Part shown: piece by piece, positions 1 to 64,000 of the stretch
Numbering within the stretch: the stretch's first letter is position 1
How the letters are laid out: each line of letters starts with the position of its first letter
Source: Glutamicibacter nicotianae
GTDB lineage: Bacteria > Actinomycetota > Actinomycetes > Actinomycetales > Micrococcaceae
Direction of reading: 5' to 3'
Assembly (NCBI RefSeq): GCF_006539525.1
Contig: NZ_BJNE01000001.1
Location: 248,001-312,000, forward strand
DNA length: 64,000 nt
Notes under the pieces: model-generated
Databases searched by the model: none
What the model was told of the DNA's origin: nothing
Seen by the model: the letters and a program-made list of their open reading frames with translations, nothing else
Program-made: the position numbers and the translations under genes

Positions 1-81
1 CTCTTTAAGAGCCATCCGACCTTCGTCGTTCTTGACCCGCTTCTTCTTGCCGCGCGGGTTCTTGTCTTTATTTGTTGCCAC
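1..81 (-). CDS. tatC: Sec-independent protein translocase TatC, N-terminal fragment
   Basis: Only the first 27 codons are in the window; the gene runs off the left edge. The visible residues form a Lys/Arg-rich cytoplasmic leader ending in MALKE, the usual lead-in to the first membrane helix of TatC. A GTG start (79-81) lies 9 bases after the tatA stop, so the two genes are probably co-transcribed. TatC is the membrane receptor for twin-arginine signal peptides and works with TatA. Two binding lipoproteins in this window (18808-19782 and 48805-50412) carry twin-arginine-like signals and are possible clients. Identity rests on the short sequence plus the tatA context. Confidence 0.75.
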   Translation of the reverse strand, partial: MATNKDKNPRGKKKRVKNDEGRMALKE

Positions 82-90
82 TGAAGAGGT

Positions 91-306
91 CTACGAGTTG
101 TTCTTTTCGTTGGGGTTCGGTTCATTGACGGTGCCATCAACGGTTTCCGATTTAGGATCGTCGTCCTTCATCTGGCGAACCTCGGACTTGAAAATGCGTA
201 ACGACTGACCCATCGAGCGAGCCAAGCCTGGAAGCTTTGGAGCGCCGAACAGCAGAAGCGCCAGCACGATAATGATGACCAGATGCCATCCCTGTAAGCC
301 ACCCAT
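91..306 (-). CDS. tatA: Sec-independent protein translocase TatA
   Basis: A 71-residue protein with one N-terminal membrane helix, then the [16 protein letters not shown] hinge and amphipathic helix typical of TatA, then an acidic, Asn-rich tail. TatA multimerises to form the export pore for folded proteins. The ATG at 304-306 is preferred over upstream starts because MGGLQGWH is the normal TatA beginning and an AGAAGGGA-type ribosome site precedes it. The gene follows a small membrane-protein gene and precedes tatC. In mycobacteria tatA and tatC also lie beside pafBC. Confidence 0.95.
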
Positions 307-337
307 GTGGATTCCCTTCTCTTTCCTTAAGTCTACG

Positions 338-697
338 TCAGAACAGGCGCAGATCACGCATGTTCTGAGCCTGGCCGCGCTGTGCGCGACGTGCGACACG
401 TCGAACTCGACGCGCCTCGATTCTTTCGGCTCTCCCCTGATCGCGAAGCGCTTTGATCATCTCCGGATCCCCATGCGTCGCATCGGTTCCGTGCGGGTAG
501 CGACGCGGGTTCGCAGCGTATTCGACGACGCTGCCTTCTTGGCTTAAACCGGCACTGATGTGATCAGCCGCGTCGCCAAGGCCCTCAACGACCGCCATGC
601 CTCGTTTGAATAAACGGAAGCCGGCAATCACTGCTGCAAGTACTGTTGCCAAAACGAGTACAGTCCACAAAAGGACCCAGAACCACCAAGGAAGCAT
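338..697 (-). CDS. Conserved small membrane protein of unknown function
   Basis: A 119-aa protein with one strongly hydrophobic N-terminal helix (residues 4-27), then a soluble tail that ends very basic (Arg-rich from about residue 88). The ATG follows the pafBC stop directly (TAG-ATG), so translation is probably coupled. I do not recognise a named family. The topology (short outside end, one helix, basic cytoplasmic tail) and the position between pafBC and tatA are all that can be said. High third-position GC, as in the neighbours, supports that it is real. Confidence 0.8.
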
Positions 698-2704
698 CTA
701 CTTATCCTCATACATTGCGATAGCCTCGTCCAACCAACCCACTACATGTTCGCGCGTAGCGTCAGGAGAGACCACAGTCAGTTTACCGCTATGGCGAGCC
801 ACCAGCGGCGCAGCTACTTGGTGATCCGAGAACTGGACCTTGGCCAAATATCCCGCACCGATCCTTCCCGTAGACCAGGATGACGGATGGAATGCTTCGA
901 TAACCGGCAAGATTTCCGCGTCAACATGGACAATGACCTGTAGATCCTCGTCGCTGGACTCGTAGCGGATCTGGACATCCTGCTGGTCTTCATGCCGGGA
1001 TTCCAGCTCGAAGTGTTCACCGATAGTTTCCACGCTTAACATCCGGTCCACCCTGAAAGTTAATACGCTGTGTCGTTTTCGGCACCATGCGCGCAGATAC
1101 TGCACTGCGCCATCTTCAATGAGCCGGATCGGTTCCACATCGCGAAGCTGGTGCGTGCGCGAACTGGCCGAGTAGTAGTCGATGCGCACGACGTCCTGGG
1201 ACCGTATTGCCTGGACCAGCTGCTGCGGAATGTCGTTCTCCCGCGCCTTGGAGAGCGCGAAGCCCAGCGCCCCGCTCCAGCCGTCAAAGCGGGCCACGGC
1301 GGAGTTGACCTTGGCCAGCGCGGCATCGAGCACCTGCTGGTGCTCGAACTCGGGAATGCTCGCCAGGGCATTGAGCCCGCCGAGCACGGCCACTGCCTCC
1401 AGCGGTGCCAGCTTCTGCGGCTCGGCGAGCAGTGCCGCATTGGAGATCGTCACGGTATCGGACTCGACATCTCCGTCGTTGACGTTGATCAGCTCATCGT
1501 GCTGGCCGTTTGGCACGCCGCACATCATGATCATGGCCAATTCTTCGCGCACCTTGGCAACGCTCATGGCGTAGCGTTCGGCCAGCTCCCCGATTTCCAC
1601 GACACCGTGTGCGTGCACATATTGGATCATGTCGATATTCCGCATGACCTGGGTCGTGGTGGTGCCACGGCCGGTGGCGCGATGCGGACGGAATTTCACG
1701 TCTGCAAAGTCGCCCTCGGTGCCCTGGCTGCTCTGGGCGGTGCGTGCGTCGCGCAGAATCTGCTGCACCTGCGTTACGAGTTCGGCCGGCGCCAGGACTT
1801 TGGCTGCCGGACCGTAGGCGGCCAGCTGCCGGGCAAATGAATGCGGATCCGCATAGCCGATCTGCAGCTCATCCTGGTCGCTGCGTCCATTCACTGCTTG
1901 GGCACGCAGCGGAATGGCGTCATCGCCCAGGAGCAGCACCGTTGCCATCAGCCCCGGATGCTGCAGGTCGAAGTCCTGCAGCACCCGGGTCATGTCGAAA
2001 TCTGCCGGACGGGCACGATACTGCCCGTTGGACCCAGCACCGCCATGCCGGAAGTTGGCGAACTTGCCCTGCACCCGCGAAAGGCGGAAGACGCGGGTGT
2101 CGTCCCGCGTATGGTCGTAGCCGGTGAAGTACCAGTTGCCGTAGCGCTGGCCGATCCCCCACACATCGACGATGCGGTCGCTGCGCGTTCCGTTGGAGGA
2201 CGTGTAAGCGAACTTCAACGTGTTGCGGTTGAAGACGGCCAGGGCGCATTCCCGGAAGTTCGGTTCATCCATGGACAGGCGCGGAACCAGTGAGCCGGCC
2301 AACGGGGCGACCGGAGCGGCATCGCCTTCAAGCCCGGTGACCCGGGCGGCTGCGTTGAGCCCGAGCGTCTGCAGCTTGGTGTCTTTCCAGAGGCTCGCGG
2401 CCAAGGCGACGAGGCCGGCTTCCGCGGGGCTGAATTCCACCGGCGGCAGGAACCAATCGGTCGTATCGATGCTGTAGTACGTGACATCGTCGATCACTTC
2501 CTTGTCCAGCTGCAGCCCGAAGTCATTTCGGATGTCATCCTTGAGGCGATCCAGCGCCTTCTCGCGGGTTTCCTTGCTGCCTTCCGGCACCAGGTATGAT
2601 CCAATGCGCTCGGCGTTGAACTTCCGTGATTTGGTAGCCAGCGCATAGATGAGGCTGGTCAGGCGTTCAGCCTTGCTGGGTCCAGGAGTTTGCTTTGTGC
2701 TCAC
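698..2704 (-). CDS. pafBC: PafBC, fused WYL-domain DNA-damage transcription activator
   Basis: A 668-aa protein made of two tandem copies of one architecture: an N-terminal helix-turn-helix followed by a WYL region (about 1-330), then a second HTH plus WYL region (about 340-668). In mycobacteria these are two genes, pafB and pafC. Arthrobacter aurescens PafBC is a known natural fusion, and this gene matches that form. PafBC activates RecA/LexA-independent DNA-damage genes. It usually lies near pafA although it is not needed for pupylation. The GTG at 2702-2704 gives an N-terminus of STKQTPGPSKAERL, just before the first HTH; a TTG 30 bases upstream is the alternative. Confidence 0.93.
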   Translation of the reverse strand: MSTKQTPGPSKAERLTSLIYALATKSRKFNAERIGSYLVPEGSKETREKALDRLKDDIRNDFGLQLDKEVIDDVTYYSIDTTDWFLPPVEFSPAEAGLVALAASLWKDTKLQTLGLNAAARVTGLEGDAAPVAPLAGSLVPRLSMDEPNFRECALAVFNRNTLKFAYTSSNGTRSDRIVDVWGIGQRYGNWYFTGYDHTRDDTRVFRLSRVQGKFANFRHGGAGSNGQYRARPADFDMTRVLQDFDLQHPGLMATVLLLGDDAIPLRAQAVNGRSDQDELQIGYADPHSFARQLAAYGPAAKVLAPAELVTQVQQILRDARTAQSSQGTEGDFADVKFRPHRATGRGTTTTQVMRNIDMIQYVHAHGVVEIGELAERYAMSVAKVREELAMIMMCGVPNGQHDELINVNDGDVESDTVTISNAALLAEPQKLAPLEAVAVLGGLNALASIPEFEHQQVLDAALAKVNSAVARFDGWSGALGFALSKARENDIPQQLVQAIRSQDVVRIDYYSASSRTHQLRDVEPIRLIEDGAVQYLRAWCRKRHSVLTFRVDRMLSVETIGEHFELESRHEDQQDVQIRYESSDEDLQVIVHVDAEILPVIEAFHPSSWSTGRIGAGYLAKVQFSDHQVAAPLVARHSGKLTVVSPDATREHVVGWLDEAIAMYEDK

Positions 2705-2751
2705 GTGCCTACAGTAACCAATTTTCACTTGCAACGATGACTTTTAAGACA

Positions 2752-2785
2752 GCAACGGCCCCGATTCGTGAATCGGGGCCGTTGC
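2752..2785 (-). terminator. Strong hairpin after the small FKBP gene
   Basis: A perfect 16-bp GC-rich inverted repeat with a two-base centre lies between the stop of the FKBP gene (2798) and the pafBC start. There is no clean T-run on the minus strand, so it may be a weak terminator or an mRNA 3'-end stabiliser. It separates the FKBP/pafA side from pafBC. Confidence 0.65.
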
Positions 2786-2797
2786 CAGCACATGGAA

Positions 2798-3193
2798 TTA
2801 CTTCGTGCCCATCAAATCGACAACGAAGATCAGCGCTTCATTAGGACCGATGGCACCCGGGGCGCCACGCTCGCCGTAGGCCAGGTGCGATGGGATGTCC
2901 AGGCGGCGGCGGCCGCCGACCTTCATGCCCAGCAGGCCCTGGTCCCAGCCCTGGATGACCATTCCGACGCCCACTGGGAAGTCGAGGGTCTGCCCGCGGC
3001 CCCAGGAGGAGTCGAATTCCTCGCCGGTTGACCAGGCGACGCCTACGTAGTGCGCCTGGACGGTGGTGCCTGGAGTGACCTCAGCGCCGGTTCCCTCGAT
3101 CAGGTCGGTGATGACCAGTTCTTCAGGAGCGTCGGTGCCCGGGAAATCGATCTCCGGCTTGGTGCGGTCGTAGTTGCGTTCTCCGAACGACAT
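2798..3193 (-). CDS. FKBP-type peptidyl-prolyl cis-trans isomerase
   Basis: A 131-aa single-domain FKBP. The whole fold is visible: AHYVGVAWSTGEEFDSS, the VIQGWDQGLLGMKVGGRR stretch of the active site, and IPSHLAYGERGAPG before the last strand. It catalyses proline isomerisation in the cytoplasm; no signal peptide is seen. The ATG at 3191-3193 is preferred to the GTG six bases upstream because the AGAAAGG ribosome site is 8 bases from the ATG and only 2 from the GTG. It lies 16 bases after a second, exported FKBP gene. The pair sits between pafA and pafBC. Confidence 0.95.
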   Translation of the reverse strand: MSFGERNYDRTKPEIDFPGTDAPEELVITDLIEGTGAEVTPGTTVQAHYVGVAWSTGEEFDSSWGRGQTLDFPVGVGMVIQGWDQGLLGMKVGGRRRLDIPSHLAYGERGAPGAIGPNEALIFVVDLMGTK

Positions 3194-3209
3194 GCTCACG
3201 GCCTTTCTG

Positions 3210-4145
3210 TTACTTGCTTTCGCTTACCTTGTCTAATTCTACGTAGAAGACCAGTGGGCCTGCAGGCCGGCCCTGGGCTTCAGCGTTTTCGCCGTAGGCC
3301 AAGTCGGTCGGGATGGTCAGCAAGACCTTGCTGCCTTCCTTCAGGCCCTGGAAGCCCTGCAGCCAGCCCTCGATCACGCCTCCGGCCATATCGGCCTCGA
3401 AGCCTTCTTCGCTGCCGAAGTTGCCGTCGAACTTCTTGCCGTCTTCCCAGCGCACGCCGTGGTAGTGGGCGGTGACCTTCGAGGTTTCGCCAACGGCTGG
3501 CCCGTCTCCTTCTTCAAGGACGTCCACGACCAGCCCTTCAGGAGCCTCGGTGTCCTTCGGGATGGTGATCTGCGGATCGCCCTTGCCGGTCTTCACGGTG
3601 GGGAGCTTGCCCGCGTCCTTGAGCTTCTTGACCTCGTCCTGGCCCAGGGTCTGGCTAGGGCTCTTGGAATCGGCGATCTTGATCACGATCAGCCGTTCGG
3701 CACGCGAGCCCTCGGCCGGTTCGGCCACGGAACCATCTGCCTGCTGCACGCCTTCAATCGCCGCATAGGCGATCCAGTCGCCAATCTGGGACTTCAACAG
3801 GGTGTCGTACAGCTCGGGCATCTGCTCCTTGAGCGTCTCGTCAACCTTCATCGGCGACGGATCGGCGGTGAAGTTCTCATTGGTCAGCAGGCCGTCAATG
3901 GTCTTGTAGAGGCCCGACTGGATCTGGATGGTGTCGCCTTCCTTGACGTCCGCTCCCTCGCCCTCCACCACGGTGACAGCTTCTGCCTTCTCGGTCAGCA
4001 ACGGGGCATCGAACTTGACCTCCGGTGCGGTCTTGTCATCTGCTGCTGGCTTGACGTCGATGTCGCTCAGGGCTGACGAACCCGAACCGCAGGACGCCAG
4101 GGCAAGGATGGACGCGGTGGCGCATACTGCCAAAACTTTTCGCAC
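3210..4145 (-). CDS. FKBP-type isomerase lipoprotein with a degenerate second FKBP domain
   Basis: A 311-aa exported lipoprotein. The GTG start gives VRKVLAVCATASILALASC, with the lipobox cysteine at residue 19. The C-terminal half is a clear FKBP domain (TAHYHGVRWEDGKKFDGNF, VIEGWLQGFQGLKEGSK, LAYGENAEAQGRPAG). The N-terminal half has the outline of an FKBP fold but lacks the aromatic active-site residues, so it looks like a decayed duplicate. The likely role is folding of exported proteins on the outer face of the membrane. The GTG at 4143-4145 is supported by GGAAAGAAG upstream; longer ORF starts would bury the signal peptide. Confidence 0.9.
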   Translation of the reverse strand: MRKVLAVCATASILALASCGSGSSALSDIDVKPAADDKTAPEVKFDAPLLTEKAEAVTVVEGEGADVKEGDTIQIQSGLYKTIDGLLTNENFTADPSPMKVDETLKEQMPELYDTLLKSQIGDWIAYAAIEGVQQADGSVAEPAEGSRAERLIVIKIADSKSPSQTLGQDEVKKLKDAGKLPTVKTGKGDPQITIPKDTEAPEGLVVDVLEEGDGPAVGETSKVTAHYHGVRWEDGKKFDGNFGSEEGFEADMAGGVIEGWLQGFQGLKEGSKVLLTIPTDLAYGENAEAQGRPAGPLVFYVELDKVSESK

Positions 4146-4266
4146 GAATCTTCTTTCCGGTTGGATTAGCTGGTCTTGCATTGCGGGCTTGCCTGAAGGG
4201 CATGGCTCGAAATGGCCTGCGTCCAGCATAGATGTTTTTGCTGTGTAAATACTTGTTTCCAGCTTG

Positions 4267-5640
4267 CTATTGCTGCTGGCCCATCAGCTCGATGAGCTCG
4301 TCGATCTGCGGATTGCTGGTAGCGAACGGGTCCTTGCACAGCACGATGCCGCCCGGACCGTCCTCGTATTTCATGTGCACCCAGTCCGCGCTGTAGCGCC
4401 GTCCGTTGGCCCGTGCGGCACGAATGAATTTGCTGCGCAGCGCCGCGCGTGTCGTGGCCGGCGGGTTGTTCACCGCCTGCAGGATTTCGGCATCGGTGAC
4501 CACCGAGCTGGCCAGGCCGCGGCGCTTGAGCAGGTGGAACAGCCCGCGCTGCGGATCGATGTCGTGATAGGTCAGGTTCAGCTGCGCGAGGCGCGGGGAC
4601 GAGAGCTCGAGGGAATTCTTCCGCGCATATCCCATCAGCAGCTTGTGCTTGATGGCCCAGTCGATGTCCTTGTCGATCAGCGAGAAGTCCTGGCTCTCTA
4701 CGGCGTTCAGGGTGCGTTCCCATAATTCCAGGACGGTGTCGACCTGGTCGTGGTGCGCGCCGTGGCGGGCGATGAATTCCTTGACCGATTCGAAGAGGAT
4801 CCATTGGATCTGCAGTGCGGTGGGCTCGTCGCCTCCCATCAGCCGCACCACGGTCTGGCCGGTGAAGTCATGGGAGATCTGGCGGATCGAGCGGATCGGG
4901 TTTTCCAGCCGCAAATCGTGGTAGATCTCCCCCGATTCGATCAGCCGCAGAACCAGGTCGGTGGCGCCGATCTTGAGCAGCTGGGTGGTTTCGCTCATTG
5001 TCGAATCGCCCACGATGACATGCAGCCGGCGGTGGTACTCGGCATCCGCATGCGGCTCGTCGCGGGTGTTGATGATCGGCCTCGAGCGCGTCGTGGCCGA
5101 GGAGACCCCTTCCCACATGTGGTCGGCGCGCTGGGAGAAGACGTACTTGGTTTCCCCCTCATCGGTGATCAGATGCCCTGCACCGCACAAGAGTTGGCGG
5201 GTGACGAGGAAGGGGATGAGCATGTCGGCCAGGCGCTTGAACTCGATCTTGCGCGGGATGAGGTAATTCTCGTGGCACCCGTAGGAGTTGCCGGCGGAGT
5301 CCACATTGTTCTTGAACATGTAGATCCGGCCTTCGTGGCCTTCTTCGGCCAGCTGGTCTTCGGCCTGGTCGACGAGGTCGAGCATGAAGACTTCGCCTGC
5401 GCGGTCATGGGCGATCAACTGCTTGAGCTGGTCGCATTCGGCGGTGGCGTACTCGGGGTGCGAGCCGACATCCAGGTAGAGGCGCGAGCCGTTCTCCAGG
5501 AAGACATTCGAGCTGCGCCCCCAGCTGACCACCGGCTTGAACAGGTGCCGTGCGGCATCTTCCGGGGTGAGCCGCCGCCCATCGGACGGGACATAATTCA
5601 GTCCGAACTCGGTTTCCAGACCAAAAATTCTGCGATCCAC
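4267..5640 (-). CDS. pafA: PafA, Pup--protein ligase
   Basis: A 457-aa carboxylate-amine ligase of the glutamine-synthetase-like fold. It attaches the C-terminal glutamate of Pup to target lysines using ATP. The N-terminal MDRRIFGLETEFG holds the ATP/Mg glutamates, and NGSRLYLDVGSHPEYAT holds the conserved catalytic aspartate. Length is normal for the family (about 450-480). The GTG start at 5638-5640 is the only start that keeps the N-terminal ligase motif. It lies 78 bases downstream of pup with no prcB/prcA between them, unlike mycobacteria, where the proteasome genes are in this block. Confidence 0.97.
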   Translation of the reverse strand: MDRRIFGLETEFGLNYVPSDGRRLTPEDAARHLFKPVVSWGRSSNVFLENGSRLYLDVGSHPEYATAECDQLKQLIAHDRAGEVFMLDLVDQAEDQLAEEGHEGRIYMFKNNVDSAGNSYGCHENYLIPRKIEFKRLADMLIPFLVTRQLLCGAGHLITDEGETKYVFSQRADHMWEGVSSATTRSRPIINTRDEPHADAEYHRRLHVIVGDSTMSETTQLLKIGATDLVLRLIESGEIYHDLRLENPIRSIRQISHDFTGQTVVRLMGGDEPTALQIQWILFESVKEFIARHGAHHDQVDTVLELWERTLNAVESQDFSLIDKDIDWAIKHKLLMGYARKNSLELSSPRLAQLNLTYHDIDPQRGLFHLLKRRGLASSVVTDAEILQAVNNPPATTRAALRSKFIRAARANGRRYSADWVHMKYEDGPGGIVLCKDPFATSNPQIDELIELMGQQQ

Positions 5641-5718
5641 GCGAAGCTACTTCCCCTCAACTGCGGTTCTGCGCCGGGTGGCAGAACACGATGTCCAAAG
5701 CCGAAAGCCCGCGGGGGC
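5641..5718. other. pup-pafA spacer lacking proteasome genes
   Basis: This 78-base gap is where prcB and prcA stand in many actinobacteria. It holds no coding remnant. Two short inverted repeats, one just after the pup stop (about 5706-5721) and one near 5669-5690, could slow or attenuate transcription between pup and pafA. Confidence 0.7.
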
Positions 5719-5904
5719 TTACTGGCCGCCCTTTTGCACGAATCCGCGCACGAACTCCTCGGCGTTGGATTCCAGCACCGAGTCGATCTCGTCCAGCAGG
5801 TCGTCCACGCCGGCGGACTGGCCGGTGGTGTTCACCTGGACCTGCTCGGCTTCGGCCTGCTGGCCATGGGTGTTGCGGCGGGACGAGAAGCTTTCCTGGG
5901 TCAT
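5719..5904 (-). CDS. pup: Prokaryotic ubiquitin-like protein Pup
   Basis: A 61-aa, disordered, Gln/Glu-rich protein. It has the conserved coiled-coil segment VDDLLDEIDSVLESNAEEFV and ends in Gly-Gly-Gln. The C-terminal Gln must be deamidated to Glu by Dop before PafA can ligate Pup to lysines. The helix region binds the N-terminal coiled coil of ARC. The ATG follows AGGAGAAAACG, a strong ribosome site. The gene sits between dop and pafA on the same strand, as expected for one pupylation operon. Confidence 0.97.
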   Translation of the reverse strand: MTQESFSSRRNTHGQQAEAEQVQVNTTGQSAGVDDLLDEIDSVLESNAEEFVRGFVQKGGQ

Positions 5905-5971
5905 CGTTTTCTCCTGACGTAGTCGCGAATCCCGGAATTACGCACCGGGACTCATACCTATTCTGCGCCGA

Positions 5972-7588
5972 TTAGCGGTGCCGCGCCAATTCGTCGATAA
6001 ATTCCGCAATCTCCAACTCGGCCTCGAACAGCTCGCCCACCTGCGCCCGGGTTCCGGCCAGCGGCTCGGGCATGTGGAAGCGGCTGATCTTGCGCGCCCC
6101 GGGCACGGCGAAGGACAGCGCATCCCAGTTCGCCGCGACCACATACGGCGCATAGCGCTGCAGGGTCATGCCGCGCAGGTAGGCGCGGGTATTCTCGGGC
6201 GGCGCGCTGACCGCCTGGTTGATCTCCTGCTGGCTAAACAGCGTCTGGATGGCTCCGCGTTCGGCCAGCCGGTAGTACAGCCCCTTGTTTGTGCGCAGAT
6301 CCGCCCATTGCAGATCGAGCATCGCCACGCGCGGATCCGACAGCTCCACTCCGTGGCGCTGGGCGAACCCGTTGACCAGCTGGTATTTGGCGATCCAGTC
6401 GATCTGGTCGGCAGCGTCCATCGGGTCGCGCTCGAGCAGATCCAGCATCTGCGCCCAACGGGTGAGGATCTCGGTGGTATCCGGATCCGCAATCCCCCGT
6501 GCCGCGCAGTAGCTTTCCGCCGCGTGCAGGTAATGGCGCTGGATCTCGATGGCGGTCAGCTGCACCCCGCCGCGCAATCCCACCTTGGCCTTCAGCGTCG
6601 GATCGTGGCTGATCTGCTGCAAGGCCAGGACCGGCTCGGCCAGTTCCAGCTGCGGGGCCATGCCCGCTTCGATCAGCGAGAGCACCAGGTTGGTGGTGCC
6701 CACGCGCAGCAGGGTGGAGATCTGTCCGAGGTTCGCATCCCCGATGATCACGTGCAGCCGCCGGTACTTGTCCCAGTTCGCGTGCGGTTCATCGCGGGTG
6801 TTGATGATCGGGCGGTTGATCGTGGTTTCCAGCCCCACTTCGGCTTCGAAGAAGTCGGCGCGCTGGGAGATCTGGAAGGCGGCCCGTTCGTTGAGCATGC
6901 CCTGGCCTACCCGCCCGGCACCGCAGAAGATCTGGCGGCTGGCGAAGAACGGGGTGAGCCCGCTGGCAATGGCGGAGAACTCGATGCCGCGCGGCATCAG
7001 GTAGTTCTCATGAGAACCGTAGGAGACCGACTTGTTGTCGGTGTTGTTCTTGTAGAGCAGCAGTTCCCCGCTGCCCAGGCGCGCGGCGGCCTGGGCGGCG
7101 CGGCGCATCACCTCATCGCCGGCCTGGTCCCAGAGCACCGCGTCGCGCGGCGTCATCGTTTCCGGGCTGGAGTATTCCGGGTGGGCGTGGTCCACATACA
7201 GGCGTGCGCCGTTGCCCAGCACCATATTCATCACTACATCCGTGGAGTCCTTCTCCTGGTAGAGCGTGGATCCCAAATGCGCGTCATTGCCGTCGAGCGC
7301 AATGGACTCGGCGGTCCAGATGCCCTCGTCCTCCAGCCCCGGTTCCACGTCGGTCAGCTGGCTCGGGTGCGCCTGCGCGCGGTCCATGGCGAAGCCGCGC
7401 GCATCCTGCAGCGGGGATTCGTCGGAATAGTCCCAGCGCGCGGCCTTGGCCGCCGAGTCCTGCTCGGCCACCAGTTGCGCGTAGGCGTCGACGATCTGCG
7501 CCGAGAGCACCGTCGCGTTGGCCTTGGGCATGTTCGGGCGGATGATCCCGTATTCGGTTTCCAGGCCGACCAGCCGACGGGCGCTCAT
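5972..7588 (-). CDS. dop: Dop, Pup deamidase/depupylase
   Basis: A 538-aa homologue of PafA. The start [15 protein letters not shown] carries the metal/ATP glutamates, followed by an insertion (about residues 35-85) corresponding to the Dop loop that separates Dop from PafA. The [16 protein letters not shown] motif bears the catalytic aspartate. Dop converts the C-terminal Gln of Pup to Glu and removes Pup from substrates. Its ATG overlaps the arc stop by four bases (ATGA), so the two are translationally coupled. Keeping Dop and PafA while lacking a proteasome implies reversible tagging. Confidence 0.97.
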
Positions 7589-9267
7589 TTGCCGGCCTGC
7601 TGGTTGACCAGGGAACGGATGTTGCTGATCCGCTCGCCCTTGCGCCCGGAAATCCGCGCCCAGTCATCGGGGTTGGTGGTGTTGGGCATGTCTTCGTGCT
7701 CGGCGAATTCCTCGCGGACCGCGCGCAGCAGGTACTCGGTTTTCAGGCCGCGTTCGTTGTCCGTGATCAGCGCCTTGATGGCGTGCTTCTTGGCGCGGTC
7801 CACGATGTTGTGGATGACCGCGCCGGAGGCGAAGTCCTTGAAATACAGCACCTCGGTATCGCCGGTGACATAGGTGACTTCGAGGAATTCGTTGATCCGT
7901 TCGGTGGAGTACATGGCCTTCACCGCCTCGCGGATCATCCGGGCGATGGTGGCGGAGGCATCGCCGGCATCGGCCGCGAGCTCATCGGCGTGCAGCGGCA
8001 GCTGCGTGGTCAGGTACTTGCTGAAGATTTCCGCGGCGCCCTCGGCGTCGGGACGGCGGATCTTGATCTTGACATCCAGGCGTCCGGGCCGCAGGATCGC
8101 CGGGTCGATCATGTCCTCGCGGTTCGAGGCACCGATGACGATCACGTTGTCCAGCCGCTCCACGCCATCGATTTCGGCCAGCAGCTGCGGCACGATGGTG
8201 GTCTCGACATCCGAGGAGACGCCGGTGCCGCGGGTGCGGAACAGCGCTTCCATCTCGTCGAAGAACACCACGACCGGATCGCCGTGCAGCGCCTTTTCGC
8301 GGGCGCGGGCGAAGATCAGCCGGATGTGGCGTTCGGTTTCGCCCACGTACTTGTCCAGCAGCTCCGGGCCCTTGATGTTCAGGAAATAGCTGCGGTTGCT
8401 GGTGCCTTCCTTGCGCTCGGCGACCCGCTGGGCCAGCGAGTGGGCCACGGCCTTGGCGATCAGCGTCTTGCCGCAGCCCGGAGGGCCGTAGAGCAGGATC
8501 CCCTTGGGCGCGCTCAGCCCGTGCTCGCGGTACAGTTCCGGATGGGTGAAGGGCAGTTCCACCGAATCCTTGATGGCTTCGATCTGCGAGTTCAGCCCGC
8601 CGATATCCGAGTAGGCGATGTCCGGCACTTCTTCGAGCACCAGGGATTGCATGTCGGTGAGCTGGACGCGGGAGACCGCCATGCCCGAGCGGGAATCAAT
8701 GGACAGCTGGTCGCCGACGCGCAGGTGCATCTCGCGCAGCGGTCCGGCCAGCTCGATCACGCGCTGGTCATCGGCCCGGGCCATGACCACTGCGTGGTGG
8801 TTTTCCAGCAGTTCCTTGACTGTGACCAGTTCCCCGGTTTCCTCGAAGCCCAGGGCGGCAACGATCACCAGTGCTTCGTTGAGCAGCACCTGCTGGCCGA
8901 TGACCAGCTTCTCGAAGTCCAGCAGCGGGCTGACCGCCACGCGCATCTTGCGCCCGGAGTAGATCACGTCGGCCGCCTGCGCGCCGGTGGATTCGATGCC
9001 CAGGCCCGGTTCGGGATGCTTGCGCGGGTGCTTGGCCACGATGGTGCCGTGGCTGAAGGGGGTGTCGCCGTCTTTTTCCAGCGCGGCCTTCAGGTTGATG
9101 ATCTGCTCGCGCGTGGTTTCCAGCAGGGCGACCAGCCGCTTGTTGTTCCCGCTGATTCCTGCCAGCTGCTTGTCGAGGTTGCGGTTCTTGTCGCGCAGCA
9201 CGTTGACCTGGCGTTCGGTCATCTGCAGCCGCTCGGCCAATTGTTCTGCTTCGCGATTATCGTTCAC
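7585..9267 (-). CDS. arc: ARC (Mpa-type) AAA ATPase, Pup receptor
   Basis: A 560-aa ring ATPase. In order: an N-terminal coiled coil (about 5-50) that binds Pup, OB-fold inter-domain region, and one AAA domain with GPPGCGKT (about 260-268) and VVFFDEME (about 332-339). The GTG at 9265-9267 has an excellent GGAGGTTGGAAC site; the longer upstream frame is not needed. The protein ends [10 protein letters not shown] straight after the conserved [12 protein letters not shown] block. Mycobacterial Mpa continues about 25 residues further to a GQYL tail that docks into the 20S proteasome. That tail is absent here, which fits the missing prcBA. It likely unfolds or extracts pupylated proteins without degrading them in this complex. 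Confidence 0.95.
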
Positions 9268-9369
9268 GTTCCAACCTCCAACATCCAACGCCATCCGGGC
9301 CCGTTCTGGGAGCCTGATGAAGTTTTTCCAGTGCATGGCGCACCGGCTTGCTTCCATACTAGGAACTGA

Positions 9370-9427
9370 AGGCCCCGAGTGCAGAACACCCGGGGCCTGA
9401 AACCGCATAATGAGACGTTGCGTCTCA
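9370..9427 (-). terminator. Two hairpins downstream of trmI
   Basis: An 8-bp GC-rich inverted repeat (9370-9398) and a perfect 7-bp one with a three-base loop (9411-9427) lie between the trmI stop and arc. Neither has a long T-run, so termination is probably partial. Confidence 0.5.
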
Positions 9428-9442
9428 GCATGCGGATGCTGC

Positions 9443-10501
9443 TCAGGCGCCGCCGGCGCCTTCGGCGTTTTCCTCAGCTGCGCGCACGCGCACCGACTGG
9501 TTGGCGTCGCGCGCGGCACGGCGCAGCTTCTTGTCCGACAGGCCGCGCTCGCCCAGGGCTTCTGCCGTCCATTCGTCCTCAGCGTGATCGCGGGTCCAGG
9601 CGCTGAGGTCCTCGTCCGAGTAGGAGTGCTCCTTGATCCGCTTGGCCTTCGGGATGCCGTCAGCCGAGTCGGCCAGCCGGCGGCAGGTGATCAGGAAGGC
9701 GGTATGCGCGACCATGCGGTGGTCCGGGCGCACCGCGAGGCCGTCGACGTGCCAGCCGCGGACCAGGGTTTCGAAGCATTCGGGCTCGGTGAACTGGCCG
9801 GAGGCGCGAATCGCCTCGACCACCCGGGACATCTGGGTCACTGAGGAGACGTAGTTGGTCCACACCCCGCCCGGCGCCAGCACGGTGGCTACCGCGTCAA
9901 GGCATTCCCAGGGGCTGAGCATGTCCAGCACCACGCGGTCGATGCTGCCTGGCTCTTCGAGCTCTACAACCTTGTCCTGGAAGTCGCCGATGGAGATCTG
10001 CCAGGACGGGTGGTCTCCGCCGAAGACGGTGGAGACGTTGCCGCGGGCGATGTCGGCGAATTCCTCGCGGCGCTCGAAGGAGTGCAGGAAGCCCTCGTCG
10101 CCTACTGCGCGCAGCAGCGAGATGGACAGCGCGCCGGAGCCGACGCCTGCCTCGACCACGCGGGCGCCGGGGAAGATGTCGCCGAACTGCACGATCTGCG
10201 CCGCGTCCTTCGGGTAGACCACGGTAGCTCCGCGCGGCATGGAGAGCACGAAGTCCTTGGCCAGCGGGCGCAGGGCCTGGTAGCGGAAGCCGTCGGCATT
10301 CTCGATGACCGAGCCCTCGGGCAACCCGATGATGTCCTCGTGCGGCAGCACGCCCTTGTGCGTATGGAATTCGCCACCGCGCTGCAGGGTGATGGTGTTG
10401 ATCCGGCGCTTCTCGTCGGTCAGCTGCACGCGGTCCCCGACCCGGAAGGGGCCGCGGCGGGCTGCCGCTCCGTGGGGGGCCTGGCTGATGGCTTCGCTCA
10501 C
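9443..10501 (-). CDS. trmI: tRNA (adenine-58-N1)-methyltransferase TrmI
   Basis: A 352-aa class I SAM-dependent methyltransferase. The N-terminal beta-domain ([15 protein letters not shown]) is followed by the SAM-binding motif [13 protein letters not shown] at about residues 113-125. A C-terminal Arg/Ala-rich extension is seen in actinobacterial members. It methylates A58 in the T-loop of tRNAs. Mycobacterial TrmI (Rv2118c) also lies beside mpa/arc, so the context agrees. GTG start at 10499-10501. The 175 bases to arc contain hairpins, so arc may have its own promoter. Confidence 0.95.
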
Positions 10502-10543
10502 TGATGTGATCCTTTTCTTGGTGCTTTCAGTCTGTCTAGAAGT

Positions 10544-11671
10544 CTACTTGCGGCGTCCGGTGACGGCGTTGACGATCTGCCGCTGGTGCAGCAGGCCCAC
10601 CACGTTCCCGGTGGAGCTGATCACCGCGTATTCGGCGCTCTCCACGCTGGCCAGGTAGTCGATCAGCGCGCGCCCGTCCGAATCCTCGGCGACGATCGCG
10701 CCTTGGCCCAGGGCGCGGGAGACCGCCAGCGCCGGAACCTGCGCCGCCTGGCTTCGATCCACCCGGGACAAGGCCTGCGCGTCGATGACCCCTACGGGCA
10801 TCCCCTTCGGGTCCACCAGGATGATCTCTCCCCCGCGTGCCGCCTGGCGCGCCAGCACATCGGCAACGCTGGCGTGCGAGACCATGGCCGAAGCCGGGCG
10901 CATCAGGTCGGTGGCGATCACCGTGGGCAGGTTCAGCATCATCTTGGAGTGCGCGATCAGCTGCGTGGTGGCCTGCCACATGAACATCGCCACCATGATG
11001 CCGACCACCACGGTGATGATCTGCGGCTGCTCGCCGCGAATGAGCGGATAGATGACGAAGTAGCCGATGAGGCCCACGGCGATCGCCCGGCCCACCCAGG
11101 ACGAGGCGATGGTGCCCTTGAACTGGGACCCGGTGGCCTTCCAGACGATGGACTCGACCAGCCGACCGCCATCGAGCGGAAGCCCGGGCAGGGCGTTGAA
11201 CGCGCCGAGCAGCAGGTTGGCATAGACGAAGAAGTCGAGCAGCAGGTTCGGGTACACGCCCAGGGTGGCATTCTGGATCACCAGCCAGCCCAATCCGGCC
11301 AGCACGAAGTTGGACAGCGGCCCGGAAAGCGCCACCCAGAGCGACGCGCCGGGCTTGGCCTTGAAGGAGCCGAACTGGGTGTGCCCGCCCATCAGGGTCA
11401 GCACAATGTGCGCATCGGGCCATTTGAAGGCGCGCGCGGTCATCGCGTGGGCCACCTCGTGGACCAGCACCGCCACGGCGATGGCCACGGCGCAGGCCAG
11501 GCCCATCAGGTAGGCGCTCAACGGCGGGATAATGCCGCCACGCGCCAGCTGGATGCCCACGCTGAAGGTGATCACCGCGGTGATGATGAACCACGAGCTG
11601 GAGAGGTAGACCGGGACGCCGCCGATGCGGCCCAGCTTGATTCCGGGGGACTTTTCCTGGGTACCGCTCAC
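10544..11671 (-). CDS. Site-2-protease-like M50 metallopeptidase with CBS domains
   Basis: A 375-aa membrane zinc protease. The catalytic HEVAHA (HExxH) sits in a hydrophobic helix near residue 70, and NALPGLPLDGGR supplies the third zinc ligand. Several membrane helices fill the first 230 residues, then two CBS domains follow, which suggests control by nucleotide binding. The GTG start overlaps the HAD stop in GTGA. The family cleaves membrane proteins such as anti-sigma factors or remnant signal peptides; the substrate here is unknown. In actinobacteria this gene is commonly next to the arc/dop cluster. Confidence 0.9.
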   Translation of the reverse strand: MSGTQEKSPGIKLGRIGGVPVYLSSSWFIITAVITFSVGIQLARGGIIPPLSAYLMGLACAVAIAVAVLVHEVAHAMTARAFKWPDAHIVLTLMGGHTQFGSFKAKPGASLWVALSGPLSNFVLAGLGWLVIQNATLGVYPNLLLDFFVYANLLLGAFNALPGLPLDGGRLVESIVWKATGSQFKGTIASSWVGRAIAVGLIGYFVIYPLIRGEQPQIITVVVGIMVAMFMWQATTQLIAHSKMMLNLPTVIATDLMRPASAMVSHASVADVLARQAARGGEIILVDPKGMPVGVIDAQALSRVDRSQAAQVPALAVSRALGQGAIVAEDSDGRALIDYLASVESAEYAVISSTGNVVGLLHQRQIVNAVTGRRK

Positions 11672-12381
11672 GCGCTGACCTGCACCAGCCAGCGGGACAT
11701 TGCGGCCACATCCACTAAGGCCAGGGAGTCGATCCGGCGCCACTTGCCCTCGCCGGGGTCGGTGGCGTTGGGAACCAGCACCGCATGCAGCCCGGCCTCG
11801 GACGCCGAGGCGATGCCCGGCACCGAATCCTCGAAGCCGATGCACTGGGAGGCGGACAGCTGCTGGCCGGTGGCTTCGCCCAGCAGCTGCAGTCCGCGCA
11901 GGTATGGCTCGGGGTGCGGCTTGCCCTGGGCCACCTCTTCGCCGGTCACGCTGGCCTGGAAGGTGCCTTCGGGGATGGCGAGCATCAGCTCGTCGACGAT
12001 GCTGCGCTCGGACATGGTCACCAAGGCCTGCGGGATCCCTGCCTGCTTGCAGGCGGCCAGCAGCTCGCGCGCTCCAGGGCGCCAGGGGATTTCGCGGCGG
12101 ATGCCGGCAACCACCCGGGCCGAGAGCCAGTCGATGATCTCGCGGATTTCCAGCTGCACCCCGGCCAGCTGCAGGGCGCGGGCGCCATCGGGCAACGCGT
12201 TGCCGACCAGGGCCAGGCCCTGCTCATGGCTCCAGGTTCCGCCATGGGAGACCACCAGCTCGGCTTCGGCAGCCAGCCAATAGGGCTCGGTGTCGATCAG
12301 CGTGCCGTCCATATCCCACAACACGGCTTGCGGGGTTGCGGGCTTGGTTCCGGCGGCAAAGTCAAAACTGGTGCTTGGCAT
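11668..12381 (-). CDS. HAD-superfamily phosphatase
   Basis: A 237-aa HAD phosphatase. Motif I is LWDMDGTLIDTEP (nucleophile and acid aspartates), with a helical cap, motif II Thr in the LVTMSERS region, and motif IV CIGFEDSVPG. The cap type resembles beta-phosphoglucomutase or sugar-phosphate phosphatases, but the substrate cannot be read from sequence. The ATG at 12379-12381 faces the divergent PAC2 gene across 83 bases. It is translationally coupled to the M50 protease gene. Confidence 0.9.
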   Translation of the reverse strand: MPSTSFDFAAGTKPATPQAVLWDMDGTLIDTEPYWLAAEAELVVSHGGTWSHEQGLALVGNALPDGARALQLAGVQLEIREIIDWLSARVVAGIRREIPWRPGARELLAACKQAGIPQALVTMSERSIVDELMLAIPEGTFQASVTGEEVAQGKPHPEPYLRGLQLLGEATGQQLSASQCIGFEDSVPGIASASEAGLHAVLVPNATDPGEGKWRRIDSLALVDVAAMSRWLVQVSA

Positions 12382-12464
12382 GAGTCCATTCTAGATGGAA
12401 GAGTGGGGCTAAGCCGCCTCGGCGAGCCACGCCGGGTACATCGAGTGCTGCCAAGGAGTCGTCA

Positions 12465-13373
12465 ATGAACGAGGAATACCACGCCCCGACGCTGGACAGC
12501 TATATCGCCAAGACCCAGCATGAGATTCGCCCCACCATTGTCCTGGCCGCCTTCGAGGGGTGGAACGACGCCGGCTCGGCGGCGACGGATGCCGTCCGCC
12601 TGCTGCTCGAATCCCACGAGTACGAGCATCTGGCCACGGTGGGCGAGGACGACTTCTACGACTACCAGTTCACCAGGCCCAAGACCCGGCGCACCGAGAG
12701 TGGACGCGTGGTGGAATGGCCGCGCACCGAGCTGTTCAAGATCGCGCTGCCGCAGGCGGCCGCCGACCTGCTGGTGGTCCTCGGGGTCGAGCCGACGTTC
12801 AAATGGCAGGCGTTCTGCTCCCGGATCATCAAGGTGGCGCAGGAGCACAACGTCCACGCGGTGCTGAGCGTGGGCGCGTTGCTGGCCGACGTGCCGCATA
12901 CCCGCCCGGTGCCGACCTCGCTGGCCAGCGACGATGCGCGCTTGCAGGAGCATCTGAAGATCAGCGCCTCCAGCTACGAGGGGCCCACCGGAATCCCCTC
13001 GGTGCTCGGTGTGGAGTTCGAACGCTACGGAATCCCGAGCCTCTCGCTCTGGGCGCAGCTTTCCCACTATGTCGCCCAGTCCCCCAGCCCGCGGGTCCAG
13101 CTGGCCATCATCGAGCTGCTGGAGGAGATCCTCCCGGTCTCCGTGCGCGACCAGAAGCTGCGCGAGGATGCGCTGGCCTGGAAGCATGGGGTGGACGAGC
13201 TGGCCGCGGCGGATCCGGATGTCGCCAAGTATGTCGAGCAGCTGGAGCAGGCCACCGACACCAGCGAACTGCCCGAGGCCAGCGGCGAATCCATTGCCCG
13301 GGAGTTCGAGCGCTACCTGCGCCGCCGCGGAAAGTACCGCACGGACGGCCCGGGGTCCGACTACGATATCTGA
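12465..13373 (+). CDS. PAC2 family protein
   Basis: A 302-aa soluble protein of the PAC2 family, named after a eukaryotic proteasome assembly chaperone. The PTIVLAAFEGWNDAGSAAT start and the SYEGPTGIPSVLG segment are characteristic, and the C-terminus is charged. Mycobacterial Rv2125 lies in the same neighbourhood. Its bacterial function is unknown, and a role in proteasome assembly is unlikely here because no 20S genes are seen. The ATG follows AAGGAGTCGTCA, a very good ribosome site. It is the only plus-strand gene in the block and is convergent with mshC. Confidence 0.9.
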   Translation: MNEEYHAPTLDSYIAKTQHEIRPTIVLAAFEGWNDAGSAATDAVRLLLESHEYEHLATVGEDDFYDYQFTRPKTRRTESGRVVEWPRTELFKIALPQAAADLLVVLGVEPTFKWQAFCSRIIKVAQEHNVHAVLSVGALLADVPHTRPVPTSLASDDARLQEHLKISASSYEGPTGIPSVLGVEFERYGIPSLSLWAQLSHYVAQSPSPRVQLAIIELLEEILPVSVRDQKLREDALAWKHGVDELAAADPDVAKYVEQLEQATDTSELPEASGESIAREFERYLRRRGKYRTDGPGSDYDI

Positions 13374-13405
13374 GGCGGACCCCGGGTTGCGTGCGAAGCA
13401 GCGTG

Positions 13406-14668
13406 CTAGAGCTTGAGCCCGAGCAGCGCGTCGATGCCGTCGCGCAAGGCGTTGGCGCCCTCGCCATTCGAGCTTGCAGGCTGTGCGGCCCACCGGTCGA
13501 TGGCATCCAGCGCGGAGGGCGCATCGAGGTCATTGGCCAGGTGCTTGCGGATCTGGGCCATCACGCTGGCCGCATCCTCGAGGCTGGCGCTGGCCAGCGC
13601 CTCACGCCAGGCCGCCACGCGCTGCTGCGCGGTGGCCAGCAGTTCATCCGTCCAGAACCAGTCGCTGCGGTAGTGCTGGGAGAGCAGCACGGCGCGGATC
13701 GCCACCGGCTCGACGCCGGCGGCGCGCAGCTTGGAGACCAGCACCAGGTTGCCCAGGGACTTGCTCATCTTCTCGCCGTCCAGGCCCACCATGCCGGTGT
13801 GCACGTAGGCCTGCGCGAGTTCGGCATGGTCGCCGGCGGCCGCGTGGGCCGCGGAGAATTCGTGGTGCGGGAAGATCAGGTCCGAGCCGCCGCCCTGGAC
13901 GGTGAACGGAGCCGGCAGGGTCTTGCGGGCAATCACCGAGCATTCGATATGCCAGCCGGGGCGGCCTTCGCCCAGCGTGCCGCCATCCCACCGGGGCTCG
14001 CCCTCGCGGGCGGCACGCCACAACAGCGGATCCAGCGCGTCGCGCTTGCCTGCGCGGTCCGGGTCGCCGCCGCGTTCGGCGAAGAAGCCGAGCATGGTCT
14101 CGCGGTCGTAGTCGGAGACCGATCCCAGCGTCCAGGCATCGTTCTGCGCGGCCATGGTGTCGAAGTACACGTCGCCTTCGACCCCATCGGCACCGGCTGG
14201 CACGCGGTAGGCCAGGTCCGCGTCGAGCAGCTGCTCGACCACGGGGACCAGCCAGCCGATGGATTCCACGGCGCCGATGTAGTTCTGCGGCGGGATGACA
14301 TTCAGCGCTTCCATGTCGTCGCGGAAGAGCTGGATCTGCGACTCGGCCAGTTCCCGCCAGTCGACGCCCGTGGCCGTTGCGCGCTCCAGCAGCGGATCGT
14401 CCACGTCGGTGATGTTCTGGGTGTAGGCCACGGTTCGCCCGGCGTCGAGCCAGGTGCGCTGCACCAGGTCGAAGGTGACATATGTGGCGGCGTGGCCCAT
14501 ATGGGTGGCGTCATACGGGGTGATTCCGCAAACGTACATGCTTGCCGGCGCAAGAGCCTCATCCGCTGGCGCAGTCGCCTGCTGGGTACCGGTGGCGGTG
14601 TTGAAAAGTTCCAGTGTCGGTGCTGAACCAGCCACCTGAGGTACCTCAGGGTTTTTCCACGCGTGCAC
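13406..14668 (-). CDS. mshC: Cysteine--GlcN-Ins ligase MshC (mycothiol biosynthesis)
   Basis: A 420-aa class I cysteinyl-tRNA-synthetase-like enzyme. It joins cysteine to GlcN-Ins with ATP, the third enzymatic step of mycothiol synthesis. It has the family signature [17 protein letters not shown] (HIGH-type motif and zinc cysteine) and KMSKS in EKMSKSLGN. The GTG start gives [10 protein letters not shown], which aligns with the beginning of mycobacterial MshC, so it is preferred. mshA of the same pathway is at 28097-29290. Located between uppP and the PAC2 gene, as in mycobacteria. Confidence 0.95.
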
Positions 14669-14751
14669 TTATGAACATCCTTTCGCAGATGCGACGTATT
14701 TCTTCCTTTAAGTCCAAGTGAAGCAGGACAAGGTTTATTCCCGTTAACTGC

Positions 14752-14783
14752 AAGATGTCCGTGAAGCAGTCCACGGACATCTT
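14752..14783 (-). terminator. uppP terminator hairpin
   Basis: A perfect 12-bp inverted repeat with an 8-base loop lies 12 bases after the uppP stop (minus strand). It separates uppP from mshC. Confidence 0.7.
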
Positions 14784-14795
14784 TCATGGGATGAA

Positions 14796-15620
14796 TCAGG
14801 CGGCCATCCAGCCCAATCCGAGAGCGACGAACAGCGCCAGGCCCAGCAGGATGCGGTACCAGACGAAGAAGCGGTAGGAGTGGGTGGAAACGAACTTCAG
14901 GAACCAGCCCACGATCAGGAAGCCGACGATGAAGGCGACGACGGTGGCGACACCAGTCTGCGCCAGGGTGTAGACCCCCGGCTCATCGAAGGACTTGGCC
15001 AGCTTGTAGAGTCCCGAGGCGAACACCGCAGGGATGGCCAGCAGGAACGAGTAGCGGGCCGCCGCCTCGCGGGTGTAGCCCATGAGCAGGCCCGCGGTGA
15101 TGGTGCCGCCGGAGCGCGAGACGCCCGGAATCAGGGCCATGGCCTGCGCGAAGCCGTAGAAGATGCCGTGCTTGACGGTCAGCTTCTCCAAGGTGCGCTG
15201 CTGCTTGCCGTAGTGGTCGGCGATGGCCAGGATCAGGCCGAAGACCACCAGGGTTGTCGCCACGATCCACAGCGAACGGAAGTTCGTATCGATGTAGTCT
15301 TCCAGCAGCAGGCCCAGGATCGCGATGGGCAGGGAGCCGACGATGATCAGCCAGCCCATCTTGGCATCCGGATCCGAATGCGGGATCTTGCCGGCCAAGG
15401 CCTTGCACCACGCACCGATGATGCGCACGATGTCACGCCAGAAGAAGACGATCACCGCGGTTTCGGTACCCAGCTGGGTAATGGCGGTAAAAGCCGCACC
15501 GGGGTCCTGGGCGTTAGGCAAAAGTTCGCCAACGATGCGCAAGTGGGCGGAGGACGAGATCGGGAGGAACTCGGTCAGGCCCTGGATCAATCCTAGGAAA
15601 GCTGCTTCAAACCAATTCAC
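14796..15620 (-). CDS. uppP: Undecaprenyl-diphosphatase UppP (BacA)
   Basis: A 274-aa polytopic membrane enzyme. It dephosphorylates undecaprenyl diphosphate to recycle the lipid carrier for peptidoglycan; it also confers bacitracin tolerance. Both signature motifs are present: [13 protein letters not shown] near the start and [10 protein letters not shown] about residue 165. Eight or so membrane segments fill the protein. The GTG start [10 protein letters not shown] matches the family beginning, although the ribosome site is poor because GAGGG abuts the GTG. The mycobacterial homologue Rv2136c occupies the equivalent place. Confidence 0.95.
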
Positions 15621-15698
15621 CCCTCGACATTACTTCACGGATTGCGAGTATCCGGACTCAGAAACACGTAATGCGAAAAATTCACCCCGTGGTCGTAC

Positions 15699-15908
15699 TC
15701 ACGCATCATCCGAGGGTATGGTGAAGGGCAAAAGCTCGGAATACTGTTCATAGAGGGCGTCCTCATAGTCTTCGAAGGCATCGGCCAACGCGCCAAAGGC
15801 GGCGTCGACGGAAGCCTCGGCGGCACCGCGGCTCTGCGACACAATTGCCAGATGCTGCTCCAGGCGGGCAATAAATGCTTGCAGTGCAAAACTCGGATCA
15901 GTACTCAT
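15699..15908 (-). CDS. Small conserved acidic protein
   Basis: A 69-aa, mostly helical protein rich in Ala, Glu, Asp and Tyr, with no Cys or Trp. I do not recognise a named family. Heptad-like hydrophobic spacing over residues 8-55 suggests a helical hairpin. It lies between uppP and the DUF5703 gene, each with its own orientation. GC-rich third positions and a clean ATG support it as real. Confidence 0.6.
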   Translation of the reverse strand: MSTDPSFALQAFIARLEQHLAIVSQSRGAAEASVDAAFGALADAFEDYEDALYEQYSELLPFTIPSDDA

Positions 15909-15952
15909 AGCATGAGGCTACAACGCATGGCGTTCTTTAGATAGGGGGCAGG

Positions 15953-16186
15953 ATGCTCGAAGAAAGAATTAAGCCGCCGCTGCATCATCCCGATGACCAG
16001 CGCTTCGAATACCTGGTCATCACCTCTTTCCCCGGCGAGCCGAAGCATGTAGCCCGGGCAGCCCTGCGCGAGCATGCGGATAACGGCAAATGGGAGCTCA
16101 TGCGCACCTGCCGCTACGAGGGCGGCGCCTACAAGTATTGGCTGCGCCGCCGCGTGATGCGCATTCGCAGCACGCTGGCTCCCTGA
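15953..16186 (+). CDS. DUF5703 family protein
   Basis: A 77-aa basic protein. FEYLVITSFPGEPKHVARAALREH followed by GKWELMRTCRYEGGAYKYWLRRR resembles the actinobacterial DUF5703 family. The fold looks like a small alpha/beta domain. Function is unknown. The ATG follows a purine-rich site (GGGGCAGG). It is convergent with the acyl-CoA dehydrogenase gene, with an imperfect inverted repeat between them. Confidence 0.8.
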   Translation: MLEERIKPPLHHPDDQRFEYLVITSFPGEPKHVARAALREHADNGKWELMRTCRYEGGAYKYWLRRRVMRIRSTLAP

Positions 16187-16219
16187 ACCGCCGCTAGGCA
16201 GGCTGCGCCGGGCCTCGGC

Positions 16220-17359
16220 CTAGCTGTCGAGCGGGCCGACCAGCCAGGAGGCCACCGTGTTGGCAGCCGACGCCGCATTGGACGGGTGGTACCAGCTGGC
16301 TTGCACGTCGCGGTAGAGCCGTTCGAATTCCGAGCCGCGGAAATACCCGCCGCCGCCCAGCAGCTGGCCGGCAACCTGGACGTTTTCCCGTGCGGTGTCC
16401 CCAGCAATGGTCCGCAGCGTCACCAGCTTCGGGAACCAGGCGCCCTGGTGGTCCGCCTTGGCTTCCAGGTCGCCGGCCACCGAGCGCTGGAGGGCATCCA
16501 GGGACAGCAGGCGCATGGCCGCCTCCGCCAGCAGGCCGCGGGCGCGGACATCCTGCGAATACTTGGTCCCGTCCTGGTGCACTCGATCATTCAGCGCCTC
16601 CTGCGCCAGGGTCACCGCACGATCGGCGATGCCCACGTAGACGCTCGCGGTCAGGGTGAGGAAGGACGCGAAGATGCCGAAGATGAGCGGGTCCGCGTTC
16701 GGGCCGACCGGCAGTCGGCTATGCACCCAATCGCTGGGAGCCACCGCATCCTCCAGCTTCGTGGTGTGCGACTGGCTGGCCCGCATGCCCAAGGTGTTCC
16801 AGTCGTCCATCGACTGCACGCCTTCGCCGCGGGCGACGAAGCCGTGGACGAGCTCCCCGGAGTCCTGGTCCTTGCCGAACACCCCCAGACGGGTGAACGC
16901 CGGGGAAAGCGAGGTGAAGATCTTCACGCCGGTGAATGCCACCGAACCATCGGCAGCGGTGGCCGCACTGGTCTTGGAGTCGAAGAGCACCGCATCGTTG
17001 CCCGGTTCCGAAATCCCGAAGGCCATCACTTCGCCCTCGGCAATCCAATCGGCAACCATGTCCAGGCGCCGGTCCCCGCGGGCCTGCAGCAGATAGGCGA
17101 CGCCTGCCCAGACCTGGTGCATGTTGATCGCCAGCGCCGTACCCGGCGCGGCAGTGGCAAGGCGGCGCTGCGCCAGCGCCAGGGTGTCGAAACTCCACCC
17201 CAGTCCCCCGCGATCCGCCGGCACCAGCGCCTTGAGGTAGCCGAGTTCCACAAGCTCGTTGAAGTCCTCGATGGCGAACGCGTTCGCCTCGTCATAGCCG
17301 GCGGCCCGGCCGCGGAAGCGTTCAAGCAGCTCGTTGGTCAGTACTGATTCGATGGACAA
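16220..17359 (-). CDS. Acyl-CoA dehydrogenase family protein
   Basis: A 379-aa flavoprotein of the acyl-CoA dehydrogenase/desulphurisation-monooxygenase type. AFGISEPGND marks the FAD/substrate region and the C-terminal four-helix domain ends with GGGGYFRGSEFERLYRDVQASWYHPSNA. The usual catalytic glutamate is not obvious, so it may belong to the DszC/SfnC-like oxygenase branch rather than beta-oxidation. The start is a TTG (17357-17359), strongly supported by AGGAG eight bases upstream. Substrate unknown. Confidence 0.85.
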   Translation of the reverse strand: MSIESVLTNELLERFRGRAAGYDEANAFAIEDFNELVELGYLKALVPADRGGLGWSFDTLALAQRRLATAAPGTALAINMHQVWAGVAYLLQARGDRRLDMVADWIAEGEVMAFGISEPGNDAVLFDSKTSAATAADGSVAFTGVKIFTSLSPAFTRLGVFGKDQDSGELVHGFVARGEGVQSMDDWNTLGMRASQSHTTKLEDAVAPSDWVHSRLPVGPNADPLIFGIFASFLTLTASVYVGIADRAVTLAQEALNDRVHQDGTKYSQDVRARGLLAEAAMRLLSLDALQRSVAGDLEAKADHQGAWFPKLVTLRTIAGDTARENVQVAGQLLGGGGYFRGSEFERLYRDVQASWYHPSNAASAANTVASWLVGPLDS

Positions 17360-17406
17360 GGATTCTGCTCCTGGTTTCTCTTGTGCTCGCTGGGAGCAGG
17401 ATGTTT

Positions 17407-18723
17407 CTAGTAGTCCTGCAAGAGCTTCTGCAGGACCCGGACGCCGAATTTGACGGAGTCCACCGGCACTCGTTCATCGACGCCGTGGAACATTCCGGTG
17501 AAGTCCAGTTCGGCGGGAAGCTGCAGCGGCGCGAATCCGTAGCCGGTGATCCCCAGCTTGGCCAGCCATTTGTTATCGGTGCCGCCGGAGAGCATATAGG
17601 GCAGGACCACCGCATCCGGGTCCTCGGACAGCAGCGATTCGATCATCGAATCCACCAGCGCCCCGGCGAACGGCACCTCAAGGGAATCCTGCTCATGCAC
17701 CATGGACAGCTCGACATGTTCCCCGGCCAATTCGCGCAGGGTCTGCACCGTGGCTTCGTGCTGCTCGGGCAAGGTGCGGCAGTCGATCAGGGCTTCAGCC
17801 TGGCCGGGAATGACGTTGTGCTTGTAGCCGGCGTCCAAGGCGGAAGGGTTCGCGGTATTCTGCAAGGTCGCGCCGACGAACCTCGAGACGTTGCCCATGG
17901 CCGAGAGCAGCGGGGCGGGATCTGCTTCATTGAAGTCCAGCCCGGACAGCTCGGCTACCTGTTCCAGCAGGGCGCGCGTGGTCTTGGTATAGGACAGCGG
18001 CCATTGATGCTCGCCGATGCGGTGCACGGCTCCTGCCAGATGTGTGACCGCATTGTCGCCGTTCAGCTGCGAACCGTGCCCTGCCATGCCCTGGGCGGTC
18101 AGCTTCAGCCAGGCGATGCCCTTTTCCGCGGTCTGCAGCATGTAGGCACGGCGGCCGTTGATCTCGACCGAGAACCCGCCGACTTCGCTGATCGCCTCGG
18201 TGGCGCCGGCAAAGAGCTCGGGATGGTTCTGCACCATCCAGCCTGCGCCATAGTCCCCGCCGGCTTCCTCATCGGCAAAGAAGGCGATGACCAGGTCGCG
18301 CCGTGGGGTGATCTTTTCGCGCTGCAGATGGCGGATGGCGGCGATGATCATCGCATCCATGTTCTTCATGTCTACCGCGCCGCGTCCCCAGATCATCGAG
18401 TCGATGATCTCCGCACCGAAGGGATCCACGCTCCAGTCTTCGGCGATGGCCGGCACGACATCCAAATGGCCGTGCACCACCAGGGCCGGCAGCGCCGGGT
18501 CGGCACCCGGAATACGGGTGAGCACATTGGCCCGCCCGGGAGCAGATTCGTAGATCTTGGCGTCCAGGCCAACTTCCTGGAGCAAACCGGCAACATATTC
18601 GGCGGCCTCCAGCTCACCTGCACCCTTGTTGCCACCGTAGTTCGTCGTGTCGATCTGGATCAGTTTCCGGCAAATCTCGACGGCTTCATTTTCCATGCGT
18701 GCAATGGCGTCGGCAGTGGGCAT
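17407..18723 (-). CDS. M20 family metallopeptidase
   Basis: A 438-aa di-zinc hydrolase of the M20/M25/M40 type. VVHGHLDVVP and GRGAVDMKN give the metal His and bridging Asp, and FFADEEAGGDYG gives the catalytic Glu-Glu. A dimerisation lid domain follows. The C-terminal GGTDNKWL has the family position of a metal residue. It probably cleaves small peptides or N-acyl amino acids; the exact substrate is unknown. Forty-seven bases separate it from the acyl-CoA dehydrogenase start. Confidence 0.9.
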   Translation of the reverse strand: MPTADAIARMENEAVEICRKLIQIDTTNYGGNKGAGELEAAEYVAGLLQEVGLDAKIYESAPGRANVLTRIPGADPALPALVVHGHLDVVPAIAEDWSVDPFGAEIIDSMIWGRGAVDMKNMDAMIIAAIRHLQREKITPRRDLVIAFFADEEAGGDYGAGWMVQNHPELFAGATEAISEVGGFSVEINGRRAYMLQTAEKGIAWLKLTAQGMAGHGSQLNGDNAVTHLAGAVHRIGEHQWPLSYTKTTRALLEQVAELSGLDFNEADPAPLLSAMGNVSRFVGATLQNTANPSALDAGYKHNVIPGQAEALIDCRTLPEQHEATVQTLRELAGEHVELSMVHEQDSLEVPFAGALVDSMIESLLSEDPDAVVLPYMLSGGTDNKWLAKLGITGYGFAPLQLPAELDFTGMFHGVDERVPVDSVKFGVRVLQKLLQDY

Positions 18724-18807
18724 CGCAATTGATCCTCTCGTAGCAGTGCTCTGCCATACACACTAGTCGGCCAAGACCCCGGCCGTCTCGTACCGGCGTG
18801 CGCGAGC

Positions 18808-19782
18808 TTATCCGTGCAGTTCCCGGTAGGCGGTGCGCGCATCCGGGTGCAACGGCAGGCCACCGGTGCTGATCAAGGTTTCAGTGGTCAGGAATTGTAT
18901 GCCGGCGCTGGAGTCCGGGACCAGCTGGTCAGCGTGGTCGACCAGGAGCTTGACGATGGCTCCGGCCAGGTCATCAGCCATATCCGCGCGCGCCATCAAC
19001 AAGTTGCCCACCCCGATTGTCTGGACGGACTTGACGCCGTGGTAGGTTCCCTCCGGGATGACAACCGCATCGTACAGGTCCGGGTACCGCTCACGCAGCT
19101 GCGGCAGGACCCCCGACACGTCGAGCAGTTCCAGATCCATGCTGGACGCGAGTTCGCTCAGTGGCATCACCGGCAGGCCGCCGAAAAGGAAGAGCGCGTC
19201 AATGCTTCCGCGGCTCAGCGCGTCCAGCCCTGCCGCGTACCCGTACTGCAGCTCCGTGGGCGCATTCGCGCTGTTCTTGAGCTTCGCCGCTTCAAGGATC
19301 CGCTGGCCGGTAACCCACGTACCGGATTCCGGGGCGCCGGTTCCGATGGTGCGTCCTGCCAGATCGTGCAGCGATTCAATGCCGGTTCCAGGACGGAGGA
19401 TGCAATGGAAGTAGTTCTGGTAGACGCGGCCCAGGGCCAGCGGCTGGGTCTGCGAGCCATGATCCTTCCGATACTGGTCCGCCGTATCGGCCAGCGCCAG
19501 AGCCAGCTCGGCCTCGTTGCCTGCGAGCATTGCCAGGTTCTGGGCGCTAGCTTGGGTGTTCAAGGCGCTGGACTGCTCGGCGACGCCGTTGGCCACCAGC
19601 GCCTTGGAGAGCAAGGAGGCAAATTGGAAGTACATTCCCCCATCTTCACCTGACGCGATATCCAGTCGGCCTGCACTGGCCCGCGAAGTGCAAGAACCCA
19701 AGGCCGGGATCGTGGCAGCCACCGGGAGCGCAAGCAGGTATTTGAGCAGATTCCGCCGCGATGGCAATGGCTCAGGACTCAT
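18808..19782 (-). CDS. TAXI-family TRAP-type solute-binding lipoprotein
   Basis: A 324-aa exported binding protein. The signal has twin arginines (SRRNLLK, residues 8-14) and a lipobox cysteine at residue 31 (LGSC), so Tat export is likely. The mature part shows the TAXI pattern: IASGEDGGMYFQFASLLS, then SLHDLAGRTIGTGAPESGTW. TAXI proteins normally feed a fused TRAP permease. None is present here; instead the gene overlaps the histidine kinase by 11 bases. It may serve as a ligand sensor for the two-component system. Confidence 0.85.
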   Translation of the reverse strand: MSPEPLPSRRNLLKYLLALPVAATIPALGSCTSRASAGRLDIASGEDGGMYFQFASLLSKALVANGVAEQSSALNTQASAQNLAMLAGNEAELALALADTADQYRKDHGSQTQPLALGRVYQNYFHCILRPGTGIESLHDLAGRTIGTGAPESGTWVTGQRILEAAKLKNSANAPTELQYGYAAGLDALSRGSIDALFLFGGLPVMPLSELASSMDLELLDVSGVLPQLRERYPDLYDAVVIPEGTYHGVKSVQTIGVGNLLMARADMADDLAGAIVKLLVDHADQLVPDSSAGIQFLTTETLISTGGLPLHPDARTAYRELHG

Positions 19783-21208
19783 CGTGGACCTCTGATTCCT
19801 TGGTGTGCCGGGGGAGGCTTATTGTGGCTTTCAGCCCTTGGCCCGGAGAAGATTCCAGCGTGAGTCCACCGGCATTGACGCGTGCCAGGCGATCGACGAT
19901 CGCCAGTCCCAACCCTGTTCCCGGGCGGTGCCGCACCTGTTCTGCACGCCAGAACCGATCTGCGGCGTTCTCCAGTTCAGCGGCGCTCATGCCGGGACCA
20001 TGGTCTTGGATTTGAATCTCTATTGTTCGCTGGTGGAGCTCTAGGCCCATCACGATGCTGCTGCCGGGTGCGTATTTGAAGGCGTTCTCAACCAGTTCTG
20101 CGAGCATCTGCTGCAAATCGAAGCCGTTGCACCACGCGATGGCTTCCGGTTCCGAGGTGGCACTGGCATCGAGCACCAGCTGGTTGCCTAGCAGCCGGGC
20201 AGCTTCGGATTGCCGTTCGACTTCTTCGGCAAGCATCTGCCCGACGTCGATTTGCTGGCCGCGCACAGCTGCGTCGGGCAGCGCGTCCCCGGCCCTTTGC
20301 TCGGTCAGCCGATGCTCGGCGCTGGCCAAGCGCATGACGCCATCCAGCAGGGTCTCGACCCGATCCAGTTCACTTTCCACGGCGTGCACTCCGGCGGGAT
20401 CCGCCTGCTCGCCCAGGCGCATCTTCAGCAGATCCACGCGAAGCCTCAAGGCTGCTACCGGGTTGCGCAGCTGATGGGATGTCTCGGCGATGAGCTGTTG
20501 CTGCTGCTCCAGGCTCTCGGCCATGGTTTGGGCCATGCGGCTCAGCGACCGGGACAGCTGGCGCAGCTCGGGAGGGCCTTGCTCTTCCAGATGCACCGGT
20601 GCCTGGTGCTGCGCAATGTCGTTGACCGCGTCGTTGAGCCGGTGCACCGGGCGAAGCACCCAAGAGGTGAGGCGGTCGGCCAGGAGCAGCAGTCCGGCAC
20701 CAAGGGAGATGACCATGAGCCAGAGCACGCTGGACTTTTCCAGCACCTTTGTGCGTGCAGTTTCCAGGTTCACTTGCATCGTGACCGAGCCGAGCACCTG
20801 GGCGGAATTGCCGAAAGGCTGCGAAAGCAATGCAGTGGCATCGGAGAAGGGATCGATGGGCGGAAGCTGGAGGAGCCCGAGGTTCAGTTCGGCATTGCGG
20901 ACGGCCTGCGCAACCTCGGGGTCCTGCGGGTCGATGCTCCCCGAGACCAATTGCCGCTGGCCGAGATTGATCAGCAGTCCCTCGCCATACAGATCGCTAT
21001 AGGTATCCATCTCCAGCTGAAGCAGCGACATGTCGCTGTTCAGGTCGGCATGGGTGGCAAGCTGGACAAAGCGGTTCAATGCCGAAATCCGGTTCAGCTG
21101 CAGGTCCGCGGTGGCATCGCGGCTCACGCTCTGCAGCAGCATCGCGCTGGCGATGGCGACGATCGCCAGCAGCAGAGTGCCCAGGATTCCCAGTACGCGC
21201 AGCCTCAC
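19772..21208 (-). CDS. Sensor histidine kinase
   Basis: A 478-aa membrane kinase with two membrane helices (about 4-24 and 163-182) enclosing a 135-aa extracellular sensor region. A HAMP linker follows, then the dimerisation/phosphoacceptor helix AETSHQLRNP (His about 245), then the ATPase domain with N-box ELVENAFKYA, DHGPGMS and GTGLGLAIV. It starts with a GTG overlapping the regulator stop (GTGA). With the regulator and the TAXI protein it forms a three-gene unit resembling TctDE-type carboxylate-sensing systems. Confidence 0.93.
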   Translation of the reverse strand: MRLRVLGILGTLLLAIVAIASAMLLQSVSRDATADLQLNRISALNRFVQLATHADLNSDMSLLQLEMDTYSDLYGEGLLINLGQRQLVSGSIDPQDPEVAQAVRNAELNLGLLQLPPIDPFSDATALLSQPFGNSAQVLGSVTMQVNLETARTKVLEKSSVLWLMVISLGAGLLLLADRLTSWVLRPVHRLNDAVNDIAQHQAPVHLEEQGPPELRQLSRSLSRMAQTMAESLEQQQQLIAETSHQLRNPVAALRLRVDLLKMRLGEQADPAGVHAVESELDRVETLLDGVMRLASAEHRLTEQRAGDALPDAAVRGQQIDVGQMLAEEVERQSEAARLLGNQLVLDASATSEPEAIAWCNGFDLQQMLAELVENAFKYAPGSSIVMGLELHQRTIEIQIQDHGPGMSAAELENAADRFWRAEQVRHRPGTGLGLAIVDRLARVNAGGLTLESSPGQGLKATISLPRHTKESEVHDES

Positions 21209-21873
21209 GGGTTTGGCGTTTCCAGCCGGTAGCCGACTCCGCGAACGTTCACGATCATCCCCGGCGCCGCGAGCTTGGAACGCAAGCCGGTGAGGTGGAC
21301 ATCCAAGGAACGCGAAACCGCAATGAATGCGTCGCCCCAGAGGCGGTCAAGGATCTGCTCCCGGGTGACTACCGATCCGGCGTGCTGGGCCAGCAACGCC
21401 AGCAAGTCGAATTCCTTGGCGGTCAAATGCAGCGCCCGCCCGTCGAGTACCGCTTCGTGCTTGCCGGTATCCACGCGCAGCCCGCCGGCGATGAGCACGC
21501 CGTCGTTGTCGTCGGCAAGCACCTTTGCCCGGCGCGCCACCGCGTCAATACGGGCAAGGAGAACTGCCAGGCCGATGGGCTTAACCAGGAAATCGTCTGC
21601 GCCCTGGCGCAGCCCCCGGACCACGCTGCGCTCGTCATTGCGAGCCGAGAGGATGACGACGGGAACGTCGCTGATTTGGCGCAGCTTGCGCAGGACCTCA
21701 AGTCCGTCCATGTCCGGCAGGCCCAGGTCCAGCAGGATCATTTGTGCGTTGCGATGCTTCAACAGCGCGTCGGCACCGCGGCTGACATGCTCTGCCAGGT
21801 GGCCGGCCGCGCTCACCGCATCAATCAGGGCGCGGGCGACGGCCTCGTCGTCTTCGACGATCAACAGCTGCAC
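21205..21873 (-). CDS. OmpR-family response regulator
   Basis: A 222-aa regulator with a receiver domain (acid pair D8-D9, phosphoacceptor D49 in LLDLGLPDMDG, K98 in LVKPI) and a C-terminal winged helix ending VRGVGYRLE. The GTG at 21871-21873 starts directly at VQLLIVEDDE and is preceded by CGAGGATGATGCC; the 21-residue longer form has no family counterpart. It is first in the regulator-kinase-TAXI unit and divergent from the Nramp-type gene. Confidence 0.93.
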   Translation of the reverse strand: MQLLIVEDDEAVARALIDAVSAAGHLAEHVSRGADALLKHRNAQMILLDLGLPDMDGLEVLRKLRQISDVPVVILSARNDERSVVRGLRQGADDFLVKPIGLAVLLARIDAVARRAKVLADDNDGVLIAGGLRVDTGKHEAVLDGRALHLTAKEFDLLALLAQHAGSVVTREQILDRLWGDAFIAVSRSLDVHLTGLRSKLAAPGMIVNVRGVGYRLETPNP

Positions 21874-22115
21874 GGCATCATCCTCGGTGATCAGATCCGG
21901 GCGCGAAGCCCGCAGGTAACTGGTCAATTCTAGCAATTCGAGTACGCAGTGTTTCTCACGTCACCCTCAAACTTAAGAAAGTGTTAGTAGTTGACTGCGA
22001 GTTTGCCAGTAAGAAAGATCACTACCAAGATTGAATACGATCTCACACCCCCGTGGTCCGCATCACCGTAGATGCGATGCCGCGGCGGCATCGCATTGCG
22101 GCAAAGGAAAATCAA

Positions 22116-23396
22116 ATGAGTGAAAACATCGAGGCGCAACGCGCCGATCTGGACGGTGGCGGCCCACCGCGCTGGAAGGTCATTGGCCCGGGCCTGGTCG
22201 TTGCGGCGACCGGCGTTGGCGCAGCCGACATGGTAGCCACCCTGGTAGCAGGCAGCCAGTATGGCTATGCCCTGCTGTGGGCAGTGATTGTCGGCGTGAT
22301 CCTGAAAATTGTTCTGGTTGAAGGCGCCGGCCGCTACACCCTGGCCACCGGAAAGACCATTTTCGAAGGCTGGAGCACCCTGGGCAAGTGGACCACCTGG
22401 TACTTCGGTCCCTACATCATCATCTGGGGCTTCGTCTACGGCGCTACCGCGATGAGCTCTGCCGCGTTGCCGCTGGCAGCCTTGATGCCGGCAGTGGACC
22501 TGAAGATCTGGGCAGTGCTCATGGGCCTGCTGGGCTTCGTGATGGTCTGGTTCGGCAAGTACAACTTCTTCGAGAAGATCACCGCCGTGCTGGTAGGCAT
22601 CATGTTCGTGACCGTGGTGGGCTTGGCTTTCATCGCTGTGCCGAACATTCCGGAGATGCTCAAGGGCCTGATCCCGATGATTCCACAGGGCGGCGTGGTC
22701 TACACCCTGGCTTTGGCCGGCGGCGTCGGCGGCACCATCACCTTGGCCGCCTACGGCTACTGGCTGCGCGAAAAGGGCTGGTACACCCCTAAGTGGATGC
22801 GCGTGATGCGCATCGACAACACCATGGCCTACGTCATGACCGGCATTTTCGTGCTCGCGATGCTGATCGTCGGCGCAGAAGTTGTTCGCGCCGCTGGCGT
22901 CACCATTTCCGGTGGCGACAAGGGACTGCTGGAACTGGGCGATGTGCTGAAGGCCGAGTACGGCGATGTTGTCGGCAACGGCTTCCTGGTAGGCTTCTGG
23001 GCCGCGTCCTTCTCGTCGATCATCGGCGTGTGGAACGGCGTTTCGCTGATGTTCGCTGACTTCTGGGGCCACATGCGCAAGAAGCCTGCAAACCACCCGG
23101 ACACCATGACCGGCGGCAAGTACTTCAAGTTCTACGTCCTGTGGCTGACCTTCCCGCCAATGGTGCTGTTCCTGCTGGACAAGCCGATCGCCCTGATCCT
23201 GGCCTACGGCGTCCTCGGCGCACTGTTCATGCCGTTCCTGGCAGTCACCCTCTTGGGCCTGCTCAACGGCAAGCGCATCCCGAAGGAATGGGCGAACCGC
23301 TGGCACACCAATACGGCGCTGGCGATTACCGCGGTGCTGTTCATCATCTTGGGCGTGCAGCAGCTGTTCAAGTCCCTGGCTCCGCTCTGGAGCTGA
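22116..23396 (+). CDS. Nramp-related transporter with altered metal-site motifs
   Basis: A 426-aa membrane protein with about 11 helices and the Nramp fold outline (IGPGLVVAATGVGAADMVATLVAGSQYG start). In true Nramp proteins helix 1 carries DPGN and helix 6 carries MPH, which bind the metal. Here the helix-1 position reads GVGAAD (33-38) and the helix-6 region reads GGVGGTITLAAYGYW, with no Met-Pro-His. The substrate may not be Mn or Fe. The ATG at 22116 is supported by AAAGGAAAATCAA; the longer frame is unnecessary. It is divergent from the response-regulator gene. Confidence 0.85.
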   Translation: MSENIEAQRADLDGGGPPRWKVIGPGLVVAATGVGAADMVATLVAGSQYGYALLWAVIVGVILKIVLVEGAGRYTLATGKTIFEGWSTLGKWTTWYFGPYIIIWGFVYGATAMSSAALPLAALMPAVDLKIWAVLMGLLGFVMVWFGKYNFFEKITAVLVGIMFVTVVGLAFIAVPNIPEMLKGLIPMIPQGGVVYTLALAGGVGGTITLAAYGYWLREKGWYTPKWMRVMRIDNTMAYVMTGIFVLAMLIVGAEVVRAAGVTISGGDKGLLELGDVLKAEYGDVVGNGFLVGFWAASFSSIIGVWNGVSLMFADFWGHMRKKPANHPDTMTGGKYFKFYVLWLTFPPMVLFLLDKPIALILAYGVLGALFMPFLAVTLLGLLNGKRIPKEWANRWHTNTALAITAVLFIILGVQQLFKSLAPLWS

Positions 23397-23413
23397 CAAG
23401 CTTCCGCTAAGTT

Positions 23414-23459
23414 GAAGGCCGTGGTGGCATGCAATGAATTGCATGCCACCACGGCCTTC
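23414..23459 (+). terminator. Perfect 21-bp hairpin after the Nramp-type gene
   Basis: An uninterrupted 21-bp inverted repeat with a four-base TGAA loop starts 18 bases after the stop codon. No T-run follows on either strand. It ends 17 bases before the next start codon, so it could also act in that gene's leader. Confidence 0.65.
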
Positions 23460-23476
23460 GCGTCTAGGCTGGAGCT

Positions 23477-24118
23477 ATGAGCATCAAGCGGATTGGAATC
23501 CTGGGCGCAGGACGAGCTGGCACGGCATTGGCCCGGGCAGCGGCAGCTGCCGGCATTGAGGTACGCATCGCGGGCTCGCGGCCCCCGCGGATGATGAAAT
23601 ACCACTTGGCGCAGTATGCATCCCGGGCCACCGGCGTGCTGGCCGAGGAGATCGCCGAGGATGTCGACTTGGTGGTGCTCATGGTGCCGCAGGAAGAACT
23701 CGGCGACATCGATGTCTCCTCCTTGGCTGGCACCCTGCTGGTGGATGCGACCAACCGCTGGGAAGATGAGCCGCTTCCCGATTGGCTGGAAGCCTCGCTG
23801 GATGCCGGTCTGTCCAGTTCCGAGGGCATCGCGGCCCGCTTCAAGAGCTCGCGCGTAGTCAAGGCACTGAATCACATCAGCCATTGGGATATGGATGCGG
23901 ATCGGGCAACTAAGCAATCTGCGCAGCGTGCCCTGGGCGTCGCCGCGGATAACGCGCAGGATGCCCAGATGGTTTCGGAACTCACCAAGGCATTGGGTTT
24001 CTCCCCGGTGCAGCTGCCCAGCTTGGCCGCCGGCCGGGTGCTGGAACCGCAGGGACCGGTCTTCAACCAGGTGCTGGATGCCGAGAGCCTGCGCCGGCTC
24101 AGCGGAACCCAAGGGTAG
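23477..24118 (+). CDS. F420-dependent NADP reductase-like oxidoreductase
   Basis: A 213-aa Rossmann protein. RIGILGAGRAGTALARAAAAAG at residues 4-25 is a dinucleotide site; AGSR at 32-35 suits NADP(H). DATNRWED and VVKALNHISHWDM match the NADPH:F420 oxidoreductase (NpdG/Fno) superfamily, which also has members using other substrates. No F420 biosynthesis gene is in the window, so use of F420 is only inferred. It follows the 21-bp hairpin and probably has its own promoter inside or after it. Confidence 0.75.
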   Translation: MSIKRIGILGAGRAGTALARAAAAAGIEVRIAGSRPPRMMKYHLAQYASRATGVLAEEIAEDVDLVVLMVPQEELGDIDVSSLAGTLLVDATNRWEDEPLPDWLEASLDAGLSSSEGIAARFKSSRVVKALNHISHWDMDADRATKQSAQRALGVAADNAQDAQMVSELTKALGFSPVQLPSLAAGRVLEPQGPVFNQVLDAESLRRLSGTQG

Positions 24119-24229
24119 CTGGGTTCAAGGCACGACGGTTCCATCCAGTGGGACTGCTTCGCAGTGGATCGGCAGTGGACAGCTAATCTTCTGGATACTT
24201 TTTAGCCTATTTCGATAGGATGCCCGCAC

Positions 24230-25840
24230 ATGTCCGAAAGCAGCTCGTTCAACATTTCAGCCAGCAGCATCAGCAATTGGGATTACGAGGCCGATGTGGT
24301 GGTTGCCGGCTACGGCATCGCCGGGGTGAGCGCCGCCATCGAGGCTGCACGCGCCGGAGCCGAGGTGCTAGTGATCGAACGTTCCGGAGGCTGGGGCGGC
24401 GCCGCCTCCATGGCCGGCGGCTTCGTCTATCTCGGCGGCGGCACTCCGCTGCAGCGGGCTCTGGGCTTCGAAGACACCGTCGAGAACATGAAGTCCTTCA
24501 TGAGGGCCGCCCTCGGCCCGGGGACCGACGATGCGAAGATCGATGCCTACTGCGAAGGCAGCGTGGATCATTACAACTGGCTGGTGGACGCGGGTGTGGT
24601 CTTCAAGGAATCGTTCTGGGGCCAGCCAGGCTGGGAACCTCCCCATGATGACGGGCTGATGTACTCCGGCGGCGAGAACGCAGCCCCGTTCAGCACCTCG
24701 ATTTCCCCGGCTCCGCGCGGGCACGTTCCGCAGATGTCCGGCAAGAATACCGGCGAGCAGGGCGGCGGCTACATGCTCATGAAACCGCTGGTCGAGACCG
24801 CGCAAGCCCTGGGCGCGCGCGCCGAATACGACCTGCGGGTGCAATCGTTGGTCGTCGAGTCCGATGGACGCGTGGTGGGCATCGGCGCCACGCGCTATGG
24901 CAAGGATCTCTACGTAAAGGCACGTCGTGGCGCGGTACTGGCCATGGGCAGCTTCGCTTTCAACGAAGAAATGGTCCGTGCCAATGCGCCGCGCATCCTG
25001 GGCCGCCCGGCGGCATCCATTGAGGCGCACGACGGGCGCGCCATCCAAATGGGCCAGTCGATTGGCGCAGCGACCGCCCACATGGACGCCACCGAGGTCG
25101 CATTCTTCTGCGATCCGCAGTTGCTGGTGCGCGGCATCCTGGTCAACGGCCGCGGCCAGCGCTACATTAATGAAGACACCTACCCGGGCCGGCACGGCCA
25201 GGCGACGTTGTTCCACCAGGAGAACCAGGCATTTCTGGTCATCGACGAGGCTGCATTCGAAGAAGGCTCGGCCAGCGAAACCTCCAGTCCGGAACTGCTG
25301 ATGCAGCCTACCTGGGTTGCCGACAACGCCGCCGAGCTGGAAGCCGAGATGGGACTGTCTGCAGGCAGCCTCCAGGCCACCATCGAGCAGTACAACCGCT
25401 TCGCGGCCGAGGGCACCGATCCCCTGCTGGGCAAGAACCCCAAGTGGGTCAAGCCACTGCGCGGTGCGCTGGCGGCAATCGACCTGCGTGGCCGCACCGG
25501 AGGATTCACCCTGGGCGGGCTGAAGACCGATGCCGACTCACGGGTACTGCATGTTTCGGGCGCACCGATCCCGGGCTTGTTCGCGGCGGGACGCTGCACT
25601 TCGGGGGTCTGCGCCGGCGGCTACGCCAGCGGTACCAGCCTGGGCGATGGAAGCTTCTTTGGCCGCCGCGCCGGAATCAGCGCGGCACAGCAAGCAAAGT
25701 CCCGGGTGGTATCGCGATGGCGCAGGGAGCCGCGGCTCATTGATTCCGTCCCCAGCGGGCCAAGATTTCTGGCAGATGTGAAAAATCCCCGGTTGACCGA
25801 AGTCAACCGGGGATTTACCTGTGCGCGAAAGGGGACTTGA
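24230..25840 (+). CDS. FAD-dependent oxidoreductase (KstD/fumarate-reductase type), aberrant C-terminus
   Basis: A flavoprotein of the FAD_binding_2 class. DVVVAGYGIAGVSAAIEAARAG (about 23-44) is the FAD dinucleotide fold. GGFTLGGLKTD and CTSGVCAGGYASGTSLGDGSFFGRRAG near residues 425-480 are typical of 3-ketosteroid dehydrogenase-like enzymes. Relatives normally stop soon after GRRAG. This frame continues about 45 more residues, through the tRNA terminator hairpin and into DNA complementary to tRNA-Leu. A one-base shift would give stops at 25743 or 25781, just before the hairpin, so a frameshift or lost stop is likely. Substrate not known. Confidence 0.8.
   Translation: MSESSSFNISASSISNWDYEADVVVAGYGIAGVSAAIEAARAGAEVLVIERSGGWGGAASMAGGFVYLGGGTPLQRALGFEDTVENMKSFMRAALGPGTDDAKIDAYCEGSVDHYNWLVDAGVVFKESFWGQPGWEPPHDDGLMYSGGENAAPFSTSISPAPRGHVPQMSGKNTGEQGGGYMLMKPLVETAQALGARAEYDLRVQSLVVESDGRVVGIGATRYGKDLYVKARRGAVLAMGSFAFNEEMVRANAPRILGRPAASIEAHDGRAIQMGQSIGAATAHMDATEVAFFCDPQLLVRGILVNGRGQRYINEDTYPGRHGQATLFHQENQAFLVIDEAAFEEGSASETSSPELLMQPTWVADNAAELEAEMGLSAGSLQATIEQYNRFAAEGTDPLLGKNPKWVKPLRGALAAIDLRGRTGGFTLGGLKTDADSRVLHVSGAPIPGLFAAGRCTSGVCAGGYASGTSLGDGSFFGRRAGISAAQQAKSRVVSRWRREPRLIDSVPSGPRFLADVKNPRLTEVNRGFTCARKGT
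25783..25816 (-). terminator. Rho-independent terminator of tRNA-Leu
   Basis: A perfect 15-bp inverted repeat. Read on the minus strand it has a TTCG tetraloop, and its stem runs out in a T-run (five T's at 25781-25785). It lies five bases downstream of the tRNA and inside the extended frame of the FAD oxidoreductase. Confidence 0.9.
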
Positions 25841-25906
25841 ACCCCTACCCTCTATTCGAGGACCAGCACCTCAAGCTGGCGCGTCTACCTATTCCGCCAC
25901 CCGCGC
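25822..25906 (-). tRNA. tRNA-Leu (anticodon GAG)
   Basis: An 85-base class II tRNA with a long variable arm. The 5' acceptor strand GCGCGGG pairs with the 3' strand (two G-U pairs at its base). The anticodon stem CCAGC/GCTGG encloses a 7-base loop with GAG. The T-arm GGGGTTCAAGTCCCC is perfect. The discriminator is A, and CCA is not encoded in full. It reads CUC/CUU codons. Confidence 0.97.
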
Positions 25907-26416
25907 AGGTTGTTCGTTGTTCGCGTTGTTATCGCTGGCAACGAAGTAAAACTCTACCACCGCTTTCGCGTGAATTCCAATCGGCCACCAACTGCCCCGA
26001 AGTCGTCGAAACGCCCGTAAATTCGCGGAATATTCGGCCTTGAGTAGGAGGTTTCAGCATTTTCACTGCAATTTCGTGTCAAGGGTCACAAGATTTTCGG
26101 CAGAATTGCAAGTTTTCGGCGACCGTGATGCCAGTTGCCAGCGATTCGAGCAATCAACTGTACTCGCGCAGGCGTGCGAATGACGCGGGTGCCCACTGTC
26201 CTTCGTTGATCAATTAGGCGAAGCGACGGCTCACTGTCCTCGTGGCTTCGATCAGCGCCTGATCTCCCTACGACATTCCGGAACGAAAATTGGTTGAAAA
26301 TGAACATCGCTCGCCACGTGGAATCGAATTGGCAGCATGCCAGCGCTCAGATAGTCCATAGCGATTCGTCGCGCTTTGAGAAGTAAGCTCAGATCATCGT
26401 TAATGCTTGTCAAGCA
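25907..26416. other. 510-base gap with no supported gene
   Basis: AT-richer than its surroundings. Short frames on the minus strand (26086-26307, 26252-26446) have poor composition and no ribosome site. It must hold the tRNA-Leu promoter at its left end, but I cannot assign clear -10/-35 boxes. Confidence 0.6.
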
Positions 26417-26938
26417 ATGAAGAAAGCACAGCGGGCCATGAACCATCCGGAATCAGCACCAGGACAAGGCAAGCGCCGCAGATTGCTTGACCGAACTTTT
26501 TACGTGGGCCTGATCCTCAAGGGCATCACGGGCGTTTCGGAACTCGTGGCCGGCACCATATTTCTCTTTGCCGGGTCATCTCAGATCATGGTGTTCGTAA
26601 GTGCAGTGACTCACCACGAACTTTCCGAAGATCCGCAGGATTTCATCGCCCGCTTTCTGGTCAGTTTGGCTGAACGCCTAGATGTTTCTGCAACACTCTT
26701 TGCAGCGGCTTACCTGCTATTCCATGGGATAGTAAAGGTGGTGCTGGTGTGGGCAGTGCTGAGAAACCAATTGTGGGCTTATCCGTGGCTCATTGGATTC
26801 CTGATTGCATTCATCGTGTACCAGATCTACGAGCTGTTTATCAGCTTCAGCTGGGGACTCATCGGGCTCACAGTTTTCGACGCATTCATCGTTGTACTGA
26901 CATGGCGCGAGTATCAACTTCATCGACGGACAGCTTGA
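26417..26938 (+). CDS. DUF2127-type membrane protein
   Basis: A 173-aa protein with about four membrane helices. The pattern resembles the DUF2127 family: LDRTFYVGLILKGITGVSELVAG, an amphipathic loop, FHGIVKVVLVWAVLRNQLWAYPW, and YQIYELFISFSWGL. Function unknown. Two ATG starts are possible, 26417 and 26438. Neither has a strong ribosome site, and the later one (166 aa) begins MNHPESAP. GC content and the AT-rich upstream flank differ a little from neighbours, so it may be a recent arrival. Confidence 0.75.
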   Translation: MKKAQRAMNHPESAPGQGKRRRLLDRTFYVGLILKGITGVSELVAGTIFLFAGSSQIMVFVSAVTHHELSEDPQDFIARFLVSLAERLDVSATLFAAAYLLFHGIVKVVLVWAVLRNQLWAYPWLIGFLIAFIVYQIYELFISFSWGLIGLTVFDAFIVVLTWREYQLHRRTA

Positions 26939-27052
26939 ACTCTCCAGCCGAGCTCCCCGCATTTTCAATGATGGCCGGCCAAGGAGATCCAGAAGAGCTG
27001 AAGCAACTTTGGATGAAGCCCTCGTTGGCCCGCTTTCCCGTAAAGTGCGTAC

Positions 27053-28033
27053 ATGACTGATTTTTCCCTCGGCAGCAATCCCATCCATCACGGGCTGATG
27101 CCGACCGACGATGGCCACCAGCTGTACTGGGAAGAGTTCGGACGCCGCGACGGAATCCCGGCACTGCATCTGCACGGCGGCCCGGGAGGAACGCTCGGCG
27201 CCAGCGGCTATCGAAACCGCTGGGACCTGTCCCGTACGCGCCTCATCGGTTTCGAGCAGCGCGGTTGCGGCCGTTCCCTCCCCTCGGCTGCAGATGCAAA
27301 CGTGGAGATGGAATCATTCACTACCCCGCGGCTCATTGCCGACATCGAAACGTTGCGCATCGGGCTGGGAATCGAGAAATGGATCCTCAATGGCGTGTCC
27401 TGGGGCTCGACCTTGGCGCTCGCCTACGCGCAGGCGCATCCCGAACGTGTTATCGGCATCGTGCTGTTCGCGGTGACGACAACCAGCCGTGAAGAAGTCC
27501 AATGGATCACCGAAACCGTCGGAGCGCTCTTTCCCGAGGCATGGGACCGGCTCGCGGGATTCGCCAGCAGGCATGTTCCTGCCTATGCGTCCGGACAGTT
27601 GCGGCTGGTCGAGGCCTACGCGCAACTGCTCAGCTCCAGCGATCTTGAACTTCGCGACGCGGCCTCCCGCGAATGGGCCCTGTGGGAGGACACCCACATT
27701 TCCCTCGGCTCCGAGCAAGTGGTTCGGGATCCGCGCTGGGAAGAGCGCAGTTTTCGGCATTCGATGACCCGGATGACGACGCATTTCTGGGCCCACGACG
27801 GCTTCTGCCAGCCACCGATCCTCGAGAACATGGCCAAGATCCAGCATCTTCCGGCCGTCCTGATCCACGGACGCGCCGATGTTTCCGGCCCTGCAAGAAC
27901 CGCATGGAAGCTGCACCAGCTCTGGCCGGCTTCCTCGCTGGTCATCTGCGAAAAAGACGGCCACGGAGGAGCGGACATGGTGGATCACTGGACATCCGCA
28001 AACGCGAAGATGCTCGACTTGGCTTCTTGGTAG
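27053..28033 (+). CDS. pip: Prolyl aminopeptidase
   Basis: A 326-aa alpha/beta hydrolase of the S33 proline iminopeptidase family, which removes N-terminal proline from peptides. HLHGGPGG (about 38-45) is the oxyanion signature. The nucleophile elbow is GVSWGS (about 113-118), where the family usually has GGSWGS. FEQRGCGRS and a C-terminal KDGHGG histidine complete the pattern. The ATG at 27053 follows a modest ribosome site. It is cytoplasmic and monocistronic, with mshA following after 63 bases. Confidence 0.9.
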   Translation: MTDFSLGSNPIHHGLMPTDDGHQLYWEEFGRRDGIPALHLHGGPGGTLGASGYRNRWDLSRTRLIGFEQRGCGRSLPSAADANVEMESFTTPRLIADIETLRIGLGIEKWILNGVSWGSTLALAYAQAHPERVIGIVLFAVTTTSREEVQWITETVGALFPEAWDRLAGFASRHVPAYASGQLRLVEAYAQLLSSSDLELRDAASREWALWEDTHISLGSEQVVRDPRWEERSFRHSMTRMTTHFWAHDGFCQPPILENMAKIQHLPAVLIHGRADVSGPARTAWKLHQLWPASSLVICEKDGHGGADMVDHWTSANAKMLDLASW

Positions 28034-28096
28034 CATCGAAGCGGAGTTTCGAACGAAAAATTCCGTCACCAGCACAGCACCTTGGGAGTACCGATC

Positions 28097-29290
28097 ATGC
28101 GCATAGCCATGCTTTCCCTGCATACCTCGCCAATGCAGCAACCCGGCTCCGGCGATGCAGGCGGCATGAACGTGTACATCCAGAACCTTTCCTATGCGCT
28201 GGGCGCGCTGGGCCACGAAGTGCATATGCTCACGCGCACCGCCGGGGAATCAGAGTCGCTGCAGGTCAGTGAGGGCGTATGGATGCACCAGGTGCAGGTA
28301 GCCGCGAACCGGACCCTGGCCAAGGAGCAGCTGCCCGAAATCATCGACGAAGCCGCGGAAGAAATAGCCACCCACCTGCACGGCGTGAAGATCGATGTAA
28401 TCCATGGCCACTATTGGCTCTCGGGAATGGTGGGGCTGCAGCTGGCCGCACGGTGGGACGCTCCCCTGCTGGTGTCGATGCACACCTCGGCCGCGGCCAA
28501 GGAGCACGAATCGGGCATCCCCGAGCCCGGGTACCGCAAGGAAGCCGAGCAGCAGCTGCTTTCCGAATGCGCGCGCATCATCGCCAACACTCCAGTGGAA
28601 GCGAAGCAGCTCGGGCGCTTCTACGCCGTGGAATCGAAAAAGCTCGACATCGTGCTGCCCGGCGTCAACCATCGAATCTTCCATCCGGACCAGGACAAGG
28701 TGCGCCGCCCGCTGGGCGAGGATGACCTGCATCTGGTCTATGCCGGACGGATGCAACCGCTGAAGGGAGCGCATCTGCTGCTCGAAGCCATGGGCATCGC
28801 GCGCCGCGAGGACCCCAGCCTGCGCATCACCGCATCACTCTTCGGCGCCCTGTCCGGGCAAACCAACTACGACCTGCCATCGCTCGTGCAACGCCACGGC
28901 CTTCAGGACGTCGTCCGCTTCTTCGATCCGCTCTCCCCCGAGAAATTGGCACTCGTCTTCGCCAACGCCGACGTCGTTGCAGTCCCTTCGCTCTCCGAGA
29001 CCTTCGGCCTGGTAGCTGCCGAAGCGCAGGCCTGCGGCACTCCGGTTCTGGCCAATGCCGTGGGCGGTTTGGCGTACGCCGTGAACGACGGCGAATCAGG
29101 GTGGCTCATGGACGAGCCCGATGCCCAGCTGTGGGCCGAAAAATTGCTTGAGCTTGCCCGGGATCCTGAACAGATTACTGCCGCCGGCCATGGCGCACTG
29201 GAGCATTCGGGACTATTCACCTGGGAGCGCGCCGCTGTCGCTACATTGGCCAGCTATCGCATGGCCCAGTCCGTGCGACACCGAGCCTAG
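28097..29290 (+). CDS. mshA: D-inositol-3-phosphate glycosyltransferase MshA-like
   Basis: A 397-aa GT4-family (GT-B fold) enzyme. It would transfer GlcNAc from UDP-GlcNAc to inositol-3-phosphate, the first step of mycothiol synthesis. MRIAMLSLHTSPMQQPGSGD-AGGMNVYI is the MshA acceptor/donor loop. VYAGRMQPLKGAHLLLEA and the EX7E element in SETFGLVAAEAQACG mark the donor domain. The ATG at 28097 follows GGGAG at good spacing; the frame five codons longer starts at a TTG. A second actinobacterial GT4 paralogue is possible, but the N-terminal motif favours MshA. Confidence 0.88.
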   Translation: MRIAMLSLHTSPMQQPGSGDAGGMNVYIQNLSYALGALGHEVHMLTRTAGESESLQVSEGVWMHQVQVAANRTLAKEQLPEIIDEAAEEIATHLHGVKIDVIHGHYWLSGMVGLQLAARWDAPLLVSMHTSAAAKEHESGIPEPGYRKEAEQQLLSECARIIANTPVEAKQLGRFYAVESKKLDIVLPGVNHRIFHPDQDKVRRPLGEDDLHLVYAGRMQPLKGAHLLLEAMGIARREDPSLRITASLFGALSGQTNYDLPSLVQRHGLQDVVRFFDPLSPEKLALVFANADVVAVPSLSETFGLVAAEAQACGTPVLANAVGGLAYAVNDGESGWLMDEPDAQLWAEKLLELARDPEQITAAGHGALEHSGLFTWERAAVATLASYRMAQSVRHRA

Positions 29291-29308
29291 TCAAGGTCGG
29301 TGGCACCA

Positions 29309-29354
29309 CAGTGCCCTGGCCGTCAACGCGACTGCGTCGATGACCAGGGCACTG
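29309..29354. terminator. Bidirectional terminator between mshA and htdX
   Basis: An 11-bp outer inverted repeat with a nested inner stem lies between two convergent genes. It can serve both strands. Confidence 0.7.
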
Positions 29355-29364
29355 GTGACTTCAC

Positions 29365-30219
29365 CTAGCCGCGCACCAGCTCCATTTCGAAGTGGGGCTT
29401 GGATTTGCGCGCATTCCACGCCTGGATGGTGTAACCGTCGGAGTTCGGCTGGAAGGCCAGGTCTACCGAAGCCGGAAGCACCACCGGAGTCTTGAACTCG
29501 ATGCTCCAGCGGTAGCTTCCGCCAGCAGGCTCGATCCCCGCCAGCGCACGGGCCGCCAGGTAGATGCCGTGGGCGATGGCCGCCGGCATGCCCAATGCCT
29601 TGGCGCTGAGCGCAGCCAGGTGGATCGGGTTGTAGTCCCCGGCGACCGCGGCCCAGCGGCGTCCGGTTCCAGCATCCAGTTTCCAGCTTGCGGTGCGCTG
29701 CGGTGCGGCAAAGTCAGGGCGCGCGCTTTTCTCCGGCGTGGTCCCATCGAGCCGCACGCCTTTGGCCAAGAACGTGCTGCGCAGCAGCATCCGGTCCTGC
29801 CCATCCACCACAATGCGCATCACCAGGTCGGCGGTCACCCCGTGCGGATGGGCCGCGAGGTTCTCGCTGTGCACCTCGATGTCGAATGCCTCGTCCTCCC
29901 CCAGCGGCTGCTGGACCTCCACCTGATTGACCAGGTGGATCATTCCCAGAAGCGGCAACGGGAAATCGTCGCGCACCATCAAGGACATCGCCAGCGGGAA
30001 CGCCAAGGAGTGCACGTAGAGACTCGGCAGCACACCGTTCACCGGTGCGTCCACGGCCTTGCGGAACTCGGCAAGCTTCGCCGGATCGGCCTTCGCGCCC
30101 TGGAACACCAGCACGGTTTCGGGCAGCACCGGGTTCTTCGGCTTGCGCTTCAGGGTCTTGACGGACTGGGCATAGACCGAGGCCATCGACGGAATTCCGG
30201 TAACGATCTGCGCACCCAT
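29365..30219 (-). CDS. htdX: MaoC-type (R)-hydratase, HtdX-like
   Basis: A 284-aa double hot-dog hydratase. The motif GDYNPIHLAALSAKALGMPAAIAHG (about 190-215) is the MaoC active-site block with Asp/His. The N-terminal hot-dog half is degenerate. It likely hydrates enoyl-CoA/ACP to (R)-3-hydroxyacyl forms. The ATG at 30217-30219 is favoured over a GTG nine bases upstream because TAGGTG is correctly spaced. It lies one base after fabG4, the same order as mycobacterial Rv0241c-Rv0242c. Confidence 0.88.
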   Translation of the reverse strand: MGAQIVTGIPSMASVYAQSVKTLKRKPKNPVLPETVLVFQGAKADPAKLAEFRKAVDAPVNGVLPSLYVHSLAFPLAMSLMVRDDFPLPLLGMIHLVNQVEVQQPLGEDEAFDIEVHSENLAAHPHGVTADLVMRIVVDGQDRMLLRSTFLAKGVRLDGTTPEKSARPDFAAPQRTASWKLDAGTGRRWAAVAGDYNPIHLAALSAKALGMPAAIAHGIYLAARALAGIEPAGGSYRWSIEFKTPVVLPASVDLAFQPNSDGYTIQAWNARKSKPHFEMELVRG

Positions 30220-30220
30220 C

Positions 30221-31558
30221 TCAGGCACCTACCAGCGATTGGCCGCAGACGCGCAGCACCTGGCCGTTCAGCCCGGCCGCGGCATCCGAGCCGAGGAAGC
30301 TGATGGCTTCGGCAACATCCACCGGCAGGCCGCCCTGCATCAGCGAGGGCAGGACCATGCGGGCCACGGTGCGGGTGCCCAGCGGGATCTTTGCGGTCAT
30401 CTCGGTCTCGATGAATCCCGGGGCCACCGCGGCAATGGAGCCGCCATTCTCGGCGAACAGCTTGGCGCTGGCGTGCACCATGCCGATCACCCCGCCCTTG
30501 GAAGCCGCATAATTGGTCTGCCCGCGGTTCCCGGCGATCCCGGAGGTGGACGCCAGCGACACGATGCGCAGGCCCGGCAGCTTGGCCGCCAGGAAGGCCT
30601 CGTTCATGCGCAGCTGCGAGGCGATGTTCACGGCAATCACCGAATCCCAGCGGCCGGCATCCATGTTGGCCAGCAGCTTGTCGCGGGTGATTCCGGCATT
30701 GTGGATCACCAGATCCAGCGAGCCATGCCGGCCGATCGCGTGATCCATGATCTGCTGCGCTGCATCTTCCGCGGTGACATCCAGCTGCAAGGTGGTGGCG
30801 CCGATGGAATTGGCCACCTTGGCCAGCGCTTCGCCGGCGGCCGGCATGTCCACCACGACCACCTGCGCCCCATCGCGGGACAGGGTTTTGGCGATGGCCG
30901 CGCCGATGCCGCGGGCGGCCCCGGTCACCACTGCCACCTTGCCGGCCAGCGGCTTGGCGAAGTCAGCCGGAAGCACGCCATCGTTGGTGCGCACGGTCAG
31001 GAATTGGCCGTCCACATAGGCGCTGCGCCCGGAGAAGAAGAAGCGCAAGGCGGCCAGCGCACTCGGGCTGGCCACGGTAGTGCCAGCTTCGAGCACGATG
31101 CCATTGGCGGTCGCGCCACCGCGCATTTCGCGGCCCATCGAGCGCACCACGCCATCGATGCCCTGGCGCACGGCTGACAGCTGGGGCTCATCATCATCCC
31201 CGGCAGGCCGGGAGAAAGCGACCACGCGGCCGCCGGGAAGCAGCTTGCGCAGCGCCTGGCCGGCCGCCAGCATCAGCGGCGAGAGGTCGGTCGGGCGCTC
31301 GAGCTCGTCGAGCAGCAGCACCAGGCCGCCGAGCTTGGCTTCCCCTGCGTCATGCCGGCGCACATCCAGACCCCAGGAGACCAAGGTGTCGCTCAATTCC
31401 TGCGCCTTGGCCGAAGCGCCGAGGATCAATACCGGGCCGGGCAGCAGCGCGGCATCCGGGCTGTAGCGGCGCAGCCGCGGCGGACGCGGCAGGCCCAGCA
31501 TGGTGGCCAGCTTCTTGGTCAGGCCGGTGTTGACCAGTTCCATGTACTTGTCTGCCAT
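30221..31558 (-). CDS. fabG4: 3-oxoacyl-(ACP/CoA) reductase, FabG4-like
   Basis: A 445-aa two-part short-chain dehydrogenase. The N-terminal half (1-205) is a flavodoxin-like Rossmann domain without catalytic residues. The C-terminal half is a full SDR with VVTGAARGIGAAIAKTLS, Ser in SLASTSG, and YAASKGG for Tyr/Lys. This long form matches mycobacterial FabG4 (Rv0242c, 454 aa), which reduces 3-oxoacyl-CoA. The ATG overlaps the fadA2 stop by one base (TAATG), so translation is coupled. Confidence 0.92.
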   Translation of the reverse strand: MADKYMELVNTGLTKKLATMLGLPRPPRLRRYSPDAALLPGPVLILGASAKAQELSDTLVSWGLDVRRHDAGEAKLGGLVLLLDELERPTDLSPLMLAAGQALRKLLPGGRVVAFSRPAGDDDEPQLSAVRQGIDGVVRSMGREMRGGATANGIVLEAGTTVASPSALAALRFFFSGRSAYVDGQFLTVRTNDGVLPADFAKPLAGKVAVVTGAARGIGAAIAKTLSRDGAQVVVVDMPAAGEALAKVANSIGATTLQLDVTAEDAAQQIMDHAIGRHGSLDLVIHNAGITRDKLLANMDAGRWDSVIAVNIASQLRMNEAFLAAKLPGLRIVSLASTSGIAGNRGQTNYAASKGGVIGMVHASAKLFAENGGSIAAVAPGFIETEMTAKIPLGTRTVARMVLPSLMQGGLPVDVAEAISFLGSDAAAGLNGQVLRVCGQSLVGA

Positions 31559-32853
31559 TAGTTGCGAGCCTCCAGAATTGCGACGACGCCCTGGCCGCCT
31601 GCTGCGCAGACCGAAATCAGTGCGCGGCCCGAACCCTTTTCGTGCAGCATCTTCGCGGTGCTGGCGATAATGCGGCCGCCGGTGGCGGCAAATGGGTGTC
31701 CGGCTGCGAGCGAGGAGCCATTCACGTTAAGCTTCGACCGGTCGATGGCGCCCAGCGGCGCCTCCAGGCCCAGCTTCTCGCGGCAGAATTCCTCGTCTTC
31801 CCACGCCTTGAGAGTGGAGAGCACGGTGCCGGCGAAGGCTTCGTGGATCTCGTAGAAGTCGAAGTCCTGCAAGGTGAGGTTGTTGCGCTTGAGCATGCGG
31901 GCGGTGGCGTAGGCCGGGGCCATCAGCAGGCCTTCACCGCCGTGCACGAAGTCCACCGCGGCGGCTTCGAAGTCGACGAAGTTCGCCAGCATCGGCAGGT
32001 CGTTGGCTTGGGCGTACTCTTCGCTGCCCAGCAGCACCGTCGAGGCGCCGTCGGTCAGCGGGGTGGAGTTGCCAGCGGTCATGGTCGCTTCCTCGCCCAG
32101 GTTTTTGCCGAAGGCCGGCTTGAGCTTGGCGAGCTTTTCCATGCTGGAGTCGGCGCGCAGGTTGTTGTCCTTGGCCAGGCCGTTGAACGGGGTAATCAGG
32201 TCGTTGAAGAAGCCCCGGTCGTAGGCGGCGGCCAGGTTCTTGTGGCTGGCCAGCGCCAGCTCATCCTGCGCTTCACGGGTGATGCCCCACTTCTTGGTGG
32301 TGATCGCCTGGTGGTCGCCCATGGACAGTCCGGTGCGTGGTTCGCCAGTTCCCGGGGCCGCCGGGGCCAGGTGGCCGGGACGGATCTTGGCCAGCGCGCC
32401 CAGCTTGGCCTTGGTGGTGCGTGCCCGGGACAGTTCCATCAGGATCGCGCGCAGCGAATCGGATACGGCGATGGGCGCGTCGGAGGTGGTGTCCACGCCG
32501 CCGCCAATGGCGGATTCGAGCTGGCCGAGCTTGATCTTGTTGGCCAGCGAGCCGATGGCTTCCATGCCGGTGGCGCACGCCATCTGCACATCGTAGGCCG
32601 GGGTGGCGTGATCCAGCGAGGAGCCGAGCACCGCTTCGCGGATCAGGTTGAAGTTCTTGGAGTGCTTGAGCACCGCACCGCCGGAGACTGCACCGATGCG
32701 CTGTCCCTGCAGTCCGTAGCGGGCAACCAGGCCCTCCAGTGCGGCGGTGAACATGTCCTGGTTGGACGCATTCACATAGGCGGTGTTGGAACGGGCGAAG
32801 GGAATGCGGTTTCCACCGATGATCACGGCATTGCGCACAGAGGGCTGGCTCAT
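31558..32853 (-). CDS. fadA2: Acetyl-CoA acyltransferase (thiolase), FadA2-like
   Basis: A 431-aa thiolase. The nucleophile Cys is in QMACATGMEA, the second histidine in NGSSLAAGHPFAATGGR, and the last catalytic Cys in ISVCAAGGQG. It cleaves 3-oxoacyl-CoA in beta-oxidation or condenses acyl-CoA in reverse. The ATG at 32851-32853 follows AGGAG. The first gene of the operon fadA2-fabG4-htdX, it faces the tetR gene across a palindrome. Order and content match Rv0243-Rv0241c. Confidence 0.93.
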   Translation of the reverse strand: MSQPSVRNAVIIGGNRIPFARSNTAYVNASNQDMFTAALEGLVARYGLQGQRIGAVSGGAVLKHSKNFNLIREAVLGSSLDHATPAYDVQMACATGMEAIGSLANKIKLGQLESAIGGGVDTTSDAPIAVSDSLRAILMELSRARTTKAKLGALAKIRPGHLAPAAPGTGEPRTGLSMGDHQAITTKKWGITREAQDELALASHKNLAAAYDRGFFNDLITPFNGLAKDNNLRADSSMEKLAKLKPAFGKNLGEEATMTAGNSTPLTDGASTVLLGSEEYAQANDLPMLANFVDFEAAAVDFVHGGEGLLMAPAYATARMLKRNNLTLQDFDFYEIHEAFAGTVLSTLKAWEDEEFCREKLGLEAPLGAIDRSKLNVNGSSLAAGHPFAATGGRIIASTAKMLHEKGSGRALISVCAAGGQGVVAILEARN

Positions 32854-32897
32854 GTTCGTTGAACTCCTGTAAATATTCTGGTGTGACAAGTATTACT

Positions 32898-32928
32898 GTA
32901 ACCAAGAGTACATGATACTCTGAGTTAC
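32898..32928. promoter_or_regulatory. Palindromic operator between fadA2 and tetR
   Basis: A 31-bp imperfect palindrome centred at 32913: outer arms GTAAC/GTTAC and inner arms AGAGTA/TACTCT around CATGA. It ends one base before the tetR GTG, so bound repressor would block tetR itself as well as fadA2. The tetR mRNA may be leaderless. The palindrome and its position are directly visible; TetR binding is inference. Confidence 0.75.
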
Positions 32929-33588
32929 GTGAACAAGATCACCGAAGAATTCGACCGCGAGACCGACGGCCGGGCAGCCCGCTGGGAAGCGCATCGCACC
33001 GCGCGCCACGAGGAGCTGTTCAAGCTGGCACGCAAGGCAGTGCACGAGCTCGGCCCGCAGGTCTCGATGGAAGACATCGCCGGGCACGCACGCACCTCCA
33101 AGCCCGTCTACTACCGGTACTTCGGAGACAAGGAAGGACTGCGCCAGGCGCTAAGCGCCATGGTGATCAACGACTTCCGCGAACGCGTCATCGCCGCGGG
33201 TCTGGCCAAGGAAGACGAAATCAGCGCGCTGCACGCGATGGTCTCCTCCTATCTGGGACTGGCCGACAACAGCCCCAACCTGTACTTCTTCGTGACCTCC
33301 GCCCCGCGCTCGGCCGATGACGAGTCGGCCGGGGCTCTGAACACCTTCTTCGAGGAGGCCTCCAGCTTGATGAGCGAACGCCTGCTCAAGCTCTACGACC
33401 AGCGCGCCACCGCCGCCACCCTCGATTTGTGGCCGCGTGCGGCCCTGGGCATGGTCCGCGCCGCCGGCGAGCAATGGCTGAGCCAGCCGCCCGGCGCCAA
33501 CAAGCCGTCGCTGCAGTCGCTGGCCACCGAACTGACCAACTGGCTGGCCTACGGCATCGCCTCCACCCGGACACCGACAACCCGCTGA
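32929..33588 (+). CDS. TetR-family transcriptional regulator
   Basis: A 219-aa repressor. The N-terminal helix-turn-helix is GPQVSMEDIAGHARTSKPVYYRYFGDKEGL (about 44-73) and the ligand domain follows. The GTG start has no clear ribosome site and abuts the operator, so leaderless translation with autorepression is plausible. It is divergent from fadA2-fabG4-htdX and upstream of fadE5, so it likely controls both arms in response to an acyl-CoA. Confidence 0.92.
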   Translation: MNKITEEFDRETDGRAARWEAHRTARHEELFKLARKAVHELGPQVSMEDIAGHARTSKPVYYRYFGDKEGLRQALSAMVINDFRERVIAAGLAKEDEISALHAMVSSYLGLADNSPNLYFFVTSAPRSADDESAGALNTFFEEASSLMSERLLKLYDQRATAATLDLWPRAALGMVRAAGEQWLSQPPGANKPSLQSLATELTNWLAYGIASTRTPTTR

Positions 33589-33639
33589 AGCACCTTGAGT
33601 GCATCCCTAACCCGACACCACCGAAATGAAAGGCACGCC

Positions 33640-35655
33640 ATGAGCGAGAACCGCATCAACGTCACCGCCCTCTCCGAGCAGCTGCTCGGCCCCTACGCCG
33701 AAATCCGCAAGGCCTCGCGCGCCCGCGCCGCCAATCCGCAGCTGCAGCGCGACCCGCTGCTGGGCATGGACGAGCATCGCGAACGGGTGCTCGGCCAGCT
33801 GGGCATCCTCGTCGAGCAGGAGGCCGTGCAGCGTGCCTTCCCCAAGGAATTCGGCGGCTTCGATGACCACGGCGGCTCGCTGGCCGCCTTCGAGGAACTG
33901 GTGGCAGCCGACCCATCGCTGCAGATCAAGGCAGGGGTGCAGTGGGGCCTGTTCGCCGGAGCGATCCTGCACCTGGGCAGCGAAGAGCACCACGCCAAGT
34001 GGCTGCCGGATGCCATGAGCCTGAAGACCCCGGGCGCCTTCGCCATGACCGAGATCGGCCACGGCTCGGACGTGGCGTCGGTCGCCACCACTGCCATCTA
34101 CGACGAAGCCACGGAGGAATTCGTCATCCACACCCCGTTCAAGGCCGCCTGGAAGGACTATCTGGGCAACGCCGCGCTGCACGGCAAGGCAGCCACCGTC
34201 TTCGCCCAGCTGATCACCAAGGGCGTGAACCATGGCGTGCACTGCTTCTACGTGCCGATCCGCGACGAGGACGGCAACTTCCTGGACGGCGTCGGCGGCG
34301 AGGACGACGGGCTCAAGGGCGGGCTGAACGGCATCGACAACGGCCGGCTGCACTTCACCAACGTGCGTGTTCCGCGCACCAACCTGCTCAACCGCTACGG
34401 CAACGTGGACGCCGATGGCACCTATTCCTCGCCGATCCCCTCGCCGGGCCGCCGCTTCTTCACCATGCTCGGCACCCTGGTCCAGGGCCGCGTCTCGCTG
34501 GATGGCGCCGCCACCAACGCCTCGAAGATCGCCCTGCAGATCGCCGTGACCTACGGCAACCAGCGCCGCCAGTTCAACTCCACCTCGGACACCGAGGAAA
34601 CCACCCTGCTGGACTACCAGCGCCACCAGCGTCGGCTGATCACCCGGCTGGCCCGCACCTATGCCTCCTCCTTCGCCCACGACGGCCTGCTGGACAAGTT
34701 CGATGCGGTGTTCTCCGGCCGCGCCGACAGCGACGACGACCGCCAGGACCTGGAAACCCTCGCCGCCGCGCTGAAGCCGCTGAGCACCTGGGACGCACTG
34801 GACACCATCCAGGAATGCCGCGAAGCCTGTGGCGGCGCCGGCTTCATCGCCAAGAACCGCTTCACCCAGCTCTACGCGGACCTGGATGTCTACGTGACCT
34901 TCGAGGGCGACAACAATGTGCTGCTGCAGCTGGTGGGCAAGCGCCTGCTCACCGACTATGCGGCCGAGTTCCGCAAGCTCGACACCGGCGCGATGGCGCT
35001 GTACGCGGCCAAGCAGGCAGGCACCACCGCACTGCACCGCTCCGGGCTGCGCAGCGTGGGCCAGGCCTTCGCGGACATCTCCGATGAGCGCAAGAGCGCC
35101 AACTTCTTCAAGGACCCGGAGAACCAGCGAGCCTTGCTTGCCGACCGCATCAATGCCAAGGTCGCCTCGGTAGCCAACGCCCTGCGCGCCGCCGGGAAGG
35201 ACAAGGCCAAGGGCGCCGCCGCGTTCAACGAGAACCAGGACCTGCTGATCTCCGCGGCCCGCGATCACGGCCAGCTGCTGCGCTGGGAGGCATTCACCGC
35301 GGCCATCGAGAAGACCGGCGATCCGGCCACCACCGAGGTGCTGACTTGGCTGCGCGATGTCTTCGCGCTGTCGTTGATCGAGGACGACCTGGGCTGGTAC
35401 CTGGCCAACGGCCTGCTCTCGATGCAGCGTGCCCGCACCCTGTCCGGCTACATCAACCGCCTGCTCGCCCGCCTGCGCCCGCATGCCCAGGACCTGGTGG
35501 ACGCCTTCGGCTACACCCAGGACCACCTGCGTGCGGACATCTCCTCGGGCGGCGAAGCAGAACGCCAAGACGAGGCCATGGAGTATTTCCGCAAGCTGCG
35601 CGCCAGCGACAATGCGCCGATCAGCGAGAAGTCCTTGCAGAAGGCCAAGCGCTAG
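33640..35655 (+). CDS. fadE5: Acyl-CoA dehydrogenase, FadE5-like
   Basis: A 671-aa long-form acyl-CoA dehydrogenase. GAFAMTEIGHGSDVAS is the flavin/substrate motif; CREACGGAGFIAKNR and YVTFEGDNNVLLQ are in the second half, followed by a C-terminal helical extension of about 170 residues. Mycobacterial FadE5 (Rv0244c) has this form and position. It catalyses the first step of beta-oxidation over a range of chain lengths. The ATG at 33640 follows GAAAGGCACGCC. It lies 51 bases after tetR. Confidence 0.92.
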   Translation: MSENRINVTALSEQLLGPYAEIRKASRARAANPQLQRDPLLGMDEHRERVLGQLGILVEQEAVQRAFPKEFGGFDDHGGSLAAFEELVAADPSLQIKAGVQWGLFAGAILHLGSEEHHAKWLPDAMSLKTPGAFAMTEIGHGSDVASVATTAIYDEATEEFVIHTPFKAAWKDYLGNAALHGKAATVFAQLITKGVNHGVHCFYVPIRDEDGNFLDGVGGEDDGLKGGLNGIDNGRLHFTNVRVPRTNLLNRYGNVDADGTYSSPIPSPGRRFFTMLGTLVQGRVSLDGAATNASKIALQIAVTYGNQRRQFNSTSDTEETTLLDYQRHQRRLITRLARTYASSFAHDGLLDKFDAVFSGRADSDDDRQDLETLAAALKPLSTWDALDTIQECREACGGAGFIAKNRFTQLYADLDVYVTFEGDNNVLLQLVGKRLLTDYAAEFRKLDTGAMALYAAKQAGTTALHRSGLRSVGQAFADISDERKSANFFKDPENQRALLADRINAKVASVANALRAAGKDKAKGAAAFNENQDLLISAARDHGQLLRWEAFTAAIEKTGDPATTEVLTWLRDVFALSLIEDDLGWYLANGLLSMQRARTLSGYINRLLARLRPHAQDLVDAFGYTQDHLRADISSGGEAERQDEAMEYFRKLRASDNAPISEKSLQKAKR

Positions 35656-35684
35656 TACCTGCCTGAGGCCAGGTCACCGGTGCC

Positions 35685-35711
35685 CGGCCCCGGGGAAATT
35701 CCGCGGGGCCG
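35685..35711. terminator. Terminator between fadE5 and the VOC gene
   Basis: An 8-bp GC-rich inverted repeat between convergent genes, usable on both strands. Confidence 0.6.
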
Positions 35712-35748
35712 AGCTCCGGCCGTTTAACAGTAGTCGCGGCTGCTGGGA

Positions 35749-36195
35749 TTAATTGTCCAGCCGCTGGGCCAGCGCCACGGTCAGCCCTTCGGGACCGCGC
35801 ACGTAGGCCATCTTCCACATGCCCTCGTATTCGCCGACCCCGCCGATCAGCCCATAGCCCTGGGTTTCAAGGCCGGTGAGCATCTCCTGGAGATCGTCGA
35901 CCTCGAACGCGATCGAGCGCATCCCGAGTTCATTGGCCATGGCGTGCGGGTTGCCCGGTTCGTGCGCGGGCTTCTCGAAGCTGGACAGCTCGATGCCGAC
36001 GGAGGAATCCTCGGATTTGAGCATCACGATGTTCGTGCGCGAGTCCTTGACCCCGCACACGGTTTCCAGGAACTCGCCTTCCATCCCGTCGACTCTCCCC
36101 TCGACATGCAGGCCCAGGCCAATGAAGAAGGCGGTCACCAGATCGAGGTCTGCAACGGTGATGCCGATATGGTCAAAACGGATTATTCGTGGCAT
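35749..36195 (-). CDS. VOC/glyoxalase-family protein
   Basis: A 148-aa vicinal-oxygen-chelate protein with two beta-alpha-beta-beta-beta repeats. FDHIGITVADLD supplies a metal His at the start, and VGIELSSFEKP and MWKMAYVRGPEGLTVALAQ fit the remaining ligand positions. It resembles methylmalonyl-CoA epimerase or glyoxalase-type enzymes, but the reaction cannot be assigned. The ATG at 36193-36195 begins MPRIIRFDHIG; an in-frame ATG at 36225 is a possible longer start (AAGGAAAG lies between them). Confidence 0.85.
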   Translation of the reverse strand: MPRIIRFDHIGITVADLDLVTAFFIGLGLHVEGRVDGMEGEFLETVCGVKDSRTNIVMLKSEDSSVGIELSSFEKPAHEPGNPHAMANELGMRSIAFEVDDLQEMLTGLETQGYGLIGGVGEYEGMWKMAYVRGPEGLTVALAQRLDN

Positions 36196-36284
36196 GGTGG
36201 TGGGCACGCTTTCCTTGATCGACATCCAGTTAGCCACAGGGTACGCCCCACAGGCGCCCGGAACCAGTCCCCGAAGAAGACTTG

Positions 36285-36854
36285 ATGGAACTAGAAATCT
36301 TGCCTGCAGATGCCTCGCGCTGGGATGGCCTGGCACTCATCTTCGGTGTGCGGGGCGATCCCTCGTGGTGCAAATGCCAGTACTTCATCGATGAGCAATG
36401 GAACCGCGGCGCGGCCAGCAATGATACTGCCCTGCGCGAACAGGTCAGCGCCCCCGGCATTCCCGCCGGCCTGCTCGCCTATGCCGATGGCCAGCCGGCA
36501 GGCTGGGTGCAGGTCGGGCCCAGCGGGCGGTACCCGCGCTTCCGCCCCCGCGGGCACCAGGCCGGCGAATCCATCTGGGTGCTGACTTGTTTCGTTATCC
36601 GCCCCGAATTCCGCCGCCAAGGCATTTCGGCCCAGCTGCTGGCCGGCGCAATCGAGCATGCCCGCGCGAACGGCGCCAGCGTGCTGCGCGCCCGCCCCAC
36701 CGATACCAGCATCAATGCCAAGGACAGTGCCGGACTGTTTACCGGTGTCCTGGCAACTTTCGAAGCTGCCGGCTTCACTGTCGTCAACCGCAACAGGAGC
36801 CTGGCCCTGGTGGAATTGGACCTGGCGGAACTGGATCTGGCTCCGACTCGCTAG
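36285..36854 (+). CDS. GNAT-family N-acetyltransferase
   Basis: A 189-aa GNAT protein. The acetyl-CoA loop is FVIRPEFRRQGISAQLLAGAIEHARANGA (about 105-133). An early WCKCQYF stretch gives two nearby Cys. The acceptor is unknown. The ATG at 36285 is preferred over a TTG one codon upstream. Its stop codon shares a CTAG palindrome with the stop of the convergent aldolase gene, so the two coding regions overlap by four bases. Confidence 0.85.
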   Translation: MELEILPADASRWDGLALIFGVRGDPSWCKCQYFIDEQWNRGAASNDTALREQVSAPGIPAGLLAYADGQPAGWVQVGPSGRYPRFRPRGHQAGESIWVLTCFVIRPEFRRQGISAQLLAGAIEHARANGASVLRARPTDTSINAKDSAGLFTGVLATFEAAGFTVVNRNRSLALVELDLAELDLAPTR

Positions 36855-37789
36855 AGACTTGCCAGCCCCAACCGGTCGAGCATCAGCGCTAGCTGGGCGC
36901 GCTGATCCGGTTTCAGCCCCTGGACCGGCAACGGCAGGCAATCGGGCGCAGCCAATCCCTGACGCTCGGCGATGGCGGCGCTGACGCGCAGGCTGCCGCA
37001 CTGCCCGATCAGCTCCCACAGAGGTTGCAGGTCTTCGCTGAGAGCCTGCGCCTTCGCGGGCTCACCCGCCTGCACCGCACGCGTGATCCCAAGCATCGGT
37101 ACCGGGATCGTCCCGCCCACCGCGGTAAACCATGTATCGCACCCGGCGATCAGCCCGGCTGCCCCGAACGCATCGCCGGAGACGCCAATGCCCACGTGCT
37201 CGGGAAGCACCGCCCTGATCGCGGCAACATGCGCCCGCGCTTTTTCCGGATCTGCCGGAACCCCGGGAATCTTGATGGAAATGATCCCGGGCAACTGCGC
37301 GATCCGCCCGTAGAGCTGGTTGCTGAAGGTGAAATGGGTGGTTGACGGATTGTCGTAGACGACCACTGGCAGCTCGCTGCGCCCGGTGGCTGCCCGGAAC
37401 AGCTCGAAGACCTCGTCATCATCCAGCCGCTGGTAGCCCACCGGGGCGAGCAGCACTCCGGCCGCGCCGGCGGCCCGGGCATCATCAATATGCGCCAGCA
37501 CGTGCTCTGTGCGCATGGCGCCGACGCCGGCCAGCACCGGTATCCCGGCAGCGTGCTGCACTGCCAATCGGATGACGCGCTCGCGCTCTGCACGATCCAG
37601 GTACATGTACGAACCGGTCGAGCCCAGTACGGTGATCGAATCCACCCCGGCGGCAACCAAGCGCTGCACCAGTCCGATGAAGGCGGTCTGATCGAGCTGG
37701 CCGTCTTTCAACGGGGTGAGCGGAAAGGCGCTGAGCCCGGTCAATGCAGTCACGGGCACCGTGCCGGTGCTATCTGGCGATGTCATCAT
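36851..37789 (-). CDS. Dihydrodipicolinate synthase/N-acetylneuraminate lyase family aldolase
   Basis: A 312-aa TIM-barrel class I aldolase. VLGSTGSYMYLD is the carboxylate-binding loop, VVYDNPSTTHF holds the catalytic Tyr, and GIISIKIPGV holds the Schiff-base Lys. It is not likely the lysine-pathway DapA, since the usual GTTGE loop reads GSTGS, and it lies far from other lysine genes. It could act on another 2-oxo acid. The ATG at 37787-37789 has AGGA upstream. A second family member, nanA, is at 43889-44836. Confidence 0.85.
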   Translation of the reverse strand: MMTSPDSTGTVPVTALTGLSAFPLTPLKDGQLDQTAFIGLVQRLVAAGVDSITVLGSTGSYMYLDRAERERVIRLAVQHAAGIPVLAGVGAMRTEHVLAHIDDARAAGAAGVLLAPVGYQRLDDDEVFELFRAATGRSELPVVVYDNPSTTHFTFSNQLYGRIAQLPGIISIKIPGVPADPEKARAHVAAIRAVLPEHVGIGVSGDAFGAAGLIAGCDTWFTAVGGTIPVPMLGITRAVQAGEPAKAQALSEDLQPLWELIGQCGSLRVSAAIAERQGLAAPDCLPLPVQGLKPDQRAQLALMLDRLGLASL

Positions 37790-38392
37790 GGAAGTCCTGT
37801 TCACTATGCTGGTTCCTTGATCTTACGTCCAGCACTGCGCAGGCGATGACCACGCACCCGCCGAGTATGCTGGGCATGCCGACGTGCGTGCAGCAGCATC
37901 CCGGCCCATGGCCAGGTCCTCCGCTCCGGGAGCACAGACTGGTTGCGCATCAATATGCGTCTGGGTCCCTGATTTCAAAAACTGCTGGCGAATGCTGCCT
38001 CCAGTAGGCTGTGCTCGATTTGCCTTGCTTTGAACCTGCCGGTTGCGCCCGGCACGTTCAGCAAAGTGATCGATAGCGTGCAGGATCTCATCGCTGCGCC
38101 AGATTGGGCCGAGCTTGTGTTCCTTCTTGGACTGCAAGATGCCGCAGTTCGTGAGCGCTTGAAGAGGCGGGTAGATGCTTGGCGGTTTCACGCCCGGACT
38201 CTGGCCGCGGAGGCTGCTGCAATCACTGGTTTTTGCATCAGCAGATCCAGGATCCTCCAGGCGTTGCTGCTCACTCGCGAAAAGGAGCGGGTATTCCATG
38301 ATTCGCGAATGGCGCTGATCTCTTGGACCATTTCCCGGGTATTGGCCGCAGCCAGACGCGAAAACCGCCACCATCACCACGCCTTAAAAGAA
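37790..38392. other. 600-base gap without a convincing gene
   Basis: Overlapping frames exist on both strands (37823-38380 minus, 38030-38488 plus), but neither shows family motifs and the plus frame runs through a terminator and into the next gene. Composition is less GC-biased than in neighbours, so it may be a decayed gene. No RNA gene was recognised. Confidence 0.5.
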
Positions 38393-38431
38393 GACTGGGG
38401 TGAATGGCGGATCAGCTCATTCACCCCAGTC
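38393..38431 (-). terminator. Terminator of the 195-aa unknown gene
   Basis: A perfect 14-bp inverted repeat with an 11-base loop, followed on the minus strand by TTCTTTT. It lies 20 bases after the stop of the 38451-39038 gene. Confidence 0.85.
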
Positions 38432-38450
38432 CCCCGGGAATCTTCGCGGA

Positions 38451-39038
38451 TTAAAGCCCGTCGACCTCGACCAGGCCGCGACGCGTAGGCACCGGTGCCA
38501 CGTGCGTGCCGTTGGCCGCGACCCGCTGCACCGACAGCAAGCGTGATGCTGGTCCATCCGCGGTCTGCAGGATCCACGGGCCGACCATCAGGTAGCCGCG
38601 GTCCTTCTCGGCTTCGGTGACCACCCCGGTCACCACGAAATCGCCGTATGGTTCCTGGCTGAAGGAAGCCACCACCAGATCGCCATGCGACAGCTCGGAA
38701 ACCTCGATGTCTTCCGGAGCGAAATCGCCTTCGAAGACGGCAGGGAAGGCGCGCACGTCCTTGTCAGGCTGGCGCTGCATGATCTCGCCGCCCTCGGCGT
38801 CCTTGGCTTTCTTCTTCGCCGCGGCCGCGTTCAACCCGCCGACCATCACGTCATCGAGCACGGTCGCGTGCGCGGCCCCGGTAATCAAGAAGTTGCCGAA
38901 ACGTTCGGTCTTGTAGAGCACCGATAGGACATCGCCGCCCTGGACCTCGCCGAAGGCCGCTTTCATGCCAGCTACGTCGCGCTTGGAAGGGCCTTTGATA
39001 AAGACGTCCACTGATTCTCCGTTCATGCTGTTCAACAC
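38451..39038 (-). CDS. Conserved protein of unknown function
   Basis: A 195-aa soluble protein with many beta-prone repeats: GDVLSVLYKTERFGNFLITGAA is echoed by GDLVVASFSQEPYGDFVVTGVV about 85 residues later, so it appears to be an internal duplication of a small beta-barrel-like unit. A Lys/Ala-rich linker separates the halves. Function unknown. A GTG at 39036-39038 has GGGAG eight bases upstream and is preferred to the ATG at 39026. It has a strong terminator after it and stands alone before the sialidase. Confidence 0.75.
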   Translation of the reverse strand: MLNSMNGESVDVFIKGPSKRDVAGMKAAFGEVQGGDVLSVLYKTERFGNFLITGAAHATVLDDVMVGGLNAAAAKKKAKDAEGGEIMQRQPDKDVRAFPAVFEGDFAPEDIEVSELSHGDLVVASFSQEPYGDFVVTGVVTEAEKDRGYLMVGPWILQTADGPASRLLSVQRVAANGTHVAPVPTRRGLVEVDGL

Positions 39039-39065
39039 AATTCTCGCTCCCAAGCCTAGGCGAGA

Positions 39066-39097
39066 AGGGCGCGCGCCCGGAAACGGACGCGCGCCCT
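39066..39097 (-). terminator. Sialidase terminator hairpin
   Basis: A 10-bp GC-only stem (apart from its closing A-T pair) about 50 bases after the sialidase stop. On the minus strand it is followed by TTCTC, a weak T-run. Confidence 0.65.
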
Positions 39098-39146
39098 GCT
39101 GGCGGCGGGGTTGGCGACGGGAACCAGGATCCGGCCTGCCACCGTG

Positions 39147-42020
39147 CTACTTCACCCGCACCACCAGCTGCTTGCTATCGGTGGAACCGGCGGCATTCGC
39201 CACGGCCGCCCGGTATCGGTAGGTTCCCGGTGCACGGTCCTCCAGAACCGTCGTGGCCTGCTGCGCGTTCGGGGTGTCGGCGTCCAGCTGCTGCTCATCG
39301 ACCAGCTTGCCGTTCTCGAATAACTGGTAGCTGGTGGCGTTGGTGCCCCACCGCAGCTCGCTGCTCACCGTGATCGTGCCGGCCTGAGCATCAACCTGGG
39401 CGCTGAGCTTCGGCGCACCCGGCGCGGCATCGGTGACCTTCACGGCCAGCACCGCGGTTTTGCGCTGGCCGGCAGCGTTGCGCAGCACGCCCTGGTACTT
39501 GTAGGTGCCGTTCGCCTTGCCGGTGATGCCGACACTGGCCTGCTGGGCTTCCTGGCCGTTCGCAGCCAGCGGCTGGCGGGCGATCTGCTCGCCGTTCTCA
39601 TACAGGATGAACTCGGTGGCGTTGGCACCGTAGCGCAGATCCATGGTGATCGTGTAGTCGCCGTCCTGCAGCCCGCTGTCCTGTCCGTTGTCGTGCGAGA
39701 GCACGGCCTTGCCCGGCTTGCCGGAGGCTTCCTCCTGTTCCTGCACCGGCAGGTCCAAGGCCGGCAGCACCAGTTCGGCCGTGGCCTGCTTGGCCCCGTT
39801 GTTCCCGGCCAGCGTTTCGGCGGCTTCAGCCAGCTTGGCCTGCTCGATATCCGAGGCTTGCAGCTGGCGGGTGATGGTGGCCGTGGCGCTCTGCCCCGCG
39901 GCCAGCTCCGGGATCTCGATCCCGCCGCCGGTGATGCCGGTCAGCCGCACGTTGCCGGTGTTCTGAACGGTGGCCTCATAGCTGACGGTGTCTCCGGCAG
40001 ATGCGTAGCCGTCATCGTCCAGGTCGGCCAGCACCGGCTGCCCGGCGCGGGCTTCCAGGCCCGGGGCGCGGACCAGCAGGTCGACCTCGTCGCCGATGAT
40101 CCGGTATTCGTTGGCGACCGTCGCGTAGTCCCCGAGCTTGCCGGATGTCCAGGTGGTCTGCGGGGTGAAGTATCCGTTGGACAGGTCCTCGGCGGTCACC
40201 GCATGGCGCGGGGTGGTGCACTGGTAGGAGGCGCCGGCAGCGAGGTTGGAGTAGCGGCAGTTGCCGGCCTCGCTGGGCTCGCCGACCGGCTTCGCGGCGA
40301 AGGGAGCGAAGTTGCCCTCGGTGGGCACCACCCATTGGTTGATGTTGCCGGTGTTCTTCACGGTGAAGCTGTACGGCACCTTCTCGCCTTCGGCATAAGG
40401 GTCGGTAGCCAGGTCGCGGCCGGAGTCGGCGCGCTGACCGGTCACCTCGATGCCGGTGACCTCCTGGCCGTTGATCTGCGCGTCGACCAGCCCCTGGGAC
40501 TGGGTGCCGTCGGCCTCGGTGAACACCAGCTGCAGCTGCTGGGTGCCATTGGCCAGCGCCGAGATGTCCACCGGCAGGGCCACGGTGCGCGACTGCCCGG
40601 CCTCCAGCGGCTCGATGGACAGCGGTTCGGCGGTGGCCTGGCTGCTTTCGGCCAGCGCCAAGGTGCCGCTGATGGCGCGGTCCTCCTGGTTGGCGATGGT
40701 CACCTCCAGCTCGGCCTGCTCCCCGGCTGCGGCGGTGAGTTCCGGCGCGGCCAGCGGTGCGCACACGTAATTCAGCCATTGCTCGTCGAAGCTCGCGAAT
40801 TGCATGGAGTCGGTGTAGCCCCCCTCATAGAAGACGCCGAACTGTCCATCGTCCAGGGCGCTGGCCACCGAATATGCGGAGAAGCCGCGCCGGATGGTGC
40901 GCAGCCCCGGCCAGGTTTGCCCGTCGTCGCAGGAAACCCGGGCGGAGACGTTCTGCCGGCCGGTCTTGGAATTGGCCCCGGTGTACAGCAGCTTCTTCGC
41001 CTCGGCGCTGCCGGCCTCGGCGCCCGGATACAGCTGGGTGATGTGGGCGTTGTTCGTCGGGTCGGGCAGCTGATGGTCCGCGGAAACCTGGGAGTAGCTG
41101 TGGCCGCCGTCCTCCGATACGGCCACCTTGCGGTAGCCGTCGCCTGCCGAATCGCGGGAGTTGAGCATGACCCGGCCGTCGGAGAGCTCCACGACCTTGT
41201 TCTCGTCCATGCGGCTGCCGGTGAATTCGCCGCGCTGCCAGGTGGCACCGTGGTCGTCGGAGTACACCGAATAGGCCTGGATGCTGCGGGACCCGTCGGG
41301 TTGCATGACATCCCCGGCATACTGCTGGATCAACCGGCCGGCGTACTCGCCGCGGGACAGCTGGATGCCCGCGCCGGAGGTGGCGAAGGTGCTACGCACC
41401 GCGCCGGGCACGGCACCGTCCCCGGGCTTGACCACCTCGGTGATCAGCCGCGGCTCGCTCCAGGTCAGCCCGCCGTCGGAGGATTCGACCACCGCGGCGC
41501 TGATCACCTGGCGGTTCTCGTCGTCATTGCCCCAGGTGCTGCCGTGGAAGCCCTGGTCCTTGGAGTAGACGAAGAAGGCGAAGACTTTGCCAGTCTGCTC
41601 GTCGTGGACGTAGCTGGGATCGGAATAGCCGTACTTGCCTTCCTCGGCACTGCCGGCGAACCCGGCGGCGATCGTGGTCATCGGCCCCCACGTCTTGCCG
41701 TTGTCGGTGCTGCGGCGCTGCACGATGGAGTTGGGGTTCGGCGCGTCGGCGGCGCTGCCCGGCCGGGCATCCCAGGAGGCGAGCACCACCCCGTCGCCCA
41801 GGTGCAGCAGCGCCGGGATGCGGTAGAAGAAATCGGCCTCGGTGCGGTCCGCACCGAGGTTGGTCTCGGTGAACTGCCCCGGCGCGGCGCCCGGGTCGGC
41901 TTCGGTGGCCGAACCGGCAGCCTGCGCTGGCGAGGCGGCAGACAGCGGCACCAGCAGCGCGGCTGCCACAGCCAGGGCCAGCGGCCGGCGCCGGCGTGAT
42001 CGGTGGATAACAGGTTTCAA
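39147..42020 (-). CDS. nanH: Secreted multidomain sialidase (exo-alpha-sialidase)
   Basis: A 957-aa secreted GH33-type sialidase. The TTG start (AGAGGA eight bases upstream) gives a basic n-region and a hydrophobic core ending ASPAQA. The catalytic propeller (about 40-425) has FYRIP (65-69) and five Asp-box repeats, such as STDNGKTW (104-111) and SSDGGLTW. Beta-sandwich domains with CARDB-like EVTIANQ and VKNTGN follow, then two similar Ig/FN3-like repeats (each with YGANATEFILYENG or WGTNATSYQLFENG). No LPXTG or membrane anchor is seen, so it is released. It frees terminal sialic acids for the downstream uptake system. A GntR-type operator lies upstream. Confidence 0.95.
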   Translation of the reverse strand: MKPVIHRSRRRRPLALAVAAALLVPLSAASPAQAAGSATEADPGAAPGQFTETNLGADRTEADFFYRIPALLHLGDGVVLASWDARPGSAADAPNPNSIVQRRSTDNGKTWGPMTTIAAGFAGSAEEGKYGYSDPSYVHDEQTGKVFAFFVYSKDQGFHGSTWGNDDENRQVISAAVVESSDGGLTWSEPRLITEVVKPGDGAVPGAVRSTFATSGAGIQLSRGEYAGRLIQQYAGDVMQPDGSRSIQAYSVYSDDHGATWQRGEFTGSRMDENKVVELSDGRVMLNSRDSAGDGYRKVAVSEDGGHSYSQVSADHQLPDPTNNAHITQLYPGAEAGSAEAKKLLYTGANSKTGRQNVSARVSCDDGQTWPGLRTIRRGFSAYSVASALDDGQFGVFYEGGYTDSMQFASFDEQWLNYVCAPLAAPELTAAAGEQAELEVTIANQEDRAISGTLALAESSQATAEPLSIEPLEAGQSRTVALPVDISALANGTQQLQLVFTEADGTQSQGLVDAQINGQEVTGIEVTGQRADSGRDLATDPYAEGEKVPYSFTVKNTGNINQWVVPTEGNFAPFAAKPVGEPSEAGNCRYSNLAAGASYQCTTPRHAVTAEDLSNGYFTPQTTWTSGKLGDYATVANEYRIIGDEVDLLVRAPGLEARAGQPVLADLDDDGYASAGDTVSYEATVQNTGNVRLTGITGGGIEIPELAAGQSATATITRQLQASDIEQAKLAEAAETLAGNNGAKQATAELVLPALDLPVQEQEEASGKPGKAVLSHDNGQDSGLQDGDYTITMDLRYGANATEFILYENGEQIARQPLAANGQEAQQASVGITGKANGTYKYQGVLRNAAGQRKTAVLAVKVTDAAPGAPKLSAQVDAQAGTITVSSELRWGTNATSYQLFENGKLVDEQQLDADTPNAQQATTVLEDRAPGTYRYRAAVANAAGSTDSKQLVVRVK

Positions 42021-42073
42021 GGGCGGAGTCCTCTCACTGGGGATGGGATGATCGCGGTGATCCGCTAGAGGTA

Positions 42074-42088
42074 TGACGTAGGACGTCA
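42074..42088. promoter_or_regulatory. Operator upstream of the sialidase gene
   Basis: TGACGTAGGACGTCA, a perfect inverted repeat (6-bp arms, 3-bp centre), 53 bases before the sialidase TTG. The same site with two changes lies before the binding-protein gene (50447-50461). The shared core is GACGTAGGAYGTC. It is likely bound by the GntR-family regulator at 50550. Confidence 0.8.
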
Positions 42089-42132
42089 CCCCCAGTGTAT
42101 GTGGCGTGCATTACCTTGGCTAGTGGTTTCCG

Positions 42133-42162
42133 ATTTAATCTGAATAATTATCTCCACGTCAA
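42133..42162 (-). promoter_or_regulatory. Possible sialidase promoter
   Basis: On the minus strand TTGACG (42157-42162) and TTAAAT (42133-42138) are 18 bases apart, in an AT-rich patch between the nanE terminator and the operator. The operator would lie about 40 bases downstream of the start point, suiting roadblock repression. Confidence 0.45.
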
Positions 42163-42190
42163 AAGTACTTTGTTTGAATAAATAGAAAAA

Positions 42191-42227
42191 CCCCAGGGGC
42201 GGAACGCTGTGCGTTCCGCCCCTGGGG
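42191..42227 (-). terminator. Terminator of the nan operon
   Basis: A perfect 17-bp GC-rich inverted repeat with a three-base loop, followed on the minus strand by TTTTT. It lies 18 bases after the nanE stop and separates the transporter/nan operon from the sialidase gene. Confidence 0.92.
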
Positions 42228-42245
42228 TACCCCCGGCTTCCGGCG

Positions 42246-42938
42246 TCAGGAACCGCCGCCCAACGCGTCGCTGAACCAGGAGGTGATGGTGGCCGGATGG
42301 GTGATCGCGGTCCCGACCACCACGGCAAAAGCGCCGGCCTCGAGGGCTAAGCGGGCCTGGGCCGGAGTATGGATGCGGCCTTCGGCCACCAGCGGGCACT
42401 CCAGCCCGGCCGCGGCGATCTGCTCTAGCAACTCCAGATCCGGACCGTCAGTCTTGGGACGCTCGCCGGTGTAGCCGGCCAACGTGGTGCCCACCAGGTC
42501 GGCCCCGGCCTCGGCGGCAGCCAGCGCATCGTCCAGGCTGCCGCAATCGGCCATCACCAGCGCGCCGCTGAGTTCATGCACGGCTTTGATGGTCTGGGCC
42601 AGGCTCTTGCCGTCCGGTCGCTCGCGGCGGGTGCCATCCAGGGCCACGATGTGCGCCCCGGACTGGGCCACGGCCAGCGCATGGTGCACGGTCGGGGTGA
42701 TGAACACGCCCTCGTGCCCGTCCTTGAACAGGCCGATGACCGGAACCTCGACGGCCGAGCGGGTGAACTGGATGTCAGCCAGGCCCTGCACGCGGATGGC
42801 CGCGGCCCCGCCGATCACCGCGGAGGCAGCCATCTGGGCCATGGTCTGCGGGTGGCGCATCGGCTCGCCCGGATAGGCCTGGGCGGAGACCACCAGCTGC
42901 CCGCGCAGTGCTTCGAGTTGCTCCTTGGACAGCAGCAT
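42246..42938 (-). CDS. nanE: N-acetylmannosamine-6-phosphate 2-epimerase NanE
   Basis: A 230-aa TIM-barrel epimerase that turns ManNAc-6-P into GlcNAc-6-P. It starts MLLSKEQLEALRGQLVVSAQ; IGLFKDGHEGVFITPT, VALDGTRRERPDG, and the phosphate loop VAEGRIHTPAQA and AVVVGTAITHP are NanE-like. The ATG at 42936-42938 overlaps the nanK stop by one base (TGATG) and follows GGAAGGGAAGGA. Last gene of the operon, just before its terminator. Confidence 0.95.
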   Translation of the reverse strand: MLLSKEQLEALRGQLVVSAQAYPGEPMRHPQTMAQMAASAVIGGAAAIRVQGLADIQFTRSAVEVPVIGLFKDGHEGVFITPTVHHALAVAQSGAHIVALDGTRRERPDGKSLAQTIKAVHELSGALVMADCGSLDDALAAAEAGADLVGTTLAGYTGERPKTDGPDLELLEQIAAAGLECPLVAEGRIHTPAQARLALEAGAFAVVVGTAITHPATITSWFSDALGGGS

Positions 42939-43879
42939 CAGGCGTCCTTCCCTTCCTCTTTCCAGAACAGGCTGGCCGCCCCGTAGAAGGCGGCTGCGGT
43001 GCCCAGCTGCGCCGGCACCAGGCTGGTGCCGCGCAGCGCGTCGATGGCGCTGTCCGCGAAGCCCTCGCGCAGCGCATTCCACCAGATCTCGCCGGCCCCG
43101 GCCATGCCGCCGGTAATGATGACCAGCTCCGGGTCCAGCGCATTGGCCAGCGAGCCGGCGGCCAGGCCCGCGGCCCGTGCCCCGGTGCGCAGGGCCTCGA
43201 CGGCCCGCTCGTCGCCGTCCGCGGCACGCGCCGCGACCTGCCGGGTGTCGGCGACCTGCCGGTCCCCGCCCAGGCGAAGGTAGTGCCGGTGGATGCCCGG
43301 GCCGGAGGCGATGGCCTCCACATGCCCGGTGCGCCCGCAGGAGCAGGCCAGGCCCGCGGCCAGCGGCGAATCGATATGCCCCATGTGCCCGGCGACCCGG
43401 TGGGCGCCGTACTGCGCCCGCCCGCCGATCACATGGGATCCTCCGACACCGGTGCCCACCGCCAGCAGCAGCACGTTGCCTGCGTGCGCGCCGGCGCCGT
43501 AGCGGGCCTCGCCCAGGCCGTGGGCGTGCACGTCGTTGACGGCCCGGGCGGCCAGGCCCGTGCGTTCGCGCAGCCCGCCGGCCAGGTCGGTGCCGCCCCA
43601 GCCGGCGATCGTGTCGGTGGCCGAGAGCACCCGGGCGGTGGCCGGGTCGATGACCCCTGCTACCCCGAGTCCCACCCCGGCCACGGGCACCGCCGACTGG
43701 GCGCGCAGCTCGTCCACGAGCCGGGCCATGGCATCGAGCACCGCCGCCGCCCCGTCAGCGGCCGGGGTGGGCAGCTGCCCGGTGGCCAGCATCCTGCCCT
43801 CGGGCTTTAGCACCGCGCCGGCAATCTTGGTCCCGCCCACGTCCAGTGCGATGACCGCGCCGCGTTCGGCGTCCAGCAT
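42938..43879 (-). CDS. nanK: ROK-family N-acetylmannosamine kinase NanK
   Basis: A 313-aa ROK sugar kinase expected to phosphorylate ManNAc. The phosphate loop is DVGGTK (13-18), the catalytic Asp is D116 in NDVHAH, and VGTGVGGS is the second phosphate loop. The ROK zinc motif is modified: C179 and C181 are present, but the third cysteine of the usual CxCGxxGC pattern is a histidine (H186). His can bind zinc, so activity may be kept. The role comes from position between nanA and nanE. Confidence 0.9.
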   Translation of the reverse strand: MLDAERGAVIALDVGGTKIAGAVLKPEGRMLATGQLPTPAADGAAAVLDAMARLVDELRAQSAVPVAGVGLGVAGVIDPATARVLSATDTIAGWGGTDLAGGLRERTGLAARAVNDVHAHGLGEARYGAGAHAGNVLLLAVGTGVGGSHVIGGRAQYGAHRVAGHMGHIDSPLAAGLACSCGRTGHVEAIASGPGIHRHYLRLGGDRQVADTRQVAARAADGDERAVEALRTGARAAGLAAGSLANALDPELVIITGGMAGAGEIWWNALREGFADSAIDALRGTSLVPAQLGTAAAFYGAASLFWKEEGKDA

Positions 43880-43888
43880 CGCGCGCGC

Positions 43889-44836
43889 CTAGCCGGCTAC
43901 CGCGGCGAGCAGGCCGGTCTCGGCCAGGATCGCGCGGATGGCCGCGGCCTCGGCGGCGTTCAGCGATTCCATCGGGGTGCTCATCGTGTTGTTCCCGATA
44001 ATGCCCAGCTCGACCAGGGCGGTCTTGAAGGCTCCCAGGCCTGCGGCGCCGCCGGAAACCCGGGAGGAATCAGGGGTGTAGACGATGTCGAAGACGCGGG
44101 CCAGGCGGTCCTGCTCCTTGGCGGCCTGCGCCCAGTCGCCGGCCACTGCGGCGTCGAACAGCCGGCGGTAGCCGGCCGGGTCCACGTTGCCCAGTCCAGG
44201 CACGACGCCGTGCGCGCCGCCGAGCAGCGCGCCGTCCACCACGACCTCGTGCCCGGTGAACACCGAGAAGCCCTCGATGCCGCCGGTGGCAAGCAGCAGC
44301 TGGCGGAAGGACACGTCGTCGCCGGAGGAGTCCTTCACGCCCACGATAACCCCGTCCTTGGCCAGGCGGATCGCCACATCCAGCGGTAGCTTCACGTGGG
44401 TGCGCACCGGTACGTCATAGGCGAAGATGTCCACATCCAGGGCGGCGTGGATGGCGCGGAAGTGCGCCTCGATCTCCGCGGCATTGGACAGCGCATAGTA
44501 AGGGGTGGTGACCACCAGCGCCTGGGCGCCGAGCTCGATCATGCGCCGGCCCTCCTCGATGACGCGGGCGGTGGTCTGCTCGTTGGCTCCCACGATCAGC
44601 GGCACGCGCCCGTCGTTGGCCGCAGCGATGGTGGAGACCACCAGCTCGCGCTCGGCATTCGACAGGTAGGGCACCTCGCCGGAGGAGCCGAGCACGAACA
44701 GGCCGGTTACTCCCCCGGCCAGCAGGTGCTGCACTACTGCCTCCAGGCCGGCGGTGTCGATCACGCCGTCTGCGGTGCGCGGGGTGATGACTGGCGGGAT
44801 CACGCCGGTGTATTTGGGGTTGTTCGCAAAAGCCAC
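43889..44836 (-). CDS. nanA: N-acetylneuraminate lyase-type aldolase NanA
   Basis: A 315-aa class I aldolase of the DHDPS/NAL family. The carboxylate loop is GSSGE (50-54), the catalytic Tyr is Y140 in FAYDVP, and the Schiff-base Lys is K168 in VGVKDSSGD. In this operon it most likely splits sialic acid into pyruvate and ManNAc. Sequence alone cannot exclude another 2-keto-acid aldolase. The GTG start at 44834-44836 has a GAAAGAAC site. Nine bases separate it from nanK. Confidence 0.87.
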   Translation of the reverse strand: MAFANNPKYTGVIPPVITPRTADGVIDTAGLEAVVQHLLAGGVTGLFVLGSSGEVPYLSNAERELVVSTIAAANDGRVPLIVGANEQTTARVIEEGRRMIELGAQALVVTTPYYALSNAAEIEAHFRAIHAALDVDIFAYDVPVRTHVKLPLDVAIRLAKDGVIVGVKDSSGDDVSFRQLLLATGGIEGFSVFTGHEVVVDGALLGGAHGVVPGLGNVDPAGYRRLFDAAVAGDWAQAAKEQDRLARVFDIVYTPDSSRVSGGAAGLGAFKTALVELGIIGNNTMSTPMESLNAAEAAAIRAILAETGLLAAVAG

Positions 44837-44896
44837 GGGACTTGGTTCTTTCTACTGGCGGTCCGGCATCGGCCGGACCGGGAATTTCTTGGATGC

Positions 44897-45703
44897 CTAG
44901 TGCTGCAGTAGCGCCGGTGCGGCGCCGAGCAGGGTGCGGGTGTAGTCGTTGGACGGGGTGTCGAAGACCTGGGCGGCATCGCCCTGTTCCACGATCTGCC
45001 CGGCGTTCATCACGCAAATCCGGTCCGAGACATAGCGCACGGTCTGGATGTCGTGGGAGATGAACACCATCCCCAGGTTCAGCTGCGCCTTCAGGTCGGT
45101 GAGCAGGTTCAGCACCTGGGCGCGCACCGAGACATCCAGCGCGCTGGTCGGCTCGTCGGCGACAATCACCTCCGGCTCCAGGGCCAGGGCGCGGGCGATC
45201 GCCACGCGCTGGCGCTGGCCGCCGGACACCTGGCTGGGCAGGGCCGAGGCCGCCGAAGCCGGAAGGCCCACCACGGACAGCAGCTCCAGCGCGGTGGCCC
45301 GGCGGGAGGCGGCGGTGCCGATCCCGTGCACGCGCAGCGGGTCGGTGAGCGTGTCCATGATGCTCATGCGCGGATTCAACGCGGTGGACGGGTCCTGGAA
45401 GACCACGCCGACCGCACGCCCGAACTGCTTGCGGGCGGCGGCGTTGCGCCGTCCTGCCGGGGCGCCCTGGAACAGCACGGTGCCACGGGTGGGCTCCTGC
45501 AGGCCGACGAGCACCGAGGCCAGGGTGGACTTGCCGCAGCCGGACTCGCCCACGATGCCCACGGTCTCGCCGCGGCGCACCGTGAAGTCCACGCCGTTCA
45601 CGGCCTTGACCAGCCGCGGGGAGAACAGCTTGGAGCCGCGGATCTTGTGGTGGACGTGGATGTCCTTGAGTTCGATCACCGGGGTTGAGGGGTGCTGGCT
45701 CAT
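44897..45703 (-). CDS. ABC transporter ATP-binding protein (peptide/sialic-acid type)
   Basis: A 268-aa ATPase of the DppF/OppF class. Walker A is GESGCGKST, the Q-loop is VFQDPSTALNPRMS, the signature is VSGGQRQRVAIARAL, and Walker B is VIVADEPTSALD. The C-terminus NDYTRTLLGAAP is the Opp-type tail. The ATG overlaps the stop of the permease-ATPase gene (ATGA). With that fusion it supplies the two nucleotide-binding sites. Sialic-acid uptake by Opp/Dpp-like ABC systems is known in other bacteria (the Sat type). Confidence 0.93.
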   Translation of the reverse strand: MSQHPSTPVIELKDIHVHHKIRGSKLFSPRLVKAVNGVDFTVRRGETVGIVGESGCGKSTLASVLVGLQEPTRGTVLFQGAPAGRRNAAARKQFGRAVGVVFQDPSTALNPRMSIMDTLTDPLRVHGIGTAASRRATALELLSVVGLPASAASALPSQVSGGQRQRVAIARALALEPEVIVADEPTSALDVSVRAQVLNLLTDLKAQLNLGMVFISHDIQTVRYVSDRICVMNAGQIVEQGDAAQVFDTPSNDYTRTLLGAAPALLQH

Positions 45704-47718
45704 CGCGCTGCTCCTGACTGTTCTGGCGTGCTGGCCGCCGGTTGCGGCAGGTGGCTGGCCCAGCGGTGCTCGCTGCCCGGCGCCACCGGCACGAAGGCCA
45801 GGTGCGCTTGCGGGTCCGCGCCAACTCGCTGGGAGCGTTCGGCGAAGCGGTCCCCGTCGGCGAAGTCATACGGGCTGGGCACGGTGCCGGGGATCTGGTG
45901 CAGGCGGGAGGCCTGCGATTCGATGGAGAGCACCGCGCCGAGCAGGCCGCGGGTGTATTCGTGGTGCGGGTTGATCAGCACGTCGCTGATCGGCCCTGAC
46001 TCCACCACCTGGCCTGCGTACATCACCGTGACGCGGTGCGCCAGCGAGGCCACCAGGGCCAGGTCGTGGGAGACGAAGACCATCGCGAAGCCCAGCTGCT
46101 CGCGCAGTTCGTTGAGCAGGTCGACGACCTGCTTCTGCACGGTGACATCCAGCGCAGTGGTCGGCTCGTCGCAGACCACCAGCTTGGGACTGCGCGAGAG
46201 TGCCATGGCGATCAGCACGCGCTGGCGCTGCCCGCCGGAGAGCTCATGCGGGTAGGACTTCATGGTCCGCGCCGCATCCAGCTTCACCAGGGTCAGCAGT
46301 TCCGCCGGGCTCTTGCGCCCGCCGCGGCGGGTGAGCTGGCGCAGCTGGTCGCCGATCAGCATCGAAGGATTCAAGGATGAGAGTGCGTCCTGGTAGACCA
46401 TCGCGATCTGCTCGCCGCGCAGGCCCTGGTAGACCTTGTCGTCCCCGGCCAGGGTGCCGCCGTCCGCGGTGGCCGGCAGCAGCTCGCGCCCTTCGAAGCG
46501 GATGGAGCCGGAGATCTTGGCGCTCTTGCCGAGCAGGCCCATGATGGCCAGCGAGGTGATGGACTTGCCGCAACCGGATTCGCCGACCAGCGCCATGGTC
46601 TCGCCCTCGCGCACCGCGAAGGACACGTTCTGCACGATCGGGGTGTCGCCGTAGCGCTGAGGGAAGCGGATCGAGAGGTTCTCGACCTGCAGGATAGTGC
46701 GCGGAACCCTTGAGGACGTGTCGAGCACCAGGCGGTCGGTGCGCGCAGCCTCGGTGCGGGCCAGCGCCGCGAGCTCGGCGTCCAGCCGCTCGGTCTCGGC
46801 GGTGTCGGCTGCCTGCTTGGCGACCTGCGCCTTTTCCTCGCCGGCGGCCTTCTTCTTGGCCGAGCCCTTGACGTTGACCAGCGCGTCGGTCATGCCTTCG
46901 GCCAGGATGTTCAGCGCCAGCACGGTCAGCAGAATGGTCACGCCGGCGAAGGTGGTGGCCCACCAGGCGCCGTTGAGCACCAGGGTGCGGCCGTAGGAGA
47001 TCACGTTGCCCCAGCTCGGTGCCGGGTCCTGGATGCCGGCGCCGAGGAAGGACAGCGAGGCTTCGAGGATGATCGCGTCGGCGACCATCACGGTGGCGAA
47101 GACCAGCACCGGGGCGGCGCAGTTGCGCACCACGTGGGTGAGCAGGATGGTGAAGCGCCCGGCGCCGATGACCCGTTCGGCCCGCACGTAGTCCTCGCCC
47201 CACTGGGCGAGCACGTTGGCGCGCACCACGCGGGCGATCTGCGGGGTGTAGATCACCGCGATGGAGATGATGATCACCGGCAGGGTGTTGCCTAGGGAGG
47301 CCAGCAGCGCGGCAGCCAGCGCGATGCCGGGGAAGGCCATGAGCATGTCCATGATGCGCATGATGGTCTCGTTGGCCCATTTGGAACCCGTGGCCGCCAG
47401 CGAGCCGAGCAGGCCGCCGGCCACCAGGGCCAAAGCCACGGAGCCCAGGCCCACCAGCAGCGAGGACTGCGCGCCGTAGAGCAGGCGGGAGAGGATGTCG
47501 CGGCCCAGGCGGTCGGTGCCGAAAAGGTGCTCGGCACCCGGCGGCTGGGCCGGGAGGCCGGTGGCCAGCGGGTTGTGCGGGGCGATCAGCGGGGCGATCA
47601 GCGCCACGATGCCGACCAACAGCAGGAAGGCCAGGGCGATTTTGGACCCGATGGGCAGGGAGGTGAAGCGTGCGCCGGAGTCGGACAGACGCTGCACGAG
47701 CTTGTTGCGCGGTGCCAT
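45700..47718 (-). CDS. Fused ABC permease and ATP-binding protein (DppC-DppD type)
   Basis: A 672-aa fusion. Residues 1-275 are a DppC-like permease with six helices and the coupling helix region RAERVIGAGRF. A charged Lys/Ala/Glu linker follows (about 278-335). The ATPase (about 340-600) has GESGCGKS, YQDALSSLNPSM, LSGGQRQRVLIAMAL and VVCDEPTTALD. A C-terminal Pro-rich tail ends the protein. Fusions of this class are known in actinobacteria. ATG at 47716-47718, 11 bases after the first permease gene. Confidence 0.92.
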   Translation of the reverse strand: MAPRNKLVQRLSDSGARFTSLPIGSKIALAFLLLVGIVALIAPLIAPHNPLATGLPAQPPGAEHLFGTDRLGRDILSRLLYGAQSSLLVGLGSVALALVAGGLLGSLAATGSKWANETIMRIMDMLMAFPGIALAAALLASLGNTLPVIIISIAVIYTPQIARVVRANVLAQWGEDYVRAERVIGAGRFTILLTHVVRNCAAPVLVFATVMVADAIILEASLSFLGAGIQDPAPSWGNVISYGRTLVLNGAWWATTFAGVTILLTVLALNILAEGMTDALVNVKGSAKKKAAGEEKAQVAKQAADTAETERLDAELAALARTEAARTDRLVLDTSSRVPRTILQVENLSIRFPQRYGDTPIVQNVSFAVREGETMALVGESGCGKSITSLAIMGLLGKSAKISGSIRFEGRELLPATADGGTLAGDDKVYQGLRGEQIAMVYQDALSSLNPSMLIGDQLRQLTRRGGRKSPAELLTLVKLDAARTMKSYPHELSGGQRQRVLIAMALSRSPKLVVCDEPTTALDVTVQKQVVDLLNELREQLGFAMVFVSHDLALVASLAHRVTVMYAGQVVESGPISDVLINPHHEYTRGLLGAVLSIESQASRLHQIPGTVPSPYDFADGDRFAERSQRVGADPQAHLAFVPVAPGSEHRWASHLPQPAASTPEQSGAAR

Positions 47719-47729
47719 GATGGTAATTG

Positions 47730-48686
47730 CTACACCGTCCTAATTCGTGGGTTGATCAGCAGGTAGAGCAGGTCGACGGCGATGTTGACCAGCACGAAGG
47801 TGATGGCGATCGCCAGCACCACGCCCTGGACCAGGTTGGTGTCCTGGTTGGTGATGCCGTTCATGATCAGCTGGCCCATGCCTGGAAGGGAGAAGATCAT
47901 CTCGATGACCACGGCGCCGCCGAGCAGATAGCCGATGCGCAGGCCCAGCACGGTCACCGGGGTGACCAGCGCGTTGCGCAGCACGTTGCGGCTGACCACC
48001 TCGCCGCGCGGCACGCCGTTGCCGATGGCGGTGCGCACGTAGTCGCGGTCCAGTTCCTCGACCATGGAAGTGCGCACCACGCGGATCAGCGAGGCGGAGA
48101 CCGGAATGGCCAGCGCCAGGGCGGGCAGCGCCATATGCTGCAGCCAAGCGCCGGGACCGGATCCGGCCGGAGCGGCGCCGCCGGAGGGGAACAGCGGATT
48201 GCTGCCCAGGGCGAGCCACTGGATCAGCAGGATGCCGAGCCAGAAGGACGGGGTGGCGATGGCGGCGATGGAGAAGATGCGCACCAGCTGGTCGGGCCAC
48301 TGGTCGCGGTACAGGGCGCCGAGGATGCCGAAGGCCAGGGAGATTACCACGGCGATCACCACACCGAGGAAGGTCAGCTGCAAGGTCAGCGGGAAGGCCT
48401 TGGCGATCATCCCGGTGACGGACTGGGCCGGCGGGGTGGTGGTGCCGAAGTCCAGCTGGATCAGGCGGCCGAGGAAGGAAAAGTATTGGATGAACAGGGG
48501 GTCGTTCAGCCCGCGTTCTTCGCGGTAGGCTTCTTTGGCGGCCAGGCTGGCGCCTTCGCCCAGGGCGCTGGTGGCCTCGTCGCCGGGGGCGAGCTTGAGG
48601 ATGATGAAGACCAGAAGCGAAATGCCCAGGATCATCACCGGCAGCGCGGCGAGCCGGCGCAGCAGCAAGTTCAGGAAATTTCCCAC
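47730..48686 (-). CDS. ABC transporter permease (DppB type)
   Basis: A 318-aa membrane permease. The RRLAALPVMILGISLLVFIILKLAPGD start, a 60-residue periplasmic-side loop, and the EAA-like region DYVRTAIGNGVPRGEVVSRNVLRNA are typical of DppB/OppB. The GTG at 48684-48686 has CGGAG eight bases upstream and gives the usual short N-terminus; the longer frame is only a Pro/Arg-rich extension. It pairs with the permease half of the following fusion. Confidence 0.92.
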   Translation of the reverse strand: MGNFLNLLLRRLAALPVMILGISLLVFIILKLAPGDEATSALGEGASLAAKEAYREERGLNDPLFIQYFSFLGRLIQLDFGTTTPPAQSVTGMIAKAFPLTLQLTFLGVVIAVVISLAFGILGALYRDQWPDQLVRIFSIAAIATPSFWLGILLIQWLALGSNPLFPSGGAAPAGSGPGAWLQHMALPALALAIPVSASLIRVVRTSMVEELDRDYVRTAIGNGVPRGEVVSRNVLRNALVTPVTVLGLRIGYLLGGAVVIEMIFSLPGMGQLIMNGITNQDTNLVQGVVLAIAITFVLVNIAVDLLYLLINPRIRTV

Positions 48687-48804
48687 GAGATAACTCCGTT
48701 GGGGTTTGGGAAGGATGGTTCTGCGGGCGGGCACGGGGCCTGAGCGCGGGTGCGGTCCGCGCCCAGGCACCGCGCCCTGGTCCCCAGGGACGGGACGGGC
48801 GGGC

Positions 48805-50412
48805 CTAGGCCTTCGGGGCTACGCCGATGAAGGACACGCCGGTAGTGGGCAGCGGCTGGAAACCATCGAGCTTGGCCGAGTCCCAGGAGGTGGGCAGCTG
48901 GCGGTGCAGGATCGGGTAGAGCGGGGCCTGCTCGGCGACCAGGTTGATGGCTTTGGCCCAGGCGGCCTTGGCTCCGGATTCGTCCTTGGCCTTGACCGCG
49001 GCATCCAGTTCCTTCTGCAGCGCCGTGTACTCTTCGGTCTCGTTCCAGCGGAAGCGGGACTTGGGCCAGACGTCGCCGCGGTAGAACCAGGAGAGCAGCA
49101 GGTCCAGGTCGTTGCCGAAGACCGAAGGGTCGCCCGGAGCGGCCACCACGGTGAACTTGCCGGAGTCGACATTATCCGCATACAGCGCGCCGGACTGCAG
49201 GTTCTGCATAGTCACGTTCACGCCCGGCAGCTTGTTCCACGATTCGAGCATCAGCGGGGCGACATCCTTCACCCAGGCGGTGTCGGTGGTCAGCAGCTCG
49301 AAGTTCAGCGAGCTGACGCCAGCTTCCTTCAGCAGGGCCTCGGCCTTGGCCGGGTCGTAGGAGTAGACGGTGTCGGCCTTCATGTACTGCGGGTGGGTTT
49401 CCTGCACGTACGACGTGGCGGCCTTGGCATTGCCCAGCAGCGCGGTCTTGATGATCGACTCGGTGTCCAGGCCATAGTGCAACGCCTGGCGCACCTTGAC
49501 ATCGTTGAAGGGCTTTTCCTTGCAATTGAACATCAGGAACAGCAGGCCGAAGGACTGCACGGATTCAACGTCGACCTTCGACTTCAGGCGGTCCATGTCC
49601 AGGTAGGGCACGTCCTCAATGGCCGCCACGCGGCCGGACTCCATGGCGGTCACGCGCGCCGCGGCATCCGAGAGCAGGAACCAGGTCATGCCGCTGGCAG
49701 CGGCCGGGTACTGGCCGTTGTAGTCGGCGAACTTCTCGAAGACGATCTTGTCGTCCTTGGTGGCCGAGACGAACTTGTACGGGCCCGAGCCCACCGGGGC
49801 GGCATCGAAGGCTGCCTGATCCTTGGAGGCCACGGCCTTCGGGACGATCTTGACCACCGAGATGCGGGTGGGGAACAGCGGGAAGGCGTAGTTCAGGGCG
49901 AAGGACACGGTCTTCTCGTCCTTGGCCTTGGCGGCCTTGATGAACGGGATGAACTGGGCGAACAGCGAGGCGTTCTGCTTGTCCAGAACGCGCTCGAAGG
50001 AGTACACGACGTCCTGCACGGTCACCGGGTCGCCGTTGTGGAATTTCGCGCCCTCGCGGAGGGTGACTTCCCAGGTGGTGTCATCGACCTGGACCGGGTC
50101 GGCGGCGGCCAGGGCCAGGTAGGGTTCACGGGTGGCCGGGTGCAAGTCGACCAGGCCTTCGAAAAGGTGCATGTTGGCGGCGTACGGGGTCGCGCCCGAG
50201 GATGTCATCGGGTCGAAGCCGGTGGACAGGGAGTAGGAGATGCCCGCCTCGATGGTGCCAGTTCCGGCGGAGGCTCCCCCGGCGGTGCTGCCCGAAGTAG
50301 ACGAGCAGGCGGCGAGGCTGGCGGAAAAGGCCGCTGCCGCACCTACCATGCCGCTGTACCGGAGGAAATCTCGACGTGCGAAGGGCTTGCTGGCCAATTC
50401 ATTCAGTGCCAT
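48805..50412 (-). CDS. ABC transporter substrate-binding lipoprotein (peptide/sialic-acid type)
   Basis: A 535-aa SBP_bac_5-class lipoprotein. The signal has twin arginines (ARRDFLRY, residues 12-19) and a lipobox cysteine at 36 (LAAC), so Tat export is likely. [25 protein letters not shown] is the family signature. In this operon the ligand is probably sialic acid rather than a peptide; this is inference from context. The ATG at 50410-50412 follows GAAAGG. First gene of the operon, with the GntR operator 34 bases upstream. Confidence 0.9.
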
Positions 50413-50446
50413 CGGTGCCACCTTTCGTGATCAATTTTGTAACATG

Positions 50447-50461
50447 GGACGTAGGATGTCC
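50447..50461. promoter_or_regulatory. Operator between the binding-protein gene and gntR
   Basis: GGACGTAGGATGTCC, a near-perfect inverted repeat sharing its 13-base core (one change) with the site before the sialidase. It lies between two divergent genes and can control both. Confidence 0.8.
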
Positions 50462-50549
50462 TATCTATGGACTAGACTGTAGTAGCAATCACATCCATTG
50501 GTCAACTGCGTCACACCAGCAGCTGGCCCGAACCCCCGGAAGAGGCCAG

Positions 50550-51281
50550 TTGAGCACACCACCAGTTCGCCGCAGCGACGCCCGTGCGCGCCTGCGCGCC
50601 CTGACCAATGACATCACCGCGCTGATCCTGGAACGCGGACTGCTGCCCGGCGACCCGCTGCCCACCGAGCAGGAGCTCATGGCCGAGCTCGGCGTGGGGC
50701 GCAACTCCCTGCGCGAAGCCATCAAGGTGCTCCAGGCCCTGGGCATCATCGACACCCGGCACGGCTTCGGCATGTTCGTCGCCGAGGACAATCTGAACGC
50801 GCTGGAGGATTCGCTGGCCTTCCGCGGCCAGATGTCGCTGCGCCACCATGGGCACGAGGCCAATGAGCTGGTCGACGTGCGCCAGGCGCTGGAAGCCGGG
50901 CTGATCGGCCAGGCCATCGCCGCGGTGGCCGAGGAGCACCTGGAAGCACTGGAGCAGTGCGTGGTCCAGATGGAGGAGCGCGCGGCCCGCGGCGAGCAAT
51001 TCGTCGAGCAGGACAAGGCCTTCCACCGGATCCTCTTCGAGCCGCTGGGCAACCGGTTGCTGAGCAACCTGCTGGGGGTCTTCTGGGACGTGTACCGCTC
51101 GATCTACGACGCGGTCGACACCGACCCGCGCGCAACCCAGCCTGCGAAGACAGCCCAGGACCACCGGGACATCCTCGACGCAGTCAAGGCGAAGGACATC
51201 GCCACCGCCCGCTCGCTGATCTCCTCGCACTTCGACGGGATCCGCTCGCTGCTCGACGCGCGCCAATCACTGCAGAAATGA
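50550..51281 (+). CDS. GntR/FadR-family regulator (NanR-like)
   Basis: A 243-aa regulator. The winged HTH (about 15-75) has LPTEQELMAELGVGRNSLREAIKVLQALGII, and the helical FCD ligand domain (about 95-235) has DVRQALEAGLIGQAIA and a C-terminal HFDGIRSLL. It most likely represses the divergent transporter/nan operon and the sialidase and is released by a sialic-acid intermediate. The start is uncertain: a TTG at 50550 with GGAAGAGG upstream begins just before the HTH. The frame is open further upstream through the operator, which argues against longer forms. Confidence 0.9.
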   Translation: MSTPPVRRSDARARLRALTNDITALILERGLLPGDPLPTEQELMAELGVGRNSLREAIKVLQALGIIDTRHGFGMFVAEDNLNALEDSLAFRGQMSLRHHGHEANELVDVRQALEAGLIGQAIAAVAEEHLEALEQCVVQMEERAARGEQFVEQDKAFHRILFEPLGNRLLSNLLGVFWDVYRSIYDAVDTDPRATQPAKTAQDHRDILDAVKAKDIATARSLISSHFDGIRSLLDARQSLQK

Positions 51282-51324
51282 TCGCCGGATAGGTCTCAAA
51301 CGGTTCTTTCACAGCTAAGCTGGG

Positions 51325-53973
51325 ATGGTGGACACACTTCAACGCTATGCACCCAATGAAAACCTCAGGCGCGACGAAGCGGCCTGGCGCGCACGGAATA
51401 TCGAATGGCACTTCGCCGAAGTCCAGCTCGACCTGGCCAATGCCGCCGACCGCAACGCCACCAGCTTCACCTCGATCACCACGCTGAACTTCAGCTCCAG
51501 GGAACCGGCGACCTTCATCGACTTCATCCACGAATCGGTGGCCGAGGTGCTGGTCAACGGCACCGCGATCGACCTGGACACAGCCGTGCTCGATGCGCGC
51601 ATCTACCTCGATAACCTGCGCACCGATGCGCCGAACACCGTGAAGATCACCGGCCAGGCCATCTACTCGCGCTCCGGCGAGGGCCTGCACCGCTTCGTGG
51701 ACCCGCAGGACGGCGAAACCTACCTCTACACCCAGTTCGAGCCTTCCGAGGCGCGCCGCGTCTTCGCTTGCTTCGAACAGCCGGATCTGAAGACCAGCTA
51801 CCGCTTCACGCTCACCGGTCCGGCCGATTGGCACCTGGCCAGCAACCAGCCGATCGTCGATGAGGTCGTGAACGAGGACGGCACCAAGACCGTCGCCTGC
51901 TCCCCCACACCTAAGATCTCCTCCTACATCACCGCGGTGCTGGCCGGCCCGTACCACGTGGTGCGCGGCGAGCACGTGCAGCAGCTGGCCGACGGCGAAG
52001 AGCTGTCCATTCAGATGGCCGCCACCTGCCGCGCGTCACTGGCCGAGCACTTCGACGGCGAGGAAATCATCAAGCTGACCAGCCAGGGCCTTGACTACTA
52101 CCACGAGCTGTTCGACTACCCCTACCCGTGGGGCAAGTACGACTCGGCGTTCGTCCCCGAGTACAACCTCGGCGCCATGGAGAACCCGGGCCTGGTCACC
52201 TTCACCGAACGCTACGTGTTCACGTCGCACGCCACCGAAGGCCAGTACGAGCAGCGCGGCAACACCCTGATGCACGAGATGGCGCACATGTGGTTCGGCG
52301 ACCTGGTCACCATGAAGTGGTGGGATGACCTGTGGCTCAAGGAATCCTTCGCCGACTACATCGGCACCCTGGCCAACGACGAGGCCACCGACTTCACCAC
52401 TGCCTGGACCACCTTCGCCGCGCGCCGCAAGGCCTGGGCCTACGTCGCGGACCAGATGCCCACCACTCACCCGATCGTCGCCGACATCCCCGATTTGCTG
52501 GCAGCGGACCAGAACTTCGACGGCATCACCTACGCCAAGGGCGCGTCCGTGCTCAAGCAGCTGGCTGCCTTCGTTGGCGCCGATGCCTTCCGCGACGCCG
52601 CCCGCGCCTACTTCCGCAAGCACGCTTACGGCAACACCTCGCTGGATGACTTCCTCGAAGCGCTGGAAGCCGCCAGCGGCCGCGACATGGGCCAGTGGGC
52701 CGACGCCTGGCTGAAGACCAGCGGCGTGCCGAAGCTGCACGTCCAGTACGACACCGACGAGTCGGGCACCATCACCTCGGCCTCGCTGATCCAGTCGGGC
52801 ACCGACCCGGTTACCGCAGCGCCGATCGCCCGCCCGCACGTGCTCTCCGTGGGCGCCTACGAGCTGGAGGAGGGCAAGCTGCAGCGCACCGATTCGGTGC
52901 AGGTGGAACTGGCCGGCGAACAGGTGGCCCTGGACTTCCTTATCGGCCGCACGGTCCCGGACCTGCTGCTGCCCAATGACGGGGACGAGACCTACGCGCT
53001 GATCGAATTCGACCCGGTCTCGCGCGCCACCTTGCTTGGCCACCTTTCGGGGCTGACCGACTCGCTGCCGCGCGCCACATGCTGGGCCTCGCTGTGGGAT
53101 GCGGTGCGCTCGTCCACGCTCGACGCGCAGAGCTATGTGCAGGCCATCCTGGATCACGCGCACACCGTCACCGATGCCGGCGTCTTCGGGGTGCTCACCG
53201 ACCAGCTGGCCACCTCGATCGCCAAGTACGTGGCTCCCGAGCTGCGCGCCGGGCTGCGCCAGCAGGCAGCCGCAACGCTCACCGGATGGCTGACCGAATT
53301 CGAGGCAGGCAGCGACCAGCAGACCACCACCGCGCGCACCCTGGTCCGCCTGGCCCGCTCCGGCGTGGCCCCCGAGGTGCTCGATGCGTTCCTCGGCGAG
53401 CAGCCCAACGCCTACCAGGTCACCGTCGACGAGCAGCTGCTCTGGGGTTCCTACATCGCGCTGTCCGCCTCCGGCCGGCTCGATGACGCCGCAGAAGCAC
53501 GCATGCACGAGGCGGCTAAGGCCAACCCCACCAGCGTGGCGCAGAACTCGGTACGCACCGCACTGGCCGCCCGCCCGGACCCGCAGGCCAAGGAGACCGC
53601 CTTCGATACCGTGCTGATGGCCCGCGATGAGCAGGGCGAACTGTCCAACGACGCCCTCTCGGCTACCGCGCTGGGCTTCACCCTGGGTTCGGCCGCACTG
53701 CTGGCCCCATTCGAGGAGCGCTACTGGGCCGCGATCCTGCCGGTCTTCGAGACCATGGGCATGGAATTCGCCACCCGCGTGATCGAGGGACTGTATCCAG
53801 GCCACCAGGATCTTCAGGGCTCCATCGAGCAGAACAAGGCGCTGGCCACAGCCACCTCCTGGCTCGAACGCCACGAGAGCGCGCCGGCCGCGCTCAAGCG
53901 CATCCTGCTGGAGGAACGCGCCGAGCTGCAGCGCTCGCTGCAGGCCCAGGCCTACAGCCGCGCCAGCCGCTAG
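51325..53973 (+). CDS. pepN: Aminopeptidase N
   Basis: An 882-aa M1 zinc aminopeptidase, normal length for actinobacterial PepN (about 850-880). The GAMEN exopeptidase motif lies at about 283-287 and HEMAHMWFG (zinc HExxH) at about 317, with the third ligand Glu in WLKESFADY. The C-terminal half is the helical ERAP1_C-like domain. It removes N-terminal residues from peptides in the cytoplasm. ATG at 51325; a GTG follows one codon later. Monocistronic, ended by a strong terminator. Confidence 0.96.
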   Translation: MVDTLQRYAPNENLRRDEAAWRARNIEWHFAEVQLDLANAADRNATSFTSITTLNFSSREPATFIDFIHESVAEVLVNGTAIDLDTAVLDARIYLDNLRTDAPNTVKITGQAIYSRSGEGLHRFVDPQDGETYLYTQFEPSEARRVFACFEQPDLKTSYRFTLTGPADWHLASNQPIVDEVVNEDGTKTVACSPTPKISSYITAVLAGPYHVVRGEHVQQLADGEELSIQMAATCRASLAEHFDGEEIIKLTSQGLDYYHELFDYPYPWGKYDSAFVPEYNLGAMENPGLVTFTERYVFTSHATEGQYEQRGNTLMHEMAHMWFGDLVTMKWWDDLWLKESFADYIGTLANDEATDFTTAWTTFAARRKAWAYVADQMPTTHPIVADIPDLLAADQNFDGITYAKGASVLKQLAAFVGADAFRDAARAYFRKHAYGNTSLDDFLEALEAASGRDMGQWADAWLKTSGVPKLHVQYDTDESGTITSASLIQSGTDPVTAAPIARPHVLSVGAYELEEGKLQRTDSVQVELAGEQVALDFLIGRTVPDLLLPNDGDETYALIEFDPVSRATLLGHLSGLTDSLPRATCWASLWDAVRSSTLDAQSYVQAILDHAHTVTDAGVFGVLTDQLATSIAKYVAPELRAGLRQQAAATLTGWLTEFEAGSDQQTTTARTLVRLARSGVAPEVLDAFLGEQPNAYQVTVDEQLLWGSYIALSASGRLDDAAEARMHEAAKANPTSVAQNSVRTALAARPDPQAKETAFDTVLMARDEQGELSNDALSATALGFTLGSAALLAPFEERYWAAILPVFETMGMEFATRVIEGLYPGHQDLQGSIEQNKALATATSWLERHESAPAALKRILLEERAELQRSLQAQAYSRASR

Positions 53974-53995
53974 CCGATAGCCGCTGGCGCTCCAA

Positions 53996-54034
53996 GCCGG
54001 CCCGCTGCTTCACTAAGCAGAGGGCCGGCTTTTT
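53996..54034 (+). terminator. pepN terminator
   Basis: An 8-bp GC stem enclosing a second stem, followed by TTTTT on the plus strand, 23 bases after the pepN stop. Confidence 0.9.
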
Positions 54035-54051
54035 GCCGCCTGAAACGAAGC

Positions 54052-54090
54052 AAGGGCCCGTTCTCGATGCGGAATCGAGAACGGGCCCTT
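54052..54090 (-). terminator. Hairpin after the lipoate ligase gene
   Basis: A perfect 17-bp inverted repeat with a five-base loop, 13 bases after the ligase stop on the minus strand. The T-run is poor. It stands back-to-back with the pepN terminator. Confidence 0.75.
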
Positions 54091-54103
54091 GGATCCTGCC
54101 GTC

Positions 54104-55159
54104 TTATGGAACGCGTGCGGTCCACTGCTCGGTGGCGAATTTGGCGGCCGCCAGCTCCTGCGCCGCCTGGCGGGATTCGGCATCCAGCTGTGCCGGCTTG
54201 GCACCGGTGCGCTTGGCGAAGGTGTCCATCATGACCTTGATGATCTCCATGCGTTCCAGCTGGGTCTGCGACTTCAGCGGATCAACGCGCTTGACCGCCG
54301 AGGCGATGCCCTTGTCGGAAATCTTCTCGCGGCCGATCCGCAGCACCTCGGTCATCTTCTGCGCATCGATGTCGTAGCTCATCGTGACGTGGTGCAGCAT
54401 CGCGCCATTGGCCAGGCGCTTCTGCGCGGCCCCGCCGATCTTTCCGGCCGGGGTGGCGATGTCGTTCAGCGGCTTGTAGTGCGCCTTCAGTCCGATGCTT
54501 TCCAGCGCTTCCATGACCCACTCATCCAGGAACGGGTAGGAATCGGCAAAGCTCATGCCGTCCACCAGTGATTCGGGGGCGTACAGCGAGTACGTGATGC
54601 AGTTGCCGGCTTCCATGAACATCGCCCCGCCTCCTGAAATGCGGCGCACCACCTTGATGCCGTGCTTTTCGGCCTGCTCGATGTCGACCTCGTTCTTCAG
54701 CGACTGGAAGGAACCAATGACCACGGCGCCTTCGCTCCAATCCCAGAAGCGGATCGTCGGCTTGCGCGTGCCCTTGGCGATTTGCCGGGTCAGCACCTCA
54801 TCCAGCGCCACCTGCTCGGTGATGGGGATGATCTCCGGGCCCAGGATTTCCCACTCGTGATCTTCCCACTTGGTGGCATGGCCCAGCGCGCGACGTACTA
54901 CGCGCGCAACGGCGTCCTCGTCGAATCCGAACATCACTGCGCCTTCACGCAGGTTCTCGATCACCGCCGTGCGAATGGTGCTGTGGCTGGCATCGGTTGG
55001 CAGGCCGCGGATCGCATCGTTCAGGTCGTCGAGCGCGTCGTCCGGCTCCAGGAAGAAGTCGCCATTCAAGGACACTTCGGTGATCACGCCGTCGGCGGTA
55101 TCCAGATCTACAACGACTAATTTGCCACCGACTACCTTGTATTCACCATGATGCATCAT
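54104..55159 (-). CDS. Lipoate--protein ligase family protein
   Basis: A 351-aa protein with two parts. Residues 1-95 are an N-terminal domain (HHGEYKVVGGKLVVVDL) resembling the small accessory domain of split or swapped lipoate ligases. Residues 95-340 are the BPL/LplA catalytic domain with VVRRISGGGAMFMEAGN for the lipoyl/adenylate site and KIGGAAQKR for the lysine loop. It would attach lipoate or octanoate to E2/GcvH proteins. Which donor it uses cannot be read from sequence. ATG at 55157-55159, or the next codon. Confidence 0.85.
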   Translation of the reverse strand: MMHHGEYKVVGGKLVVVDLDTADGVITEVSLNGDFFLEPDDALDDLNDAIRGLPTDASHSTIRTAVIENLREGAVMFGFDEDAVARVVRRALGHATKWEDHEWEILGPEIIPITEQVALDEVLTRQIAKGTRKPTIRFWDWSEGAVVIGSFQSLKNEVDIEQAEKHGIKVVRRISGGGAMFMEAGNCITYSLYAPESLVDGMSFADSYPFLDEWVMEALESIGLKAHYKPLNDIATPAGKIGGAAQKRLANGAMLHHVTMSYDIDAQKMTEVLRIGREKISDKGIASAVKRVDPLKSQTQLERMEIIKVMMDTFAKRTGAKPAQLDAESRQAAQELAAAKFATEQWTARVP

Positions 55160-55329
55160 GGTTTCATTCTATCCCCGGCCACCCGCGAGTCGAATCCGGG
55201 CAGCGGTGGACTCGACGGTTTCCGGTCGACGAACACCCCAACGATAATAATCGAATAAATTTTCGAAAAGGCGTCCACAATCCGCGGATTTCCGGGCCAA
55301 AATGTCCGACCCCAGCCAGAGAATTAACT

Positions 55330-56928
55330 ATGGCTATACCCGACTTCATCCAAGACGACGATGATGAGCATCGTCTGCCGCTGCTCCCGGCCGGCACCCG
55401 CACAGAATCCCACAAGGATTCTTTCTTCAGCGATCGCATCGAACATCAATTGTTCTATGGTCCTGTGAAACGCATGGCCGATGAGCTTTACGACGCGGGG
55501 CCGCTCAATGGCCCTCGCGACGCCCTCGAACGGCTGACAATGATCCAGCGCCTGCAGAGCAGCCTTGATGCGCTGACCTCAGTGCTGCTGGCCGACTCAG
55601 CCGAACAAGTCAGTGAATCATTGGCCGATACCATTGCCACGCAGGACTCGAACACCGAGGAGGAGGAACGCGAAGCGCGACGAAGCGCAGAATACTACGG
55701 CATCGACCGTGGCAGCGATCAGGTGATCAACTCCAACCTCATCGCGGAAGCGTCCGTCGCCCTGCGCGAGAGCCCGCGCAAGGTAGCCAAACGCATGTTC
55801 CATGCCAAGGGACTCCGCTACGTTTGCAAGGACACTCTCATGGCCCTGGCCGCAGGCGAGATCACCGTTAAGGCTGCTCACGACATTGTGAAGTACGCAC
55901 AAGACTTGCTCCCAGAGCAGATCAGCCAGATGCAACACCTCTTATTGCCCATGGCCAAGACAGCGTCGGATGACGCTATATACCAACGCGCGCGCCGATT
56001 CCATGACCGGATGCGCCCCGAGTCTGCCGAGCAAAGGCGCAAGAAGTCCGAGGAGCATCGCAGGCTTACGTTGCAGGATGACGAGAACGGAATGTCCACG
56101 CTCAAGTACTGCAACAGCGCCGCTGTGGTTCATTCAATCAAGAACTCCGTGAAATGGGTGGCTGACCAGCACAACGATCCGGAGGATCCCCGTACCCGGG
56201 AACAAATAGAAGCCGATGCCTTTGCCGACATCATCCTCAATGGCTGGCCAGGCCATGAAGGCACACCCCTGAAACCTCGCGTATCCATTACTATTCCCGC
56301 GGTCGAGATGCTGGCAGATCCTTCCAGGACCGTGGCCGATCTGGAAGGCTACGGTCCCATTCCGCTGGGCGCCGCGCTGCAGTTGGCCAAGGATGCGCCT
56401 TCGTTCCAGCGAGTATTGACCGACCCGTGGACTGGCGCCGCAATAGATGTCGAGCGCAGGAGCTACCGCCCGTCCCAGGGCCTCAAGGATCTGCTGAGGA
56501 ATCGAGATGAGCATTGCTGCTTCCCTGCCTGCCGCCGTCCAGCAGATCGCTCCGAGATTGACCATATTGACGACTGGGCCCATGGAGGGCACACGACCAG
56601 GGAGAATACCCAACTCCTGTGCAAGCAGCATCAAATGTTCAAACACGCATTGGGCTGGAAAGTTGTTGCTCGGCCCGATGGGTCAAAAATGTGGGTGACA
56701 CCGCATGGCCTGAATTCCATTGTGGTTCCGGGCAGCGTAAAGCGCGTAGATCAGTTCGATCATGTGAGCGATCATTGCCCGGAGCGTCCCAGGGTCATCC
56801 CCTTGCCTCATGTCCGATTGACGCCCGAAGTGCGCAGGGTACTCGGGCTCAAGCCGCACATCGACATTCCGGAAAAGAGTCCAGTCACCGAACCCCCGCA
56901 CATGGGCGGACAACGGGAAACAGGCTGA
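55330..56928 (+). CDS. DUF222/HNH endonuclease-domain protein
   Basis: A 532-aa protein of the actinobacterial 13E12-repeat family. The DUF222 helical region spans about 40-330. The HNH nuclease motif lies at about 395-438 (CCFPACRRPADRSEIDHIDDWAHGGHTTRENTQLLC, given here as key residues: paired Cys, Asp-His and Asn-His). Function is unknown; such genes occur in many diverged copies in actinobacteria and may be mobile or DNA-repair associated. GC content is visibly lower than in pepN or the nan genes. The next 375 bases hold short repeats. Confidence 0.88.
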   Translation: MAIPDFIQDDDDEHRLPLLPAGTRTESHKDSFFSDRIEHQLFYGPVKRMADELYDAGPLNGPRDALERLTMIQRLQSSLDALTSVLLADSAEQVSESLADTIATQDSNTEEEEREARRSAEYYGIDRGSDQVINSNLIAEASVALRESPRKVAKRMFHAKGLRYVCKDTLMALAAGEITVKAAHDIVKYAQDLLPEQISQMQHLLLPMAKTASDDAIYQRARRFHDRMRPESAEQRRKKSEEHRRLTLQDDENGMSTLKYCNSAAVVHSIKNSVKWVADQHNDPEDPRTREQIEADAFADIILNGWPGHEGTPLKPRVSITIPAVEMLADPSRTVADLEGYGPIPLGAALQLAKDAPSFQRVLTDPWTGAAIDVERRSYRPSQGLKDLLRNRDEHCCFPACRRPADRSEIDHIDDWAHGGHTTRENTQLLCKQHQMFKHALGWKVVARPDGSKMWVTPHGLNSIVVPGSVKRVDQFDHVSDHCPERPRVIPLPHVRLTPEVRRVLGLKPHIDIPEKSPVTEPPHMGGQRETG

Positions 56929-56965
56929 GTGCCCTAGCCCGGATGATCGATCTTGGGTGACAAAC

Positions 56966-57259
56966 TTTTTCAGTCACCAGCAGCACCACACCACCCATGA
57001 ACACCCTTCAGGCAACCGCAATGGAGCCGGTTGCCCAGCTCGATGCGGCCAAAATCGATTCTTCAAGAGGCCAGCGCACACTTTTGCTGTCGCAGCCAGT
57101 AGACCTCTACGGCCTTCGCCTCATGAAGCGCCCTGCCTTCGCCACTGACAGAATTTTTCAGTCAGTCACGTCTTCACCTGGCGATCAAGACACCTGGCGC
57201 GTCGCACGTTGCGTTCAACGGAGTCCCGCCGATTTTTCAGTGAGAACTTTTTTCAGTCA
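56966..57259 (+). repeat. Four copies of a TTTTTCAGTCA-type repeat in a gene-free stretch
   Basis: Copies start at 56966, 57154, 57233 and 57249, all on the plus strand; three read TTTTTCAGTCA and one TTTTTCAGTGA. They lie in the 375-base stretch between the HNH gene and rpmE2, where no other gene is supported. Confidence 0.65.
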
Positions 57260-57304
57260 TTGCAGGTCCGGCATCCGGTGATGGCCAGTCCGTTAAAGCA
57301 GCGA

Positions 57305-57335
57305 CGGCGTGTTTCCAGAAACTGGAAACACGCCG
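57305..57335 (-). terminator. rpmE2 terminator hairpin
   Basis: A perfect 14-bp stem with a three-base AAA loop, 25 bases after the rpmE2 stop on the minus strand. No strong T-run follows. Confidence 0.75.
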
Positions 57336-57359
57336 CGAAAGCTTGCTAGGGGCGAAGTA

Positions 57360-57617
57360 TTACTTCTTGCCGCCGAAGCCCTTGAAGCGGGCGTTGAAGC
57401 GCTCGACACGACCAGCGGTGTCCATGATGCGCTGCTTGCCGGTGTAGAACGGGTGCGAAGCTGCCGAGATTTCGACGTCGATTACTGGGTAGGTGTTGCC
57501 ATCTTCCCATTCGATGGTCTTGTCCGACTTAGCGGTCGAACGGGTCAGGAACTTTTCGCCGGATGCCAGGTCGTTGAAGACAACTGGGCCGTACTGCGGA
57601 TGGATATCAGCCTTCAT
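57360..57617 (-). CDS. rpmE2: 50S ribosomal protein L31 type B
   Basis: An 85-aa ribosomal protein. [20 protein letters not shown] and [25 protein letters not shown] are characteristic. It has no cysteines, so it is the zinc-free (type B, C-minus) form that replaces zinc-binding L31 when zinc is scarce. In many actinobacteria this gene is under Zur control; no clear Zur box was recognised upstream. The ATG follows AAAAAGGTG. Confidence 0.96.
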
Positions 57618-57763
57618 AGCTATACACCTTTTTGTTTATGGCCACTGGATTTTGCCAGCAGCTACTTACTCGGAAATTGTGTCCCGCATTCAGGGCTCCA
57701 CGTAGAAACCTCAAAGCACAGACAGTCCATCCTATCGCAAAATCGATGACTGCAGAAACGTTC

Positions 57764-58219
57764 TCAGCGTGGCGCGGAGCACAAATGCCAGAACGCAATC
57801 GCGCTTGCGGCACCAACATTCAGTGAATCCACATCACGGTGCATCGGGATGATGACGGTCCGGTCAACGGCGGCGAGAGCTTCATCGGTGACTCCCCTGC
57901 CTTCATTGCCCAATATCATCGCGACCTTCTGCCCAGCCTTGATCTCCACTTCGTTCAACGGGATCGCGTCATCGGTCAGTTCCATGGCGAGCATCTCATA
58001 GCCATGGTTCTTCAGCGTCTGGAGATCTTCTGGCCAGGACTGCATTCGTACCCAAGGAAGGTCGAAGACCGTACCCATCGAGACACGCGCGCTGCGCCGG
58101 TACCAAGGGTCAACGCATTTAGGGGTGAGCAGCACTGCATCTACCCCGAGGCCCGAGGCCGAGCGGATAATTGCGCCGAGATTGGCGATGGTCATGAACC
58201 CTTCCGCCATAATCCACAC
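57764..58219 (-). pseudogene. TrmH/SpoU-family RNA methyltransferase, 5'-truncated
   Basis: The 151 residues contain the whole SPOUT knot domain: ANLGAIIRSASGLGVDAVLL (motif 1), MILGNEGRGV (motif 2) and DSLNVGAASAIAFW (motif 3). Family members are about 250-280 aa with an N-terminal domain, which is missing. Upstream of MAEGF the frame is open for only three more codons (GTG TGG ATT) and then meets a stop at the edge of a foreign-looking segment. The best reading is that an insertion removed the 5' end. A short functional form starting at the GTG 58217-58219 is possible but less likely. Confidence 0.7.
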
Positions 58220-58396
58220 CCATTAAGTGGGACCACCATCATCCACGCGTTACCACGAGCACATAATGTTTCCACAAGTCACACCGCGCTATAGTTCCCA
58301 AGCAGTGGCCGCCGCGGCCTACATGGTGTTCAATAAACCCATGCGCCACATCTCTCTTCCATCAGCACCTTGCTATCGGCAGGGGCGTTACTGAAA

Positions 58397-58951
58397 ATGG
58401 CCCGTATCGGTCTCCTCCGCATTGGCGATGACCCCGACGATGCTCGATTACAGAGAGAAGCGTTGGCTCCCCATTGTTCAGACATTGTCGGGGAACCGGC
58501 ATCCCGCCGACGACTCGTGCAGAATCGCCCTGAGCTCCTCACCGCACTGGCCAAGGTCGGCTCCGACGACATGCTCGTCGTCTCCCGCGCCCGCAGGCTC
58601 GCCCAGCACACCGATGATGGCCTCGCCGTCCTCATCGACATCATTGACCGCGGAATCACCGTCAAGGTCCTCAACGGCATCGCCGCCGGAGAACACACAC
58701 TGCGCTCCCCCGCTCTCGACTTCGTCCGTGAGCTCACCCGAGTTCGCCACGAGATCCAGGTCCAGCAAATCAGGGCTGGTATCACGGCAGCGCGCGAGCG
58801 AGGAAGGACGCACGGACGCCCGGTCTCCATCGACGAAGAAATGAAGCGCACGATCAGGCTGCGACATTCTGCCGGCAACTCGATGCGAGCGATCGCCCAG
58901 GAAGTCGGCGTGTCCGTCGGCAGCGTGCATGGGGTACTGCGCAAGGCATGA
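58397..58951 (+). CDS. Serine-recombinase-like protein lacking the catalytic serine
   Basis: A 184-aa protein with the small resolvase layout: N-terminal catalytic-like domain, long helix (about 115-135), and C-terminal HTH (AGNSMRAIAQEVGVSVGSVHGVLRK). DMLVVSRARRLAQ matches the resolvase arginine motif and IDRGITVKVL the next strand. The start reads MARIGLLRIGDD where resolvases have IGYARVST; the catalytic Ser position is Gly10. It may be inactive, a regulator, or a diverged family. It lies 177 bases from the truncated trmH gene, at the island edge. Confidence 0.75.
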   Translation: MARIGLLRIGDDPDDARLQREALAPHCSDIVGEPASRRRLVQNRPELLTALAKVGSDDMLVVSRARRLAQHTDDGLAVLIDIIDRGITVKVLNGIAAGEHTLRSPALDFVRELTRVRHEIQVQQIRAGITAARERGRTHGRPVSIDEEMKRTIRLRHSAGNSMRAIAQEVGVSVGSVHGVLRKA

Positions 58952-59254
58952 CCTTAGATGTACAAGCGCTATCAGGAAACGCTAGAAAATGAGGCTGATT
59001 CCCACTTCCCAGTAGCGCGTTCAGCTTCACGAATTATCGGCAGGAGCCACGACGAACTGTAAAACCTCAAGGTGCATGACGGGCGATTCACGAAAGACGA
59101 CACGCTCCAAGTGCCCATATACTTCAGCTGAAGGCAAGCCGTCCGGGCTGCTATAAATCGAGGCGATCACCCACATCGTATTCTTCAACCCGAGGACGGT
59201 GGAGGCACTCAGGAGTATGATGCCATCGGTTATAAGGACTGAAAGGAATCAGGT
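58952..59254. other. 303-base gap, possible minus-strand remnant
   Basis: A minus-strand frame from an ATG at 59176 to a stop at 59027 (49 aa) has protein-like composition, but no ribosome site or family match. It may be a small gene or the tail of a lost one. Nothing else was seen. Confidence 0.3.
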
Positions 59255-59992
59255 ATGGAGCTTGCGTTCAAAGATGAGCGAGAAATCGTGGATCACGCGA
59301 AACAGCTCGAGGACGCCGAAATCTGCTTCTTCCCAGCTGTGAGCGATCTCGCACACCGGGTGCTTAAGTCGCTGCGCGGCACCTCTCTCACGCACCGCGA
59401 GCGTCCCGATTTTGAGGATCTCCCACACTCACTCCTGCTGGAGGCGATGCAGGTAGACGACCATCCTCGGCCGGGAAGAAAAGATGCCACTCGAACCCGC
59501 GAAGGATCGGTTCTGCGAGAGTTACGTGAGCCCGGATTCGCAGAGATATTCGCGAACGCCTCGCTCATAGCCAACGTAAACACGCAACTTCCCACAGATA
59601 AAGACCACAACTACCCGGCATACCTCACACAGTTTGCAAAGGTCATCGGTGATCATGCCAGGAAAGTCACCGACTACCGGGAGAGGCGTCCCGGCTTTGA
59701 TCTCGGGTTTCTGATTTTTGACGAGTCCACCGCCTACATCGAAACACTCGGCGCGTTCGGACCGGATCACCAAGGCAGGCCGCATGTGTGGTTCGCAGAT
59801 ACAGCCTTTGCCGAAATCATACAGGCCGCCGGAATCGATTGCGTCGCGTGGCTGACGCCCTACAAGGTCGTCCTCGGCGCGGACGGGACACACTACCCGC
59901 TGCCGCAACTGACAATCATCGACCTGAGTCTGATCGACGACCAGTCGCGTGTTCCCTATGATGCGAAGCGCATGAAGTCCGCCGAGTCCTAG
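59255..59992 (+). CDS. Protein of unknown function in the defence island
   Basis: A 245-aa soluble protein with a good GAAAGGAATCAG site before its ATG. I do not recognise the family. The first half is charged and helical. The second half has a mixed alpha/beta pattern with hydrophobic strands (LGFLIFDESTAYIETLG, WFADTAFAEIIQAAGI, CVAWLTPYKVVLG) that could be a nuclease-like or sensor fold; no catalytic motif can be claimed. Codon use is less GC-biased than the core genes. It lies between the recombinase-like gene and the minus-strand ATPase/HsdR pair. Confidence 0.7.
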   Translation: MELAFKDEREIVDHAKQLEDAEICFFPAVSDLAHRVLKSLRGTSLTHRERPDFEDLPHSLLLEAMQVDDHPRPGRKDATRTREGSVLRELREPGFAEIFANASLIANVNTQLPTDKDHNYPAYLTQFAKVIGDHARKVTDYRERRPGFDLGFLIFDESTAYIETLGAFGPDHQGRPHVWFADTAFAEIIQAAGIDCVAWLTPYKVVLGADGTHYPLPQLTIIDLSLIDDQSRVPYDAKRMKSAES

Positions 59993-60048
59993 AGCTGCTC
60001 GAGCAACGAAGGCTATGGCACTGGCTACATCGGTAGATTTGTTGACCG

Positions 60049-60228
60049 TTAGTGGTCAAGCCAGGTCTCCAAAATCTCATCGTTGCGGGACCATAGTTCG
60101 TCCCTCGAAGACAGCTCGTCGTAGGTCGCACCGAAGAAATCTGACAAATTTTCTCCGAAATCACGCCTAGAAATGAATAAGTAGAAATATTTACTGCCAG
60201 TAATAATGTCGTTGTCCTGTATGCTCAC
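60049..60228 (-). CDS. Possible 59-aa protein after the zinc-hook ATPase gene
   Basis: An open frame from a GTG (60226-60228) to a TAA (60049-60051), 66 bases after the ATPase stop on the same strand. The product starts MSIQDNDIITGSKYFYLF and ends acidic (WSRNDEILETWLDH). Composition is protein-like (Trp, Tyr and Phe spread evenly), but there is no strong ribosome site and local DNA is AT-rich. It could be a small partner of the ATPase or a remnant of a longer gene. Family unknown. Confidence 0.35.
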   Translation of the reverse strand: MSIQDNDIITGSKYFYLFISRRDFGENLSDFFGATYDELSSRDELWSRNDEILETWLDH

Positions 60229-60294
60229 TACCGCCCGGAAATAATTCTCAAGAAAATAGAAGGTTTACGAAACGGCACAGCGGAGCATCATGTG

Positions 60295-62853
60295 TCAGGA
60301 CGATTGGTACTTCTTGACACTCTTCAACCAGCCATCGAGCACATCGATTTCGGCCCTTAGAGTCTCGACTGATGGCGGAGTGTAGTTCAGCTCGGGGTGC
60401 GGGTCGTGACGGGCCGCCCAACCGGAGATCCGACTGTAAGAATCGTCATAGGTCTTTACGTCCTCAGCTGTGACGCGTCCGATGACCCGCAGCTTCCCTA
60501 CTCGGACTTCCAAGGATTTATAGTCGACCAAGGGCTCAGCGAGTACCTGGCTGATGATGCGCTCCCAGGTCTGGGACATGTGACCTGCGATCTCCTCCGT
60601 CTGCTTCTGGTACTCCGCCTCGGACATCCCTTCCTCGTCACGACGCAATGCCGCCACCTCTTGGCGCAGAGTGTCCACGCGCTGCGCTGCGTTTTGTGCT
60701 GTCCACGGGTGATTCAAGGTCGTGAATCCGGGACCGACCTTCCTCTTCCGTTCGATGCCGCGAGTGGTGAACAAGACAGCTGAAGCATCTGCTATTTTAC
60801 GAAGCATCATAGTGAATGCGATGTCATGCGTGAACACGATGACCTGCCGCTCTCCCGCGAGATCGACGATCCGCCTGGCTACTGCCTCACGTCGCATGTG
60901 ATCGAGCGAGGAGACAGGGTCGTCGAACACTAGCGCGGACTTGCTTGTATCGAAATGCACCTCAGTCAGGAACCCCGCGAAGCCAAGGGCAGTCTGCTCG
61001 CCCTCAGAAAGAACTGCCCGGAGGCGCGCGCCCGTTCGCGCGTTCAGAAAGTCGGCCTTGTGCATCAATCCCATACCTTGACGCGACTTGGTGGCCTTGA
61101 ATGTGACGCGCTCGAGCTCCAGCCGGTCTGTCTCATGGGTGAAACGGTCACGTGCTTCCTCTGTCAGGTACTTCTTCGTCAACTGGCCGACCTTATCAGT
61201 GATGGCACGCGTATTCGTCTCCGCGAACTTTTCGTTCAGCAGCATGAGTTCCCGAAGCCGGTCGCGCTCTGACACGATCAGGTGCTTCCCGTCGCGCATC
61301 GCGATCTTGTCCCGCAGCCGGCTCTCTTCAGCCTGGGCTCGGGAAAGGATTTCGGGGAAGTCAGCAGCATCGAGCGAGCTGATCTTATCCCGGAGGCCTT
61401 GTACTTGGGAGTCAAGCAACTCAATCTCAGCGGCGACGCCAACGTCTGATAGTTGTTCGTTGGCGATCATCGCGGCCTGCCGGTCGCGGAATGCGTCGAG
61501 CAGCACCTGAATCCGGGCGGCGAATCCAGGTTCCGATTGTTCTATCGTCGCGATGGCCACCGCCAAGGGTTGCGTCTCGATCGGCTGCTGACCAAGTGCC
61601 GCCAGGAACGCGTCGAGCTCAGTCTTCGCCGTCTCCGCGTCCTGAGCTGTCGTATCCGAGACGAACGCATGGAATCGCTCAAGCCGCTCCGCGCCTCCGC
61701 CATCGAGAGACTGCTGGCACAAGACGCACACGGCTCCGTCATCTGCACGCGGGAACTCGTGCTCCGGGTAGACGACGAGGGAGTACTTTTCCGCCGCCTG
61801 CCAAAGCGCTTTCCAGACCGGCGAGCCGACCCCGGCGAGCGGTTCGTCTCCGAACGAGGTCGCTGAGGCGGCATCCGCTGCCTGCTGAGCCGTGCTCGCC
61901 ATCTCGCGCAGTTCCCCGAGCTTTCCACGCACGTCCGGTCCGAATGCGCGATCGAGATTGCTGAGGTGTTTGGACACCTCGCCGAGCGCTGCAGCCGCGC
62001 GGTTCAGCCTCTGCTTCTCTTGCGCGGGATCCGCGGTCCGGAGCCGAGTCACTTGGTCGACCTGATCGCTTAGCTTCCGGTCGATGTCTTGAGGGCATGA
62101 GACCGCAGCGGCAATCTCTGCGTCCGTCGTCTGCGCCGTGAGTGCCTTCAGGAACACCGCCGCCGAGCCCTGCTCGCCGACGACCGGGAGGGTTCCGGTT
62201 TTGTCCTTCTCCATCTTCCACCCGTCTATGACGCGTCGTACGCCCGCGGTCACGCTCGAGAGATCGTCGAGAAGCTGCACGGCTGAGGGCCGGTAAGAGA
62301 TCTCCGCCTCTTTCTCGAGATAGGTGTCCCCGCAGTGCTCGTCATAAAGAGCGACTCGACCAAGAGCGGGATCTGCCGTGGCCCCGAGTGACGAAGTCTG
62401 TTCGACCTCGCCGACGAGGAACGCTACTTCGCCGGACTGCTCTCCCGTGGATTCAGAGAACACATCAGGGAGGATGTCCGCCCGGTGACGCGCCCGCACC
62501 ATTGACTGCAAGATCCGCGCATATCCGGACTTGCCGCTGCCGTTGTTACCGTAAACGACAGTCAGTCCCTCAGGTGCGAACGTCAGCTCTTGGTTCTCAG
62601 CCAGTCGATTGACGTTCGACACGCCTTTGACCGCGAGGAGGCGCACAGGCTCGTCGTAGGCGCTTTCAGGGGCGGTGACCGAAGCGAGCCATCCACCTTC
62701 AGGCGCGACAGTTGGCTTCTCGAACAGGCTCTTGGCGATCTCTTCGTATTCGTTCTCGCTGACCGTTTCGCCGGCAGCGATGCGCGCCAGTGTGCGCTGT
62801 TGCCACCAGGGACGGGTAGCGATCCATTCGAGTACGTCTTCGTAAGCGGTCAC
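60295..62853 (-). CDS. SMC/Rad50-like AAA ATPase with zinc hook (AAA_13, RloC/PrrC-type)
   Basis: An 852-aa protein with a split ABC-type ATPase. Walker A GNNGSGKS is at 102-109, coiled coils span about 255-330 and 405-560, a zinc-hook-like CVLC is at 376-379 between them, the signature LSEGEQ is at 615-620, Walker B ALVFDD at 640-645, and a switch His at 676. About 160 residues follow, ending with a conserved-looking HD (816-817). RloC anticodon nucleases share the zinc hook and linkage to type I restriction genes, but I do not find the PrrC/RloC Arg-x3-Glu...His triad, so the effector is unknown. GTG start; 74 bases after the hsdR gene on the same strand. Confidence 0.85.
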   Translation of the reverse strand: MTAYEDVLEWIATRPWWQQRTLARIAAGETVSENEYEEIAKSLFEKPTVAPEGGWLASVTAPESAYDEPVRLLAVKGVSNVNRLAENQELTFAPEGLTVVYGNNGSGKSGYARILQSMVRARHRADILPDVFSESTGEQSGEVAFLVGEVEQTSSLGATADPALGRVALYDEHCGDTYLEKEAEISYRPSAVQLLDDLSSVTAGVRRVIDGWKMEKDKTGTLPVVGEQGSAAVFLKALTAQTTDAEIAAAVSCPQDIDRKLSDQVDQVTRLRTADPAQEKQRLNRAAAALGEVSKHLSNLDRAFGPDVRGKLGELREMASTAQQAADAASATSFGDEPLAGVGSPVWKALWQAAEKYSLVVYPEHEFPRADDGAVCVLCQQSLDGGGAERLERFHAFVSDTTAQDAETAKTELDAFLAALGQQPIETQPLAVAIATIEQSEPGFAARIQVLLDAFRDRQAAMIANEQLSDVGVAAEIELLDSQVQGLRDKISSLDAADFPEILSRAQAEESRLRDKIAMRDGKHLIVSERDRLRELMLLNEKFAETNTRAITDKVGQLTKKYLTEEARDRFTHETDRLELERVTFKATKSRQGMGLMHKADFLNARTGARLRAVLSEGEQTALGFAGFLTEVHFDTSKSALVFDDPVSSLDHMRREAVARRIVDLAGERQVIVFTHDIAFTMMLRKIADASAVLFTTRGIERKRKVGPGFTTLNHPWTAQNAAQRVDTLRQEVAALRRDEEGMSEAEYQKQTEEIAGHMSQTWERIISQVLAEPLVDYKSLEVRVGKLRVIGRVTAEDVKTYDDSYSRISGWAARHDPHPELNYTPPSVETLRAEIDVLDGWLKSVKKYQSS

Positions 62854-62927
62854 TTTGTCTCGTTCCGTATGAGGTGGTCAGGGATGGCCTGGGCTCGTGC
62901 GAATTCCGTGGAGCGCTCCCGGCGAGT

Positions 62928-64000
62928 TCAGGCCGCGTTCGTCCGGTAAGTTGCCTTGAACACGGCTTCTTCGAGCCAGTGTTTGAAGCTCTCGTTGTCC
63001 TGGAAAGCCTTGAACAGTTGCGTCTCGTCGGATATGAGGCCGAGCATGGCTTTGCCCAGCGCCCTGTTCATCTCGACGCGGGCGTTCACGGGGTCATCAT
63101 TGGCCTGTGCGTTGCGGTACGCCTCGTCTTCCGCGACCAAGCGAGGGATTTCCTCCGTTATGCGACGCTGGATCCGGTCGCTGTCTTCCCACTCGATGTT
63201 CCCGAAGTAGTCATTGAAGCTCTTCACGATCTCCGAAAGCCTCTCAAGCTCGGCGTCGGCACGATGCCCGCCGCCTGCAGCCGGGACGGGAGCGAGCTCA
63301 CCGTCCTCGTCGTCGAGCACGATCTTCATCGCATTCTGCTTCTCGGCCCGGTACGATTCCAAGTCGATGTTCTCCAGAATGCCGGCTGCGAGGTCCTCCT
63401 CCTTAGGCGCAGGAAGCTTCGGTACGAGATGGTCGAGGAAGATCGATCGCTTCTCCCATTCGAGGCTGCCGTAGGGAAGGACGGTGGACAGGAAGTTATA
63501 GGTGCGCAAGAACGCCTTGGCGTTGGCCTTGAACGACACTTGGTCGTCTTCGTCAGGAAGCTCCACGTATTCGGCCACGCAGACGTCAAGGAGAGGATCC
63601 AGCTTTTCGCGGCTCTCCCCCGCCAGGTAACGCGTGACGAACTTGTCGACATGTTCGGGCGTGTAAATGGGGGCTGCGTCAAGCTCAGTGACGAGGTCGT
63701 GCAGCTTGTTCGGGTCGGTTTCCTGCGCCAGCAGTGTGGTCCGATAGTACGGCTCGAATGCACGCTGTATATCCTCGGCGTCGTTAGCGAAATCGAGCAC
63801 GAATGTGTCGTGCTTCGCGGGGTGCGCCCGGTTGAGCCGTGAAAGAGTCTGTACGGCGAGCACGCCGGAGAGGGTCTTGTCCACGTACATCGTGTGAAGG
63901 AGCGGCTCGTCGTAGCCCGTCTGGAATTTGTTCGCGACCACGAGGATCCGATACGGCTCCGTCTTCACGTGCTCCGCGATGGCGTTCGAGGGGAATCCGT
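62928..64000 (-). CDS. hsdR: Type I restriction enzyme R subunit (HsdR), C-terminal part
   Basis: The last 357 codons of a helicase/translocase subunit; the frame is open to the right edge, so the N-terminal nuclease and first RecA domain lie outside. VKTEPYRILVVANKFQTGYDEPLLHTMYVDK is motif V, and QTLSRLNRAH is motif VI with its arginine finger. The remainder is the helical C-terminal region that binds the methylase core, ending in the DNESFKHWLEEAVFKATY tail. It is EcoR124-like. hsdM and hsdS should lie to the right. Confidence 0.9.
   Translation of the reverse strand, partial: GFPSNAIAEHVKTEPYRILVVANKFQTGYDEPLLHTMYVDKTLSGVLAVQTLSRLNRAHPAKHDTFVLDFANDAEDIQRAFEPYYRTTLLAQETDPNKLHDLVTELDAAPIYTPEHVDKFVTRYLAGESREKLDPLLDVCVAEYVELPDEDDQVSFKANAKAFLRTYNFLSTVLPYGSLEWEKRSIFLDHLVPKLPAPKEEDLAAGILENIDLESYRAEKQNAMKIVLDDEDGELAPVPAAGGGHRADAELERLSEIVKSFNDYFGNIEWEDSDRIQRRITEEIPRLVAEDEAYRNAQANDDPVNARVEMNRALGKAMLGLISDETQLFKAFQDNESFKHWLEEAVFKATYRTNAA

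Follow-up and report, generated by a model that had tools for sequence, protein, structure and literature searches.

The window, i.e., the whole stretch of 64,000 nucleotides of Glutamicibacter nicotianae DNA that was analysed (G000:C1:248001-312000), terminates within hsdR, and the open reading frame that follows hsdR encodes the protein studied here. This open reading frame (60295-62853, minus strand) is a real gene, because full-length relatives sharing 77–81% identity with its product are present in other genomes of the same family, and because the whole-gene dN/dS was 0.12–0.13 in two comparisons with the window gene. Two of these relatives, as indicated by matching coordinates, are the Arthrobacter and Tersicoccus ones. 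The complete hsdR (62928-65870 in window numbering) encodes HSDR_N, SNF2-type helicase, and T1R_D3 domains. The order of the genes is hsdM, GmrSD gene, hsdS, hsdR, RloC-like gene (Table 1); from hsdM to hsdR, each called open reading frame overlaps the next by 4 bp, and a gap of 74 bp separates hsdR from the RloC-like gene. A simple consensus scan of this gap showed no promoter- or terminator-like site. We infer a single transcription unit, in which the RloC-like gene is probably expressed together with the type I enzyme and a GmrSD-type, modification-dependent nuclease. GmrSD genes embedded in type I operons have already been described (PMC11411939); the location of the GmrSD gene between hsdM and hsdS recalls TgvAB and RloF, which are GmrSD-type genes inside type I operons, but this comparison bears on the GmrSD gene and not on the RloC-like gene. 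A sequence-only reading of the window had described an 852-residue Rad50/SMC-like ATPase with a CVLC hook, encoded after hsdR on the same strand, and this is indeed what we found.

Table 1. Features of the RloC-like gene and of the adjoining type I operon. Coordinates are those of the window, except for the last three rows, which refer to record L002.
Feature	Coordinates	Strand or location	Basis
RloC-like ABC ATPase with zinc hook and C-terminal HEPN-like domain	60295..62853	(-)	GTG start, 852 aa; Pfam AAA_13, PADLOC PDC-S06 PDLC04891
N-terminal extension, residues 1-70	62644..62853	(-)	start position of Walker A compared with RloC-type rows
Walker A GNNGSGKS, residues 102-109	62527..62550	(-)	G102, N104, G105, G107, K108, and S109 unchanged across 13 aligned rows
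Zinc hook CVLC, residues 376-379	61717..61728	(-)	both Cys in 56/57 rows; gap in the remaining row (fragment)
ABC signature LSEGEQ, residues 615-620	60994..61011	(-)	motif reading and alignment
Walker B and D-loop, residues 640-651	60901..60936	(-)	motif reading and alignment
C-terminal domain, residues 691-852, helical in model, HEPN-like	60298..60783	(-)	model, dN/dS, register with RloC-type proteins
Ser760, column of the RloC triad Arg	60574..60576	(-)	R 47, S 12, K 1 (60 rows); aligned with R706 of RloC-type protein
Glu764, column of the RloC triad Glu	60562..60564	(-)	E in 60/60 rows; aligned with E710
Arg815, immediately preceding the catalytic His	60409..60411	(-)	R in 12/12 Ser760 rows, 0/48 others
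His816, column of the RloC triad His	60406..60408	(-)	H in 60/60 rows; aligned with H751 in 2/3 alignment modes, beyond the aligned span in the third
hsdR, 3' part	62928..64000	(-)	gene runs past the window end to 65870, 980 aa in all
hsdS	L002:8868-10256	upstream of hsdR	ORF call
GmrSD gene, GmrSD_N and GmrSD_C domains	L002:10253-12118	between hsdM and hsdS	ORF call
hsdM	L002:12115-14136	upstream of the GmrSD gene	ORF call

The hook is the sole CxxC motif of the protein, and an FTHD loop contains His676, after which 176 residues remain. The protein matched Pfam AAA_13 (59 bits for a cut-off of 36) and SMC_N; in an NCBIfam scan, none of the families shown came near its cut-off. PADLOC model PDLC04891 of class PDC-S06 matched residues 3–848 with 582.6 bits. 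This class (PDLC04891, 04893, 04888, and 04892) is a candidate class with no listed mechanism, and it also takes in RloC-type proteins: the five that we scanned gave at best 457–1048 bits with other PDC-S06 models. Strain PA14, which has two RloC in Table 1 of PMC2610378, is counted with two PDC-S06 in PMC11878078. The suggestion that the window protein could be a new effector type was thus not borne out, since PADLOC places it in one class with the five RloC-type proteins.

The protein resembles RloC, the anticodon nuclease of Geobacillus kaustophilus and Acinetobacter baylyi, in having a Rad50-like ATPase interrupted by a coiled coil that bears a CXXC hook, a C-terminal domain with the triad Glu and His in register, and an occasional linkage to restriction-modification (R-M) loci. 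Its length falls within the range of 658–897 residues given for RloC in PMC2610378, and a GTG start is reported there for 13 of 70 RloC genes. It differs from RloC by the absence of a complete Arg-x3-Glu-x36-52-His motif, in place of which it has Ser760 and an Arg before the His, by a C-terminal domain too diverged for a significant stand-alone match, and by the presence, in its family, of about 70 more residues ahead of Walker A. In stop-to-stop frames, Walker A starts at residue 102 or beyond in 37 of the 38 family rows, the exception being a frame that begins at a contig end, and at residues 31–78 in 26 of 27 RloC-type rows (the pattern being missing in one). Trp10 and Trp17 of the extension are kept in 15 of 16 rows. 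Because the triad Arg is replaced, we placed the window protein in PDC-S06 as an RloC-like ABC-HEPN protein rather than as RloC proper; it probably acts as RloC does. PrrC shares the ABC ATPase, the type of anticodon-nuclease triad, and the location of its gene within a type I operon, but it comprises 341–416 residues (PMC2610378) without a coiled-coil/hook insert, and the PADLOC PrrC model covered just residues 613–685 of the window protein (17.9 bits).

The published RloC motif is Arg-X3-Glu-X36-52-His, and mutation to Ala of Arg692, Glu696, or His737 each abolished the activity of Geobacillus RloC (PMC2610378). As previously noted from the sequence, the window protein does not contain this triad: the literal pattern R-x3-E-x36-52-H was absent after residue 685, Ser760 occupies the Arg column, and His816-Asp817 is found where an HD had been pointed out. 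The C-terminus had on the other hand been called unexplained, a description that is not supported in view of its conservation and of its full-length register with RloC-type proteins. Most of 16 aligned rows showed L-R-x-x-W-E-R, followed later by a Ser and, a few residues on, by a His. In a 57-row alignment, Glu764 and His816 were invariant and Arg was present at position 760 in 45 rows; both residues were again invariant when 60 rows were aligned, column 760 being then occupied by Arg in 47 rows, Ser in 12, and Lys in one. The number of residues between Glu and His was 48–53 in the 60 rows and 51 in the window protein. The 60-row alignment omits genes in two pieces (L019, L030, L044, L046), a fragment at a contig end (L042), L048, duplicate retrievals of genes (L006, L011, L095, L096), and the RloC-type set; for G633, where the gene is also in two pieces, it includes the second (L109) and not the first (L101).

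The RloC-type set consisted of 27 rows, near-copies and fragments among the distant matches having been left out, and its label was assigned from sequence, i.e., from the motif and from the PDC-S06 match of the five proteins scanned. A plain pattern search found R-x3-E-x36-56-H in the last quarter of 25 of the 27 (not in L049 and L091), and in L059 these matches need not represent the catalytic motif; a control alignment and model were made with 23 rows, leaving out L049, L050, L059, and L071. Full-length profile alignment of the 60 family rows with the 27 RloC-type rows (E = 1.8e-35) brought Cys376/379, Walker A, the signature, Walker B, and His676 into register, and placed Ser760 on R706, Glu764 on E710 and, in two of three modes, His816 on H751. 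With the C-terminal domain alone, the similarity to the RloC-type domain was not clear at the sequence level (E = 0.0092, 0.058, and 0.12). Thus, a C-terminal match to the RloC nuclease, a point raised by the sequence-only reading, was found in the full-length register and not with the isolated domain. The model of residues 686–852 was helical (mean pLDDT 82.0) and had in common with that of an RloC-type C-terminal domain the order of the helices and the location of the motif in the second long helix; in both models, the His was 2–3 residues past the next long helix. The top Foldseek match was a HEPN protein (2hsb, E = 0.15). The HEPN motif Rx4-6H was not found, since R815 adjoins His816 and R808 is separated from it by 7 residues. 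We consider the last 160 residues to be, most likely, an RloC-type HEPN RNase domain.

All 12 rows with Ser760 carry an Arg immediately before the catalytic His, and none of the other 48 does; the triad Arg is present in 47 of these 48, by which the rest of the family differs from the window protein. In a quick tree built without columns 760 and 815, the Ser760 rows were all on one side of a branch with an SH-aLRT of 100 and therefore represent one event, not twelve. The group comprises five sublineages, with 35–52% identity between them. Ser760, Glu764, Arg765, Arg815, and His816 were constant in 11 tabulated Ser760 rows, in which 31 of 163 positions of the C-terminal domain were also invariant, so that invariance at a single site is by itself unremarkable. 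Residues 691–852 had a dN/dS of 0.05 (with the window gene), and the core (746–825) a value of about 0.04 whichever two of P0001, L004, and L005 were compared; in the two pairs with the window gene, the values were 0.04–0.06 for the ATPase lobes and 0.23–0.26 for the coiled coil. The core dS was near saturation (about 2.2) in these two pairs. In the L004-L005 pair (dS 0.45), the core dN/dS was 0.037 versus 0.30 for the coiled coil. The C-terminal domain is thus under purifying selection and not decaying. This, together with one HEPN family described in PMC3710099 in which the His is kept, the Arg is lost, and other conserved basic residues may replace it, is why we favour a variant active site, in which Arg815 (or Arg765) would replace the lost Arg.

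The partners of the Ser760 group vary, the window gene being associated with a type I system with GmrSD. L004 adjoins genes for an EcoRI-type methylase, a GmrSD_N-HNH protein, and a 412-residue protein; L122 has a type III-like methylase and Res; in L123, the gene immediately upstream encodes an AAA_15 ATPase, and those for HamA and a helicase are on the opposite strand; L124 matches L123 in the lengths of its open reading frames, and L121 nearly does. Among the subset of open reading frames scanned around L005, L117, and L118-L120, no R-M gene was found; an HNH nuclease gene lies two genes downstream of the relative in L118. This survey leaves out L125. Searches with HSDR_N and N6_Mtase over 43 genomes or records, many of which are fragments, found type I genes adjoining the relative in four: the window, G405 (same genus, where a relative with 27% identity is also immediately downstream of hsdR), L033, and the Moellerella plasmid L020. 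A linkage to hsd genes in other genomes, which the sequence-only reading had made a point of, therefore exists but concerns a minority of loci; RloC is itself rarely linked to R-M genes (8 of 73; PMC2610378). At E ≤ 1e-40, PDLC04891 was found in 5 of 396 genomes of the phylum and the window protein in 2 of 18 of the genus; at E ≤ 1e-30, the latter was found in 16 of 395 family, 9 of 396 order, and 4 of 394 class genomes, these draws overlapping and all containing the window's own genome. The window protein also matched 171 of 72,556 plasmid records at E ≤ 1e-20 (nine were fetched) and, at E ≤ 1e-5, none of the 50,697 phage records; 70 loci, distant ones counted, originated from virus contigs.

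We consider it probable, for the explanation as a whole, that this is an RloC-like ABC-HEPN defence protein of PDC-S06, an ATP-gated, tRNA-cutting RNase encoded beside a type I system and GmrSD, in which Arg815 would substitute for the triad Arg. The Rad50-like head (Walker A, signature, and Walker B at 102, 615, and 640) would, together with the coiled coil and the zinc hook, serve as sensor and switch, and the C-terminal domain as the HEPN RNase. In a resting cell, the head would keep the RNase off. Breaks in phage DNA, anti-restriction proteins, or an altered restriction complex would shift the ATP state of the head, which would thereby be regulated through the R-M proteins; the RNase, once freed, would cut tRNA anticodon loops and translation would halt. 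In the Ser760 group, the positive charge would be provided by Arg815, beside the catalytic His816, with Arg765 as a second candidate. That the protein is a second-line effector linked to a restriction operon, as initially suggested with RloC rightly chosen for comparison, is the best reading. That the Actinomycetes RloC-like group has moved the catalytic Arg from the Arg-x3-Glu helix to the residue before the His (S-x3-E ... RH), providing another HEPN arrangement that would act as a last line behind type I with GmrSD, type II-like, and type III-like restriction, is a more tentative proposal, plausible to us though slightly on the doubtful side.

The main rival to a variant active site is that the Ser760 group has lost RNase catalysis, its HEPN-fold module merely binding RNA while the protein acts through its ATPase, as a sensor of DNA or of the restriction complex or as a modulator of HsdR. 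In agreement with this, the Ser occupies the place of an Arg without which the tested RloC was inactive; in addition, 53 of 57 rows have Arg778, and the window protein and the three relatives closest to it have a Tyr there. We nevertheless find such a loss unlikely: Glu764 and His816 are retained in all 12 Ser760 rows, to which Arg815 is confined; the core evolves almost as slowly as the ATPase lobes (dN 0.08–0.09 versus 0.05–0.07, compared with 0.19–0.20 for the coiled coil); and the HEPN family without the Arg described in PMC3710099 keeps basic residues that are possible replacements. An active domain could also have a target other than tRNA anticodons, mRNA or rRNA for instance, or another chemistry, as HEPN RNases include enzymes not acting on tRNA, such as RNase LS (PMC3710099). 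This appears rather improbable given that RloC and PrrC, the nearest characterised relatives by architecture, are anticodon nucleases.

A quite different reading is that of a Rad50/SbcC-like DNA repair protein, without a role in defence, whose gene would be located after hsdR by chance. The zinc hook, the SMC_N and AAA_13 matches, and a Rad50 ATPase as the top match of the family profile among solved structures fit with it, as do the genes found near some relatives: in L018, BREX genes followed by genes for a DNA repair exonuclease and a YhaN-family protein immediately upstream of the relative, an SbcCD subunit D gene with an adjoining ATPase gene a few kb downstream in L015, and DNA-repair genes downstream in L016. 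Yet the exonuclease genes of L018 and L015 each adjoin another possible ATPase partner gene, and the other neighbours are R-M, Hachiman-like, or BREX genes. The distribution is also patchy, as shown by the 16 matches among the 395 family genomes, and the window protein differs from Rad50 and SbcC by a conserved region after the head, with Glu764 and His816 in all 60 rows; Rad50, SbcC, and gp46 are said in PMC2610378 to be without an RloC-like C-terminal domain. We therefore regard a repair function as very improbable.

The operon of the window pairs restriction of unmodified DNA with two probable activities, restriction of modified DNA and a suicide RNase, and the family links PDC-S06, which is widespread as a candidate defence class, with the RloC anticodon nucleases by residue-level evidence. 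The Ser760 group amounts to a natural experiment on the HEPN active site, since the Arg that was reported to be essential is gone and another one has become fixed next to the His. An active RNase would show that the Arg can come from another place; an inactive one would mean that a restriction-linked protein has kept a dead nuclease for another purpose.

The protein encoded by the RloC-like gene differs from the RloC-type set (27 proteins) at its N-terminus, since the latter start nearer to the Walker A motif (residues 102-109 of the window protein), while the former carries an N-terminal stretch of 70 residues with two conserved tryptophans (Table). In the operon, hsdM and hsdS flank the GmrSD gene, for which HEC-06 was the top PADLOC match. 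On the other side of the RloC-like gene, the convergent 245-aa ORF had no match in Pfam, NCBIfam or PADLOC at E ≤ 0.1. As near the window gene, recombinase genes were found near the relatives in loci L013, L019 and L118.

Table. Features in and around the RloC-like locus
Feature	Location	Strand	Remarks
Resolvase-type recombinase, short	window 58370-58951	+	close to the RloC-like locus
245-aa ORF	window 59255-59992	+	convergent with the RloC-like gene
N-terminal 70 residues of the RloC-like protein	window 62644-62853	-	conserved Trp10 and Trp17
GmrSD gene, 621 aa	L002:10253-12118 (stretch L002, past the window's right end)		GmrSD_N 116 bits, GmrSD_C 34 bits

In two other loci, a gene for a 646-aa ATPase (AAA_15 in L123) lies directly 5' of the relative and overlaps it by 4 bp (L123:4882-9386; L124:8504-13008). 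The opposite strand of L123 carries HamA and helicase genes, and the ATPase gene and the relative possibly form a two-gene unit adjoining a Hachiman-like system.

Some relatives were found in pieces. The one in genome G633 (L121:8210-11685) consists of two pieces that flank a DDE transposase ORF, and that of the Arthrobacter plasmid pA58H2 (L019:8953-11758) is annotated as two overlapping ORFs.

Inspection of the C-terminal regions indicated that the surroundings of the active site are variable elsewhere in the family too, because L010, a distant member on a long branch, has Lys in the column of the RloC triad Arg (residue 760), and five members (L009, L035, L040, L041 and L043) have Cys in place of Ser810.
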